Origin: Tetradesmus obliquus
Lineage: Eukaryota; Chlorophyta; Chlorophyceae; Sphaeropleales; Scenedesmaceae
Direction of reading: 5' to 3'
DNA: 64,000 nt
NCBI GenBank assembly: GCA_030272155.1
Contig: CP126192.1
Span: forward strand, 4,870,501-4,934,500
Shown: positions 1-64,000 of the stretch, piece by piece
Layout of the letters: each line of letters starts with the position of its first letter
How positions within the stretch are numbered: position 1 is the first letter of the stretch
The notes under the pieces: generated by a model
Told to the model about the DNA's origin: nothing
Seen by the model: the letters and a program-made list of their open reading frames with translations, nothing else
The model's database searches: none
Position numbers and translations under genes: made by a program

Positions 1-170
1 ATCGCGTAGTGTGTACATTGGCACTCCTGCCCGAGCCTTGCTGCCCTTAAATGCTATGCTAGCTAAGCCACGCTATGCGTTATTGCTGCCGCAACAAGTG
101 CAGCAGCAAGTGTGAGTTGCGCAGCTATACTCATCTGCTGCCTTGTGGATATTGTTTGCTGCTGCTGCAG

Positions 171-974
171 CCCTGACTACATTGCCAGCTGCGTGAACGA
201 GGCAGCGCAGCGCAGGGACGCGCTGAGGGGGCAGCAGCCACGCACCTGGCTGGTGAGCTGGCAGCAGAGGGGGCTGAGGGGGCAGCAGCAGCAGAGCGCT
301 GCGCAGTTCAGTATCAGCAGTGTCGTCTGTCAGGCAGTTGCTGTGCTGGTGCTGTGTTGTCTGGGGATGCTGTGCAGGTAGCAGCCGCAAATCCTGTCGC
401 CAAGTTTGGAGTGTTAGAATGTGCAGATATTGCAACGCAACAGGTGTGTGCCAGCCTGCTGATTGTTGAAGGGTTTCAGCGACGCGCTCAAGAATTTGAG
501 ATTGACGACTTTGCTTCGACTGCTGTTGCCTGCTGCTGTGCTGCAGGTTGGTGGCGGCCCCCGCAATGTGACAGACAGCTGGGAGCACATGTGGTGGGAC
601 CACCTGCACTGGAAGAGGTGCGAGGATGACGCAGAGGGCAGCAGCCTGCTGTCTGCGTCGGCGGTGGTAGCCATAGCTGTAGATGCAATGCAGCAGCAGC
701 ACTGCGTTGGGGTTCGTGCCTGATCATCTCAGAAGGATGCTGCGCCTGAGCGGTGCAAGGAAGGGCCGCACAGGAGCAGCGCATGCCTGCTGCTGCTGCT
801 GCTTCGTTGCAGTGCATCAACAACAGGTTCAATGCAGTGCATTGTCAAAACTATACAGCCGCATCATTCAGTTGAGGCATGCCCGTGTGTGCTGTGTGTG
901 TGCTGTGCTGCTGCTGCAGGTGGAAGATTCCCCGCACTGGCCCTGCCTTCCCGCAGGACATGTACTGGCAGTAA
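171..974 (+). CDS. Trp-rich protein of unknown family, 3' end (5' part outside window)
   Basis: Four exons fit together in phase: 171-252, 378-443, 547-617 and 920-974, ending at TAA 972-974. They give the last 90 or so residues. The first exon begins mid-codon, so the start lies upstream of the window. The end of the protein is the striking part: it is rich in Trp, His and Arg (MWWDHLHWKRWKIPRTGPAF followed by PQDMYWQ and stop), and the splice AG|G that joins the last two exons restores a smooth reading frame. That pattern suggests a conserved C-terminus packed against a membrane or a large complex, perhaps organellar, but this is inference; I do not recognise the family. Other frames here are shadows. 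The gene runs tail-to-tail toward the FHA gene that ends at 2265. Confidence 0.55.
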
Positions 975-1079
975 CCTGCTGCTCACCCTGGCAGCAGCAG
1001 CAGCAGCAGCTGCAGCTGCAGCGACCACGGCAGCAGCTGCAGCAGGCAGCCTTTTGTTTGGAGTGCTGGCGGCCCGGGC

Positions 1080-1124
<45 letters not shown>

Positions 1125-1882
1125 CTCGCTTGGCCTGCACTGCAGCGAACTGCTATCGCGCTGTACAGCACTCTGCCTTTCCTATATGTTAGCTTTGGCT
1201 CAGCTGTTCTGACAGCATGGAGGATGTGTTGATGGACAACGGACACCTGCTCAGCAGTAGCTGAGGGGAGCCTGGTTGCTGGCAATGGCTGCACCTTGCT
1301 CCCCCAAAGCTGGTGGGCTGTGCAGCAAGCAGCATCCCGTCATCTCTTTTCTGTTTGAGCAGGCTGTGCTGGTTTGCAGATGTTAGTTGGTGGTGGCCGC
1401 GGCACCAGCAGCAGCTGCCAGTTAGATGGCCATCTCCATGGGTGATGCTGTTGTCAGCACAGCAATGCCGTGAGGAGGTGTGCTTCAACCATAAACAGCT
1501 TTGGATGTTATGCACAGGTGGGTGCGCGGAGCGTTCCTGGCCATAATCAGTCTTGTTGTGAGGACTGAGGGCACACGGTGGCGCCTACAGCAGCAGGGGC
1601 GCCACTCGCTTTCCATTCTTATGTTATGTTGCGTGTTTGCTTCAGGCTTGATGCTTTGCATGCTCGAACGGCCCGGGACGGCAGAATCTGTTGCTGCAGA
1701 AGGATGAGTCGTGTGCACAGGTGTGCCTGTCCAAATGGCTCATTTGGAGTCGATGTGGTTTGAGCTGCTGGCGCTGGTGCCCTGCTCGGCGCGTTTGGGC
1801 TTTTGATCCACCAAGTTGCAAGTGCGTTTGGCACACCCAGCGGCTTGCCGAATCTAGTAGATATGGTAACAGTCACTCAGTC

Positions 1883-1887
1883 TGTAA
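1883..1887 (+). terminator. Candidate TGTAA poly(A) signal for the upstream Trp-rich gene
   Basis: TGTAA is the usual polyadenylation signal in green algae. This copy is about 910 bp after the stop codon at 974, which would mean a long 3' UTR. It is assigned by motif and position only. Confidence 0.35.
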
Positions 1888-1933
1888 CTCTTTATACTCA
1901 GGTTGGATCACAAGTCAGTGCTGGTCTGCTTGG

Positions 1934-1938
1934 TTACA
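1934..1938 (-). terminator. Candidate TGTAA poly(A) signal for the FHA gene
   Basis: The plus strand reads TTACA, that is TGTAA on the minus strand, about 330 bp beyond the stop at 2265. It lies about 50 bp from the opposing signal at 1883, so the two transcripts would end almost back to back. Confidence 0.35.
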
Positions 1939-2264
1939 AGGCTGGCTTCTAACCACAATGCAGGTCCATCACCATCACATGTATGCTTGCACGAGCAACC
2001 TTGGCTATGGGGTTCTGGCCCCTGGTAACACGAGCTTCAGCATTGCTTGAAGGTGCGCAGCTGTGCATGACCAGCGTGCTTCGGCATCCTGGCTTTGTCT
2101 AGAATTCATCATTTTAAACGAAACGGCTAGCGCTGGAAAATCCATGCACCACACCCTGCGCCATATGGCGCCATATGCTGGCCAGCATGCATCCATCCAG
2201 AGCACAGAGGCGTGCACAACAGCGCACCTACATGATCAGCGCAGATCAAAGTGCAGCAGCGCGC

Positions 2265-4698
2265 CTACATCACCAATGCAGATGAGCGTGCGACAGCGCG
2301 CTGCAGTGCCAGCCCGTTGACCATGAACAGCAGCGGCTCCCCACCCACCTCCAGCAGGCTCAGGTGGGGCAGCGGGGCATCAGACCCGCGCGACACCTGC
2401 AAGAAGTGAGGCGGCCGGCAGCAGCAGCAGCAGCAGCAGTGCGGGGGCTGACCCGGCCACTACTGAAGGAAGCCTCACACAGCTGGCGAATGTAGTGCAC
2501 ACAGCAGCAGGGCTACTCAGCCAGCAGCACACAAGCGCGCTGCGCGCAACGGCTTATGTTCGCTTCTCAGCTGCAATGCAGCTACATTCTACCGCTGCTC
2601 ACCTTCCTGCCGTTCACAGCCAGCGGCGCCCTGCCGGTGTTGCGGATGCTCCACACGCCGTCCAGCCCCAAGCTCAGCTGCGCCTGCAGCCGCGACACAC
2701 TGCGCACACCACCACCACCTGCTGCTGCCGCACCCAGTGCAGCTGCTGCTGCACTGCCAGCTCCTGCTGCTGCTGCGGGTGCTGGTGCTTTTGCAAGGTC
2801 CACATCCACGTCTCCTTTGCTGTCGCTGGATCGGCCCAGGCTGACTGCGCTGCGGCGGATCACCCAGCGGCCGCCAGCACCACACAGGCAGGCCAGGCCG
2901 CCTGCAGCAGCAGCAGCAGCGGCAGTAGGCAGCAGCAGTACGCAATGGAGGGGTGATACAGTGCAGGCGCAGGCGTTACCTACAACAACAGCAACACACA
3001 GGAGCTGCTGCATACATGCGCAATCAGCTCTGCTTTGGGAATGCGCATTGCGGAGGTATCAAGGCGGCGAAGCAGCAGGAGGTGCCAGGCGTACACAGCA
3101 ATGCACCGGCTCCTTGTTATACGCCGCACCTTGCGCATCCATGTACTGCGTTGTGGCTGCTGACGCAAGCTGCTCCAGCCCAGCTGCTGCTTCTGCCACG
3201 CCCTTGAAGCGCTCATGCCACGCCTGCAGCTGCTGCTTGCTGGCAGCACCCTTGTCAGCGCCCGGCGGCAGCTGCAGCAGCGCTGCTTCTACTTCTGCTG
3301 GCGACGGCAGCGCTAAGGGGTCGTCTCTGCTGCCGTAGCCGCAGCGTTCATCGCCGTACTGCTGCTGCTGTAATGCTGCTGCTGCAGCCTCGTCGGAAGT
3401 GCCTGCACCAAGACAGGCAAGCAGCAATTAGCGCATGTTTACCTGTTTGGGGGTAAAACGGCAGCAGCAGGTTGCTGCAACATGCCAGCATGCATCCACT
3501 CGGCAAATTGCATAAGGCACTGTGCGCAATCACCTGGTTGACGAGACGATTTTAATCAGGCCAAAGGGATGCACAACTCAGTTGATGGGGCTGACCCAGC
3601 AGAGATATGTGAAATTAAATCAGGCATGTGAACCTACCTGCAGTGTTCCTCTCCTGCTGTTGTTGCTGCTGGTTGGCCTGCAACAGGAAGGCGCAGTGCA
3701 GGGGTCAGTCTGTGCCTGATGATGTGCTGCGGCTCTGATGCAACGCTACCAGCTGGCTTGCCTGCTGCTGCATTAGTTACATGTGCGACCTGACCTTGCA
3801 GTTCCTGCAATGCAATGTTGCTGTGCCGGCTGACCCCATGCTGGCATGCTGCCGCACGCACCACCGTACGAACCAACACAGCTGGAGAAGCTCTTCAACA
3901 CCAGGTGTTCAATGTTACATTCCAGACGCACCTGTCTGTGCTCTGCAACAAACACCACATCACCAGAGCCAGCTGCTGGCCCCCGCACAGGCAGCAGCGA
4001 CTGCAGCAGCTGCCTGAGGCTGCCTTCCGCGGCTGCTGCAGCCGCTGCATCGCTGCCGGCCTGTTCTTGTGCTGCTGCTGCTGCTGCTGCTGTTGCTGCT
4101 GCAGCTGCATTACTTTGTGCGCTGCTGTGCCTGCCTGCCTCGCAGTAAGCCTGGCGCTTTGCTCGCATCTCCTCCAACAGAGCCCAGTACTCAACCTGCA
4201 GAGGCAGTGAGCCGCATCACAGCTGATGGACCTGCTGAAACCACGCCAACCATGTGTAACAATGATGGGACCATGGTGGTCCACGCGTATCTGGGCGCCA
4301 CCAGATGATGGTATGGGCCATGATTGGACGCTCAGTGGCTGCCGCGACGAGCAGTGATGAAAAGGCAAGGTACTGCAGCTGACTCTGGTGCCTTCATGAC
4401 GACACTGCCTGCGACAATGTGCAGCTGCTTGCTGGATATGCAACCGTGGATGAGACTAGCTCGACCGTACCTTGTACACTGAGAGCAGCTGCTGTAGAGC
4501 AGGCAGCAGCCTGCTGGCCTCTATGTGGTCTGCAACGGCTGGCACAGGCACGGGGAGCTGCTGCTGCTGCTGTTGATGCTGCTGCTGCTCAGCAGGCTCC
4601 TGTTCAGCAGCCTTCGCACGTTTTTGATCGCTCTGATCGTCCACGGCAGCAGTGATTTCGTCTCGTGGCCGCTTTGAATCCTGAACTAAAGTAGCCAT
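2265..4698 (-). CDS. MCRS1: Microspherule protein 1-like FHA domain protein
   Basis: Six exons join in phase (4698-4471, 4195-3932, 3677-3638, 3402-3130, 2901-2603, 2396-2265) to give 411 residues. The N-terminus carries a basic, nuclear-localisation-like stretch (DSKRPRDE, QKRAK) and poly-Gln/poly-Ala. The FHA domain fills about residues 269-402: a strand with RWVIRRSAVSLGR, an IDVDL-type turn (DVDVDLAK), VSRLQAQLSL, then WSIRNTGRAPLAVNGRKV, and a last strand LLEVGGEPLLFMVN. This arrangement follows the MCRS1 FHA domain, whose proteins bind phospho-threonine and sit in the INO80 and NSL chromatin complexes. The loop before VSRL is enlarged by an Ala/Gly-rich insert of about 30 residues. The usual MCRS1 N-terminal region is not evident. 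The ATG at 4698 opens a long in-frame exon. FHA assignment is firm; the orthology is likely. Confidence 0.7.
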
Positions 4699-5552
4699 GC
4701 GAGCTTAATGGCTTGTTGCCCAGACAGAGCACACAGCTGCTTGTTTTGTAACCCACACCAATATACCGACATGTAATATTGCACGAATCAGCAGGCGAAA
4801 TTGATATCTGAGAAGGTCGTTGTAGGAGCAGCTCGACATGCACAAGTGCACTTGCTGGACAAGCAAGTTTCCGGACAGAAACGTTCTACGCATAAATAGT
4901 GCTACCAGCAGTGTCGGAGGCGTTGAAGGTCAAAGGGTGACCAGGTGGCATTGCCAGCACCCTTAGACCAACAGGGTGCAGGGCTCACAGCTGTAACACG
5001 ATGATGCCAAACAAGTTCCCAGCAGTGCTGCATAGTCTCCAGCACTCGGAGACACCACAAAACGTTTCCTGCAAAGACTTTGCCATACAGCGGTACTGCT
5101 CCCTCCTATTACGAGCCTGACAACAACATGACCACCTCCACAGCACAGTGCCTGCAGATGCCTGCAGTGCACAAGGCACCCCAGAGGTCCCCTTGAATAT
5201 ATGGTGCTAAGCCAGAACCGCAGCCTTGCATAACTGACCACACAAAAACTGTAAACTCTCACTTCATGATTGGCAACCACCGCCCGACACAGCTGCACAC
5301 ATGCTCAGCCAGGTGAACTTACGACATCATGTCATGATGGCACACCAATGGTATGTCACTGCAAGTGCCAAACCTCTAGTGCACTTCCGCTAAAGCAAAA
5401 GCAACTGCACATGCCGCTGAACGGGCCTCTTGCAGCTGCTACAAGCTGGATTGCTGCGCCGCCATACACAGCAGCGCGAGCACGTCGCTTTGGCAACCGC
5501 CACCACGCTGCGCAGCAGCCCCTGCCTGCCTGTCGCTGGCTTCAAACTCCTC
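4699..5552. other. Spacer between two minus-strand genes
   Basis: This stretch holds the 5' region of the FHA gene and the 3' region of the acidic-tail gene that stops at 5553. No open frame here has coding character, and no RNA gene was recognised. Confidence 0.4.
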
Positions 5553-5739
5553 CTAGCTCTCTCCGCCGCCCTCCTCTTTGTCCTCCGCATCATCATCATC
5601 GTCCTCGTCCTCTTCCTCGTCGAGGTCCGCCCGCATCTGTGTGTGATCCGCAAAGCCCTGCGGGCTGAGCGCCTCCTGCAGCTCCGCCTGCACATCGGGC
5701 GAGTCCATGCCATCCTCCAGCCAGTCGCCCCACCTGGCC

Positions 5740-5783
<44 letters not shown>

Positions 5784-6919
5784 GGTGTAAGATGCGTGTG
5801 GGCGCTGAGCGACACAACGGGCGAGACACACCGCAAAGTGCATGCATTCATTGGTGCATCTGCTGGCAACCAGCCGCCTGTCGCTACAGCGGCTCTTCAT
5901 TGGTGCATCTGCTGGCAACCAGCCGCCTGTCGCTACAGCGGCTCTTCATTGGTGCATCTGCTGGCAACCAGCCGCCTGTCGCTACAGCGGCTCTTCATTG
6001 GTGCATCTGCTGGCAACCAGCCGCCTGTCGCTACAGCGGCTCTTCACCACCCCAGGCACTCCTCGCGCTTCACCCTTACTCCTCACCCTCACCCCAAACT
6101 ACCCAACTTCCTCCCACGGCCTCCCCACCTGTTCATGAGGTGGCAGTTGTACTCGTGCAGCTGCCACAGCTCCGTCACAGTGTAGTCCTTGCCTGCAGGG
6201 GCGCAGCAAGTTGCAAGAGGGAGAGAGATTGTGAAGAGGCGATGACGCCAACACCGCGTGATGCCGCTGCTGTGGAGAGGTGCTGCAGGCTCAGCATAGG
6301 GTGCTGGGAGTGCTTATGTGGTGGGTTTGAACTCAGCTGAGCAAGCAGCATTGGCAGCTGGAAGCACACTGAGCAGCATGCTGCCTGCAGTTTTGTGCTG
6401 GGTGCAGTGCTGGTGACATGACCTCCATGAAGACACTGCTGTTGATGTTATGTAACCACACAAGCAGTTTTGCATGTCTGTTTGCTGTGGCGCAGCAATC
6501 GTTGCATGTTTGCATGCCTGTTCTGTTTTCACCGCAGAGTATGATGCCGCAAGCTGAAACCTGCTGCCTGTACAACTGCAAATGAGTGTGTATGGCTGAT
6601 GCTGCGCTGTGCGCTCACCATCTGTGCGTGCCAGCAGCACTTCCCCCAGCCCATTCTGCTGCACATCCGGGGGAGCAAAGCCGCTCCTGGGATCCATGAG
6701 CAGAAACACTGCTGGCTGCTCGAACGTCGGCCTGGTTGCTGCTGTTGTGGGTGCCAGTTGCTTCATTGCTAGGGGGACCCCCAGTAGTGCTGGCACTTGG
6801 CATTTGCGCCAACCGCTGCTGCTGTTGGTGAGCTCCTGCACCTGTTCTGCTGTCAGATCCACGGCCTCTGCTGTTACTCCGTTTAGTTTGACGGCACGCT
6901 GTGGGGCTGCACTGGCCAT
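5553..6919 (-). CDS. Small protein of unknown family with an acidic C-terminal tail
   Basis: Three exons (6919-6619, 6192-6129, 5733-5553) splice in phase to 181 residues, with the stop TAG at 5553. The first two thirds look globular: a segment with FLLMDPRSGFAPPDVQQNGL and another with DYTVTELWQLHEYNCHLMNR, then RWGDWLEDGMD at the last exon junction. The final 30 residues are almost all Asp and Glu, as in histone- or RNA-binding chaperone tails, but that role is only a guess. The family is not recognised. The last intron is unusual in holding four copies of a 49-bp tandem repeat, and a (CTG)14 run on the sense strand ends five bases before the acceptor. The gene sits between the FHA and MT-A70 genes on the same strand. 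Confidence 0.6.
5741..5782. repeat. (CAG)14 triplet run beside a 3' splice site
   Basis: Fourteen perfect CAG units on the plus strand, so CTG on the sense strand of the acidic-tail gene. They lie in the last intron immediately upstream of its acceptor at 5734, where a polypyrimidine tract would normally be. Confidence 0.9.
5849..6046. repeat. Four tandem copies of a 49-bp unit
   Basis: Units start at 5849, 5898, 5947 and 5996 and are essentially identical; the array ends near 6046. The period is 49, not a multiple of three, so the three plus-strand frames each read through it and create spurious open frames. It lies wholly inside the second intron of the 5553-6919 gene. Confidence 0.95.
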
Positions 6920-7282
6920 CGCGCTTGTTCACGACTGTCGAAGGCTACTGCTCCGTAAGGACGGTCAGCAGATGACGTACAGCCACAGCACCAACGACGG
7001 GTTCGTGAATGTGTGTACAGGTAATATTCGTACAGCATAGGAGGTCAGCGATCGAATTGTAAGGCCCTTGTCACCAGGCAACTTACCACCTGGGGCGGTG
7101 CAGCAGAGTTGCTTTGCTTTCAAGGGGAGCAACAGACAGCTCGCTGAAGCAAAGCAGATCGGACATTCCAAAACACCTGACCACTCACCGTAAGCTGGCT
7201 GCAGGTGCAGCCGTCTGCTGCTCACAACAGCATTGGCGGTACCAGTAGTGCTGCCGGTGCAGTGTCACCACAGTGTACATCA
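6920..7282. other. Spacer between acidic-tail gene start and MT-A70 gene stop
   Basis: A 363-bp gap that must contain the promoter of the downstream minus-strand gene and the 3' UTR of the upstream one. I see no clear TATA box and no coding frame. Confidence 0.4.
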
Positions 7283-7541
7283 TCACTGCTGCTGCTGTTG
7301 CTCCTGCTGCTGCTCCACGATGTGTGTCCAGCCTGCCCTGCCTGCCTCTGCTGCTGCCCACAGCTCCAGGAACAGGCCCTTGCCGGTTGGCAGCATCGTC
7401 TCCATGGTGCTGAACACCTGCGCAGGCACGTCCCACTCACGCCCTGCAGCAATGGTAAATAGGCAAAGTGACAGAAAATGCCCCATGGGCAGCACGGCAC
7501 ACCATTGAGCAGCAGCAGGAAGAAGAAGAAGCATCAGTAAT

Positions 7542-7586
<45 letters not shown>

Positions 7587-8623
7587 CAGGCAGGCAGGCA
7601 GCAGGCGTCACACTCGCCCACCTGCAACGGCCCTCACGCAGTCGAAGATTACATCAGGGTTGCGCTGGTGGCGCAGCTCAATGTCGCGCCCCTCACCTGG
7701 CAGCAGCAGCAGCAGCAGGGAAAGCAGCGCCATCCACGGCAGCAGCAGCAACAGTGGGGCCAGCAGCAGGAGCAGCAGTGGTGGCGGCCCACATGGTGTT
7801 CATTGCCGTGCGCCAAGAGCACCACATAGATACACCGGCACAGACATGGCACAGGGTGTCCTGCTTTGCAAGCTGCACTGTACTGATTCCTAAACTAAGC
7901 AGGGTAGCACACAGCAAGTGCTGCTCAGGGTGGCGCACCTTCTCTCCTGAAGATGTACAGCGTGATGTGTGAGCGCTGCAGGCAGGGGTAGGGCAGGCGC
8001 AGAATGGCGTGGTTGGGCTGCAGCAGCACCCAGCTCAGGTTCTCCACGTAGCTGAAGCCCCAGCTGGACAGCAGCCGCACCACCGCTGTGGTTACGAGCA
8101 TGTTGAGGCCATGAGAATGACGAGGCAGGGGCAGGGACGAGCACAGAAGGCAGCAGGGGCAGCAGAAGCATCAGGGAGCAGCAGTGAGAAGCAGGGTTGG
8201 GGCGAGCCAAGGCCGGCGGGCGTGGCAGGTGCTGCGTGTACTCAGCCTGACACACAACGCGTGCAGACAGGGAAAGTGTTGACAACAACTTGCACATGTG
8301 CGGGGTACGGCGCTGTCAGCTGTGTCCCCGCTATGCAAGCCCCTGCGTCTACCACACTATGGAGGCAGCGGATGGGTGTGCTGCTGCAAACCCCTGAATT
8401 ATGCAATGGCCGCCGCAGGCTGCTGCTGCTGCTGCCATTCATTGTACGTCCCCCACAGCCACCAGTTAACCGCCACACCTGCCTGGTGAACATCACATTA
8501 CCAATAAAGACACAGCAGTAACCCCACCTGCCAGGTGCTCCTTGTTGGCCCAGATCATGACAAAGCCGCGGGGGCACAGCTGAGGCACAGGCAGCGCCGC
8601 CAGCCGCTGCACCACAGCCGGCA

Positions 8624-8658
<35 letters not shown>

Positions 8659-8759
8659 TGAGCGTCGCCAGGCATGTCCGTTCCGCTGCACTGCTCCCAG
8701 CTGGGCACTCCCCTGCCTGTCGCTGCTGCTGCTGTTGTCTGTCCAGCACAAGCCCCCTG

Positions 8760-8826
<67 letters not shown>

Positions 8827-10001
8827 GGCAACAACAACAAGCTTTGCTGCTGCTGCTGCTGCTGCTGCTGCGTGCCGGCCACCTCCCAGCCTGTGTTGAT
8901 GAGCAGCGCCTGGTAGGCGGGCACCCGCAGGCTGCTGAACGCAAAGCGCTCCAGGCGGTGCGTGACGTGCACCTCACACGCATCAGGCGGCAGCGGCTGG
9001 CCTGCAGCAGCAGCGCAGGAGGCAGCAGTGCAAGCAGCAGCAGCGCAGGAGGCAGCAGTGCAAGCAGCAGCAACGCACAGCGGAGAGGAGGCTGTCAATG
9101 GTTGCCATGATGCAGCAGCACAAGGGATTGACAATCTGCATGCTGCAGCGGCACGTGCACAACACCAGCCACAGTCATGAAAATAAAACCCGCATGATAC
9201 GAAGAGCGACCACGGCCATTCGTGCCCTGGTGTCATCAAACGCATCTCAGACGCTGGCACATTGGCTGTCCGGTCCTGCAGTAGCAGTAGCCTCACCAGG
9301 TGCCAGGCTGCTGCTGCTGGCTGGGTCGCAGTTGCGCGAGGCAGGCAGCGCGTGCCGCTGCTGCAGTAAGCCCCGCGGCGCTGCTGCTGTTATTGATTGT
9401 GCAGCTGCTGCCTCCGCCCCAGCCACTGCTGCTGCTGCGCCAGCTGCTGGTGCGCTGCCGCTGCCGCCGCCACCTGCAGCAGCAGCTGCACCTGCCATGC
9501 GCTGCCGGTACGGCTGGATGGCTCTGCCCCAAGACAGCGGCAGCGGCGGCGGCGGCAGCCGCACCTGATGGATGGCCGCTGGATCTGCCACACGCACACG
9601 GCGCCGGATGAATGCGCTGCTGTCCCTGTTGTACTGTGTGACGACTGTGGTGGTGCGCTGCGCGCGCTGCAGCGAGCGGCCTTGTCGCTTGCTGGGGTCG
9701 CCTCTGCTGCTGCTGGCAGCGGCGGCTGCGGCTCTGCTGACAGAGCTGCTGCCCTTGAGCCTGCAAGTGTGCCAAGTGTGAGGCGCCTTAGGATGTTGGT
9801 TACAAGGATGTTTGGATGATAAGATGCATTATGATACATAGCTGCACATGGCAGCACTGCTGGGTCGGACTATGCATGACCAGCACTGCTGGGCACTTCC
9901 AGCTGCACAGCGGCTGTGCTGGTGCACTAGTGTGAATGATTTTACGGTGTTACTCCAGCAGCAGGCTTTTTCTGGGCTTGCAAGCCAAGTTCCATCTACC
10001 T

Positions 10002-10035
<34 letters not shown>

Positions 10036-10144
10036 GAACACTGCCAGGCTAGGCTAGGGGCTCACCGCGGCCGCTTTGCTGCGCCCCAGTCCTCATCAGA
10101 CCAGAAGCCTCGCAGCTCAGCCATCATGTCATCATCCGAGCCTG

Positions 10145-10181
<37 letters not shown>

Positions 10182-10372
10182 GAATGATGCCAGGCAACGG
10201 GCACAGCTTGCCAATTGCAAAAAAACATGCCTGGCAGGTGTGGGCTGCACGCATTGTACTCTGTTGCACACGGGGCACTACACTGCACTTGTTCACCCCA
10301 GCATTGCACGAGTATTGCAGTCAACACAACCCCAGCCAACTTTGGGCTGGCTGTTGACGTTGCAGCTTCAGC

Positions 10373-10410
<38 letters not shown>

Positions 10411-10616
10411 CGGCTACATCTCCTGCTGCATCTGCTAGTCATTGGGCACCTGAGTTGAAGCCCATGCTGCCAATGTCAGACGTGTATCCCGCCCTGTCCT
10501 GGGGCCTTGCACCAGCCATCAGCGCCTCATTGTTGCTGAGGATCGACTTCACGTTGAACATGCTGGTGGCTTTGAACACAGCATGCAGCTGCTCCTGATC
10601 AAGCGTGCCTTCCTCC

Positions 10617-10657
<41 letters not shown>

Positions 10658-10897
10658 ATCTGGTGCTGCTGCTGCTGCTGCTGCTGCTGCCTCTGCTGCT
10701 GTACTGCTGCCTGGCTCCTCGTCTGCTGCAACGCTGCCAGATCGCTTGCCAGCAGCAGCCTTGATTCGCTCCATCTCTTCGAACTTCCGCATGATCATTT
10801 CGGGCGTTTCCTCGTCCTCCACGTAGCCCACATAGTGAACAGCATCAGGAAGTGTGTTTTTCCGCAGCACTGAGCGGCGCTTCGGCCTTTGCGACAT
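7283..10897 (-). CDS. MT-A70-family adenine methyltransferase homologue with degenerate DPPW motif
   Basis: Seven exons in phase (10897-10450, 10141-10066, 9760-9297, 9001-8528, 8085-7939, 7696-7622, 7443-7283) give 614 residues. MT-A70 proteins methylate adenine N6 in RNA or DNA, often as pairs of one active and one inactive subunit. Domain evidence: strand LRVPAYQALLINTGW (about residues 354-368), then LCPRGFVMIWANKEHL, SWGFSYVENLSWV, RSHITLYIFRR, the strongly conserved DIELRHQRNPDVIFDCVR, and a C-terminal segment GKGLFLELWA with RAGW. The catalytic DPPW is replaced by NTGW, so this is probably a non-catalytic partner subunit, like METTL14 or the ciliate MTA9-type proteins. A poly-Gln block of roughly 50 residues lies inside the domain just after NTGW. 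The N-terminal 330 residues are charged and low in complexity and end in poly-Ala/Gly. Confidence 0.75.
7543..7601. repeat. (GCA)14 run followed by a GGCA tetranucleotide run
   Basis: A 42-bp GCA run (7543-7584) passes directly into several GGCA units. Both lie in the last intron of the MT-A70 homologue (7444-7621). Confidence 0.85.
8764..8825. repeat. Coding triplet repeat (about 20 GCT units), poly-Gln in the MT-A70 homologue
   Basis: The longest pure triplet run in the window. On the minus strand it reads CAG in frame and encodes poly-Gln inside the methyltransferase-like domain. A second poly-Gln block lies just upstream of it in the protein (about 8850-8870), and a poly-Ser run downstream (8623-8655). 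Confidence 0.9.
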
Positions 10898-11680
10898 CGA
10901 GTAGATAGATTAACGAGTTGATCGTTTCTTTGTAACTGGATATCTGACTTGTGTGCAACAATGACCACAAGCCTGATGGTCCTGCAAGACTTCGGACTCG
11001 TGGTGCTGAATGTCATGCACCCGTGTGTCTCCGTCAGATCTTTATGATAGTTTCAATGACACCTTTCAATACACGGTTGTCCTTTACAACCAGCACAGCA
11101 TATAAAGCAAAGACTCAGAGAGTCCGGTTTGTTTGACAGACACCCAGCCCTGAACCCTGACCATGAACCTGTCACAGAAACACAAGCTGTTGGCGGCATC
11201 ATCGATGCATTTACATACTATGGCATGGTACTCATGGTGAGATGTTTGAACCTGAAGGCTTGGTGCGCTCATGGGCTCATGATTGATCACTGCATGTAAA
11301 CTGCAGCTTGTATCAAAATGTTGGTGACGTCTTTTGCTGATTTCGCACTTATCAAACGCCAAATTTGATGAAAACAATGCGACTAGCGCGATCGCTGCAA
11401 ACGGATTAATCGCGCAGCCAGCGGAAGTGTAAACCCGAAAATTGAGCGGCCACCGTGATGTGACATCAACGGAACGCTCCACGTGGTGTGCACACCGGCA
11501 CTTTTTGGACGGCATCATGTCGCTCCGTGACTACCTAGTATCTAACGTCCATTTCATGCGTTTCATCTGCTATATAAGTTGCTTGTCGAGGCAGTTTATT
11601 GTCAGTACACATCCCGTTCAGCAGCTGCAGCTGCTGCAGGCAGTGTTCAGGAGACGACCGCATCAAGTAGCGGCCGCAAA
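10898..11680. promoter_or_regulatory. Divergent promoter between the MT-A70 and secreted-protein genes
   Basis: 783 bp separate two start codons on opposite strands. The stretch is less GC-rich than the flanking genes and has no credible open frame. It contains a TATA box for the plus-strand gene. Confidence 0.45.
11571..11578 (+). promoter_or_regulatory. TATA box of the secreted-protein gene
   Basis: TATATAAG lies 103 bp before the ATG at 11681, which leaves room for a 5' UTR of about 70 to 80 bases. Confidence 0.55.
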
Positions 11681-13470
11681 ATGCCGAGCAATAGCCGATG
11701 GCTGCTGTGCCTGCTGGCGTTGGCAGGTAAGCGTGAACGAGCCCCCGAAGGCACAGCTCGCATTGCATGCCAGCAAAAGCAGCCTGGCGCTGGCCAGCAA
11801 TTGCTGTTGCAACAGCAAGACGTGTTGTGGGCTGTACAAGCAGCCATAAGAACATGTCGTTCTCTGGTCTTACAGCCAATATTGATTGCCTAGCGACAGC
11901 ATTGCCCATGCTGCTGGCAAAAACGCTACACACAAGCACAGCTGGTACAGCACAGCCTCCAACAGCTGATCCTACAAGCACACGGTGTATACACGGCATC
12001 AAGCCAGTCAACACTGGGGCTTATTACCAGGCCAGGCTGCAAATGTGACACATCAGAAGCACGAGCTGTTCGCACTGCACCAACTCCGCATGTGTGCTGT
12101 CTCTGCTGCTATCTCTCCTGCAGGAGCAGCTGCTTTTGCAGCTCTGCACCTGGATGCCGCCTCCAGGCTGCTGCAGCAGGAGCAAGCCGCCACACGCAAC
12201 AGCAGTGCAGACCACCTATCAGAGATGTATGGTGCCACACCCACTGTCAGTCAGGACGACCAGCGCACCCTGTGGATTGCAGTCGTACCTGAGCTGCCAA
12301 CTGATGCTGATGTTGATGTTGATGTTCCAGCTGGCTGGCAGTCCCACATCACAACAAAAGACGGCCATGGCGAAACATGGACGTGGAATGTGTCTCACAG
12401 CTCAGTGCCGGCTGACAAGGCGTCTGCCACTGTGGATACTTGGTGCAACACGGTGCGGCCGCTGCGGACGGGCGCAATGCATGTCCCTGACACCAACTTT
12501 GACCTGCTGGCTCTCATAGGTGGGTGCTGCTGCTGCGCAGCGCAGGCCGTGTGCGCTTGCAGGACATGGGTTGAGGAGTATCGCTGACAGCAGTTGTGCC
12601 TTGATGGCATGCGGTATGATCTAAAGCAATGGCTGGTGCTGGACAGCTGCCATCATCACTTGCGTGTCAGCATGCAAGGTGTGCTGACAGCGATACGCAA
12701 GCAGCAGCAGCACCAAGCATGTGCACTGGCAATTATGCCAGGTGGTTACAATGTGAGTATGCCTTGCAAACTACTCTCAAGCTGCTCTAGAGTGTTCATA
12801 CATGGGCCAGCACTGCTTTTTTGTGATGTTACTCTGTTCAGCATTGAGGTGAGCTTCTCCTGCACAAGCAGTGCTGCTAGCCCTGGCCTGCACCGCAGAC
12901 ACACCTCACAGCTGCTCGCTCGCTGCCGTTGCTGCCCCTGTTTGGCTGCCTGCAGCGCCCTCAATCCGCTCCTCAAACTACAGCCTCAAAGCCTTTGAAG
13001 ACATCAAACTCCCAGTGCCATACACACCCACCGTCCCGCGCCTCACTCTGACAGCCAAGCTGTACCTCTATAGCAACGGACTCTACGGAGACTGGAGGTC
13101 TTTGCCCGCCATTGATTGCAGCACTATGGATCACCAATTGATCAGGACAGAAAATGTCATGATGCTGTCGCAGCTGGCGCTGAAGTTCTTGGTGGAGTTC
13201 ACTTACCTGAGCGAGAGTTCACAGTCCGTTGATGCCTTCTCGGTGTCACTCGCAAAGGGCGGCGACTCGAACACAATCATCCTGGATGACAGTGGGTACA
13301 AGCTGACCTTCGAGGGGTTAGGGTTTGGGTCCTGGACAGATGACATGACGGTGCAGTGGCCACTGGGTGGCAAGGTACCGCTTTCTGTCATTGGCGTGCC
13401 GCTTGTGAATGGCAGGATGATCTGGGAGACCAAGCCCATTGCTGTTGTGGGGCGTGTGTCTAAGGTGTGA
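11681..13470 (+). CDS. Secreted protein of unknown family
   Basis: Three exons (11681-11726, 12124-12519, 12956-13470) join in phase to 318 residues, ending at TGA 13468. The first exon plus the start of the second make a clean signal peptide: short basic start, a Leu-rich core (WLLCLLALAG) and a small-residue region AAAFA. The mature part has several N-glycosylation sites (NSS, NVS, NYS), a DADVDVDV run from a GATGTT repeat, and a C-terminal half that alternates hydrophobic and polar residues as beta-sandwich proteins do (LTLTAKLYLYSNGLYGDW; KLTFEGLGFGSWTDDM; GKVPLSVIGVPLVNGRMIWE). This points to an extracellular or cell-wall protein. I do not recognise a named family. A TATA box lies upstream. 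An extra small exon between 12520 and 12955 cannot be excluded. Confidence 0.65.
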
Positions 13471-14438
13471 GTTTGTGCTGCAGGTGTACCGGGCTGAGCT
13501 GATGTTTGGTCTGCAACTGGATGGTGTGTTGGTTTCAAAATGACAGTTTGGATGTTGCCCTGGATGATATTGTGTACACTGCTGCCGGTGAACTGCTGTC
13601 CTGTGGGACAAGTAGCTGAGTTGTGCACTGTGGTTGTGAACGCTTGGGCGTGCACACATGGCTCTGGTCTCACTCTCCTGGTGACCACGGATGTTGTCAG
13701 AGATCCTGCCTGCCTAGCACTTGGCATGTCCTTTCAGAGGACGGCCTTTGTTTGTCAGAGCAACATGCCTCGTGCATTGTTGGCTTGTCAGATTAATGCA
13801 AATGTGCTTGCCTGCCCACGGCCCAGCGTTGCACCACTGCATACGGATGGACGGCTGTCCTGCAGGTGGCTGTGCTGTTGATGTATATCTAGGAGGACAG
13901 GATGTGCTGATGATGTGCATTGTGAAACATGAATGTGGACACAGCCTTCTCAATGCCGGCTCAACCCTGGTGTGGCACAGTAACACTTACGTGCGCAGCA
14001 TGCCATTGGTGGTTTCAAGCAGTGGCATGCTGGTGCAACCACACTGTGCCAGCACCAACAATGCTGACTGTACTTCGATGACAGCGCAACAGCTGCCGGC
14101 AGTGCCACATGTATTGTACAGCCTTTGCTGCAAAACCCACCCACACTTCATCAACACTGCAGCAGCCCAGTGCGCAAACCAAGACAGCTGTTCACACGTG
14201 ACACAGCTGTACATTTATGGGCCATACTTGTGGGTCCTGGACGTGGATGTGTGCAGCAGACTGCACAGCCAGTGCTGAAATGGTTCATCATAACACAAAG
14301 AGCACCTGGCATGCTGCAACATGCAAGCAAACAACGTCCACTCACGGAGACTTGCTAGCTCTTGCAAGAAGTGTCTGGCCAAAGGATGGCATGAGGTCTT
14401 TATCAGAGGCAAGTGTCGGTGATGCCTGTACAGTCAAG

Positions 14439-14443
14439 TGTAA
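14439..14443 (+). terminator. Candidate TGTAA poly(A) signal of the secreted-protein gene
   Basis: This plus-strand TGTAA lies about 970 bp after the stop codon at 13470. It is assigned by motif only; the distance is long but similar to that seen for the first gene in the window. Confidence 0.25.
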
Positions 14444-14526
14444 AACAGCAAGTCAGCAGCATGTGGGCATTGACCTGCACGGTAGGCTAGAGCCTGCACC
14501 AGGTCGCTGCAGTTGTGAAGTTGTTT

Positions 14527-14591
14527 GGCCCTGGCTGGGTTTGAACCAGCGACTACCGCAAGCGGGCGTTTTGCCAAGTAAACTACGGGGC
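14527..14591 (-). other. tRNA-like remnant or tRNA-derived element
   Basis: Read on the minus strand, it has a perfect B box (GGTTCAAACCC) in a 5-bp T stem (GCTGG/CCAGC), a possible A box (TAGTTTACTTGG), and a 4-bp D stem (GTTT/AAAC). The anticodon stem does not pair properly and the acceptor stem has mismatches, so it is unlikely to be a working tRNA gene. A decayed tRNA or the head of a tRNA-derived SINE fits better. Confidence 0.35.
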
Positions 14592-14707
14592 GTTAGCTCA
14601 GCTGCATGCACAGCAAGGGATGTTGCCACCACCTTGCTGCTGATGCATGCAGCTGGGCACTTTTATTTATTTTTTTGTGGTTTTTTTTTTGTTTATGTGC
14701 ATCTGTT

Positions 14708-15355
14708 CTACTTTGGCGCAAGCTCAGGGTGCTCTGCAATGATGGCTGCCCATGCATCCTCAAATGACACGTCAATCATCTGCTGCTCATGCACATCTGC
14801 CTCACGCTGTGCTGCCTGCTCAACTGCAAAGCGCTGTGCCTTTGCAATGCGCTGCTCGACTGTTGCACCCGGCTCAGCCTCAGCCGCACTCAGCCTGGAC
14901 ACACGGGCAGAGGCGTCAGCACGGCTGCGGGCCAGCAGTGCTGCGCGCTCCTCGGGTGTCAGGCGGGGGCGGCCGGCATTGGCTGCAGCGCGGGTGGCAA
15001 GGGCAGCCGAGTTGTCAGCAGCATTCACCTGCAGCTCAGCAGCAGACAGCTGGAACACATCCTTAGTGGCAGGAGGGCCCTCGAGGGGCATGTCCTGAGC
15101 AGCAACAGCCTGAACAACAGCAGCAGCTTCCTTCACAGCAGCATGGGGCAGCAGGCGGAAAAACAAGCTTGAAAAGCACTTCACACAGTAAACAAAGGCA
15201 CACATGCAGCACACAAAGTACAAGGCAATTGCAATGGTGTAGGCAGCAAACATACACATGACAAAGAGCACAGACACGCAGGTCACGGCAAAGCAGGACA
15301 CAATGCACACCACAAGGGCACACATCACCAAGTCATAAAGTCGAGAGTGCGCCAT
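14708..15355 (-). CDS. Small membrane protein with a charged helical C-terminus, unknown family
   Basis: A single-exon gene of 215 residues. The ATG at 15355 sits in a strong context (AAGATGGCG) and directly precedes the membrane part; an in-frame ATG at 15469 would add 38 residues but has a weaker context. Residues about 5-70 are two or three hydrophobic, Cys-rich segments (LVMCALVVCIVSCFAVTCV; FAAYTIAIALYFVCCMCAFV). After a short basic link (FFRLLPHAAVKEA), the last 130 residues are Ala/Glu/Arg-rich and predicted helical, with LTPEERAALLARSRADAS and a closing acidic segment (FEDAWAAIIAEHPEL). The likely topology is an N-terminal membrane anchor with a soluble coiled tail. No family was recognised. 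Confidence 0.6.
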   Translation of the reverse strand: MAHSRLYDLVMCALVVCIVSCFAVTCVSVLFVMCMFAAYTIAIALYFVCCMCAFVYCVKCFSSLFFRLLPHAAVKEAAAVVQAVAAQDMPLEGPPATKDVFQLSAAELQVNAADNSAALATRAAANAGRPRLTPEERAALLARSRADASARVSRLSAAEAEPGATVEQRIAKAQRFAVEQAAQREADVHEQQMIDVSFEDAWAAIIAEHPELAPK

Positions 15356-15888
15356 CTTGGAAGGTTTTCTTGGTTTTTGTTTATGGTCTCTTGAAAACGC
15401 CGGCTGTACAAGTGAGTTACTGGTACAAATGGTGACGGTCAGAGTGAAAGCACTGCCCTTATGTTGCAACTTGCACGGCAGCTGAGCAGGCGCAGCCTAG
15501 TGCCTGTAGTAACAGGCTGCCACATCACCATTCCTCAGCAATCAGAGCACCTTCAAGGTGTGCAGACAGCGCTGCAAAGTCGACATAAAGCACACCTTGT
15601 TTGTGGAAACCATTTTGCAGTTGTGCATGCAGCTGCTGGCTGCCCAGGTGCATTGCAAACCAAAAGAAGACAGCTGCTGACAGCAGAGCCTTTCAAAGTC
15701 GCTTTAGCACGCTGCTGGTTTGGTCCTTGAGCCAGCATCGTCAGTTTGCATGTCTCAGGAACTATATATGTGTCCTTGCAGAGTCGACTGTGTTTTGGCG
15801 GGAGTACTGCTCAGCAGCGCCCTTCCCGCGTTAAGCTATACAGAAAGTCGACTCGTTGCCCGCTACGTTAAGAACAAGTAAAACAAAC

Positions 15889-15906
15889 AACCAATACGTA
15901 TTGGTT
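15889..15906. repeat. Perfect 18-bp palindrome
   Basis: AACCAATACGTATTGGTT equals its own reverse complement, with no spacer. It contains CCAAT-type half sites in both directions around a TACGTA core. It lies about 535 bp upstream of the membrane-protein start. Confidence 0.9.
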
Positions 15907-16260
15907 TACACAAGGGGCGACTACAGGTTCAGGCTTTCATAGGCCCGACTCACAGCGCCGGCTTACCAAAGACTGTCATGTTTATCAAGATGTGCTTGTA
16001 ATAAACAAACGGCCCGTGCGACAATGTACTGACCCGCCGCAGCAGTAATGCAGCACTGCCTTGCTACAGCCCTGCTACTGCCGACCTCCGAACATTATTC
16101 TGAGTTGCAGGAACGACATTACATATCGCGACAGCATCAATGCAACATAATGCGTACTTTACTTTAGATCACATCTAGAGGTAGGCCCCCTCGCTACCAT
16201 GGCTGCTGGCATATCAGATGTACAGATGTGCTGCTCCGCCTGCTACATGCTCTGACGTGC

Positions 16261-16296
16261 GGCCTGGCCCTTACAGGTGTGGCCTGGCCCTTACAG
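16261..16296 (-). terminator. Duplicated 16-bp unit carrying candidate poly(A) signals of the TFIIS-LW gene
   Basis: The 16-bp unit GGCCTGGCCCTTACAG occurs at 16261-16276 and 16281-16296. Each copy contains TTACA, which is TGTAA on the minus strand, about 870 bp beyond the minus-strand stop at 17166. A third TTACA follows at about 16323. Assignment as the cleavage region is by motif only. Confidence 0.35.
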
Positions 16297-16775
16297 CCTG
16301 TACTCGCCCCGGCTGACTTTCATTACAACAGCAATCACATACAACAACACAAACGCCAGCAATATCATGCATTTTCACGTCACACAACCACAAGGGCACA
16401 GCCCAGGACAGCTACGCCAGCACTGCAATCAACATCAGGGGCACACATGAGCCTGTCAATGGTCAGTGCATGTTATACTGTACAGTGTGCGTGCTCTGCA
16501 CGCTGGCACCTATAATATGTAGCCTTACTAGTACCCAACCTTGTACACAGCTTTGTGCTTGTGCGTAGCTGTTGCAGCTGCACCGTTGACAAGTGAGACA
16601 CAAGCGTGGTGTACTCAACATGACAAAGGCCATCAGACTTGGCCAAGAGAGCCGGATCAGGCGCATGTCAAGCGATGGATAAATATCGATACAGTCAACA
16701 GCGAAAGCAAGCTGCATACAACTGGTGCAAGCAAACTGACAGGAAGCAACTGCTGGCTGAAGAGGCCTCCAGGGG

Positions 16776-16839
16776 ATGCTACGGCTGCCATATGCTGCGG
16801 CTGCCATATGCTGCGGCTGCCATATGCTGCGGCTGCCAT
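16776..16839. repeat. Four tandem copies of a 16-bp unit
   Basis: Units ATGCTGCGGCTGCCAT (first copy with one change) follow each other without gaps, so CATATG sites recur every 16 bp. The array is intergenic. Confidence 0.9.
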
Positions 16840-17165
16840 TCGCAACAAGCACTGCTTGCTGAGCACTCGACCCAGCTGTGCAAGCCAACAATTTCGTTGT
16901 CTTTAGCGCAACTGCACACATGCAGCTGTTGCATATGCGGCAAGCAGCACAACAGAATCAGCGCAGTCAAAGCACACCAACGGTCAAACACAGTCGTGGT
17001 CAATCTCTGAGCCGGTGTCCAAGCAAAGAGCATGTCACACAGTGCATCAGCCAGCCCAACCGTTTATGCAGTGGCTCAATCAAACACAGTTGATGGAACT
17101 GCTTGGTCAACAGTCAACAAGCAGCATCCAACAGTCAAAGTTGCAGCTGCATCCACAGCCTCACA

Positions 17166-20100
17166 TCACACCGCCATCTTAGGCGCCGCCATGGGCGCCT
17201 TGAGTGCAGCGCTGGCGCAGTCGTGTGCTGCTGTGGCCACGCGCCGCCAGCGCTGCGTGAGCCGCGTGGCCACCTCGCGCAGCTGCGGCTGGCTGTGCAG
17301 CGACAGCGCCGCCACAGGCCTGCAGATGCCTGTCAGCTCCAGCAGCCTGCAGGAAACACACACAGCAGCACAAGTGGGAGCAGTTTGTTATTTTTCAACC
17401 ACAGTCGATGCGCTGGCCTTAAGCTGCAACAGGATCTCGAACTCTGCATCCAGGAGTATCCGGCTGTTATGACGCGCTGCTTCAGCAACACCCAACCACA
17501 GTCTCCCCAGCCAATCTGCTGCAGACCATCACCCACCTGAGGCTGACAGGCATCTGGCACAGCATTTGCAGAATGCTGTAGGCGTCGTGCAGCAGCGCAC
17601 CACTGCCAGCGCCCCCCTCAGCACCCGCAGCACACATCGCAAGCTGCTCTGCGCATGCGCGCACACGTTCCACCGTGGCGTTGTCAGGCATGGATGTCAC
17701 CCAGTCAAGCAGGTCAGGGTCGGCGCTGAACACAGCACGGACCTGCGGCGGCAGCAGCAGCAGCGCATGCACGGTTAGCGTGAACAAGTGGCTTTAGCGC
17801 AGCACGTTTCGAGGCCTGGCGCATGCATGGAGGTGGGGGTAGCATCACACCTGACTGGCCGCGCCTGTGACATCCGTGCAATACATGCAACAGCGTGCTG
17901 AGCTGCATGCATGCATGCACAACAACAAGCAGCAACGTCATGATTTGCGGCCCAACGTTGCGCCACAACCAAACAGCCGAGAAGCATCAGCACCCACCTC
18001 CATGCCCGCCTGTGCCACAGCATCCTGCATGCTGCGGGGCGTCAGCGGCTCCTCCAAACTAAATCCACCACCATCACCCCCTCCTCCTGCTGCTTGGCCG
18101 CCACTGCCAGCCCGCATGCCAGACAGCTGCTGCTGCTGCATGCTGCTGCCAAAGGGTTGTGCCCCTAGGCCGTAGCTGCCACCAGCCGCATCTGCAGCAC
18201 CCGCAGACCCTCCCTGCAGACCCCAGCTGCTGCCCGGCCGGCCCTGCAAGCCTAATTGCTGCTGCTGCTGCTGCTGCAAATGTATGAAAGGCTGTTGCTG
18301 CTGCTGTTGCTGCTGCTGCATGAGCCGCTGCTGCTGCAGCAGCTGGTGCTCATCAGCCTGCTGCAGGCCACCCGGGCCGCCCCACAGCCCTGGCTGACTG
18401 CTGCCTGGCTGGCTGCTGTCCATCAGCTGAGCCACCAAGGGGCCAGGGCCCTGCAACCAATCACAGCAGCAACAGCAGCACAGTGGAGCTAGGTGTTGAT
18501 GCTCTGCTGCTCGTATTGACGAGCCCATCGGCCATGAGCTGCGTCAGCAAAGTCACATAGCTGCTGTAGATTACAGGCAAATCCAGCCCCCCGGCACCAC
18601 GCACAAAGCCCTCATCAACAACTGCCAAACAAGTTCCTGCCTCAGCCCTCAATGTCAGTCCTCGCACCTGCCCAAAAGGCCCCGACCGTGGCCCTCCGCC
18701 ACCAAACGCTGCCCTGGCGCTGCCCCCACCAGCAGCCAAACTGGCAGGCGGCGTGCCCCTGCTGCTGCTGCCGCCACCTCCCCCTCCCCCTCCGCTGCCC
18801 TCCCCAAGCTTCTTCTTGCGCTTGCGCTCAGGGGGCCCTTCGCGCCTCATGAAGCTGGGAGGCTGGTCGGACTTGCCCAGCACAAAGTCCAGCCAGTCGG
18901 TGACCTGTTGTGACAGGGGACATGTATGGCGGCGAATTACAGGTGATTGGTGGCCTGGCAGAGAAAGGCAATGCAGCATACAACAGCCTGGGTGTTTAAG
19001 GTGAGCATGTGAAAGCTTGAGCATGTTGTAAAGTGCAGGCTTGGGTGAGGTCTGCATGAGCAGCGGACTTGCATTGCCTGTCCACATGTCGTACTAGTCA
19101 TGAAACAATGTGTGAGCTGACAAGAGATTGCCAATCATGGAGAGCTGCCAGTCTGCTGGCTCCCACCAGACCACCAGCTGCTGGCCTGTGTCAAGACTTA
19201 CCGCCTTGCCATTCTCGAAGCAGAAGCCGCCCACATCCTCCGCAGCCTTGTAGGTGTAACGCCTTGAGCAGCAACAATAGCAGCAGCAGCAGCACGTCAG
19301 CCTCTGTCACCACCACACCACACGTGCATGCATACAGTCACCCAGGCATGCACTGCACACCAGGCTCCTGGCAGCTGGCACAGGTGCTTGGTGCCACGAC
19401 GGCTGCAGACACAGCAGCAGGTTGATCGGCACTTGTAGCATGCCCTCAAGGGCACTGCAGAGTGCCAGCAGTTTCTGTTGCTGCCGCCGCTGCTCAGTAT
19501 GAAAACACACGGCCGCTGCTGCCGCACCTGTCCAGGCGTGCTGAGTCCTCAGCCATGACCATCAGCTTCTCATAGCCCTTGTCATCAACCAGGTAGTAGT
19601 TCTGCAGCAGGTGCAGGTTGCATGCGCATGTGGGTGTGAAGTGCAAGCAAGTGTGCTACACAGCAACAGCAGGTGCCAGGCAAGCTGCAGGATAGTTGTT
19701 CCAGCACAGGGCGCAGCTGGGCACGCCAGTGCAGGCTGACAAATGCACGCTGCGCCATGCACTGATGCCGCTAGGTGGCGCAGCTGCTGGCTCATGCTGC
19801 TGCTGTCGCTGCCGCTGCCCCGCCACACCTTGAAGTGCCTCCCATCCGGCAGCGTGCCCACCTCCTCACGGTAACCCGTGTATGGCCTGCAGCAGGGGAA
19901 GCAGCAGCAGCAGCAGCGTGCATGTAGGCAGACACATACACACACACACACACTTGCAGAGCAGCACACATACATAATCACCACCTCACGCATACAGAAG
20001 GAACCCCAAAGGAGGGGCATCCAAGGACAGTACACCATAGGCCGCAGCGGCGCCCCAGGCCTGCCCTGCCTCATGCCCCCACCTGTCCAGCTGCGGCTTG

Positions 20101-21407
20101 GTCCACATCGGGTCAGCGCTGTGCAGCTGCTGCCAGTGGTGGGGGGCCAGCTCAGGCAGCAGCACTTCATGCTCATCAGCAGGGGCCACAGCACCCAGCG
20201 CTGCCAGCCACTCCATGACCTTGCCCCTGGCAGTGGTTGGTTTGTAACAGTAGTAACAAAACATGTATAGCGCGAATCATGCGAGGCAGGAACGTAACAG
20301 GGGCCAGTGGGGGGCGTGGGGTTCCGCAGGTGCTGCAGCAGGGCAAAGGATGTTGCGAAGCTACAGCATGGCCAGCCACCCTCACTAGCACTGAATTGCA
20401 TGTGCGACGCTGCTGCTGCTGCTGCTGCTGCTAGGGCGACGACGCACCTGTTGGTGCAGCGCAGCGGCGGCGCGTCTGCCATGTCGGAGACGCTGGCGTA
20501 CACAAAGTGGCCTGACAGCTTCACGTCAGTGCCCTGCACGGTGACAGCAGCAACACGCGGCGCAGATGCACAATTCTATCATGAACACACAGCAATGACT
20601 GCAGCACGAGCACATCTGGGTTCACCAGCTATGCATGATGCTGGCAGCGTTGGATGGTGTGTCAGCCTTGACATAGTGAAATGCCAATGCAGGGCAGCAC
20701 GCAGAGTCAACCAATGAAGCCAGCCACCAACGCTGAGTCCCGCGCAAGCATTGCACGATATGGAACAGACACAGCGCCATGCTGCTTGTCACTCAGGCCA
20801 GGGGCACACAGCTTGCTCCAAAACCGCCGAAGCGCAAGTCCTGGCAGGGGCCCATGCCCCGTTGCAAAACCGCCATGCATGACAATCCATGCCAGGCACA
20901 TGCTACACACCAGCAGCTGGATGGGGTAAGCACTTCACATGATGCATCTTCACACCCGACATGCTGCATGTTGGCTGCACTCACCACAACAGCCAGCTTA
21001 GCCATGCCCTGGGTGTCCACCACGTAGAACAACACATGCGCAACATTGGTCGTCACACGCTGCATGAAGTACTTGCTGTAGCGCACCGGCTGCTGAAACA
21101 GCGGTGGGGGCTGCAGCATCTGCTGCTGCAGGCCCATGAACTGCTGCTGCTGTGCCTGGCCCATTAGCGCCTGCTGCTGTGGCTGCTGCTGCTGCTGGAG
21201 CTGTTGCAACTGCTGTAACTGCTGCAGCTGGGCCAGAGGGTTCAGGCCTGGGCTGGGACCCGCTGCAGACGAGGGGTCTCCCAAAGCCGGCGGCATGCCA
21301 GTTTGGTCGTCTGGAATTACTGCTGCTGCAGCAGCTGCAGGTCCGGGGCCTTGGTCAGGCTGGTCTGACAGCTGCGGTTGCTGAGCTGAAGGCGACGGGG
21401 ACTCCAT
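17166..21407 (-). CDS. Gln-rich nuclear protein with duplicated middle module and C-terminal TFIIS N-terminal (LW) domain
   Basis: Ten exons join in phase (21407-20985, 20533-20448, 20226-20083, 19886-19829, 19601-19528, 19262-19202, 18904-18521, 18450-17998, 17742-17537, 17346-17166) to 689 residues. Residues 1-110 are Pro/Gln-rich. Residues about 125-294 contain two related units: FYVVDTQGMAKLAVV...HFVYASVSD...NRGKVMEWLAAL and YYLVDDKGYEKLMVM...RYTYKAAED...NGKAVTDWLDFV. A basic stretch (ERKRKKK) near residue 310 may be a nuclear signal, followed by Gly- and Gln-rich linkers. The C-terminus matches the TFIIS LW four-helix domain: SILQMLCQMPVSLRLLELTG, then VAALSLHSQPQLREVATRL and TQRWRRV. 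That domain docks transcription-elongation and Mediator-type proteins (TFIIS, Elongin A, MED26, IWS1). The exon 7 donor (GTCAAT) is weak but keeps phase. An ATG upstream at 21560 is possible but less likely. Confidence 0.7.
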
Positions 21408-22024
21408 CCCAGCAGGTACAAGGAACAACACGAATGATGAATGTTGCGCCAAAGTTTCGTGGGACGTTGCGATGAGGTTGTCGATCAAGGACACAGCCAG
21501 CAAGGATTCGACGAACCTTGGCGCCAACACGTGCCTACACTTGGCGACATGGTCATGCACGCATATACAGCAATAAGATCATCAATTGCGAACAACAGCA
21601 ACACGGCGATGAATTTTCGCGGCGACCTTGGACCTCCTTTGGAGAGATCAAACATTCGTAATCATGCAGACCGCAAGCAGTCGCCCCTCAAAAGGTAGTT
21701 TCATGGTACGTTCACCGACGTCAAGAGCAAAACGTAGACAAGGGACAGCACAGGCAGTACTTACTGGCTGTACTGGACAACGCACGCCGCAGGCATTGCA
21801 AACATGCGCAAAAGGCAGCTAAATAAATAACAAATATATTTGGTATATTTGTCTGGTATATACCAAAAGCAGTAGGCCAACGCAGCAGACAGAGCACTGG
21901 CCTGTCCAAGACCCCACCTGCCTGCAGGCCATGCACATGCTGATGCCCAGCGCCTCAACCAAAAGCCGCTGCAACCGCACCACACGCTACCTAACAACTT
22001 GCAAACATGCAGCCTTCGACTATG
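21408..22024. other. Spacer with an AT-rich hairpin
   Basis: This lies between the start of the TFIIS-LW gene and the stop of the RAB28-like gene. It holds a perfect inverted repeat at 21839-21867 (10-bp arms TTTGGTATAT and ATATACCAAA, 9-base loop) in the most AT-rich patch nearby. No coding frame. Confidence 0.5.
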
Positions 22025-23621
22025 TTACATTAATGCGCAATGGCAGCAGCACCTGCACGTTTTCAAAGGGCCCATGCTCAGGCCTGCTGCTGTGCCCTCC
22101 AGCGCTTCCTCCTCAGCACCTGCAGCAGCATCCTGCTGCTCTGTGCGCTGCATAGCCTGCTGCTTGGGCGTGATGCTGCATGCCTTTGGATCAGCACCGC
22201 TGCCAGGCTTGCGGCTGCGCAGGCCAGCACTCCCCACAGGGGGTGACACAGGGCCTGGCGATGACGGCATATCAACCCTCAGCTGCTGCAGGCGGCCCGT
22301 GGGGCTGCCAGCGTCTGCTGCTGCGTCCAGCTGCTGCTGAGTCAGAGGCACACCTGCCAGGTCAGCTGCTATGCACAGGAACGTTGACTTGATGTTCCTG
22401 CCGGTCTTGGCAGACACGGCCCAGCTGCAAGGGGTGCAGCAAAGCACAGCGCACGGTGAGATGGGCGCACACGCGGTCATTGTGCAAGGTCATGCTGGAA
22501 ATGGCTTATAACAACTTGCAGCATGCGGCATGCCCAGACGAATATGAAAAAGCAATATCAGGCAGGTACTGACGGCTTAGTAATTGTGCCAGACGCTGCT
22601 GGTGTTGGTGCAGCAGCACGCTCTCACCTGCAGGCATGGGAGATGCTGCTCGTGGCTGCATGTAGCTGTGCCGCAGCTGCTGACAGGTCATCTGTGTCTG
22701 CCTTGTTAGCAATCACCGCCATGTAGGGCAGGCCTGTGCTCTGGAACATCTGCTGCAGCACATCTTGCCACTGGCACAGCTGGCTGAAGGTCTGCAGGCA
22801 GCAAACAGCCATAGGTGTTGCGCTGGTCTCTGATAGCTGCATGGTCTTCATGACAACAATCAGGCACACGCAAGCATGTTGCCAGCAGACACGACATCAA
22901 AACTGTGAACAGTGAGCGCTGCAAGTCAGGGCTGCAGGACAGCGCATCGCATGCGGCAAGCCATTTGAATGTCCAAATGCGTCAATGCTGCTGCATGTCA
23001 GCTGCGACTACCTTGGCCCTGGTGTAGTTCAGCACTGTCAAACACAGCACTGTCACACACAACCACATGGCGCCTGCTAATCCTCGACCCTGGCCAATAG
23101 CTGGGGAGGCGTGCTCACCTGCTCCTGCAAGATGTCGTGCACGCACAGCACTGCATGGCAGCCATGCAGGTAGTTTGCTGCCATGCTGAGGCTGCTGACG
23201 CTGCTGCCAACATCCCACACCTACAAGGTTGACAGATTTGTAACGTTTTCAGCGTTTCTCACAGACAGGATAAGCAAGAGCCCCTGCTGGGTAGCCAGCT
23301 GAGCAGCGCGCAGCAGTACAACTTGCCTGCAATGTTGCATGTATGCCATCCCTCAGCAGCAGCTCTGCCTTGTAGAACTCGACACCCACGGTGGGTGTAA
23401 GCGATCTGTTAATACGTGTGAGGGTGGTATCAGGTGTGTCGGGCACCAGGACTAAATGTGCTTCCCAGAGTTCTACGAGCTGCTTACTGTGCGTTGAACT
23501 CTCCACTGGTCAAACGCCTTGCTATGGCAGTCTTGCCGACGCCTTGATCGCCGAGTGATACGAGCTTAAAGTGCAAGTGTTCTACTCGGTCGTCATCTTC
23601 ACTGCTGCTACTCCCAGGCAT
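22025..23621 (-). CDS. RAB28: RAB28-like small GTPase with C-terminal CaaX box
   Basis: Five exons in phase (23621-23488, 23405-23327, 23220-23119, 22791-22628, 22424-22025) give 292 residues. Motifs in order: P-loop GDQGVGKT (residues 24-31), switch I TVGVEF, then ATLQVWDVG where most Rabs have WDTAGQ and RAB28 has LQIWDIGGQ, NKAD (134-137), and SAKTG (about 164). The protein ends in CALM, a farnesylation-type CaaX box; RAB28 is likewise a farnesylated outlier of the Rab family, carried by IFT and the BBSome at cilia. Two oddities: the switch II Gln is missing (WDVGSSV), which should impair GTP hydrolysis, and the tail after the GTPase fold carries about 100 extra Gln/Ala-rich residues. Exon 2 ends at a GC donor (CAG|GCAAGT). 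The stop codon is part of a TGTAA motif. Confidence 0.75.
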
Positions 23622-24417
23622 GTCATGTTGGCTTGCAATGACAGCTGCAGACTTGAAACCAGTTGCAACGTGATCTTTGATTGAATTTGACGTCGATTGC
23701 GGTTAGTCCTTTGCTTTCCAGGCGGTTATACTGTGCATGGGCCCACCACTGCCCGGTTGAACCCTGGTCAAACTGCCATATAACATGACACGTTTTGCTC
23801 GTTGTTGTCCAACAGTGCCACTTATCACAATGGCAGTCCGCCCCCAAAACATGTACAACGCACTCGAGGGACAGTGCCTATGATACACATGTGCTGCTGC
23901 AATCCTGTCAGTGTCCCCAAAGCAGGCAGCAGCAGCAGCAGCAGCAGCTACTGCTGCACACAACTGCCGCCCTTCCGGTCCGCAAATACGCTTGCGTCAA
24001 CCCTTGACAGCCCCCAAAAGAACCAAAACGATGCAGAAGCCAACAGCAACAGCAGTACAATCCTGCATTCTGCCGAGCTGCGCAGCACGGGCCACAGCCG
24101 CCAACTCAAGTGCGGCAGATCAGACCAGACAACGCCACACCAACTGCACTCATCTGTATCACACCGCCTGCCTTGAACAGCTGATATGCTCTCCACACAA
24201 ACTGCTAGAAGCACTCCCAATCCTGCGTGTAATTCCTCTAGCTACCCCTCCAAGAACAGCGCTGCGCCACCATCAGAGGTGAGCAGCAGCTGCTGCATCA
24301 CCAGCATGGACAGGGCGCTGACGCTTGTGTCCTGATGTTACGCTGCCCGCCAGGTGTAGCGCTGCTTCCACCCTCAGTGGCATGGCAATCACCGCGCCAT
24401 GCGGCGGCAAAGGCGTC
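23622..24417. other. Spacer upstream of the RAB28-like gene
   Basis: 796 bp between the RAB28-like start and the CLC stop, both on the minus strand. A (GCA)n run lies at about 23928-23948. A short GTGGCATGGCAA-type unit recurs near 24378 and 24434. No gene seen. Confidence 0.4.
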
Positions 24418-27400
24418 TCACCGCACAGCAGGCAGTGGCATGGCAAACGCCGCACCCTGCGGGCGCCACGCAGACCTATTCGGCGGCGTAGCAGGCGGGC
24501 TGCTGCTCAGCCAGTTGGCCTGCCCCAGCTGCTGCGCTGACTCAACCCTCCTCAAAGCCCTGCCCACTGCCTCGTCAAGCTTGAACCCTAGCAGGTCTTT
24601 GCGGGTCACGATGCCGCGCACGCGGTTGTGCTCGTCCACCACCACCAGGTGCCGCAGGCCCATGTTGCGGAACAGGATGTATGCGCGCTGCAGCGACATC
24701 GTCTCCTGCACCTGTGGGGCGTAGCGAGTACAATGTGACAAGGGGTGCAAAGGCAGCACAAGAGGCAGTGTAAGTCTTAACTGATGCAGAGGCTCATAGC
24801 AGCAAAAATACTGCAGCCATAGGCCTGCCTGCAATGCTGAAAGATGCCTGACTTGGAGGCCAATCAACAAAGAGCGGAGCAAGCACCAACTCCAGCCGCT
24901 GCGCCTCATGACAGCCAGTGAAACTCAACCAAACCGCAGCCCCTGCTGCCGCACCTTGAGGGCGCTGCTGTTGACGTATGGCGAGAGGTCCACCACCTGC
25001 GACAGCAGCCCTGGAGCCAGGTCTATCTCCCAGTCTGCTGCATTCTGTATGGCCACCATCTGCTGCTCGGGTGCTGCCCTGCTGGCCTCCACAGGCTCCA
25101 TCATCTTGCGGTTCAGCTCAGACCAGGACAGCTGCAGGTTGACAAGGCAGCAGCAGCAGCAATGTTGAAGGTTAGGGGTCATGTGCTTAAGCCAAGGCAC
25201 CTAGCTGCACGGCTGCTGAGTAAATGTATGATGCATGGCGGAAAGGCAGGATGCAGCATGCAGCTAAACACAGACCAGGACCGTTGCACAGTGGGTAGGT
25301 TAAGGTGTGACACACAATCGCTTGCTGCAGGCCATCTGCAGCCCCACACACCTGCCGCGCCAGCAGCGGCTGCTGGTGCTGCTGCTGCCGCCGCTGCGCC
25401 TGCGCCCCGGCATCCCCATCATGCGGCGCTGCTGCTGCAGCGCTGCTGACGCCGTTAGCTGCACCCCGGCTGGTGCCGCCGTGGCTGTTGTAGCCATCTA
25501 TCAGCTGCTGCAGCAGCGCCAGCAGGTGCCCTCGCGTGACCAGGCCCAAGCAGATCTGGCCTGCGGAGCTGTCTCTTACAACTGGGTAGCCATTGTGGCT
25601 GGTGTCCCTCAGCACTGCCTGGATGTCAGCCACCTGCAGAAGACCAGTCGGCACACAGCAATGCAGCAGTTTGTGTGTGCTTCGGAAACACGCAGCGAGT
25701 TTTGACGTCATCTCACCTAGACACCAGCAAGCTGCGACATGCTACCTAGTCTAAGCTGATGCTGTCAGGCATGAACAGCTCTGCTGGCGCTCTGCAGCAG
25801 CAGCGCGAGAGAGCAGCAGCAGCAACGCTGCGTACCTTCATGTGCAGCTCCAGCGTCACCACGGGGCTGCGCATCACTGTGCTGACAGGCAGCAGCTCCA
25901 GGCTGAACTTGCTCACTGGCTCGTGCACCTGCGGGGACACCACCAGGCAGCCCAGTGGCCCCAAATGTAGGGTGTGAGGTTACTCACCTAAACTAGTAGC
26001 CACCACACATGCTCTGTACGCCCACATATGCATAAACTCAGCTGGCAAGTTGATTTCAGTTGGCTTGCATGAACAACTTCTGCCCTGGTGCTTCATTGTT
26101 TCATCAAAACAACTCCAACAAAAATCTAAACTCCGCATTCCAAGGCCCACACCATGTGCAGACACGACACACAGCAAGCCACACGCACCAGGAAGGACAC
26201 ACACACTTGACCTCCAGCAGCGCGTGGTACAGCAAATATAATCAAGTAACTCAACTCAACAACCCCAAGCCCACACCTAGTCAGCCAACCCACCAGGAAG
26301 GGCGCGCACTTGACCTCCAGCAGCGCGTGGTACAGGCTGTGCGTGGCCGCATCCGCCACCCACTTTGCCACCATGATGGCCACCAGCACCGGCAGCAGCA
26401 TGTGCACGTCGTCGCTGATCTCCACCATGATCACGGCCAGCGCGATGGTCAGCCGCGTCACGCTGCTCATGAACGCGCCTGCGGGACACACGGCACACAA
26501 CGCAAAGGTACAGGCACACGCAGTGGCAACGCAGCAATGTGCGATGTGTTCTACGCGCTGTTTGACAAGCGGGCTGTGTATGTGACTTGACGCCTCTGAT
26601 TGCAGTGGAGGTACTAGCGCTGACGTGTATGCAGTATCCAGCGCATGATGAGCGCCCAGCAGCCACAACAGGACCACTGCACACTACATCCATGATGAGG
26701 CCAGCGCGGCTGAAATTTGAAAATGTTGTACATGGGTTTGAAATATTTGCTTTTGGTACTGTTAAATCAACAGGTTTTAGACACGGCTGCCGCACCTGCT
26801 CCCACCAGCGCAAAGGCCCCCGGGTCGATCCAGGACCAGGGGTTGGACAGCGCGCCAGCCATGGTCCAGCCTGCGCACAGCCAATGCATCAGCCACACCG
26901 CAGCGTAAGCGTACACCGCGTCACTGTGCTCACTGCGCGTGCCACAGTGTATGTGCCGCGGGGTCCAGACATGTATGAAGATGCCTGAGTCAACAGGTCT
27001 GTCTGCACAATCCCTGCCAAGGACTGCCTGTGCCTGACCCATCATAGATGCACAGCTGGCCAAAAGCCGGTGCATATTCTACTCTGACTGGCGCCCGCAT
27101 CAATGTGGTTCCCAACCAGCCGCGCCAAACACATTTAGCTGTCCACACATCACGTGATTGCCAACAAGCCGCCCCACTCACTGCTGAGCAGCTGGCCGTA
27201 CTTGTCGGCGATGTCTGTGGTGGCCAGCCCCACTATACGCCCCAGGATGGCGCCCATCCTGCAGAACAACATCACAGCAGGCCGCAAACAGCGCGGTAGG
27301 CTTAGCCTATGCATCAGCACTGCAAGGCCAGCTGAATTGGCTAACATGCGCACTTTGATCTAGCACAGCGTAAGCTGCACCGCCTGCTGACAAGAGGGCC

Positions 27401-30400
27401 GCGGCATGTGCCGGCAAACCTGATCCCAGCCTCAGCAGTCAATCCCTTAGCAGCCAGATCAGGGAGAATCCAGCCCCCATGGCCACTTCCCATCAACCTA
27501 CGCGCTGCCTGGCAGCCTGGCCAGCCCGCCCTGAACTTTCTGCTGACATGTAGCTGATGTGCACGCACTAACATGAGCGCGAGCTCAAACTGGCGCCCTG
27601 CTATCCCGGACCCTATAACCAAGTACTATCAATGCATTGGTGGCCACTGTGCGCACACTCACAAGCAGCATTGGCACAGATAGCCCCGGAGGACACCAAC
27701 CCAACTGTCAACTGACTATCTGTGTACCAGTATACTATCGCAGACACGCTGGTGCATACAACTCACATGAGCATGGGCACGAACAGGCCTGAGGAGATGG
27801 CGCTGCCCGCTGCCACTGCCGCTCCCAGGAAGTACCATGCCAGCATGACCATCAGCGACTGGTAGCTGAAGCGGCGGTGCGCGCCACGGGACACCAGGTG
27901 CTTGATGGTCTCGTCACCTGGGCAAGCGCATGGGGCAGAATAGCAGTGCAGGTTGTAACAAGTGCTTTGTGTAACAGCTGTCAAGCAACAGCAGGACAAA
28001 GGTGGTGCTAATTCAGCACTGAGCATGCAACTAGTCTGGATCCTGATCCCTATTCTATGTAGCCATCAGTACCCAACCGTGCGAAACTAAACGCCTCCAC
28101 CCACCTGTGTTCAGCATGAGCGTGGCCAGCTCATTGTAAAACACCACAGCCGATGCATTCGTGGGTGAGTCTGGCGTGATGGTGCCGGTGGATGGTATCC
28201 AGGTGCCGTTGTCAGCCATGACCGGCCCTGTGCTGCACGTGTACAGCGGCAGCTGCAGCGGCGGCGTGTCTGTCGGCGGCCCTGTGCCGTTGAGGGCTGC
28301 TGTCACATTTTGTATGCCGCAGTACACCTGTGGGATGGTAGGACACGCAGCCAGCAGCAGGTAACAGTGGAGCACGTATTGTGTAACAACACCAGCAGCA
28401 GGGTAGTTGACGCGGTCTTCTGAAATGCAACTGTTTAGCCAGCAGCAAGACAGCTGTCTGTCGGTGATGTTTACTGCCAAGGAGCAGTCGGAAGCTCGTC
28501 GCACCTGGTTCTGATACGTCACGCAGCGCGTGGGCGTGCAAGGAAACATCCTGGGCAGCAGCATGGTGCCCGTCACGTACACCACCACCAGCACGCAGGG
28601 CTCGATGCAGCGCCGCCACTTGTAGCGCGACAGCGTGGCGTCCCTGAACCTCGCGATCTTGAGGTTTAAAAGTGTAAAGCCTATGCCCAGCACGCCACAC
28701 AGCAGGCCCACCACTGCTGCTGGCACGATGGCCAGGATGTGGGCACTGATCTCCACGCCTGCCTCAAACACCACATCCTGCAATAACAGACACAGCAGCA
28801 AGACAGCGCGCAGTATGTTGGTGACACGTTGTCAGCCATAGGCACACGGTGCCCGACTGCAGACAGCACAGCACAGCAGGCACGCAGGTTCAATTGAACG
28901 TGTGTGTGCAAACACATGCGTCACAGATCAACATACAAGAAGAGTCCAGTTTTCTGCCTAGTCCTGGCACCTGCTGCCTTGTGCAATATCTTTGTAATAA
29001 CGCATCGCCTGCTTGCAGTAAACGCAGCAGCTGCGTCACCGCACCTGGTTGAACCAGCCGAAGCTGCCGCTGTGGAAGAGCGCCTTGCCTGCGCTGCGGC
29101 TGAGGTTCAGCGTCAGCGTGGCACACATGCACGCAAAGAATATCTGCGGCAGCAGCAGCAGCAGATGGAGCAGCGGTTAGCGCAGCCTGCACGCTCACAT
29201 ACCTATAAATAAGCTTGGTTGCTCAATTGCTACCACAACCCCCTTTAACCTATACCCATCACATTGTGCACCACACTGACAGACGAAAGTATGCGCATAC
29301 ATGTCATGTTATGCAGCCCTTGCAGTCACAACACAACCCACCTGCCACCCTAAGCTGTGCTGCCAGAACGATGCCACCTCCTCAAATGCAAACAGCAGCC
29401 CTCCGATAGGCGCATTGAAGGCAGTGGCCACTCCCACTGCCACTCCAGCCGTAACAAAGTCCCGCTTGTCCTTGGGGTTCCTAAACCGCCGGAAGATCTT
29501 GGTGCTGAACCCTAGGGTTGTGGAATGGCCCTGGCTGAGTGCTGCACCCAGAGCTGCGCCGATGTGGATCATGGGGCCTTCCGGGCCAACGGGTAAGCCG
29601 CTGGCGACTGCTAATGCACAGCTGGCAAATTTGACTACAACTGTGAAGATGTTAAACACCTGCAAGCATGACATCAAAGTAATGTGCAATCCCAGTGACG
29701 CATGTGTATGCATGACCAAACAGGTGAACATGCAGCAACCAGCATGGCATGCTGAACTCGCAGCCAGCAAAGTCAGCTCACAGGCCGCGGAGGTGGACAG
29801 CAGCAGCGAGAAGAGCAGCCACTTACGGCACCAACGTGTAGCTGCATGTAGGCAGCCACACGGCAGAGTTGCACGTGCACTCTCCATGCACTCATGCAGC
29901 TTCTGCCACATATGCGCACGCGACCACGTCCTCATGCTTACTTGCTGCACCAACAAGATGTAGTGAGATTTCAAGGAAACGCCATCCACCCCTTCTCGCT
30001 CACCTTGGGCAGCAGTATGCCGTTGAGGTAGGCCATCACCTCCGGCACGCCGCTGCTGACGGCTGCAGGCGCCCAGCCCACCACCAGCGCGCTGCTGCCG
30101 CCCACCAGCGCCAAACTCACAGTCGTGTTGAACAGCCACGCCACAAACAGGTTGGTGTGCAGCAGCAGCCAGCGCGTGATGCCATACTTGAACTCTGCCA
30201 GCGCGTTGATCACCTGCATAGCAATATATACAACATGCATGTGGCTGGTGAATGCCCCGCACCCATTGCAACTGCAGCATCTGCTTTGTTCCGGCAGCTG
30301 CTGCACTGTTGTACGGCCCATGTCCTGCAAGCTGTTGCCGGTGGCCCCACTGCCCCACGCTGCTGTCCTTAAGCCAGCTGTGATGTGCATCCTGGCAGCA

Positions 30401-30577
30401 CTGCCAGCCGGCATCCCTGCTGCTGGTGCTGCTGCCTCCGCTGCTGCCTCCGCTGCTGCTGCCGCTGCTGCTGCCGCTGCTGCTGCTGCTCACCACGTAG
30501 AGGCTGTATGCCACCAGGCCTGTGGTCACTCCGATGCTGCCCATCATCAGCCACCTGTCCCAGGCGCGCCGGTGCGG

Positions 30578-30628
<51 letters not shown>

Positions 30629-31798
30629 CACGCGCAACAAGCCGCGTCATGTCAGTTTCTATGCTGCCTCAAAATGATTGCAGAGGAGCACCGGGTGGGC
30701 CACTTGCAGGCTGTTGTAATGCTGCCTGCAGCAATGCACGCCACATCATGTGCACATTGGGCGCGTGCTGCTGTGCCTTCTGCTGTGCCTGCTGCTGCAC
30801 CTGCTGCTGCACCTGCTGCTGTGCCTGCTGTTGCACCTGCTGCTGTGCCTGCTGCTCACCTGCCGTGCGAGCCATCTGCGGTACACTGCGCTGTTGGGCG
30901 CAAAGTAGTCTATGCTCTCGTACAGGTTCAGCTTGCGCTTCTCTTCTGTGGAAAAGCTGTGGTTGACGCGGCTGCTTTCAGCGTCTGCGCCAGGCTGCAG
31001 GCAGCAGCAGGCAGTGCAGGTGCGTGGAACAGGCAAAGGCAAGAAGGCGTCAGGTGCTGGTCTCTGTTGCTCAGCGGTTACTGATTGCAGGTGCAGGAAC
31101 AGCTTGTTGTGGTGCAGGCTGGTATGATGATCTGCTGCAGCTGCTGCTGGGGTGGCACATACATATGTGCTTTGGGTGTGTGCAGCTAGCTGCTTGTACT
31201 TGTGCTTCAAGTGTCCTGCTGCTGCATTGTGTGACCACCATGGAATGTCAAAGCATGGATCCTGCTGCACTTGTGGTCTCTGACATGTGGCACGGCATGT
31301 CCTGCAAGCCTGCTTGCACGCCAGTGTGCAACATAGAAAGCCGCTGCAGCTGCTGCGAGCTGCAGCTGCTGTTGCTGCTGCACGTACCCGCCAGATGTCT
31401 GTGAGCAGCCCGAAGAAGCTGCGCTCCTCATGCTGCTGACTGTGCACGCCACCAGGAAACAGCAATGTCTCCTCATCCGAGTCATTGCCTGAATTCTCCG
31501 AGTGCTCAAACTCAATGTAATCCGTGAAGGCTACGGCATGCACAGCAAGCAGCAGCAGTAGGGGCAGCAGCAGCAGGGCCAGCAACAGGACACAGCAGCG
31601 GCAGCAGCAGGGAAGCAAGGTGGTTGGGGCCTTACAGACGTGCTAAGCAGGCCAGCAACAGTACAGCAGGCAGGAAACATGAATGGTTGGACATATGTAA
31701 GCAGTAGTACTGGCTGAAGGGGCACCAAGGCATGCAAGTTGGAGTTGCACTGTTGAGGTGTATGTGCAGTGGAACCCACCTGGCTGGCTGGCACTCAT
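24418..31798 (-). CDS. CLC-family chloride/proton antiporter with two C-terminal CBS domains
   Basis: Seventeen exons, all in phase, give 945 residues: 31798-31780, 31530-31388, 30994-30860, 30577-30494, 30213-30004, 29659-29342, 29143-29045, 28777-28505, 28327-28105, 27917-27767, 27258-27182, 26870-26796, 26478-26294, 25928-25836, 25633-25352, 25131-24955, 24711-24418. CLC signatures: ESIDYFAPNSAVYRR before the first helix, SSGVPE (180-185), GLPVGPEGP with the gating Glu near 224, FNAPIGGLLFAFEEVASFW with the proton Glu pair near 290, and SGLFVPML near 545. Both glutamates kept implies exchange rather than channel activity. The loop FPCTPTRC...YNELATLMLNT matches the CLC-d/CLC-6/7 branch of endomembrane exchangers, but is enlarged and carries N-glycosylation sites. 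CBS1 spans exons 14-15, split by a linker; CBS2 (LRHLVVVDEHNRVRGIVTRK) is in the last exon. The Ser in SSGVPE, not Pro, favours chloride over nitrate. Confidence 0.88.
30581..30628. repeat. (GCA)16 triplet run beside a 3' splice site
   Basis: Sixteen GCA units, CTG/TGC on the sense strand, occupy the intron end immediately before exon 4 of the CLC gene (acceptor at 30578). They stand where the polypyrimidine tract should be. Confidence 0.9.
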
Positions 31799-32359
31799 TG
31801 TCCCGGGTCCAGCAGACATTAACTGTGTCTAACGTTGTGTTATCATTAGGTCTCTGTTCATATCATTCTACACGAAACAGAGAATGACACAACTGAAGAA
31901 GGTTGAAGCGTGCTCAGAAGTGGATGTAGCAAGCTAGGTGAGTTGTCGTAGCCTCGATCGAAGCCACATCGCTGACATGCAAGCAGTGGAGGGCTTCGTA
32001 TCGACACCGAACAGCAGAATGTGCTTGTCATGTGACAGACACACACGCATGCACACACTTGTGGGTTTTGCGACGGCCTAGTCCGCTCCTGAAGCTTTGC
32101 TGAACGCTGAAAAGCTTATATATACACGACACAGCGTTAACATATGCCCACAAGGTCGTATCGCCTTCCCTCGGAGGAGAACGCTTTGTTACGAGGTTGC
32201 CTGAGCGATCGGAGTTTCTATCAATCTATAACTGCATCCTGGACGTTACAACCTGATGTATTGTATAGCGCAGCCTCAGTAGCTGAACAGCAAGGCTGAA
32301 GTGGCAGTCTGCCCGCCTTCACTTGAACCTGCCAGGCTCCTGCTCAGCTGATTTAGAGC
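31799..32359. promoter_or_regulatory. Divergent promoter between CLC and SET1-type genes
   Basis: 561 bp separate the two start codons. No open frame is credible. It contains the TATA box at 32117-32124 for the plus-strand gene. Confidence 0.5.
32117..32124 (+). promoter_or_regulatory. TATA box of the SET1-type gene
   Basis: TATATATA, flanked by AAAAGCT and CACGAC, about 236 bp before the ATG at 32360. Confidence 0.45.
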
Positions 32360-32722
32360 ATGCCCACGGTGCAGCCAGTGGGATGTAATGGCATGGGGAC
32401 TTCTTCTGGACATTCATCACACAGAGAGGATGCTGCAGGCGGTGCTGCCTCAGACAAGCAGGTACCGCAGCCAGGCACAGCAGCAGCAAATGGTGCCAGA
32501 GCACAGCCTGGCAATGACAAGAAGACCAGCAAGCTGCCAGCAGCAAGTACACCACCAGCTGCTAAACATGCACCTGCCAAACAGGGAGGCAGCAGTGTAG
32601 CAGCAAAGACACCGGCAACTGCAGGCAGTAGCGCAGCCAGCGGCAAAATGCCGCCTGTTGCAGGTGCAGGTGCTAAGCAAGCCGCAGCAGCAGCCAACAC
32701 CCCACCTGCTAAGCCGTCAGGA

Positions 32723-32757
<35 letters not shown>

Positions 32758-34508
32758 GCAGCGCGGGCAGCAGCCAGCTCCTGGCAGCAACAAAGCCATT
32801 GGCAGCGGGACTAAAGCAGCAGCCACAGCAGCAATCAAGCAAGCTCCTGCACGGCAGCGCAGCCGCAGCAGGGGCAGGAGCAGGAGCAGAAGTAGCAGAC
32901 ACAGCAGCTCGCGCAGTAGGAGCACCAGCAGCAGCAGCAGCCGTAGCAGCAGGAGCAGCAGATCGTCATCAAGTGACCGCAGCAGCAGCAGCAGCCAGAG
33001 TAGAAGCAGCAGCAGGAGTAGGTCTCGCCCTAGGAGCAGCAGCAGGCAGCAGCGGCACAGCAGGAGCCGCAGCAGACAGCGTACACGCACCCGCAGCAGA
33101 AGCAGGCGCAGGAGCCACACCCGCAGCAGAAGCAGAAGCAGGCGCACGCCACAGCAGCACAAGCCCAGCCGCAGCCGCAGCCCCAAGCGTTATAACGCTT
33201 CCCGCAGGTCTGGCAGCAGGGGTGGCAGTCCTGGCTGGCGCAGCAAGCGCAGCAGCAGCAGGGATGGCAGGCGTGGCAGCAGCAGGGACGGCCGGCGCGG
33301 CGGCAGCAGGGACGGCCGTCGTGCTGCACGCTCGCACAGCCGGGACCGCAGCAGGGACCGCAGGCCTCATGACAGGCAGCAGCAGCAGCAGCAGCCATAC
33401 AGCAGAGCTGCTGCTGATGCATACTCCAGGGGGCATGACAGAGACAGGGATAGAGACAGAGACAGTGGCAGGGACAGGGACAGGAGTAAAGACAGGCAGC
33501 GTGCTAGGGAACCAAACAGGGACAGGCGCAGGTCAGCGTCTCCTGCAAGAGATGGCGGCCGCGTGAGTGTGTTTGCTCGGCTGTCGGGCGGCACGTTCGG
33601 CAGCAGCGAGCGCCACAGGCAGCAGCAGCAGCATGCAAGCAGCAGGGCTAGGAGTCGTAGCCCTGGCTGGCGCTCTGACAGAGGCGCTGCTGGCGGCAGC
33701 CGAGCAGCAGGGCGCAGGTGCAGCAAGAGCCGCAGCCGCAGCAGGAGCCGCAGCAGGAGCCGCAGCAGGAGCAAGGGCAGGCGGGGTTCGCCTCTTGCCA
33801 AGAGCCCTGCTGCTGCTGCTGCTGCTGGCGGTGGCAGCGGCAGCGGCCGGGGCACTGTGCGCGCCCGGTCCAGCAGCAGGGAGCGCAGACCTGACAGAGA
33901 CAGGGCGCCAGAGGCTCGGCAGCAGCAGCGGCCGCAGCAGCAGGAGAAGCAGCAGCAGGCTGACCGGCGGCCTGACAGCAGCAGCAGGCCATCCAGCAGC
34001 AGAGACAGGGACGCAGTCAGGCCTGCCAGTGGGCAGCAGCAGCAGGGCAAGGTTGCGGTGCAGCAAGAAATGGCAGCTGGTAACAAAGTGCAGAGCAAAG
34101 AGCAGCCTGACAGCAGCAGGCAGTCTGCGCAGCGTGGTGAGCCTGTGAGGCCTAGCAGCGGCAAGCCAGCACATCCTGAGGCACACAGCAAGCGGCAGCA
34201 GCAGCAGCTGAGCAACAAGCCTGACAGCCAGGCAGCAGCCAAGCAAATTGTGCAGCAAGGCAGCAAGCCAGATGCCAGACCTGCTGACAAGCAGCAGCCG
34301 CAGCAGCAGCGCACGCAAATGACCAGGCCTGACTCCGGCAGGCAGGGCAGCAGCAAACAGGATGAGCGCAGGCCAGGTGGCCAGCAAGATGCCAAGGCCA
34401 GCAGCAGCAGCAAACCAACAGCCAGTGGAAGCAGCAGGCAGCAGGGTGCTGCTGCTGCTGACAGGAGCACGCAGCAGCGGCAGCCTGAGGCAGCTGCTGA
34501 GCGCAGCA

Positions 34509-34542
<34 letters not shown>

Positions 34543-36270
34543 CCACCGAGATGTGCAACGGCCTTTGTCAGCTGCACAGAACCAACGGCAGCAGCAGCAG
34601 AAGCTGCCGCAGGATGCAGCTGCAAACCAGCAGGGCCGGCGGCCTGAGAGTGCAGCAGCTGCTGCATCCGACAAGCCTCCTGCAGCTGAGCCCGTTGCAG
34701 CGCAGACAACAGCAGCTGCGGTCCAAATCAAGGATGCTGCTGTTGAGCAGCAGCAGCAGCAGCAGCAGGTGCAGAGCCCATCCAAGCCTGGTGGCCGCCT
34801 GGTCATCAAGATTGGCAGGAGCCAACCCACCCAGCAGCAGCCTGACTCGGCAGGTGACCTGGCAGCATCCATTGCTGGTGAAACAGCTCCTACAGCAACA
34901 GCAGCAGAAGCGCATGCAACTGCTGACCAAGTGCCTGCTGTCAACCAGCAGCAACAGCTGTACAGTCAGCCGCCGTTACCTCCATCTCATGAGCAGCAGC
35001 AACAGCAGCAGCAGCAGCAGCATGATCTGCCGCCCCTGCCCCCGTCTGAGCAGCAGGCAGACTTGCACGGCCAGACGGCGCAGCACCACGCAGACCAGCA
35101 GCAGCAGCTGCTGCCGCACAGCAGCATCACAGCAGCAGGCGCTGCTGCAGTAGCACCCCTGCAGCAAGGCCACGCTGCTGCTGCTGTTGCTGCTGCTGCG
35201 CCTGCTGCATCTGCTGCTACTGCTGAGCAAGCCAAGGTGCTTGTGGATGAGAGCATGGCGCAGTGCCAGGCAGGCATGGCGCAGCTGCAGGCTGCACATG
35301 ACAGGCTGGCAGCAGCAAAGCTGGACATGGCCACCACACAGCAGTGAGCACCTAAGCTTGGAGCATCTGCTGTGGCATGCGGCAACACTGCATGATTGCC
35401 TAATGCTGTGATGCAGCTTGTGCCTGTCATGTTTGTTGAGCATTGGTGCACTATGTTGAATGTGGCTGGCACCACAACTTTTAGACCTACTTGCACTGAT
35501 CACGTTGCTGCGGCTGCTGCTGCTGCTGCTGCTGCCCCCCAGGTGGTCTCAGGCTGCGGTGTGGTGCTGGAGTGTCAGCCCCTACGAGCCGTCTGCTGAG
35601 GCGGGCATGGAGTGGACGGGGCCGGAGAGCCTGGCTGACGTGGAGGCGCGCTTCCCGACAGGTGGGAGGGAGTGTGCATTGTAGCTGCAGCTATGCGGTG
35701 CATGTGTGTGTGAGAGGTGGAGTTGCAGCTGCATATGGGATACATTCGCATGGATGCACGCACATGTCCAGCTGCCTTGCACTGCCCCTGCTCAAACTTG
35801 TGTTGCATGGCATTCACGGCAACCTGTCCTGCTGCGCGCTCGATGTGCTTCTCCCGCCTGCAGGCATGTTCGACGTGCCTGGCAGCAGCAGCGGCGAGCG
35901 GCGTCCCGTGTACGTCTGCGCCTACGACGGCAGCGACGACTGCGAGGTGGTGCAGCTGAGCCTGCTGCAGGCGCTGGCGTGGTTTGCACCTTTTGAGCAG
36001 CCGCCACAGCCTGGGGAGCCGCTGCCGTTTGCTGACCTGGAGCTTGCAGGAGAGGCTGAGGCTGCAAGGCTGCAGCTGCTGCAGTGCATGGAGGCGGTGA
36101 GTGGCTGTCTGTTGTGTGCTGCTGCTGCTTGTCGTGGCGTTTGAATGTTGTGTACCCCCATGTGTCATCGCTGTTGCACAGTTGCATGTTTTGTGCATGC
36201 TAAGGGCTTGGCTAGCTAGCTTTGTGCCAGCCTTTCTTTGCTCACACTCTATGTCTGGTAATTTTTATGC

Positions 36271-36306
<36 letters not shown>

Positions 36307-39300
36307 CCTTGCAGCTCCGCACCAACGTGCGCATGCTGGCGCTTGCCTCAGCCGCTTACATGACCGCCGTCATCACCTGCAGCAGCAGCTACCTCTGGCA
36401 CCAGCCGCCGCCGCAGCTGCAGCTGCAGCACACCTGGCTGGACTGGCACTCTCTACAGCAGGCTGTAACAGCAGCCAATCTGCGCACCGGGCAGGTCTGG
36501 CTACAGCAGCACCCGGTCAACACCCGAGCCAACTTGGCTCAGCTACAGCAATCTCTCGCATCATTCCAAGCTCTAATTGATGCAGCGCAGCGTGGGATGG
36601 CTGACTCGCAGTGCATCCTGCAGCAGCTGCCGCCGTTTGAGGATGCGACTGAGTGCTGGCTGCTGCACGGGCAGCAGCCGGCTGCTGCCACAAGCCAGCG
36701 GCTAAGCATCCATGACTTGCGCAGACGCATCAGTGAGGCTAGCTTGTCACCCTTTCAGCTGATGGTGCATGCAGATGAGCCGCAGCAGCTGGTGTGGGTG
36801 ATGGATTTGGTGCTGCTGCGCCTGGTCGATGCAGCATACGGTGAGATGCAGGAGCAGGAGCAAGAGCAGGCAGCTGGCGCTGGTAATTACCAGCAGCAGC
36901 AGCAGCAGGCGGGCGTGATGCAGCGGCAGCATAGCGGCGGGCAGCAGCTGCAGCTGGCGCGGGCTGCCTCCTACCCGCCAGGCCTGCAGCAGCGGCTGCC
37001 GCAGCCGCCGCTGCCGTCACCACGTGTGCTGTCACCTGGCAAAGGGCATCAGCAGCAGCAGCAGCAGCCGAAAAGCGGTCGTGGTGAAGCCATCCCAGCT
37101 GAAGCTCCGCTCACTCCTTCGCCGGTTGGCGAAGCTGCTGGCGGTGCCCCACCAGCAGATGCAGCGGCAGCAGCAGCAGCAGGTAGCGACCTTGGTCCTT
37201 CACCCAACCATGTGCCTCGCTCAGTCCTAGCCAGTGCATTCCCTGCACAAGCGGCTGCGCAGTATGCGTGGCCAGGCATGCGTGTGCGCAGCAGGGTGGT
37301 GCTCAGGCGCTCCTTTGTGGGCTGTGAGGAGGCTCTGTACATGACTGTTGATGAGGATGAGTCTGAAGCGCTGCTAGAATCTGAGTCTGAAGAAGAGAGC
37401 CTGGACTCTGCAGCATCAGATGCAGAGCGGCAGCAGCAGCAGCAGCAGCAGGGTGAGGATGCAGCAGTAGCAGTTGAGCAGCTGGAGCCAGCAGCGGACG
37501 AGGAGCAGCAGCAGCAGCAGGAGGTGGCTGCTCCTGCTGTGACTGAGCAGGAGCAGCAGCCGGAACAGCAGCAGCAGCAGCAGCAGCGCAAGGGCAAAGG
37601 CGGCCGGCCACGTAAGCGCAAGGGTGAGGCAGCTGGGGTGCTGGAGTCATGCCTGGCGGAGCTGGACCCTGCCACAGCAGCAGCAGCAAAGGAGGCCATG
37701 TACGGCATCAGGAGGAGCACCAGAGGCGAGGCAGCAGCACCAGCCGCAACACCAGCAGCAGCAGTAAGTGAGGCGCAAGCTGCAGGGCATGCAGCAGCAG
37801 CAGAGGTGCAGCCTAAGCCCCGCAAGCGGCGAGCATCGCGGCAGTCCACCCCTGACGGCGCTGCGGAAGTGGCAGCAGCAGCAGCAGCAGCAGCAGCAGG
37901 CGGCAGGCAGCAGCGCAGCCGCAGCTCTACCCCTGCTGTAGAGCTGGCAGCAGCAGCAGCTGCTGCTGGCGATGCTATGCAGGAGCAGATGCAGGCGCTT
38001 GCAGCAGATGAAGATATGGATGATGACACCAGGGCAGCAATCCAGGCAGCCATGCTTGGCCTGCGGGGCACCAAACAGCAGCACAAGGAGCAGCAGCAGC
38101 AGCAGGCGAGCGCAGCGGGCTCCAGTCAGCGCGCAGGATCTGCCAAGCGCGCCGCTGCGGCTGCAGCAGTGCCTGGCAGCAGCAAGGCAGCAGCAGCAGC
38201 AGCCGGGCGCCCCGCCAAGCGTGGCCGCAAGGCGGCAGCAGCAGCAGCAGCAGCCGGAGCAGGCTGCGGCAGGGCGATGGACCTGCAGCAGATGCGGCAA
38301 GCTGCTGCTGCCACAAAGCTCCCAGGCTTCTGCAGAGGGCTCACTCAAGCCCTAAAGGCCCGCAGGCGGCTCAACAATGCAGCTGATGCTGCTGCTGGCC
38401 TGCTGCAGGAGAATGGCTACCTGATGGCAGTCCCATATGGCTTACCTGCGTGCTTGCTGTCTCTAGATGGTGGTGCAGCAGCAGGGCCAGCTGCTAAGGG
38501 CCAGGCTGGAGGGTCATGGGGAGGTGTGTCAGGCTATAATCAGGCTGGCGGCAGCAGCAGCAGCAGCGCGGCAGCCGGCGGCAGCAGAGGCCAGCGCAGC
38601 CAGCTGCGAGCGATGGTCAAAGGGGAGGCAGGAGCTAGCCTGGGGTTGAGTGAGGCGGCAAAGTGGAAGAACCTGGTAGCGCGCAGCAAGCGAGTGGTCT
38701 TTGAGCGCAGCGGGGTTCACGGCTGGGGCCTGTTTGCTGGCGAGGAGATAGGCGCTGATGAGTTTGTTATTCAGTATGTGGGCGAGCTGATCCGGCCGGT
38801 GCTGAGTGACACGCGGGAGCGCATGTATGAGGCTGCGGGGCAGGACTCCTCGTACCTGTTCAGGTGAGGCTGGGAGTGGTTGTTGAAGGTGGGAGGGGGT
38901 TAGCACAGCTGCTTGCTGCTGGTCGGCTGCGTGATGAGGCTTTATGTTGCTTGATGAGGATTGCTGAAGTATCCGATTGCTGGAATGCACATATGCACTG
39001 GGCAAGTGATCCTCAACAGCTGCCAGTAAATGCACGGGCACTCCTCTCCATGTGCGTGTGTCCACAATAGCTCCGTGTGCCGCCTGCTGTATGTCCTGCA
39101 GGATTGACGGCGACTGGGTGGCTGATGCCACGGTGCGTGGCGGGCGCGCGCGCTTCATCAACCACAGCTGCGACCCCAACTGCTACACCAAGATCTTCAG
39201 CGTGGACGGCAGCCGCAAGATTGGCATCTACGCCAAGAAGGCCATTGCGCCGGGCCAGGAGCTGGCGTATGACTACAAGGTGGGTGGGGGCGTTGTGACA

Positions 39301-39802
39301 TTATCAATTAGGCTGCCTGGAGGTTGCTCATGGCTTTGCGGCACTGCGTGGGCTCCTTGCATGGTTGGATGCTTAGTGCTGATTGTTGTCGTGCCTTTTG
39401 GTGAAATATGGCTGCTGCGCAGCAGCTGCCGCAGCTTCGAGCATGTACATGCGTTGGGTTGCTGGGCGGGTGATGTGCGTAACATGTTTAGCAGGAGCAG
39501 CTGCTTGTTCGGCTCGTCGTATGGGGTGGTGGTGGTGCGCATCGGGCAGCCACAGAATTCTGCACGCCAATGCCATGTGCTTGTACAGCATGCTGGTACA
39601 GCTGGCTGCATCAAGCTGCATGCCTTCATCCAATCTTTCCCAAGAACGCCAAGATTTGCTGCTGAATCCTCCTCATCCTGCTGCTGCTGCTGGCGTGCTG
39701 CATCTGTGTGTGTGCTTGCTGCTGCAGTTTGACTTTGAGGAGGACGCACGCCGGGTGCCGTGCGCGTGCGGGGCCAAGAACTGCCGCGGCTTCATGAACT
39801 GA
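32360..39802 (+). CDS. SET1: SET1-type histone H3K4 methyltransferase with RS-rich N-terminal half
   Basis: Six exons (32360-35343, 35543-35661, 35864-36096, 36315-38863, 39102-39279, 39728-39802) give 2045 residues. Exon 1 is a huge low-complexity region: Pro/Ala/Gln-rich, then a classic Arg/Ser domain (about residues 165-330) as in nuclear-speckle proteins, then Gln/Ser/Asp-rich sequence with [12 protein letters not shown]. Exons 2-3 encode a Tudor-like segment ([26 protein letters not shown]). Exon 4 ends with the start of the SET domain ([20 protein letters not shown], about 1904 on). Exon 5 has [11 protein letters not shown] (catalytic NHSCDPN near 1982-1988) and YDYK; exon 6 has the post-SET zinc cluster [10 protein letters not shown]. 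The pattern fits SET1/COMPASS enzymes that methylate histone H3 Lys4; no PHD fingers are seen. If the GTGAGC donor at 35344 is not used, exon 1 stops at TGA 35345 as a separate 995-residue RS protein. Confidence 0.75.
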
Positions 39803-40117
39803 TCTGCTGCTGTGCAACAGCATGCAGCATGCAGCATGCAGCAGGTGTCGCTTGGCAGCGCGTGCATGCTGCACACTGCCAGCAGGTGCTGCTGCTGTGG
39901 TGGAGCAGTGGTGCCGGAGTGCATTGTGCGTGCATGCAGTGCTGTGTTGTTAACTGCACTGCCGGCCTGGTGCATGCGTTTTTGGACAGCCATTGGCAGT
40001 GGTGGCTTATGCGGTAGGGTTTCGTGCCCTCATGGGGAGTATCTGCAGAGCTGCACCGCTCCGCGTCTGTTCTGTGCTATCAGTGTCGGCAGGGTTGCAA
40101 TGCAGCCGTTGCTGGGT

Positions 40118-40122
40118 TGTAA
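40118..40122 (+). terminator. Candidate TGTAA poly(A) signal of the SET1-type gene
   Basis: This plus-strand TGTAA lies about 316 bp after the stop at 39802. Assigned by motif and position. Confidence 0.45.
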
Positions 40123-40222
40123 CCTGATAGGTTGTGAAAAGCTCGATTCTACTGGCAAGGCACTGGATAGGCCAAACAGAGATGGGTCGTAATGACCTCT
40201 CTCTACAATGTAGACTTGCATG

Positions 40223-40227
40223 TTACA
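40223..40227 (-). terminator. Candidate TGTAA poly(A) signal of the PRISE gene
   Basis: TTACA on the plus strand, about 200 bp beyond the minus-strand stop at 40425 and about 100 bp from the opposing signal. Confidence 0.4.
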
Positions 40228-40424
40228 GTTGTCACCGGCGCTATAAGCTGCATGCAAAGCCGACAAAGCACGTCATCACTTTGGTAAAGCACCCCATCCT
40301 CCCTCTGGCATGCACACGATGCTGCCTATGGCACAGCAAGCCTTGCACACCACACCTATTGAGCATGGCGTCGAATGCAAATGCAACCGAAGTTCACGGC
40401 AGGCACGCATGACCCGCGTGAAGT

Positions 40425-43400
40425 TCACAGCGGGAACAGCCGCCGCTGCTTCAGCTCACCCAGCCAGCCCAGCCACACCTGCCCAGAGTCCAGCCTCATG
40501 CCCTCAAACCCAGCTCGCCTCAGCTTCGTAACAGACTGGAAGTAGTCCCACCCCATGCCAAAGCAGAAGTCTGCAAAGCGCCAGGGCACCAGCTTCTCAT
40601 ATGCTGCTGCCGCAGGGCTCTGCAGCTGCTGCTGCTGCAGCAGCACCTGCCAGGCCTGCTGTTTGTCTGGTGTGGTCATGGCAGTGGCCAGGCTGACGGC
40701 CTGGGGCGGTGCCACTTCAAGGCCCAGGTGCTTGCCGATAAGGGGCCACACCTGTGCACCGGTGCAGAATGATAAGGGGCCACACCTATGCACCGGTGCA
40801 GAATGACGAAACATGGCATGCTGTTGTCGCTGTTGATGTTGGTGCTGCTGCCGCTGGTCACTGCAGGCCAGCAAGCGCATGTGGATCCTAGCAAAAGAAG
40901 AGTGTGCTAAGCAGCGAAGGCGTCCAAGACACCTTGCTGCGTACAAATTGACACTTCTTCTCCCGTTCCTTCCAGCATTTGTAACTGCAACATTCAGCGC
41001 AGCCTGCAGGAAGCCCCGTGGCCCACCTCGCTCCATCGGAAGACGTCCCCGTTGGACACGTTGAAGATGGCGTTAGCTGCTGCTGGGCTGGTGGAGGTGA
41101 ACAGAGCCGCCTCAGCCAGCAGCCGCGCATCGCAGCACTCTGTGAGGGCCTCATAGGCAGCATCAGGCCCAGGGAACCTGCATCCATAACGCATCAGCAG
41201 CAGCACTACCTGAATGTCAGAAGCTATCATGCACTGTAGACACCTGATGCATGACAGAGAGACCACATGAAAACGTGCATTCCATGCTGCTTGTAGGCTA
41301 TCCACCCTGTCAAGCCCGCCTAAGCATGACGCTGCAGCTATGCGGTCAACTGCGCCCATGCAGTCCAAGCACCACAAGCACTCTCCGCGCACAAGCCGCC
41401 TGTACCTGAAGGGCAGCTTCGCCTCCTTGCAGAGGGCTGCATATGCAGCGATGGCATTCAGCAGGTTCATGTAGCTGCCAGGGCTGTAGCCGATCACAGG
41501 GTTGGGCAGCAGCGCGCTCCAGGTCCAGCTGGCGCCAGCTGCCACACGCGCCTGCGCATAGTCCACCATGTCATAGTAGAAGTTTGGCGTCATGTACCTG
41601 GTACAGAAGGGGGAGGGGGGGGGAGATGAGCACAGCCGCTGAGCCTTGCTGGGTTGCTGCGTTGAAAATGCTGTACTTGTTGCAGCTTATGACCGCTGTC
41701 AGGGGAGCGCGGAGTACAGCAACACGATGTGTGCAGGCACCACCTGGGCTACAGACATCGCAGCTGCAAATCTTAGGCAGCGGCTGCCAGCAAGGCGAAT
41801 TGAGCTGCTCAAGCACCGGTAGCCTGCACCATGCTGTCACTGCGCTGCAGGGAGTGCGGCAACCCCCAAAACCAATGGCTTGCACGTATGACTTGGCTGT
41901 TTGCTTTGAGGGTGTGCTCTGCAGCTGTGGCCAGCCGCACCTTGGGTCGCTCTCTTTAGCTGGGGTCTTGTACTTGCCCAGGTGCTGGCCGTACCACTTT
42001 GCGCCAGCCTGCACGTACACGTGCTGCAGCTTGCCAGAGCCACCATCTGCATGCCAGTCCAGGCAGCAGTTGCAGTTCAGCTCGTTGCTGCAGAGGTTCT
42101 GCTGCCGCCGCTGCTGCAATGCCGAGGCAGGCGTGGAGTTGCCATACTATTTCGGAGGGCGCCCCCTGGCAATGCACGTCTGCTTGGTTGGTTGTGCACA
42201 GCCGCATGCACGTAATTTGCTGCAGTGCAACATCGTTCGCGCAGCCCCAAGCAGGCTGGCAGCAGGTGCACAACACTCACAGAGTGTTGCTTGCATGCCG
42301 CAGCTGTTTCCTGCTGCTCACTGCCAACAAATGTACGCTTTGTTTACATTCACGTTCAAGACCTGCATGTTGAGCATCAGCTGGCAACTGCAATGTTGCT
42401 GGCACTGACACATTGTTCCTGGCAGTGCTGCCTACCGGAGCTCTGGGCTGCCTCAATCGCCTCCACCACATGCTTCAGCAGTGCTAGGTTGTCCACAGCA
42501 TCCTTGTGCTGGTCACTGCCGCTGGTCAGGTATGCGCAGTGGAAGATGTGGGTGACATCGGGCAGCTGGCTGAGTGCTGTGGACACTGCATTGGCATCCA
42601 GCAGGTCTGTCACCTGCATTGGCAGGGCAGCACACGCAGGGGCGGGTTGACTGGACACCTTGGCAACCAGTAATGTTATGCATTCATGTTATTGCCATGT
42701 CTGACGCGTGTTTAACAAGGTGGTGCCACGCATTTGCAGATGCCAGCCACCTGCTTCGAGCGGTGGTAAGAGTGACGTTGTGTGCCAGCTGCTGCAGGTG
42801 TTGAAATGCATGTTATGGTGACGTTGGTGACTCACTGTGACAGTAACAGCAGCCAATGTTCAAGTGACGAGACAAGCACAAGGGTGAGAGCTGTCGCTGG
42901 TAGCAGCAGGAGCCCCTCAGGGGCTGCTGCTATGCTGATGTTAGCTGTCACAGCAGTGCATTGACTGCATGGTGCATGTCATGCACATCCAACATGAGGC
43001 GGCACAATTGCTGTGCCTGCGCAGTGCAGCTGCACCGCTGGCCATGCCATCTCACCTGGACAGCTGTGACCGTGTCCCCCAGGCCATCTGGCATCTCATC
43101 ATATTGTAGCTTGTCCTTGCGTGACATGGCATACACCTTCCAGCTCCCTAGCTGCGCCAGGTGCATCACCAAGTAGCTACACAGAGCAGCAGATACAGAA
43201 CATCCACAGGACACAAGGCACCCTTGAGTATCACGCTGCTAGCAGCAGTTACTTTGTAGCAAGTTAAAAATCCTACAACATAGATCCAGCTCGCACTGCT
43301 GCAACAGTTGTGCAGGCATCAGGCGCCCCTGAGCACCTGCAATGTGCACATGCATGCACTGCGTCGCATGCAATGCACCGCTGAGGCTGAGGAGGGCGCT

Positions 43401-43495
43401 CACCGTCCCACCAAACCCGTAGCTCCAGTGACCAAAGCCACACCACCTGGGGTGCTGCTGCTAGCTGGTGCTCCAGCTGCTCCTCTATCTGCCAT
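40425..43495 (-). CDS. PRISE-type short-chain reductase (progesterone 5-beta-reductase/iridoid synthase-like)
   Basis: Seven exons (43495-43404, 43176-43056, 42613-42436, 42046-41941, 41597-41406, 41177-41027, 40751-40425) give 388 residues, the normal PRISE length. PRISE enzymes are NAD(P)H-dependent reductases that reduce activated enone C=C bonds. Evidence: nucleotide-binding GATGLVG (24-30), WKVYAMSRK, the catalytic Lys motif QAGAKWY (Lys near 147), the family hallmark NFYYD (Tyr near 174), SWTWSALLPNPVIGYSPGS, FNVSNGDVFRW, and the C-terminal WRFADFCFGMGWDYFQSVTK and LRRAGF segments. The physiological substrate in algae cannot be told from sequence; steroid and iridoid labels come from plants. 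The ATG at 43495 precedes the Rossmann motif by 23 residues, too short for a clear transit peptide, so a cytosolic location is likely. Exon 7 starts inside a 34-bp tandem duplication. Confidence 0.85.
40737..40804. repeat. 34-bp tandem duplication spanning a splice acceptor
   Basis: Copies at 40737-40770 and 40771-40804 differ at one base (CCTGTGC versus CCTATGC on the plus strand). Each copy carries a minus-strand acceptor followed by GTGTGGCCCC. The proximal copy is the exon 7 start used in the model. Confidence 0.95.
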
Positions 43496-43865
43496 GCTGT
43501 TTTCTTGCTGCTGCTATTGTTGCCGAAGTTGCTGCTGCCGCGCCCCAGCTGCTGTGTAAAGTTGTCGTGAAAATGAGCCTGCAAACCACCTTAACAAGCG
43601 TTCACACAGACTTTGTGCACGGACTTTGCAATTTTAAGATCACGGTGAACCTTGGATGGTGATCGCAGCTGCCAGGCAACGTGTCGTCACGTCGCACGCA
43701 ATCGGTTGTTGACTTTCGAGCAACATCGCAGCCGTTGCTGTGATTTATCTACGCAAGAAAAGCTTTGAAATCCAGCATCGCGATGGTGATCGGAATCTGT
43801 ACAAGTTGACAGTTCGTCGCAGCAGAACAGTTCGTACAGCACCCAGCAGCTCGCCCAAGGGTACT
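43496..43865. other. Spacer between PRISE start and LRRC9 stop
   Basis: 370 bp containing the PRISE promoter and the LRRC9 3' end. The stretch is AT-richer near 43580-43780. No gene seen. Confidence 0.4.
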
Positions 43866-46800
43866 TCAGTAGCCCCTGTACACGATCTGTCGAGCAGGGA
43901 ACCCTCTGCCAGGACTGCCGCTGCCCTCCACCCTGGCTGGCCCAGTCACGCGCCGTGTTGGGCTGCAACCGCCAGCCGCACTGCCAGCTGCGCCAGTCCG
44001 CCGGCCCCCACTAACTGGCCGCTGCTTGCCGCCTGCCCAGCTGCCATTAGCACCTGCCATTCTGCCGCTGCTGCTGCCCAATCCAATAGATGTGCCCTCC
44101 AGGCCAAAAGCAGATGAACCGGACAGTACCAGCACGCCTGATTGAATTGATGGCACAGAAGACACTACGCCTGGTAGCTGCAAGCCGCCTCCTGCTGACA
44201 GCCCTGCTGCTGTCACAGCCAGACCGGCACTGCCAGCTGCCATTGCCTGCGCTAGCGCCTCATAGTTGATCACAGCTGGCAGCGACACTGCTGACATTTT
44301 GCCGGCTGCCGCACCCCTGCCATTGCAGGAGCTGCTGCCGGGCCCGGACATGGCAGCAGCAACAGTCAGCGGCGCCCAGCCGCCCCTGCTGTCACTGACT
44401 GCTGCCAGCAGGCCTGCTGCAGCATCTGCTGGTGCTGCGTCAGCGGGTGGCAGCGCAAACATTTCCTCTGCGTAGTCACGCTCCTGTGGCGTGACCTGCT
44501 GGCTGTCAATGACTTGCAGCTGCGGGCAGCGGCTGATGAGCATGGGGCGGTATACCTGCGGGCAAGCGCAGCAAGGATAGATTGCGACCTGCTGACCTTG
44601 TTTTGGCTTTAACTTGACAGGATTGGCTGCTGCTGCTGCTCAGGCAAATCCCACAGGGGAGCATAACAGTGCCTGTCACCATAGACAGTGTGCAACCTGG
44701 CAGTGTGTTCGCCTGCTGCCTGCACCATGCGGGCCCAACAGACACCCGCCTGCCATTACTTCCCTATCTGACTATTACAACAATAGAGAGGGTAAATCAT
44801 GTGGGTCTGGCACCATGTAAGACAGTGTCAGCAACAAGACATATAATGACAATGCCCACCTGCTTGCGCGCCAGTGGGTTGCCTGCCAGGGCCACCTCCA
44901 GCAGCCCTGGCAGCAGCGCCAGCCGATCCAGCTCAGCCATGTCCATCAGCCTGTTGCCAGCCAGCTGCAGCACACACAGGCTGGGCAGCAGCCCACCCAG
45001 GCTGCTGCTGCTGCCATCACCGGCTACAGCCACCAAACTGGGAGAACTAGGCACTGCTGCCGCTGCTGCAGGTGTGATGCACAGGGAGCGGATGGCGTTG
45101 TCTTCAAGGCGCAGCTCACGCAGGCGCACCAGTGAAGCCAGCGCATCAGCCTCCAGCACCCTGCAGTAAGGAAGGAAGGAAAGCATGGCAACTGTTGGCA
45201 GCAGCATGCACAGGGACTCAGTGTCCTGCAGAGCTACGTAGCTCTGGTGTATACACCTGGAGCCAAGGCAGCCACACAGCAACACATGTTCTGGACTTCA
45301 ACCCTGTGCCCCGCAACATGATGCTGGCACATCAAACCCAGCTGGCCCTACAACCAACAGGCAAGCCGCCATAGCCCTTTGCCATCCATCAACCCATCCA
45401 GCGCTCTCACCGTATCTTGTTCCTGTCGGCCACCAGCTCTCGCAGCTGCCCCAGCCCCTCAAGCCCATCCAGCCGCTGCAGCTCATTGCCACTGACAAAC
45501 AAGCTGCGCAGGCCAGGCAGCCACTGCAGCTGCAGCGGCCGCAGCGACGTCAGCCCATTGCCTGCTATATGCAGGACCTGCAGGTTCGGCAGCAACGGCT
45601 GCAGCTGCACGGCTGCACTGCTTGCTGCCTGCTCAATAGCCTGCACTGGCACTGCAAAGCTGATGCAGGATGGGTCGGCATCTGCCAGCCTGCTGTTGCT
45701 GAGCTTCAGCACCTGCAGCGCTGTGAGTCCTGCAAGGGGTGCCAGGCTACTGATGGGGTTGTCATCTAGCACCAGCTCTGCTAGTGAGGCAAAGGGTGTG
45801 CCTCGGATGAAGACACTGCCAACGTCCCGGATGCGCAGGCCGGATACATCTAGGCTCCTGATTGCTGTCAACGAGCAGCTGCTGCCAAGCTGCTCCTCCT
45901 GCAGCTAAATGATAACAGCAGCAGCAAGAGATGATGTCACGCATGGCTGTGTATGCCTTCAGGTGCCAACTGCCAACTGCCAACCGCAGCTGCAACTGTA
46001 GCACAACAGGGGGCAGGTCACGCCGGCTGCACGCATCTGTGCAAGACAAGATAATGCGATGTGAGGCAGCATTCTAATGCAGCAGTGATGCAAGATAGCG
46101 GTGCGGCATGCCTCTCACCAGGAAGCTCATTGTCAGCCGGCCGGAGTACTTTGCGCGAGCAGTAGCCAGCTCGGCTGCCGTGGCGGGCGCGCCATCCAGC
46201 ACCTTGAGGTGGCGCAGCCTGTACAGCAGCAGGTGCCTGTAATCCTCGGCGGCTGCCACCAGGGGATTACCCTCCAGGTATAGGATGACCAAACGGGGCA
46301 GCACTGACAGCCGCTCAGCCTCCTGCAGGCAGGGCAGCAGCAGCATCTTGGGCCAAGCGCATCTCCTGCAACAACCAGCAAACGTGGCAAACAAGTTGCA
46401 ACAAGAAGCCTCAATGACAAACAGCGCTGCAGTGCAAACTTTTGCCAGGTGGCGATGCTGCACAAAAGGCAAGACTGAAGCCTGCGCACCTTGACATCTG
46501 CCACAGCGTTATGTGCTGCATACAGCTCCAGCAGCCCAGTCATGCTGGCCAGCCCAGCCAGGCTGCTCAGCTGGTTGCCCTCCACACTCAGCTGGCTCAG
46601 GCTGGTCAGCGGAGCCAGTGGCAGCAAGCTGCTGATGCAGTTGCCGCTGGCGTCCAGCTGCCGCAGGCTGCTCATCCTTGACAGCTCACCCAGCTGTGAG
46701 CACAGGCAGCAAGAAAAAGCTGAGCTAAGCAACACCTGTCACTGCAAGTTATGGACAGCTTGTGACGCTCTGATCGCAACCCAAAAACATGGATGCTGTT

Positions 46801-48225
46801 TGGTTGCCTAACTGATCCTTGCCACGTTTGCATCGAGTACTGGGCACTCCTCAAGTTGCTGGCATGGTGCAGCTGCTGCTCTCACCTCTGTGACCAGGTT
46901 GCCGCTGACGTTGAGCTCCTGCAGCTGCCCGCAGCCCTGCAGGCCCTGCAGCCCCGTCAGCAGGTTGGCAGCAAAGCTGGCCACCACCAGCCTGCTGGCA
47001 GCAGCCAGCCCTGCCAGGCTGGTCAGGCCCCTGCCTTCTAGCACCAGCGTGTGCAGCAGCTGCTGCCAGCCAGCAGACATGGCAGGGGCTGCTGGAGGCA
47101 CTCCAACAGGTCCTGCAGCCAAACAGCAAGGTATCCGTAAGCACTGTAGCTTTGACAAGCCAGCGGTAGTTGCACCTTGCTATGGCGAACAAACAGCACA
47201 TGTCCTTATGGACAACTACAGTAGCGAAGGCGCAAGGCGCCGCTGCAGCAAAGGAGTGCTGACTCGCAAGCAACAAGCCAGCATACCTGTGTCCGAATGC
47301 CACAGAGTCGCTCCAGCCCTGATGGTGTCTGCCGACAGCACAGCTCCTGGTTGACCTGGATTGGTCACTGCCTGGCCGTCCAATTGTTGCAGCTGCAGCA
47401 GGTCGCTCAGCACGTGCATCTGGTACGCCTTGTTTTGTTGCACCGCATTGCCCCTCAAGTCAAGCTGCTGCAACTGAGGCGCAGACCTGCAAAGTATTAG
47501 GATTAGTTTGCATGTTAGCCACCAGCTGTGTTGTTCCCCGTGCCTGCTTTAGTCAAAGCTGCTGCACTCCATTGCAGCACAGTAGCTCAAGCATAGCACC
47601 GCTGCCAATGCTGCTCACAACATTCAGCCTCACCTGGTGAGCTGCTGCAGACTGCTGATCTCCGACAAGCTGTTGTGCGACGCATCCAGAACAGCCAGCC
47701 TGCTGCAGCCTGCCAGCCACCTGCCCTGCCAGCTGCTGATCTGGTTGTGGCACACGTCAAGCAATGTCAGCTGGCAGGCGCTGCAGCCGTGCGGCAGCAG
47801 GTCATCCAGCCCTGTCAATATGTTGAAGGACAGCACCAGGCTCAGCAGTGCTGGCAGGTGGCCCAGCAAGCTGCCGCAGCTCGTCAGGCCACAGTCGTGG
47901 AGTGACAGCTGCGTGAGCGATGACAGCTGCAGCAGTTGCACAGCACAGCCAGAAGGAAAGGTCAGCATGGAACGTCTGTGCAGAAAGGCAGGAGGCTGAA
48001 GGGTTTATTCAGATGCATGTACAGCAGCAGGTGCGGTGTTGATGTGCTGGCAGCGCAACAGCTTACCTGCTGCCCTCCAAGGAATGCTGACAGCGCAGTG
48101 GGCGTCAATGCTGTCAGCTGCTGCTTGGGAGCAGTGGCTGCTGCTGCATCTAGCAGCGACCTGCAGCGCTGCTGCAACTCTCCTGCACCAGGCTGCTGGC
48201 ACAGGCCTGCTGACGCTGCATCTTC

Positions 48226-48263
<38 letters not shown>

Positions 48264-50669
48264 GTCCTTGATCAGCTGCCACCAGCCATGGCTGCAGCGG
48301 CTTGGCACAGAGCTTCAGCAATGGTTCGTGCTGCATGCTACTGTTGGTTGTACCGTCCACATTACTCACTGCCTGGCTATTGCTGCTCAGCGGACTGTTG
48401 TCACTGCTGGCTGCTGCTGCAGCTGCCAGTGGCGAGCCTGCGGCCACTGTGTATCTAAACGTAACCAGGTACTCAGGCAGCACAGCTGCTGGCTCAAACA
48501 CATACCACATCCTGTGCTGAGACAGCACCTGCTTGCTGCTGCTGCTGCTGCTGCCAGCTGCCACATTTGCTACTCTGTACACAGCACGGGCGCTTGGGTA
48601 CTGCTGTGCCTCGATTCTTGCCCCGTCTAGGCAGCCAGCCGGCTGCAGCAACCCATCCATGCCCAACAGCTTGCTGCCTGCAACAGACAAAACAACGTAC
48701 AGAGTTGTGTGCAACACACTACATGCATGCAGATGAAGCAGCATGCAGCACAAACAAGTTGTTGATGGTTTGCTATCTAGCTGATGTCAGTTCAGCACCT
48801 TACAGCTGCACTGGAGCTGTACCTGCATGCTGCAATGATGTTGCAGTTTGCTGTTGCAGCGTCACATGCTCGCTCACCTGTTCTGGCTGATATCTGCACT
48901 GCTCCCTCTGCCTCTTGCAGTATACCACCCAGGTCCACCTTGCACACCAGCAGCTGACCCTCCAGCACACAGTTGCTACTGCCGCTGCTGCCGCCACTGC
49001 CACTGGTGCTGCTGGCCTGCTCAATGGCAACATGCATGCGCAGCTGGTCAGCCAGGTTGACGCAGTTTGCCAGCCGCACTGCACCATCCAGCCCTTGCTG
49101 GCGGTAGTTGCTGCAAGGCCTGAAGCCATGCTGCACAACATGCATGAGCTCTCCTGCAGCGGGCAGAGCAGAGGTGTGCATCAACATCTGTGAGTTGCCA
49201 ACATCAAGGCAGAAGCAGACAAACAGCAATTCCCTTGCTTGGCTGGTGTCTTGAGTGGCAAAAGATGCGCTGCTGACCGCTGCTGCTCATTTGCTGCATC
49301 AAGCATGCACACCTGGCATTGCAGGGTGCTCTCCATAGAACAGGTAGTCTGTGCACTGCCGCTTGCTCTCCTCATGGCCAGAGCTGCCGCTGCCGCAGCC
49401 GCTGCCACTGCTTTGTAGCTTGTCAAAGTGCAGCCGCAGATGACGGTTGTGAATGCGCGCAGCAGACACCACCTACAGCACAGAGGCACAGCCGCACAGC
49501 AATTGTTGCAATTCTTTCAGCCGCACAAGTTGTGTATGTACACACATTTTATGGCGCAACCATTGCCATACCCTAAACCCTATCTCCGCCTTGTCAAGCT
49601 GCAGCTGCAGTCGATCATGTTGTTATCACACTCGACACACCTGCACATCTGTGATGCCGTGCACCCCTCCCGGCTCCCCTGCCTGCAGCAGCCTGCTGCG
49701 CAGCAGCTCCTGGCACGAGGCCAGCCACGGCTCATCAGCCCGCGCCTCCTCCAGCCGGATGTTGCCGCCGCTGCTCAGCTCCAGCTGCAGCCGCGCCACT
49801 GCATCCTCCAGCGCTGCTGCTGAGGCCTGCGCATCTGCTGCGAGCCTGGTGGTGAGCTGCTCCTGGCGGGCCTGCACTGCTGTAGCTGCTGCTTGAATGC
49901 TGGACAGCTGCGCCTGCGCAGCACGACACACCAGTTGCCTGGACTATGCAAAGCTGGAGTCATTGCAATGCTTTGCTCTAGCTGTGCACCTTGGTGGTGC
50001 GCATAGAAGGTGGGGCGGGATAACAGGCTGTTGCTGCTTTGCAACCAAGCCACCTGCATGTTGCTGGGTCAGCTCACCTGCAGCGCTTCTCGCTGGCTGT
50101 CTGCTGCATGGTGCAGCTGCCTGTCCAGTGCCCTCTCAGCACACGCCAGCTCAGACAGCAGCGACACCCACCTGCTGCCAACCACCTGCAGCAGCACACC
50201 ACGTTTTCAGTGCCTCTGCATAACCACAGTGGTTGTAGCTGGCATGCAAGCACCAGCTGCCAAGAGTTTGCTTATTGCATGTGCTGGAAACAGACAGCAA
50301 CTTCAGCTACCTCTGCTTCCAGCAGACCAGCTGGCAGCTGCTCCTGCCCACCTGGCACCCAGCCTTTGCCTGCCGCAGCAGCCCAGCAGCCGCACGCCGC
50401 ATCGTGCGTATGCGCATGTTGTAGTACAACTGCTTCTTCGTAAAAGTAGCACACGCTGCTGCCTTAGTCTCAGCGGCCAGCAGCAGCGTGTCCAGGCTGC
50501 TGAGGTGCGGCATCAGGTACAGCATGAAGGTCTGGTAGTTGCACAGGCCTGCCACAGGGCACTCGCCCCAGAAGGGGTCTGCCAGGCACAGCTCTTGCAA
50601 GCCTGTCAGCTTGGCCAGGTTTGCTACATCCTGGTAACCATGCCAACAGCAGTAGTGGCAGCAGCAGCA

Positions 50670-50704
<35 letters not shown>

Positions 50705-52065
50705 GTGTAACGGTCACAGAGCGACACAGGCATTGCATGCATGCTGCTGACATGGTGCTGGTTCTTCTGCTGGTGCTTCAACATGGATGCAGCAGGACCT
50801 GTGCTGCTAACAACAGCCATGGGGCGCTGTGTGCGTGGTTCAAAAGCATCTGCTCACCTGGAAGTTGCTGATCTTGTGATCTGCCAAGTTCAGGCTGGTG
50901 AGCGCAGTGTGGCTGAGCAAGCTGCTGCCAATGCTGCCGATGTCATTGCGTGCCAGGTTCAACTGCTGCAGCTGCTGCAGTGCACTGATGCCGCTGAGGG
51001 AGCTGATGTAGTTGTCTGCAAGCCACAGTACCTGCAAAGGAAACAGCATGGCACACAAGCCGCAGCAGATGCACTTGAGCTCATGCAGCTGTTGCTTCTT
51101 ACATGCCTGCTGAAACGTATCCGGTGCATACGCATCTGCAGCTGTCATACTTTGGTATTGACTGAAGCTATCTCAGAAGAGATATCTGCAAGCACACGGC
51201 CAACCCAATCTAGGTGTGGATTTGCATACCCTGCTGCGCTGGGTTGCTTGGCACCACACACACTCTGCTCCATCTGCACACCTTCAGCCCCGTCAAGTGA
51301 TCAAGCCCAGTGATGCTGGTGATGCGGTTTGAGTACAGGTACAGTTCCTGCAAGCCTGTGCATGCCGCCAGGCCCTCAATCTTGCTGATGCGGTTCTCCA
51401 TGAGCCACAGCTTCTGCAGCTTGGGGCAGCCTGACAGGCCTTCGATCCGCTCAATACACTGGGCACCAGGCAGATGAAGGCAACAGCACGTGCGAATCAA
51501 GCCTGACATGTAGCGTATGGTTATTGGCTGCATCAGCAGCACACCTGCTGTTGCACAAGTACATTAAAGAAGGGGATGCTGGCCGTTTGCCTAAACAGCA
51601 AGCTGTGCACCTGCAGTGCTTGCCACCCAAGTGAGGAGTTGACGTGGCAATGCATGTAATCTGTTGCCGTTGCTACATGAAGTTCAACCCACCTGATCTA
51701 TGAGCTTGAGGGTGGTGAGAAAGGGGAACCTTTTTAGTCCGACCATCTGCAAGCACACAGTGGCAAGGTGAGCAGGCTGCAACACTGCATCTTGCTGGGA
51801 ATCCACGCACTGCTCAAGTGGGCACTGCATGCCTCCATGCTTCACCTTCGAATACTGCTGCAGGAACATTTCCAGCTCTGTTACGCTGCTGGATGGGCTG
51901 TCGACGTCTGCCTCTGTGAGCCCGTTGGCATCAAGCAGCGCTGCAAAGCCTGCTCAAGAGGCAAGTGCAATCACGTCACCGAGATGGTCAGCACCGATGC
52001 ACGCCACTTGCATAGACTTCATTTTATCAACCATAAAACCCACCTTCGTGCTCCTTCTGCTCCAT
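43866..52065 (-). CDS. LRRC9: Leucine-rich repeat-containing protein 9 (LRRC9) orthologue
   Basis: Nineteen in-phase exons give 1616 residues: 52065-52044, 51949-51846, 51746-51693, 51458-51282, 51031-50858, 50630-50352, 50185-50078, 49913-49641, 49472-49313, 49153-48878, 48677-48067, 47926-47634, 47486-47287, 47112-46886, 46693-46490, 46322-46119, 45904-45411, 45160-44860, 44555-43866. The architecture follows LRRC9 from end to end: LEMFLQQYSKMVGLKRFPFL, a first SDS22-like LRR block (about 60-205), the cap LCNYQTFMLYLMPHLSSLDT and KKQLYYNMRIRTMRR, a coiled coil, the middle domain (GGNIRLEEARADEPW; ARIHNRHLRLHF; MWYVFEPAAVLPEYLVTFRY), then a second LRR block (about 747-1390) closing with CPQLQVIDSQQVTPQERDYA. 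Animal LRRC9 is about 1450 residues; the extra length is poly-Gln in exon 11 and a Gly/Ser-rich tail. LRRC9 is found mainly in ciliated organisms, which suggests an axonemal or basal-body role. Exon 16 uses the acceptor that avoids an in-frame stop. Confidence 0.88.
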
Positions 52066-52577
52066 ATTGCTGTTTGGAGTTTGAGGCGGCATGGCTCGCA
52101 GTGGTGCAAGCAAACTGGCTGTCAAAGCAGCAGCATTGTACTGCCTTCAGGCTAGGGTCCAAGGACCTCTGGCATGGTTGCAGGAAACACGAATGTCACA
52201 TCGTCATAAAATTGAGGTCGGAACCAAGGAGCAACTCGAACTGTCAACAGGCTGACTGTTGGTGTCTACTTTCAAACTTTGCCTGTGCCATACCCTGCTG
52301 GTGCATCCATCCAATACAAATTAGTCAGTGAAATACCAAAGTAAATGTCGTTCACGTGTAGATTTTGTGTAAACGGCACTGCTTAGCAGTTCTAGGGTTT
52401 CCGCTGTCACAAGTTCTGTCTGGTTATAGCAATGAAACTCGCAAGTTGTCAGAATGTGCTCGATTCGAAGGATGTGGAAAGTTACGCAGCTTGCTGATCG
52501 TGCATCAATGTAACTCTGCTGAATGAGTTATCACCAGCTAGCTGTGCTGCTTGTTTCGGAGGCTTGCAGCCTTAAAC
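52066..52577. promoter_or_regulatory. Divergent promoter between LRRC9 and the armadillo-like gene
   Basis: 512 bp separate the two chosen start codons. It is the most AT-rich part of this end of the window, with no credible coding frame. A single regulatory region could serve both genes. Confidence 0.45.
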
Positions 52578-55500
52578 ATGCCTATATCGGTCCTGACTAA
52601 GGCAGGGGATGCATGGCAGGTCTGTGGAGACAGCGCACTGCTGCACCCAGCTGAAAAAGGCTGCAGCCTGCGTACTACAGTTCAACACTGTGCTGCTTTG
52701 CTGTCTCGCAGCCCCAGCTGCTGGATGGCATTGAGGAAGAGCCTCTGCCTGTCAGTAGCGTGGAACAGCTGACAGAATGGGTTGCGTACAGGGTGATAGG
52801 TGAGGCCCGTGGCATGACACCAGCAACAGCACCGCATTACCCTCAACACAGGTGGCAGTCTTCTGCCAGTCTGTCCATTGTAGTCAATATTTTGCACGCA
52901 TGATGGTGTTGAGTAATTGCAAGTTCCATGCTGCTGATTTGCTTGCAGGACCCACGGGGGCACGCAGCAAGGTTGTCAAAGAGGAGCATGCCGAGGCTCC
53001 AGCAGCAGATGGCTCCAAGAGCCGAGAGATCCTGGTGCAGCAGAGCGTGGAGGTCACACGCATGCAGCTGCACGCACAGTCACCTGAATGGGCTGCTCCT
53101 TGCTGGAAGAATGCCTGCAAGCAGGTGATGCGCTGCAGCTGCCATGTTAACACGATAAGCCCCTTGTGAAATGCTTGCAGGAACCACCCGCATCCTTTTG
53201 CTAGGCAAAAACACACTGGTTGGGTATTTACTCAAGTGTGGGGGAAATCGCACTGGAAGTGCAAGAATTACATCGGTGTTTGCTGTTCTGCTGCCCACTG
53301 TGTGCTGCCTGCTGTTACAGGCAGTTGCTGCTGGTGTGAACTTGGAGCAGGTGCTGCTAGGGCTTGATGCAGGCGCAGAGCAGTTGCTGGCCAGACAGGA
53401 GCAGCTGGATGGCCTGCTTGCTGCAGCAAGTGCAACGCAGCAGCAGCTACATGCAGCAACCATGGCTCGGCTGACAGCAAAGCTGCTGGTAAGCAACTCC
53501 AGCAGCTGACAGCAGCTGCAGCAGCTGGTATGCTCTGCATACTCGCTTTCCTCACCAGCCTTACACGACTACAGCACGAAGCTGAATGCGCTGCTGCCAT
53601 TGGCTTGAGCAGCAGCAGTCTGCCTACACAAGGGTGACGATTATGCTCTGTTCTTGCTCACAAATCTTGATGAAAATGCAGAATGAGGCGCAGAGCATGC
53701 GGCTGCAGGGTGCCCTGCTTGCTGAAGGTGCTGCAGGCATGTGGGACATGCTGGCGGACAGCAGCAGCAGCCGAAGTTCGGGCCTGACTGGCGCTGCGCT
53801 GCGTGGCCTCATGGCAGCGCTGCGCACACCAGTGCTGTCTGGGGAGGTGCAGCTGCCAGCAGCGTGTGCGGTGTGGCATGCATGCATGCTGGCCAAGCCA
53901 CGGGAGCGGCTAGTGCAGGTGAGGATCAGGAGGCACGGGCATGTTGGCATGAAAGCAAAGTTGTTCTGTCGAGCGAAAATCTCAGACAATCCAGGATCCA
54001 ACTGCCCATTTGCTCTGCTTCAGAAGCCAGGTGCTGGTGCACAGCAACTGCTGCAGCTGCTGCACGACGCTGTAACAATGCCGCACACCATTTGATGCTG
54101 CCTGCCGCTCATGCCTGGTGCAGCTGGGTGTGGTGCAAGCGCTGCTGCACATCGTCAGCTCTACCTTCAGCCGCTTGCAGGGGCCAGCGGCACACGGCAG
54201 CAGCGGCAGCAGGGCTAGCACATGTAGCCAGCAGGAGCTGCTGGCGATGCTTGTGGCTAGCTTGGGGGCCCTTGGCTTGTTGGCAGTTGACAAGCAGGCC
54301 CGAGAGCACCTCATTGCAAGCAGACAAGGCCTGTTATTGCTGGCAGATGTTGCAGCATTGCCAGTTGCAGCGTTCAGGCACCAGGAATGTGAGCAGCCAG
54401 CTGAGCAGCAGCAGGAGCAAAGCCTGCAACAGCAGGAGGGTGGCGTTGTGTCAGCCAGCAGTGTCCAGCAAGGATCTGCAGCACCAGGTACAGCAGCAGC
54501 AGCAGCAGCAACAGTGCCGCCCATGGTTGGACAACCACAGCAAGGCACCAGCCAAGCAGCTGCAGGAAATTCAGCAGCAGTGCAGCAGCTGGCTTTTCCG
54601 CAACAAGCAAACACGAACGCAGACACAGGCGAAGCCACAGAACTAACTGAGGGTTCTGCTATCGCTGCTGCTAGTGACAGCATCGTAGCAGAGGATCCAA
54701 TAGCCATTCCAGCAGCTCTGCTGGATATGCAGCCAAACCAGCTAGCAGCCGAGGTTCTGGCTGCTGTGCTGCTGCGTGATGCCACAGCACACACAATGTT
54801 CCTGCAAAGTGGCAATTGTCGCTTGCTGCTGCCGCTGCTGAGAGCGCCAGATACAAGGGTGCAGCTGTGCGGCGTTGCAGCAGTAGCACGCATGGCCAGT
54901 GCGCTCGGCGCACATGAGAAGGGCAGCCAGCTAGCTCAGCAGGAGCCACAGCTGCTGAGGCAAGTGCACAGCAGCATTGTGAACCTGCTTCAAACACACC
55001 TGCTGCAGCAGGACCAGCTTCAGTGTGCAGCAACTGCAGCAGCCACACAACTCAGAGGGGAAAGTAGCAGTGGTGGTTGCAGTAGCCAAGGTGATCAGGA
55101 CAACAGCACTTGTAACAGCACTCAGCCCCCAGCAGACAGCACGAGGCAGGAAGCTGACAGTGAGTTGCAGGACATGCTTCTGGATTACACATGCCTAGCT
55201 CTCTGGGTTGCAACCACTGCTGTGGCACCCCTGCTCACAAAAGATGAAGTGCTACAGCAGCTTGCAGATGCTGGGCAGCTGGCGCATGCCTGCCTGCAGC
55301 TGCATATCCCTGCTGGCACCCCACCCTCAGTGGTGTGCTGCCTGGCAGGCGTGCTGTGTGTGCTGGCTGCCACCAAGGCTGTGCCTGAGGCAGCTGCAGA
55401 GCTGCCAGTAGGGGATGGCAGCGGGGCAGAGGACAACAGTGCAGCAGCAGCGCTTGTGCAAGCCTTGCAGCCGTTCATGCTGGCAGTGCTGCACTTGGAG

Positions 55501-58500
55501 GCTGTGAAAGACGAGGTGAGAAATGCGTGCAAGCGGCAATGCATTGGTGAATGCCGGTGCTGACAACCAGTATGTATTGATTCACCATAGTTCCTGCTCC
55601 CTCGTGCACTGTTCTGCCTCGTGTGCTGCTAACTGGCACCTGAAGTGCATGGTGTGTGCTGCTGATGCCTATGGAAGAACAACTGTGTATTCTGCGCATC
55701 GTTGCGGCAATCGCAGGTGCTGCAAGCCAAGTTTTTGACAGCTGTGACCATTATGTTGCTGGCAAACTGCGATTATCCCATCGCAGCTGACAACAGCAGC
55801 ATTGGTGCCATTCCAGCGTTTCAGCAAGACGCCGCCAATGACAGAACTGGCAGTGCAGGTGGCAGCAGCAGCAGCCGCGGCGGCGGCCAGTATTGCATCG
55901 AGCAGAAAGTCAATCCCCACCCGCCCTTTAGGGGTGTCTTCAGAGGTGCTATCCATGCATGTGGCCTGTTGCAGCCCTTGCTGGCCCTCAGTTTGCACAG
56001 CAGGCCAGAAACCCAGGCACTGCAGCGGGCTAGCTGCAATGGAGCTGCCACAACTGTGGGGCAAGAGGGTGACACTGCCGGCAGTGCAATGCAGACAGTT
56101 GATGATCACGAGCAGCAGGGTAGCGCTGCACAAGGTGCTGTATCTGCACTGATGGGGCAGGTGGGTGGTGTCAGCTCCTGCTTTTGCTGTGGTGCGCATG
56201 TGCTGCTCTTATTGTGTATGTACGCATGCACAGCAAACATGTTTTGACGACAGCCGGGCCTCCTGAAGAGCTGCAATTGCTGTGCTCTGTTCGACACACT
56301 CCACATAAGCCTCTTCATACATGACTAACATCCTGGGTGTTGGCCCTGTTTCCTCACTGTGTGATGCAGGTTGTTGCAGCTGCCTGCCAGCTGCTGGTGG
56401 CAGTCAATATGCCTCTTGACCCTGCCAGCTGCGCCCATGTGCTTGACTTTGTATGGGACCAGCTCACACAGAAACCACCTGCAGCAACAGCAGCAGCAGC
56501 AGAAGCAGCAGAGCTTCACAACACCCAAACTTCGCTCACAGGCGGTCCTACAGCAGGTGGTGCACCCAGCGGAACTACACCGTTGCCAGCTGCACCCTAC
56601 TATGCTGCCATCATCTGGTGCCTAGCCCAGCAGCCGCAGCACCAGCAGCAGCTGCTGCTGGACGGCCGCTGGGCTGAAATGCTGGATCTGCTTGTGAAGC
56701 CCAGCCTGCACAGAATCAAGCGGGCCGCAGCAGCAAGCAGCAGGGCGTCAACGAGCTCAGGGGGTTATGCAACAGTTGCGGCTAGTGGGTCGTCAGTGCT
56801 GCTGCCGCGCCTGCAACTGCAGAAAGTGCCTGGGGTGCAGGGTTTCAGCAGTGTCGGATCAGCGATCAGCGAAGCTGCATCAAATAGCGGGGCAGCCTGT
56901 GCCGCTGAAGGTGCTGGTAGTGGCAGCTGCTTCAGTAGCAGCACAGGCAGCACTGCCGGCAGCAGCAAGAGAGCAGCAGAGGCAGCGCGAGTGCTGCAGC
57001 TGAGTGTGCAGTCGTGCTGGCTGCTGCTGCAGCAGGAGGGCTGCATGCGGCAGATGGCTGCTGAGCTGCCTGCTGATCTGGCTGCTGTGTATGCCAAGGG
57101 CAGGAGCAGCTGGTGGGCACTGGAGCTGGACAAGCCTAGGTGAGCTTTTACCAAGGTAGCCAACGCGTTTGTGTTCTGTCTGGTGTGCAGGTGCGAAAAG
57201 CGGGTTTGCAGCAGTACAGCGGCTGCCTGCGGCTGCACAGGCTTTGGTGTTGCCCCCAGGGGTGAGGCATCAGGCACTTCACCACAGGCCGAGCTACCAG
57301 GCTGCTGTTGCTTGCTGTGTATATGCGTAGTATGCTTGGTGCAGTTGAGCATGTGTTAGTGCTGAGGTGCATGCCTCCCCAGATTGCCTCGTCTATCTGG
57401 CATCCCATGTTTCAAAGTTTGCTGCTGCTGCCAATTTCACTGCTGCAGCCCGCCCATGCTGTCAGACGCCGACCAGCTGGGGCTGCGGCTGCTGGTTGAT
57501 GCGCTGGGCCTGCCCGACAGCTGGCAGCCCTGCCTGGCCCTGAAGGCACTGGCGTTGAGCAGCTGCTGGAGCCTTGCACATGCTGACCAGGTGCGGGCAC
57601 CTTGTCCTGCAATTCTACATAGGTAGAGGCACTGCTACTTTGTGCTGTGCACCGTAAGAGACAGATCCCATGCCGACTAGCTGAGGATGCATCTCATTTG
57701 CCGCATCCATTGCTGATGTGCCTGTTGTATGCTGTGGCTGCAGGCTATGCATGCGCATCTGGTACAGCTCGGCATGGCAAAGCTCACAGCCTCCATGTGC
57801 CAAGCTGTCAGCAGTACCAGCTGCAGCACCGACAGCAGTGACGGCCAGGGCTGCTCAAGCGCTGCCAGCCCAGCATGTCAGCTGCAGCTGGCAGCAGCAG
57901 GATACTTGACAGAGGCAGTGCAGTGTGCTGCAGCTATGGAGCAGCTGGGAGGTCCAGAGGCAGCTGTGCAGCTGCTGATGAGCCTCCTTGTCTCATGCAT
58001 CAGCTGCGGGTGAGCATCTGCGGCTTGCTGCTGAAGCTTGGCTACTGGTGTACATTCACTACAGCTTCTGTGACGTGCATTCACCTGATAGTTGTGCACA
58101 CAGCTTGAAACATTGCATTACATGGTCATCAAGTGGTTTACCTGGTGTACCTTCTGTGTGCTGCGCGCAGGTCACCTGCCGACATCAACACAACCTTGCT
58201 GGGCCGTGCACTGACCGCCCTGGCCTGGCTAAGCTCCAAGAAAGAGGCTGCCGCAGCATGCAGCAGACCCAGGGTGGTTTCTGCGCTGCTGGATGTGCTG
58301 CGGCTGGAGCGGCAGGCATACCAGGCATTGCATGCTCTAGCAAAGGAGCGGTACCAGCAGCAGCTGCAGCAGGAAGAGCAGCAGCAGCAGGTGGTGCAGC
58401 TTCAGCCGCCCAAGCCTGCTGCACCAGCATGGCAGTACTCCAGCACAATACTGAGCAAGCCTGTGGCAGGAGCATCTGCACCGGCAGATGAAGCAGCTGC

Positions 58501-61500
58501 ACCACCACCTCTCAAACAACTAGAGGATCAGGAGGTTCCGGCACTGCCACAGTGCGTGTTGAGGGCCCCATTTACAGCGCTACAGCAGCCAGACACATGG
58601 TTGCTAGACTGGCTGCAGCAGCAGCAGCCTGTCTGCCACAGCCCCTGCTCGCCACACAGCCTGGCCCGCAGCGCGTCTGGCTGGAAAAATGGCGCTGGCA
58701 GCAGGGGCCCATCTAACCCAGGAAGGGAGCAGCTAACACCAGCAGCAGCAGCAGCACTGCCATGTGGCAGCAGAGTGTCCAGTCCTGGTAGGTCCTGTGC
58801 AGGTGCAGGTACAGCAGCAGCATCTGGTGCTGGCAGCCCAGTGACGTGCCGCAGCAGCTGCAGCAGACCTGGCATGTCACCTGGCAGAGCCTGCAGCAGC
58901 AGCAGGACATGGGAAGCAGACGACCCAGAAGAGCCTGTAACGGTGCGCAGTCAGCTGGCTGCTGCTGAGATGAGCACACCGGATGGCTGTGAAGGGATGC
59001 TGGCAGTGTGGGCGCTGCTAAACATCTCAACGCGCCATGAAGGGAAAGTGGTCATCTGCAGGAAAGGGCTGTACACCCTGCTGCGCCTGGTGCAGCAAGC
59101 CAGTGGGCAGCGCAGTATTGCAGCAGGCCCTGATGCGCAGCGGGCATCTGTGGCAGCTGCGGTGCTGGAGAACCTCACTGCCGCTACAGAGAACACAGCG
59201 ATGATCTACAAGGCTGAGCTAAGGCTGAAGCATGCGGCGCTGCTGAAGCAGGCAGGCATCAAGCGCGTGCACAGGGAGCGGCAGCAGCGCAACTCAAGCA
59301 GACCTGGCAGCCCGTCTCCTCCAGCTGCTGCAGGTGCTGCAATAACGAGTGGTGCTGCACTCGCCAGCAAGCAGCAACAGCAGCAGCAAACATTGGCCAA
59401 CCCTGGCAGCCAAGCTATGTCACCCCAAGCTGGTTCTGCAGCTAGTGCGATCATGGGCTTCTTTGAGGGCGGCAGCAGCAGCAACAGCCCCGGGCGCACG
59501 TCGCGGCTGACAGTGGCAGCCAACACTGCCTGCATGGTGGCCAACATGTGCACCAGTGCCAGGGGACCACCCAAGAAGCTTAGCCACGAGGATGAGAAGG
59601 TGAGCCTGCTGCCGCGTACAATGCTGCTGCTGCTGCATGTGCACCATATCTCTAGCTCCTGTTTGCGCAGCAGCAAACAAGTCCGCTACTATGCAGCTGC
59701 ACTGCGGCGGTCGCCCACAGAGCCCTGCGGCAATCCAGTGTCACACGCACACAACGTCCCATGCTAAAAACTGTCTTTTCACGACTGTCCTCTTGCTGAG
59801 ATCCGTCAACCTTTGACATAATCTTCTCCCTGGCTGCAGGCTGGTGCGCTGCTGTCACGGGTCAGCGTGCTGACCAGCAGGCCTGTAGTGGACGTGTACA
59901 GGCCAGACAGGAGCCCAGCACCATCCCAGAGGCCAGCCACCTCAGCTGCACATGCACGCAGCAGCTTCAGCGAGGGTGTCACTCCTCTGGTGCCAGCAGT
60001 AGCCAGCATCAATGCAGCTGCGGCTGGCAGCAGCAGGGACCCGACGCCACGCAGCGGCGCAGACGCTGCTGCTGTGTTTGAAGGCGCGGCAGGACAGCAG
60101 CAGCAGCAGCAGCAGCTTGCAGGCGGTGCTCCGCAGGATGTCAAGGCAGCGTTCATGAAGTGGCTGCAGGAGGAGATGCCCCAGGCCCTGAGCTCTGTGC
60201 AGTCCTCAGCAGCGTGCAGCCCCAGGCCTGAAGCAGCAGGGGTGCTGGGACAGCCAGGGCCAGGCGGCTTGTTTGCAATGCAGGAGCAGGTGCTGCGGGG
60301 CCTGACAAGCAGTGAGTGCCAAGTGCTGTCCAAATTCCTGTGGTTAAATAGCGGCCAGAAGTTATCCTGCATGTGCAACACAGGTGCATCACATGCCCAT
60401 CCTCGTGCACAATGGATGCTATGGACCTTTTTTGTAGTGCTGTCACAGGTGTCAAAGTCCGCCACCAACCGTGTTTGTCTGTGCCATCAACCGTGTCATT
60501 GTGCTCCGCAGTGGCTGACCTGGGCAGCACCACCACTGAGGACACAGAAGAGGCCGAGTGGCTGCAGCAGCAGCGCCAAGCGCAGCAGCTGCACGAGTTC
60601 CTCTCAGCACGTGCAGCACAGGGGGCGCTGCTGCGAGGCAGCCTGGCCAGCAGCCTCAGGACCAGCACCAGCAGCCTATGGGCAGCACCTGGCAGTGCCA
60701 CTGGCAGTAAGGCGCCGCTTGTACAGCGGCAGGCGGGCACCGGCAGCAGCAGCAGCAGGCAGACGTCAGCGCCTGGCAGGATGCGTGCTGGCAGCAGCAG
60801 CAGCAGCAGCAGCAAGGCTGGTGCCAGCCTCATTGGTGACAGGTGCTCTCCTCGCAGCAAGGCTGGCTGCACCACCCAGAGACCCACCAGCCGCAGCAGC
60901 AGCAGGCCCGGCTCACCTTTAGCTAGGCCTACAGGCACGCCGACCTGCCTCAGAACCCCCAGCCCAGGTCGCTGCAGCTCGCCTGTGTGCGACTCTGCAA
61001 GGCCCAGCAGCAGGCCCAGCAGTGCAGCAGGCAGCAGCAGGCGCCGTGCTGCTGGCTCTCCTGGTGTCAGCGGCCAGCATGCAGCAGCAGCTGGCGGCAG
61101 TAGACCGCAGAGCCCCTGGGCTCCTGCAGTGGTGGAGTACAGGCAGCAGCCGCTGGGCATTGACAAGCCGTGGCAGGCAGCCAACCAGTTGCTGGTTGCT
61201 GCGGCTGATGAGGAGGTTGTGCAGGAGCTGGCAGGTGTGCTTTGAGGCATGTGACGTTACGAGTTGATATTGTGGTGTGTGTGGGCACAGTACAGCGCAG
61301 TGCTGCTCTGCAATGAGGGTGTGCTGGGTTTTGCATTGTGACTTGCTGTCATTGCATGTGCTTTGCTTGCCTATCGATGCTGCAGCTAAGCGCCCATTTT
61401 CATGTGCTTGTCCATATGTTGTTTCAGGTGCTGTGACCGACCTGCTGGGTGGTCGCCTGCCGGCTCACAGCCCACCAAGTGTGCTGAGGAGCAGCATGCA

Positions 61501-63897
61501 GCGCAAGGCAGCCCTGGACCTACAAACAGAGCAGCTGCGGCCTCGTAAGGTTGCGACAGTAGCACAGCTGGCGGATGCAGCAGAGGCAGCAGCCGCAACA
61601 GCTGTGCACCAGACCTATCCATATGGGATACCTGAGCACCTGCTGCAGCAAGAGCAGGCAGCGCAGCAGGAAGAGGAGCAGCATGCAGCAGAAGGTGCAG
61701 AAGGCTGCACAGAGCTGCTGGCAGATGGCGATGGCAGTGCAGGCTGCCACACTGCTGATGGTGACCAGTTTTCTGGTCAGAGTCCTAGCGAGTGCTTGGA
61801 TGGTGCGGCAGCTTGGCACAGCGAAGGGCTTGCAAGCAGCGTAGAGCCTGATGGCAGCGCGCCATTGCCGGAGCAGCAGCTGCTTCAAGGACAGCACAGC
61901 CAGCTGTCTGGCCAGCTGCTTGAGCCAGCAACAGGACCAGGAGTGCAATCAGCACCGCACGTCACATGGCGGGAGGAGCCAGACGCGCAGGAGGCTGCTG
62001 CTGCTGCTGCTGCCAGCAGCCATGGTGGCTGGCACGGGCTAATTGTGGACTGCAGCAGTGCTGGAGATGAGGCGCTGGGCAGCCAGCAGCTGCATGACGA
62101 GGATGCTCAAGCCTTGCTACTGCTGCAGCGCCCCAACACAGGTGATGCATCAGCTTGCTGTCTCCAGTGTCTAGCGCGAAACGCCTTCTGCTTTTGTGCA
62201 AGTAGACTGCTTTCGTGGCAGCTGGTTGCATGATCCGTATTTTAGTAGGCAACATGTTCTGTGTGCTGTGCAGGTTATGCCGTCCCCAACCACGGCACGC
62301 TAGCTGGCAAGCAATACATTCCGGAACTGCGGGGCATGTTTTCAACAGCCGTGGCAGACAGCTTGCGCCGCAGCAGACAACATACAGCAACCTGCAGCCC
62401 AGCGCATGCAAGCAGCAGTGCAGCAGGTGCTGCTGCTGCCAGCAGCAGCAGCGCTGGCGCGCAGGCTGGGCAGGCAGCCAAGGCAGTAGCAGCTGCAACT
62501 GCCAGCAGCATGTGTGCTGCTGAAGTGCCTGCAGACGTGCCACGGCCTGTGACTGTGCTGGATGTGAGCGGCGAAGTTATGGCGAGGCCTGTGCAGGTGC
62601 GTGCAGGGCCATGCCGCTGATTCGCTTGCCGCAAGCTGCTGCGACAGCAGATAGGTCACTCGCTGCAATACAAGGTTTGCAAGTGCACCGGCAAATGCAG
62701 TCCTGCAGTTGGCCAGACCTATAGGAAGTCTGCGGATCCATCCTGCAAACAATTCTATATGGCATGTACGTGTTGACATTGCTGCTGCTGCTGCTGCTGC
62801 TGCCTGCTGTGCTGCTGCAGGTGCTTGTCAAGGGCAGGGCAGACAGCACGCTGCCAGACAAGCTGTTCAACTTCCACAGCCCCGACCCGCCCGCAGACCC
62901 CAACCTCTGCATGCACGTCTTCGAGCACTGCGACGGCGCGCAATTCTGCGCTGACCTGTACGGTCACTACCTGCTGCCAAACGGCAAGCTAGCACACATC
63001 TTTCTGCCGCCAGCAGCTGCCAAGCAGGGGCACTGCGTGTCAGTGCCGCCGCCGCCAGCCACGCCGTGGGCAGCTGCAGACTGGCTGCCGCAGGATGGTC
63101 TGCCAGCAGCACCTGCTGCTGAGGTGCTTGCAGGATGGATGCAGCCGGGGAGTGCGGTCCTGCAGCTGCCGCTGCTGCGGGCGCTGAACTGGGTGCCAGT
63201 GCCGCAGGCCCCGCCGCAGCCGGCCGTGTGCAGCCTGTCTGCAACACGTGATGCAGCTACAGGTGGGTTGCTAAGGTTGTGATCTAGACCAGCAGAGCAG
63301 GTTGAAGTTTGGCCATGGTACCAGGGCGGATGTTGCTGCTGTTGTTGGAAGAAGAGCAGTTAAGAAATGAAGACCCCACCGCAGGTTGCAACGTCAGCTG
63401 CTGCAGTTACGCACAGACCCACCAGCTGCTGACCAGTGGCACCGTGTGCACTGCACACCGGATGGCGGCAGTGTGCAGTGCTACTGCCACGAAAGGCATG
63501 ACTCATCATGCGGCAGCGCTGGTATCGGGTTCATAGAGCAGCCACTTCTGCCTGATGCATCCCTTGCTTGGCCTCAGTGCTTGACATATGTGCATGCGGC
63601 TTGTCTCAAAGCTGAAAGCCACTGAATAACATGCTACATGTATGTTTTGTTGCTGCAGGTGCTCTGCAGCTTCGCCCTACGCCCCTCAGCCTGAAGGCAG
63701 TTGTGGAGGTGACGCTCGAGCAGCGCGAGTACAGGAAGCCGCTGCCATCAAAAACAGGGAAGCGTAGAACAGTGTCCACCATCGGCGCACTGCAGCAGCA
63801 GCAGACAGCAGCACCGCCAAAGCCTGCAGCTCTGCCGCGTCCCACATCAGCAGCTGGCAGCAGGGCAGCTACACAACAGCGTCCTGCAGCTGCCTGA
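52578..63897 (+). CDS. Giant armadillo-like helical-repeat protein, unknown function
   Basis: Seventeen exons keep phase over 11 kb: 52578-52619, 52712-52799, 52949-53124, 53321-53488, 53682-53918, 54124-55515, 55717-56160, 56370-57139, 57449-57590, 57744-58009, 58171-59599, 59840-60311, 60512-61234, 61428-62141, 62274-62596, 62821-63262, 63659-63897, about 2688 residues. The first exon (MPISVLTKAGDAWQ) uses a weak GTCTGT donor, so the 5' end is the least certain part. Repeated helix pairs resemble armadillo/HEAT units: AEVLAAVLLRDATAHTMFLQ, RVQLCGVAAVARMASALG, LAVWALLNISTRHEGKVVIC, VAAAVLENLTAATENTAMI. Ser/Pro/Gln-rich linkers fill residues about 1700-2400. The C-terminal part has a distinct conserved-looking domain (LPDKLFNFHSPDPPADPNLC, MHVFEHCDGAQFCADLYGHY, LLPNGKLAHIF). 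A further short exon near 63386-63500 is possible. Its divergent pairing with LRRC9 hints at a ciliary or cytoskeletal scaffold role, but this is inference. Confidence 0.65.
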
Positions 63898-64000
63898 GCT
63901 GTCATTAAGAACATAGCAAGGCGTTCTAAGACGTTGGTGCGGGCTAATCTGAAGCTGGCAGTAGCTTGGCAGTACTGTGGGCAAGATGTGTCTGGACACC

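Follow-up and report, generated by a model that had tools for sequence, protein, structure and literature searches.

The window (the whole 64,000-nucleotide stretch of Tetradesmus obliquus DNA analyzed here) carries on its minus strand, from 10897 to 7283, a gene whose DNA-level model joins seven spliced exons into 614 amino acids plus a stop (Table 1). All six introns are GT-AG, the reading phase is intact across 6/6 junctions, and the 614 codons contain no internal stop; in the spliced model, NPDVIFD begins at residue 549. Of the junctions, the one joining exon 2 to exon 3 is the least secure and may be wrong, because a TGA stands directly at the exon 2 donor. A split into two genes (exons 1-2 versus exons 3-7) was considered. 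TGTAA is the green-algal poly(A) signal, and the split is favored both by the position of one (9804) of three minus-strand copies in 6600-11200, which falls between exons 2 and 3, and by the lack of any minus-strand copy between the stop and 6600 (6600-7283). However, the frame of exon 3 offers no Met from the stop near 9828 to about 9498, and the single-gene model was retained for this reason and because the phases fit.

Table 1. Exons and domain features of the gene, with three other features of the window (window coordinates).
Feature	Position	Strand	Content
Exon 1	10450..10897	-	Residues 1-149; begins with basic residues; contains YVGYVEDEETPEMIMRKFEEMERIK and poly-Ala tracts; searches gave nothing significant
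Exon 2	10066..10141	-	Residues 150-174; TGA directly at donor, boundary less certain
Exon 3	9297..9760	-	Residues 175-329; part of the N-terminal region
Exon 4	8528..9001	-	Residues 330-487; MT-A70 domain starts here; NTGW, low-complexity insert, LPVPQLCPRGFVMIWANKE
NTGW in the DPPW slot	8886..8897	-	Residues 365-368; codons AAC ACA GGC TGG (8897-8886)
Q/S-rich insert	8625..8870	-	82 residues, shortly after NTGW, in exon 4
Exon 5	7939..8085	-	Residues 488-536; WGFSYVENLSWV (position of MTA9 Tyr164); LRLPYPCLQRSHITLYIFRREG (interface-loop region and Arg231 position)
Exon 6	7622..7696	-	Residues 537-561; IELRHQRNPDVIFD, equivalent of PteMTA9 LELRHQRTPDVLFD (Arg246 position)
Exon 7	7283..7443	-	Residues 562-614 and stop; last domain strands; lacks the four C-terminal SAM-contact residues
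tRNA	14526-14592	-	Rfam, 40 bits (gathering 29); unreported by ARAGORN
Voltage-gated chloride channel exons	28058-30646	-	PF00654, E 8.6e-27 and 1.1e-7
SET domain	39010-39729	+	PF00856, E 9e-16; about 28 kb off, probably an exon of a histone methyltransferase

The initial annotation had described an MT-A70 homolog in which DPPW has become NTGW at residues 365-368, and on the level of the DNA its gene coordinates, residue numbers, and letters were all borne out. The MT-A70 domain is more than a chance resemblance: Pfam MT-A70 (PF05063) scored 25.9 bits against the unedited 614-aa model (E 1.1e-5; cutoff 23.9) and 29.4 bits against its 160-aa C-terminal part (E 9e-7), and among solved structures MTA9 was matched at an E value of 9e-17. 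Rereading the DNA near 8890-8905 for an intact DPPW returned codons for NTGW, and no minus-strand frame over about 8500-9010 contains PPW (0/3), so a frame error would not yield DPPW; such an error was ruled out on this ground and because the MTA9 counterparts are likewise eroded. Across the aligned rows, the slot reads N--W in 3/3 AMT6/7 rows with letters there (NTGW, NALW, and NIKW) and DPPW in 7/8 non-AMT6/7 rows, the exception being human METTL14 (EPPL). When scored against the SAM-contact residues listed in PMC9852454, whose numbering agrees with N150 of chain 7yi8_A, the window protein keeps none of the six that it covers (0/6; D182 and V183 lie outside the covered row).

The N-terminal ~330 residues, which had been said to match no known partner, returned nothing significant from Pfam (exon 1 alone and the whole model), from solved structures, or from the rest of the genome: with low-complexity parts removed, the structure search gave a chance match (E 2), and the genome search gave, besides three matches to the region's own exons, one chance match at an E value of 1.3. 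The Q/S-rich insert predicted in exon 4 is absent from the reference fragments, and among the first 60 donor-acceptor pairs examined in that exon there are at least 26 in-frame GT-AG alternatives, all from donor 8882, that would shorten or eliminate it. A homeodomain family search of the genome, directed toward p1/p2, gave one weak match (E 0.24), and this failure to find p1 and p2 was counted against the AMT6/7 assignment. It would be a long shot that the N-terminal region and the insert take over part of the DNA-contact or assembly work that p1/p2 perform in ciliates, or tie the complex to other chromatin factors.

To place the protein within its family, a 198-aa query lacking the low-complexity insert was searched against all solved structures. 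The best matches were MTA9/AMT7 chains (E 9e-17 to 3.5e-15), of which 9u92_B, 7yi8_A, and 9o6k_A are those we take to be from Tetrahymena thermophila, followed by 8xyl_B (“Methyltransferase MT, putative”; presumably Tetrahymena AMT6) at an E value of 4.8e-11. Solved MTA1 chains matched at 3.3e-6 to 1.6e-5 and the METTL4-type chain 7cv6 at 0.012, with METTL3 chains at 0.2-1.1 and METTL14 chains at 0.84-1.8. Identity over covered columns was 34% (57/167) with the Tetrahymena MTA9 row, 33% (44/134) with Paramecium MTA9, 30% (47/155) with 8xyl_B, and 17-24% with the other eight rows.

A tree of 12 rows was then built from the window protein, three MTA9-type rows, and AMT1, METTL3, METTL14, and METTL4 rows from the same genome and from references. 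The window protein grouped with the three MTA9-type rows (all fragments taken from printed alignments, with no algal or fungal AMT6/7 among them) at 100/100, and this support was unchanged after the columns of the DPPW motif and the C-terminal SAM residues had been blanked; shared loss at these columns is therefore not the cause of the grouping. Membership in AMT1 was rejected (p-AU 2.5e-4 with columns blanked, 2.1e-5 unblanked), as was membership in METTL3 (2.8e-5 blanked, 8.1e-7 unblanked), and membership in METTL4 was rejected weakly (0.037 blanked, 0.0073 unblanked). The AMT1 pair and the METTL3 pair were each unrecovered as one side of a branch, so the deeper branching order is unreadable from a tree of this size. 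By sequence comparison, the window protein is most likely of the AMT6/7 (MTA9) type and not of the METTL14 type.

Residues at the subunit interface were compared using the 14 contact residues named for PteMTA9 in PMC9174199, all of which land on the expected letters of PteMTA9 chain 7f4s_D (Paramecium). With gaps scored as misses, 7/14 are identical in the window protein, the same count as in the Tetrahymena MTA9 row (7/14) and 8xyl_B (7/14), and 0-5/14 are identical in the eight non-MTA9 rows; METTL3 of the same genome reaches 5/14, so the margin is modest and was counted against the AMT6/7 assignment. The window protein retains the equivalents of Tyr164, Glu166, Leu168, Arg231, Arg246, and Pro248 and has Met, Asn, and Met at the positions of Phe142, Thr247, and Leu275. 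In the MTA9 interface loop (218-222) it has 1/5 identical (Leu220 only), which was likewise counted against the assignment, and Tetrahymena MTA9 has 0/5. Arg231 is found in 4/4 AMT6/7 rows versus 0/7 other rows with a letter, and Arg246 in 4/4 versus 0/5. The segment to which the initial annotation had drawn attention, DIELRHQRNPDVIFD, corresponds to the MTA9 block with Arg246, Thr247, and Pro248; these three residues meet the MTA1 interface loop, and Y164A of MTA9 and interface-loop mutants disrupt the MTA1-MTA9 pair, according to PMC9174199. On the opposite side of the interface, the AMT1 of the same genome keeps 5/5 MTA1-side residues examined (Tyr258, Tyr294, Leu295, Gln296, and His297).

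Partner genes were sought in the whole genome (104.7 Mb, 17 contigs). A PF05063 search (E ≤ 0.001) gave seven matches and four loci besides the window gene, which was itself absent from the matches at this threshold, its exons singly being presumably too weak for such a search. The four loci encode AMT1/MTA1 (L009, contig C6; E 1.1e-56 to solved MTA1 versus 4e-25 to METTL3), METTL3 (L008; E 2.1e-95 to a solved structure), METTL14 (L010; E 1.2e-52 to solved METTL14), and METTL4 (L011; E 1.6e-37 to a solved structure). A paralog with intact DPPW, which the initial annotation had proposed to look for, is thus present as the AMT1 gene, and the three further MT-A70 genes carry DPPW as well (4/4 translations). 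Searching the genome with the window protein (E ≤ 1) returned five matches, all of them its own exons, leaving it as the sole gene of its type returned. For the C-terminal ZZ zinc finger, a mark of AMT2/5 according to PMC12695648, the 614-aa model returned nothing at E ≤ 1; ZZ matches in the genome at E ≤ 0.01 numbered at least four, none listed at MT-A70 loci. Pattern matches in viral contigs (49, checked by tblastn) and in a collection of prokaryote genomes (336) included none that could be confirmed as relatives.

It is also worth recording two features of the other MT-A70 genes. The METTL14 gene (C7:2953275-2953421) has DPPW at the position of EPPL in the solved METTL14 chain, so catalytic and partner subunits cannot be told apart by the letters of the motif alone. 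Tandem exon-like repeats occur in the AMT1 (2403-3369), METTL3 (3820-4844), and METTL14 (3362-4876) loci, with two to three copies per family that are 60-98% identical, some still reading as exon and others not; these could be tandem exon duplications or mutually exclusive exons.

The combination of MTA9-like contacts, loss of SAM residues, and interface residues kept in AMT1 points to a silent partner of AMT1 in DNA 6mA, and we consider its product very probably to be the AMT6/7 (MTA9) subunit of an AMT1 DNA adenine-N6 methyltransferase complex, which would give structural and DNA-holding support to the AMT1 of contig C6 at ApT. The noncatalytic partner in an N6-methyladenine complex that was initially suggested is therefore favored, and it can be named as AMT6/7 (MTA9). 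Having retained the MT-A70 fold and lost DPPW and the SAM-contact residues, the protein would pair with the DPPW-bearing product of the contig C6 gene and would stabilize it both structurally and in its grip on DNA, and AMT1 of the pair would methylate ApT sites. Heterodimer formation, the structural role, the DNA substrate, and the ApT site are what we infer from comparison with the solved ciliate complex, in which MTA1 is catalytic and MTA9, with an eroded NALW, is without SAM (PMC9852454). The same text reports no obvious impact of MTA9 N150A, and the role of MTA9 is described as structural, stabilizing substrate binding, in PMC9174199.

Three other readings were weighed against the AMT6/7 assignment. 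METTL14 is likewise an inactive MT-A70 partner, and its weak similarity to the window protein (E 0.84-1.8) would allow a role in RNA m6A methylation as a partner of the METTL14 type; yet the genome has a METTL14 gene of its own, the RHQR block is missing in both METTL14 rows, and a tree holding the window row with METTL14 was rejected (p-AU 5.7e-6 with columns blanked, 8.3e-5 unblanked), which leaves this reading highly improbable. We regard it as quite unlikely that the protein represents a distinct lineage of inactive MT-A70 proteins that has an N-terminal domain of its own and serves another function. The unmatched ~330 N-terminal residues, the 82-residue insert after the motif, and an end branch of 0.87-0.89 changes per column speak for such a lineage, but the own-lineage possibility raised in the initial annotation was not borne out by the tree, in which the protein joins the MTA9-type rows at 100/100; moreover, it shares their contact residues and is the sole gene of its type from the genome search (E ≤ 1), beside an AMT1 gene.

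A decaying AMT6/7 pseudogene could account for the many low-complexity tracts, for a Pfam score just 2 bits above the cutoff, and for the missing TGTAA from the stop to 6600. Against decay stand six GT-AG introns with phases kept, 614 codons free of internal stops, and contact residues retained at the rate of the ciliate members though the SAM residues are lost, and we give this explanation very little credence.

Under the AMT6/7 (MTA9) assignment, the AMT1 and AMT6/7 pair lies beside METTL3, METTL14, and METTL4 in one genome, and 6mA at ApT would therefore be expected in the DNA of this species, which is a direct prediction. PMC12695648 reports robust 6mA in Chlamydomonas, describes AMT6/7 as a noncatalytic partner that co-occurs with AMT1, and recognizes six ancient families, whose origin it dates to before the last eukaryotic common ancestor. 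The N--W common to the window protein and the two MTA9-type rows covering the slot fits a loss of catalysis that preceded the divergence of these lineages, which accords with families of that age. The same paper calls AMT6/7 in ciliates dispensable in its main text and the partners required in a figure legend; this conflict was counted against our best explanation. A literature search, in which NTGW itself was not queried as a word, found nothing on the window protein or the NTGW form, and the protein most likely adds a further member to a family already known.

Compared with known systems, the window protein is most like MTA9/AMT7 (the Tetrahymena chains and PteMTA9 7f4s_D), with which it shares the MT-A70 fold, the ‘ELRHQR’ block, the loss of SAM residues, the equivalents of Tyr164, Glu166, Arg231, and Arg246, 33-35% identity over covered columns, and N--W in place of DPPW (as in the 7yi8_A type; the slot lies outside the 7f4s_D fragment). 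Unlike MTA9/AMT7, it has an insert after NTGW and a long N-terminal region without a match, whereas MTA9 has a stretch of ~120 residues between two matched segments for which the window protein has no counterpart. The putative methyltransferase 8xyl_B is similar in its RHQR block and its clade, with 30% identity over covered columns; its motif is NIKW, and of the two proteins the window protein alone has the insert and the unmatched N-terminal region. METTL14 works in a similar way, as an inactive MT-A70 partner of an active subunit, but it belongs to another family by tree and contact residues and is represented in this genome by a separate gene.
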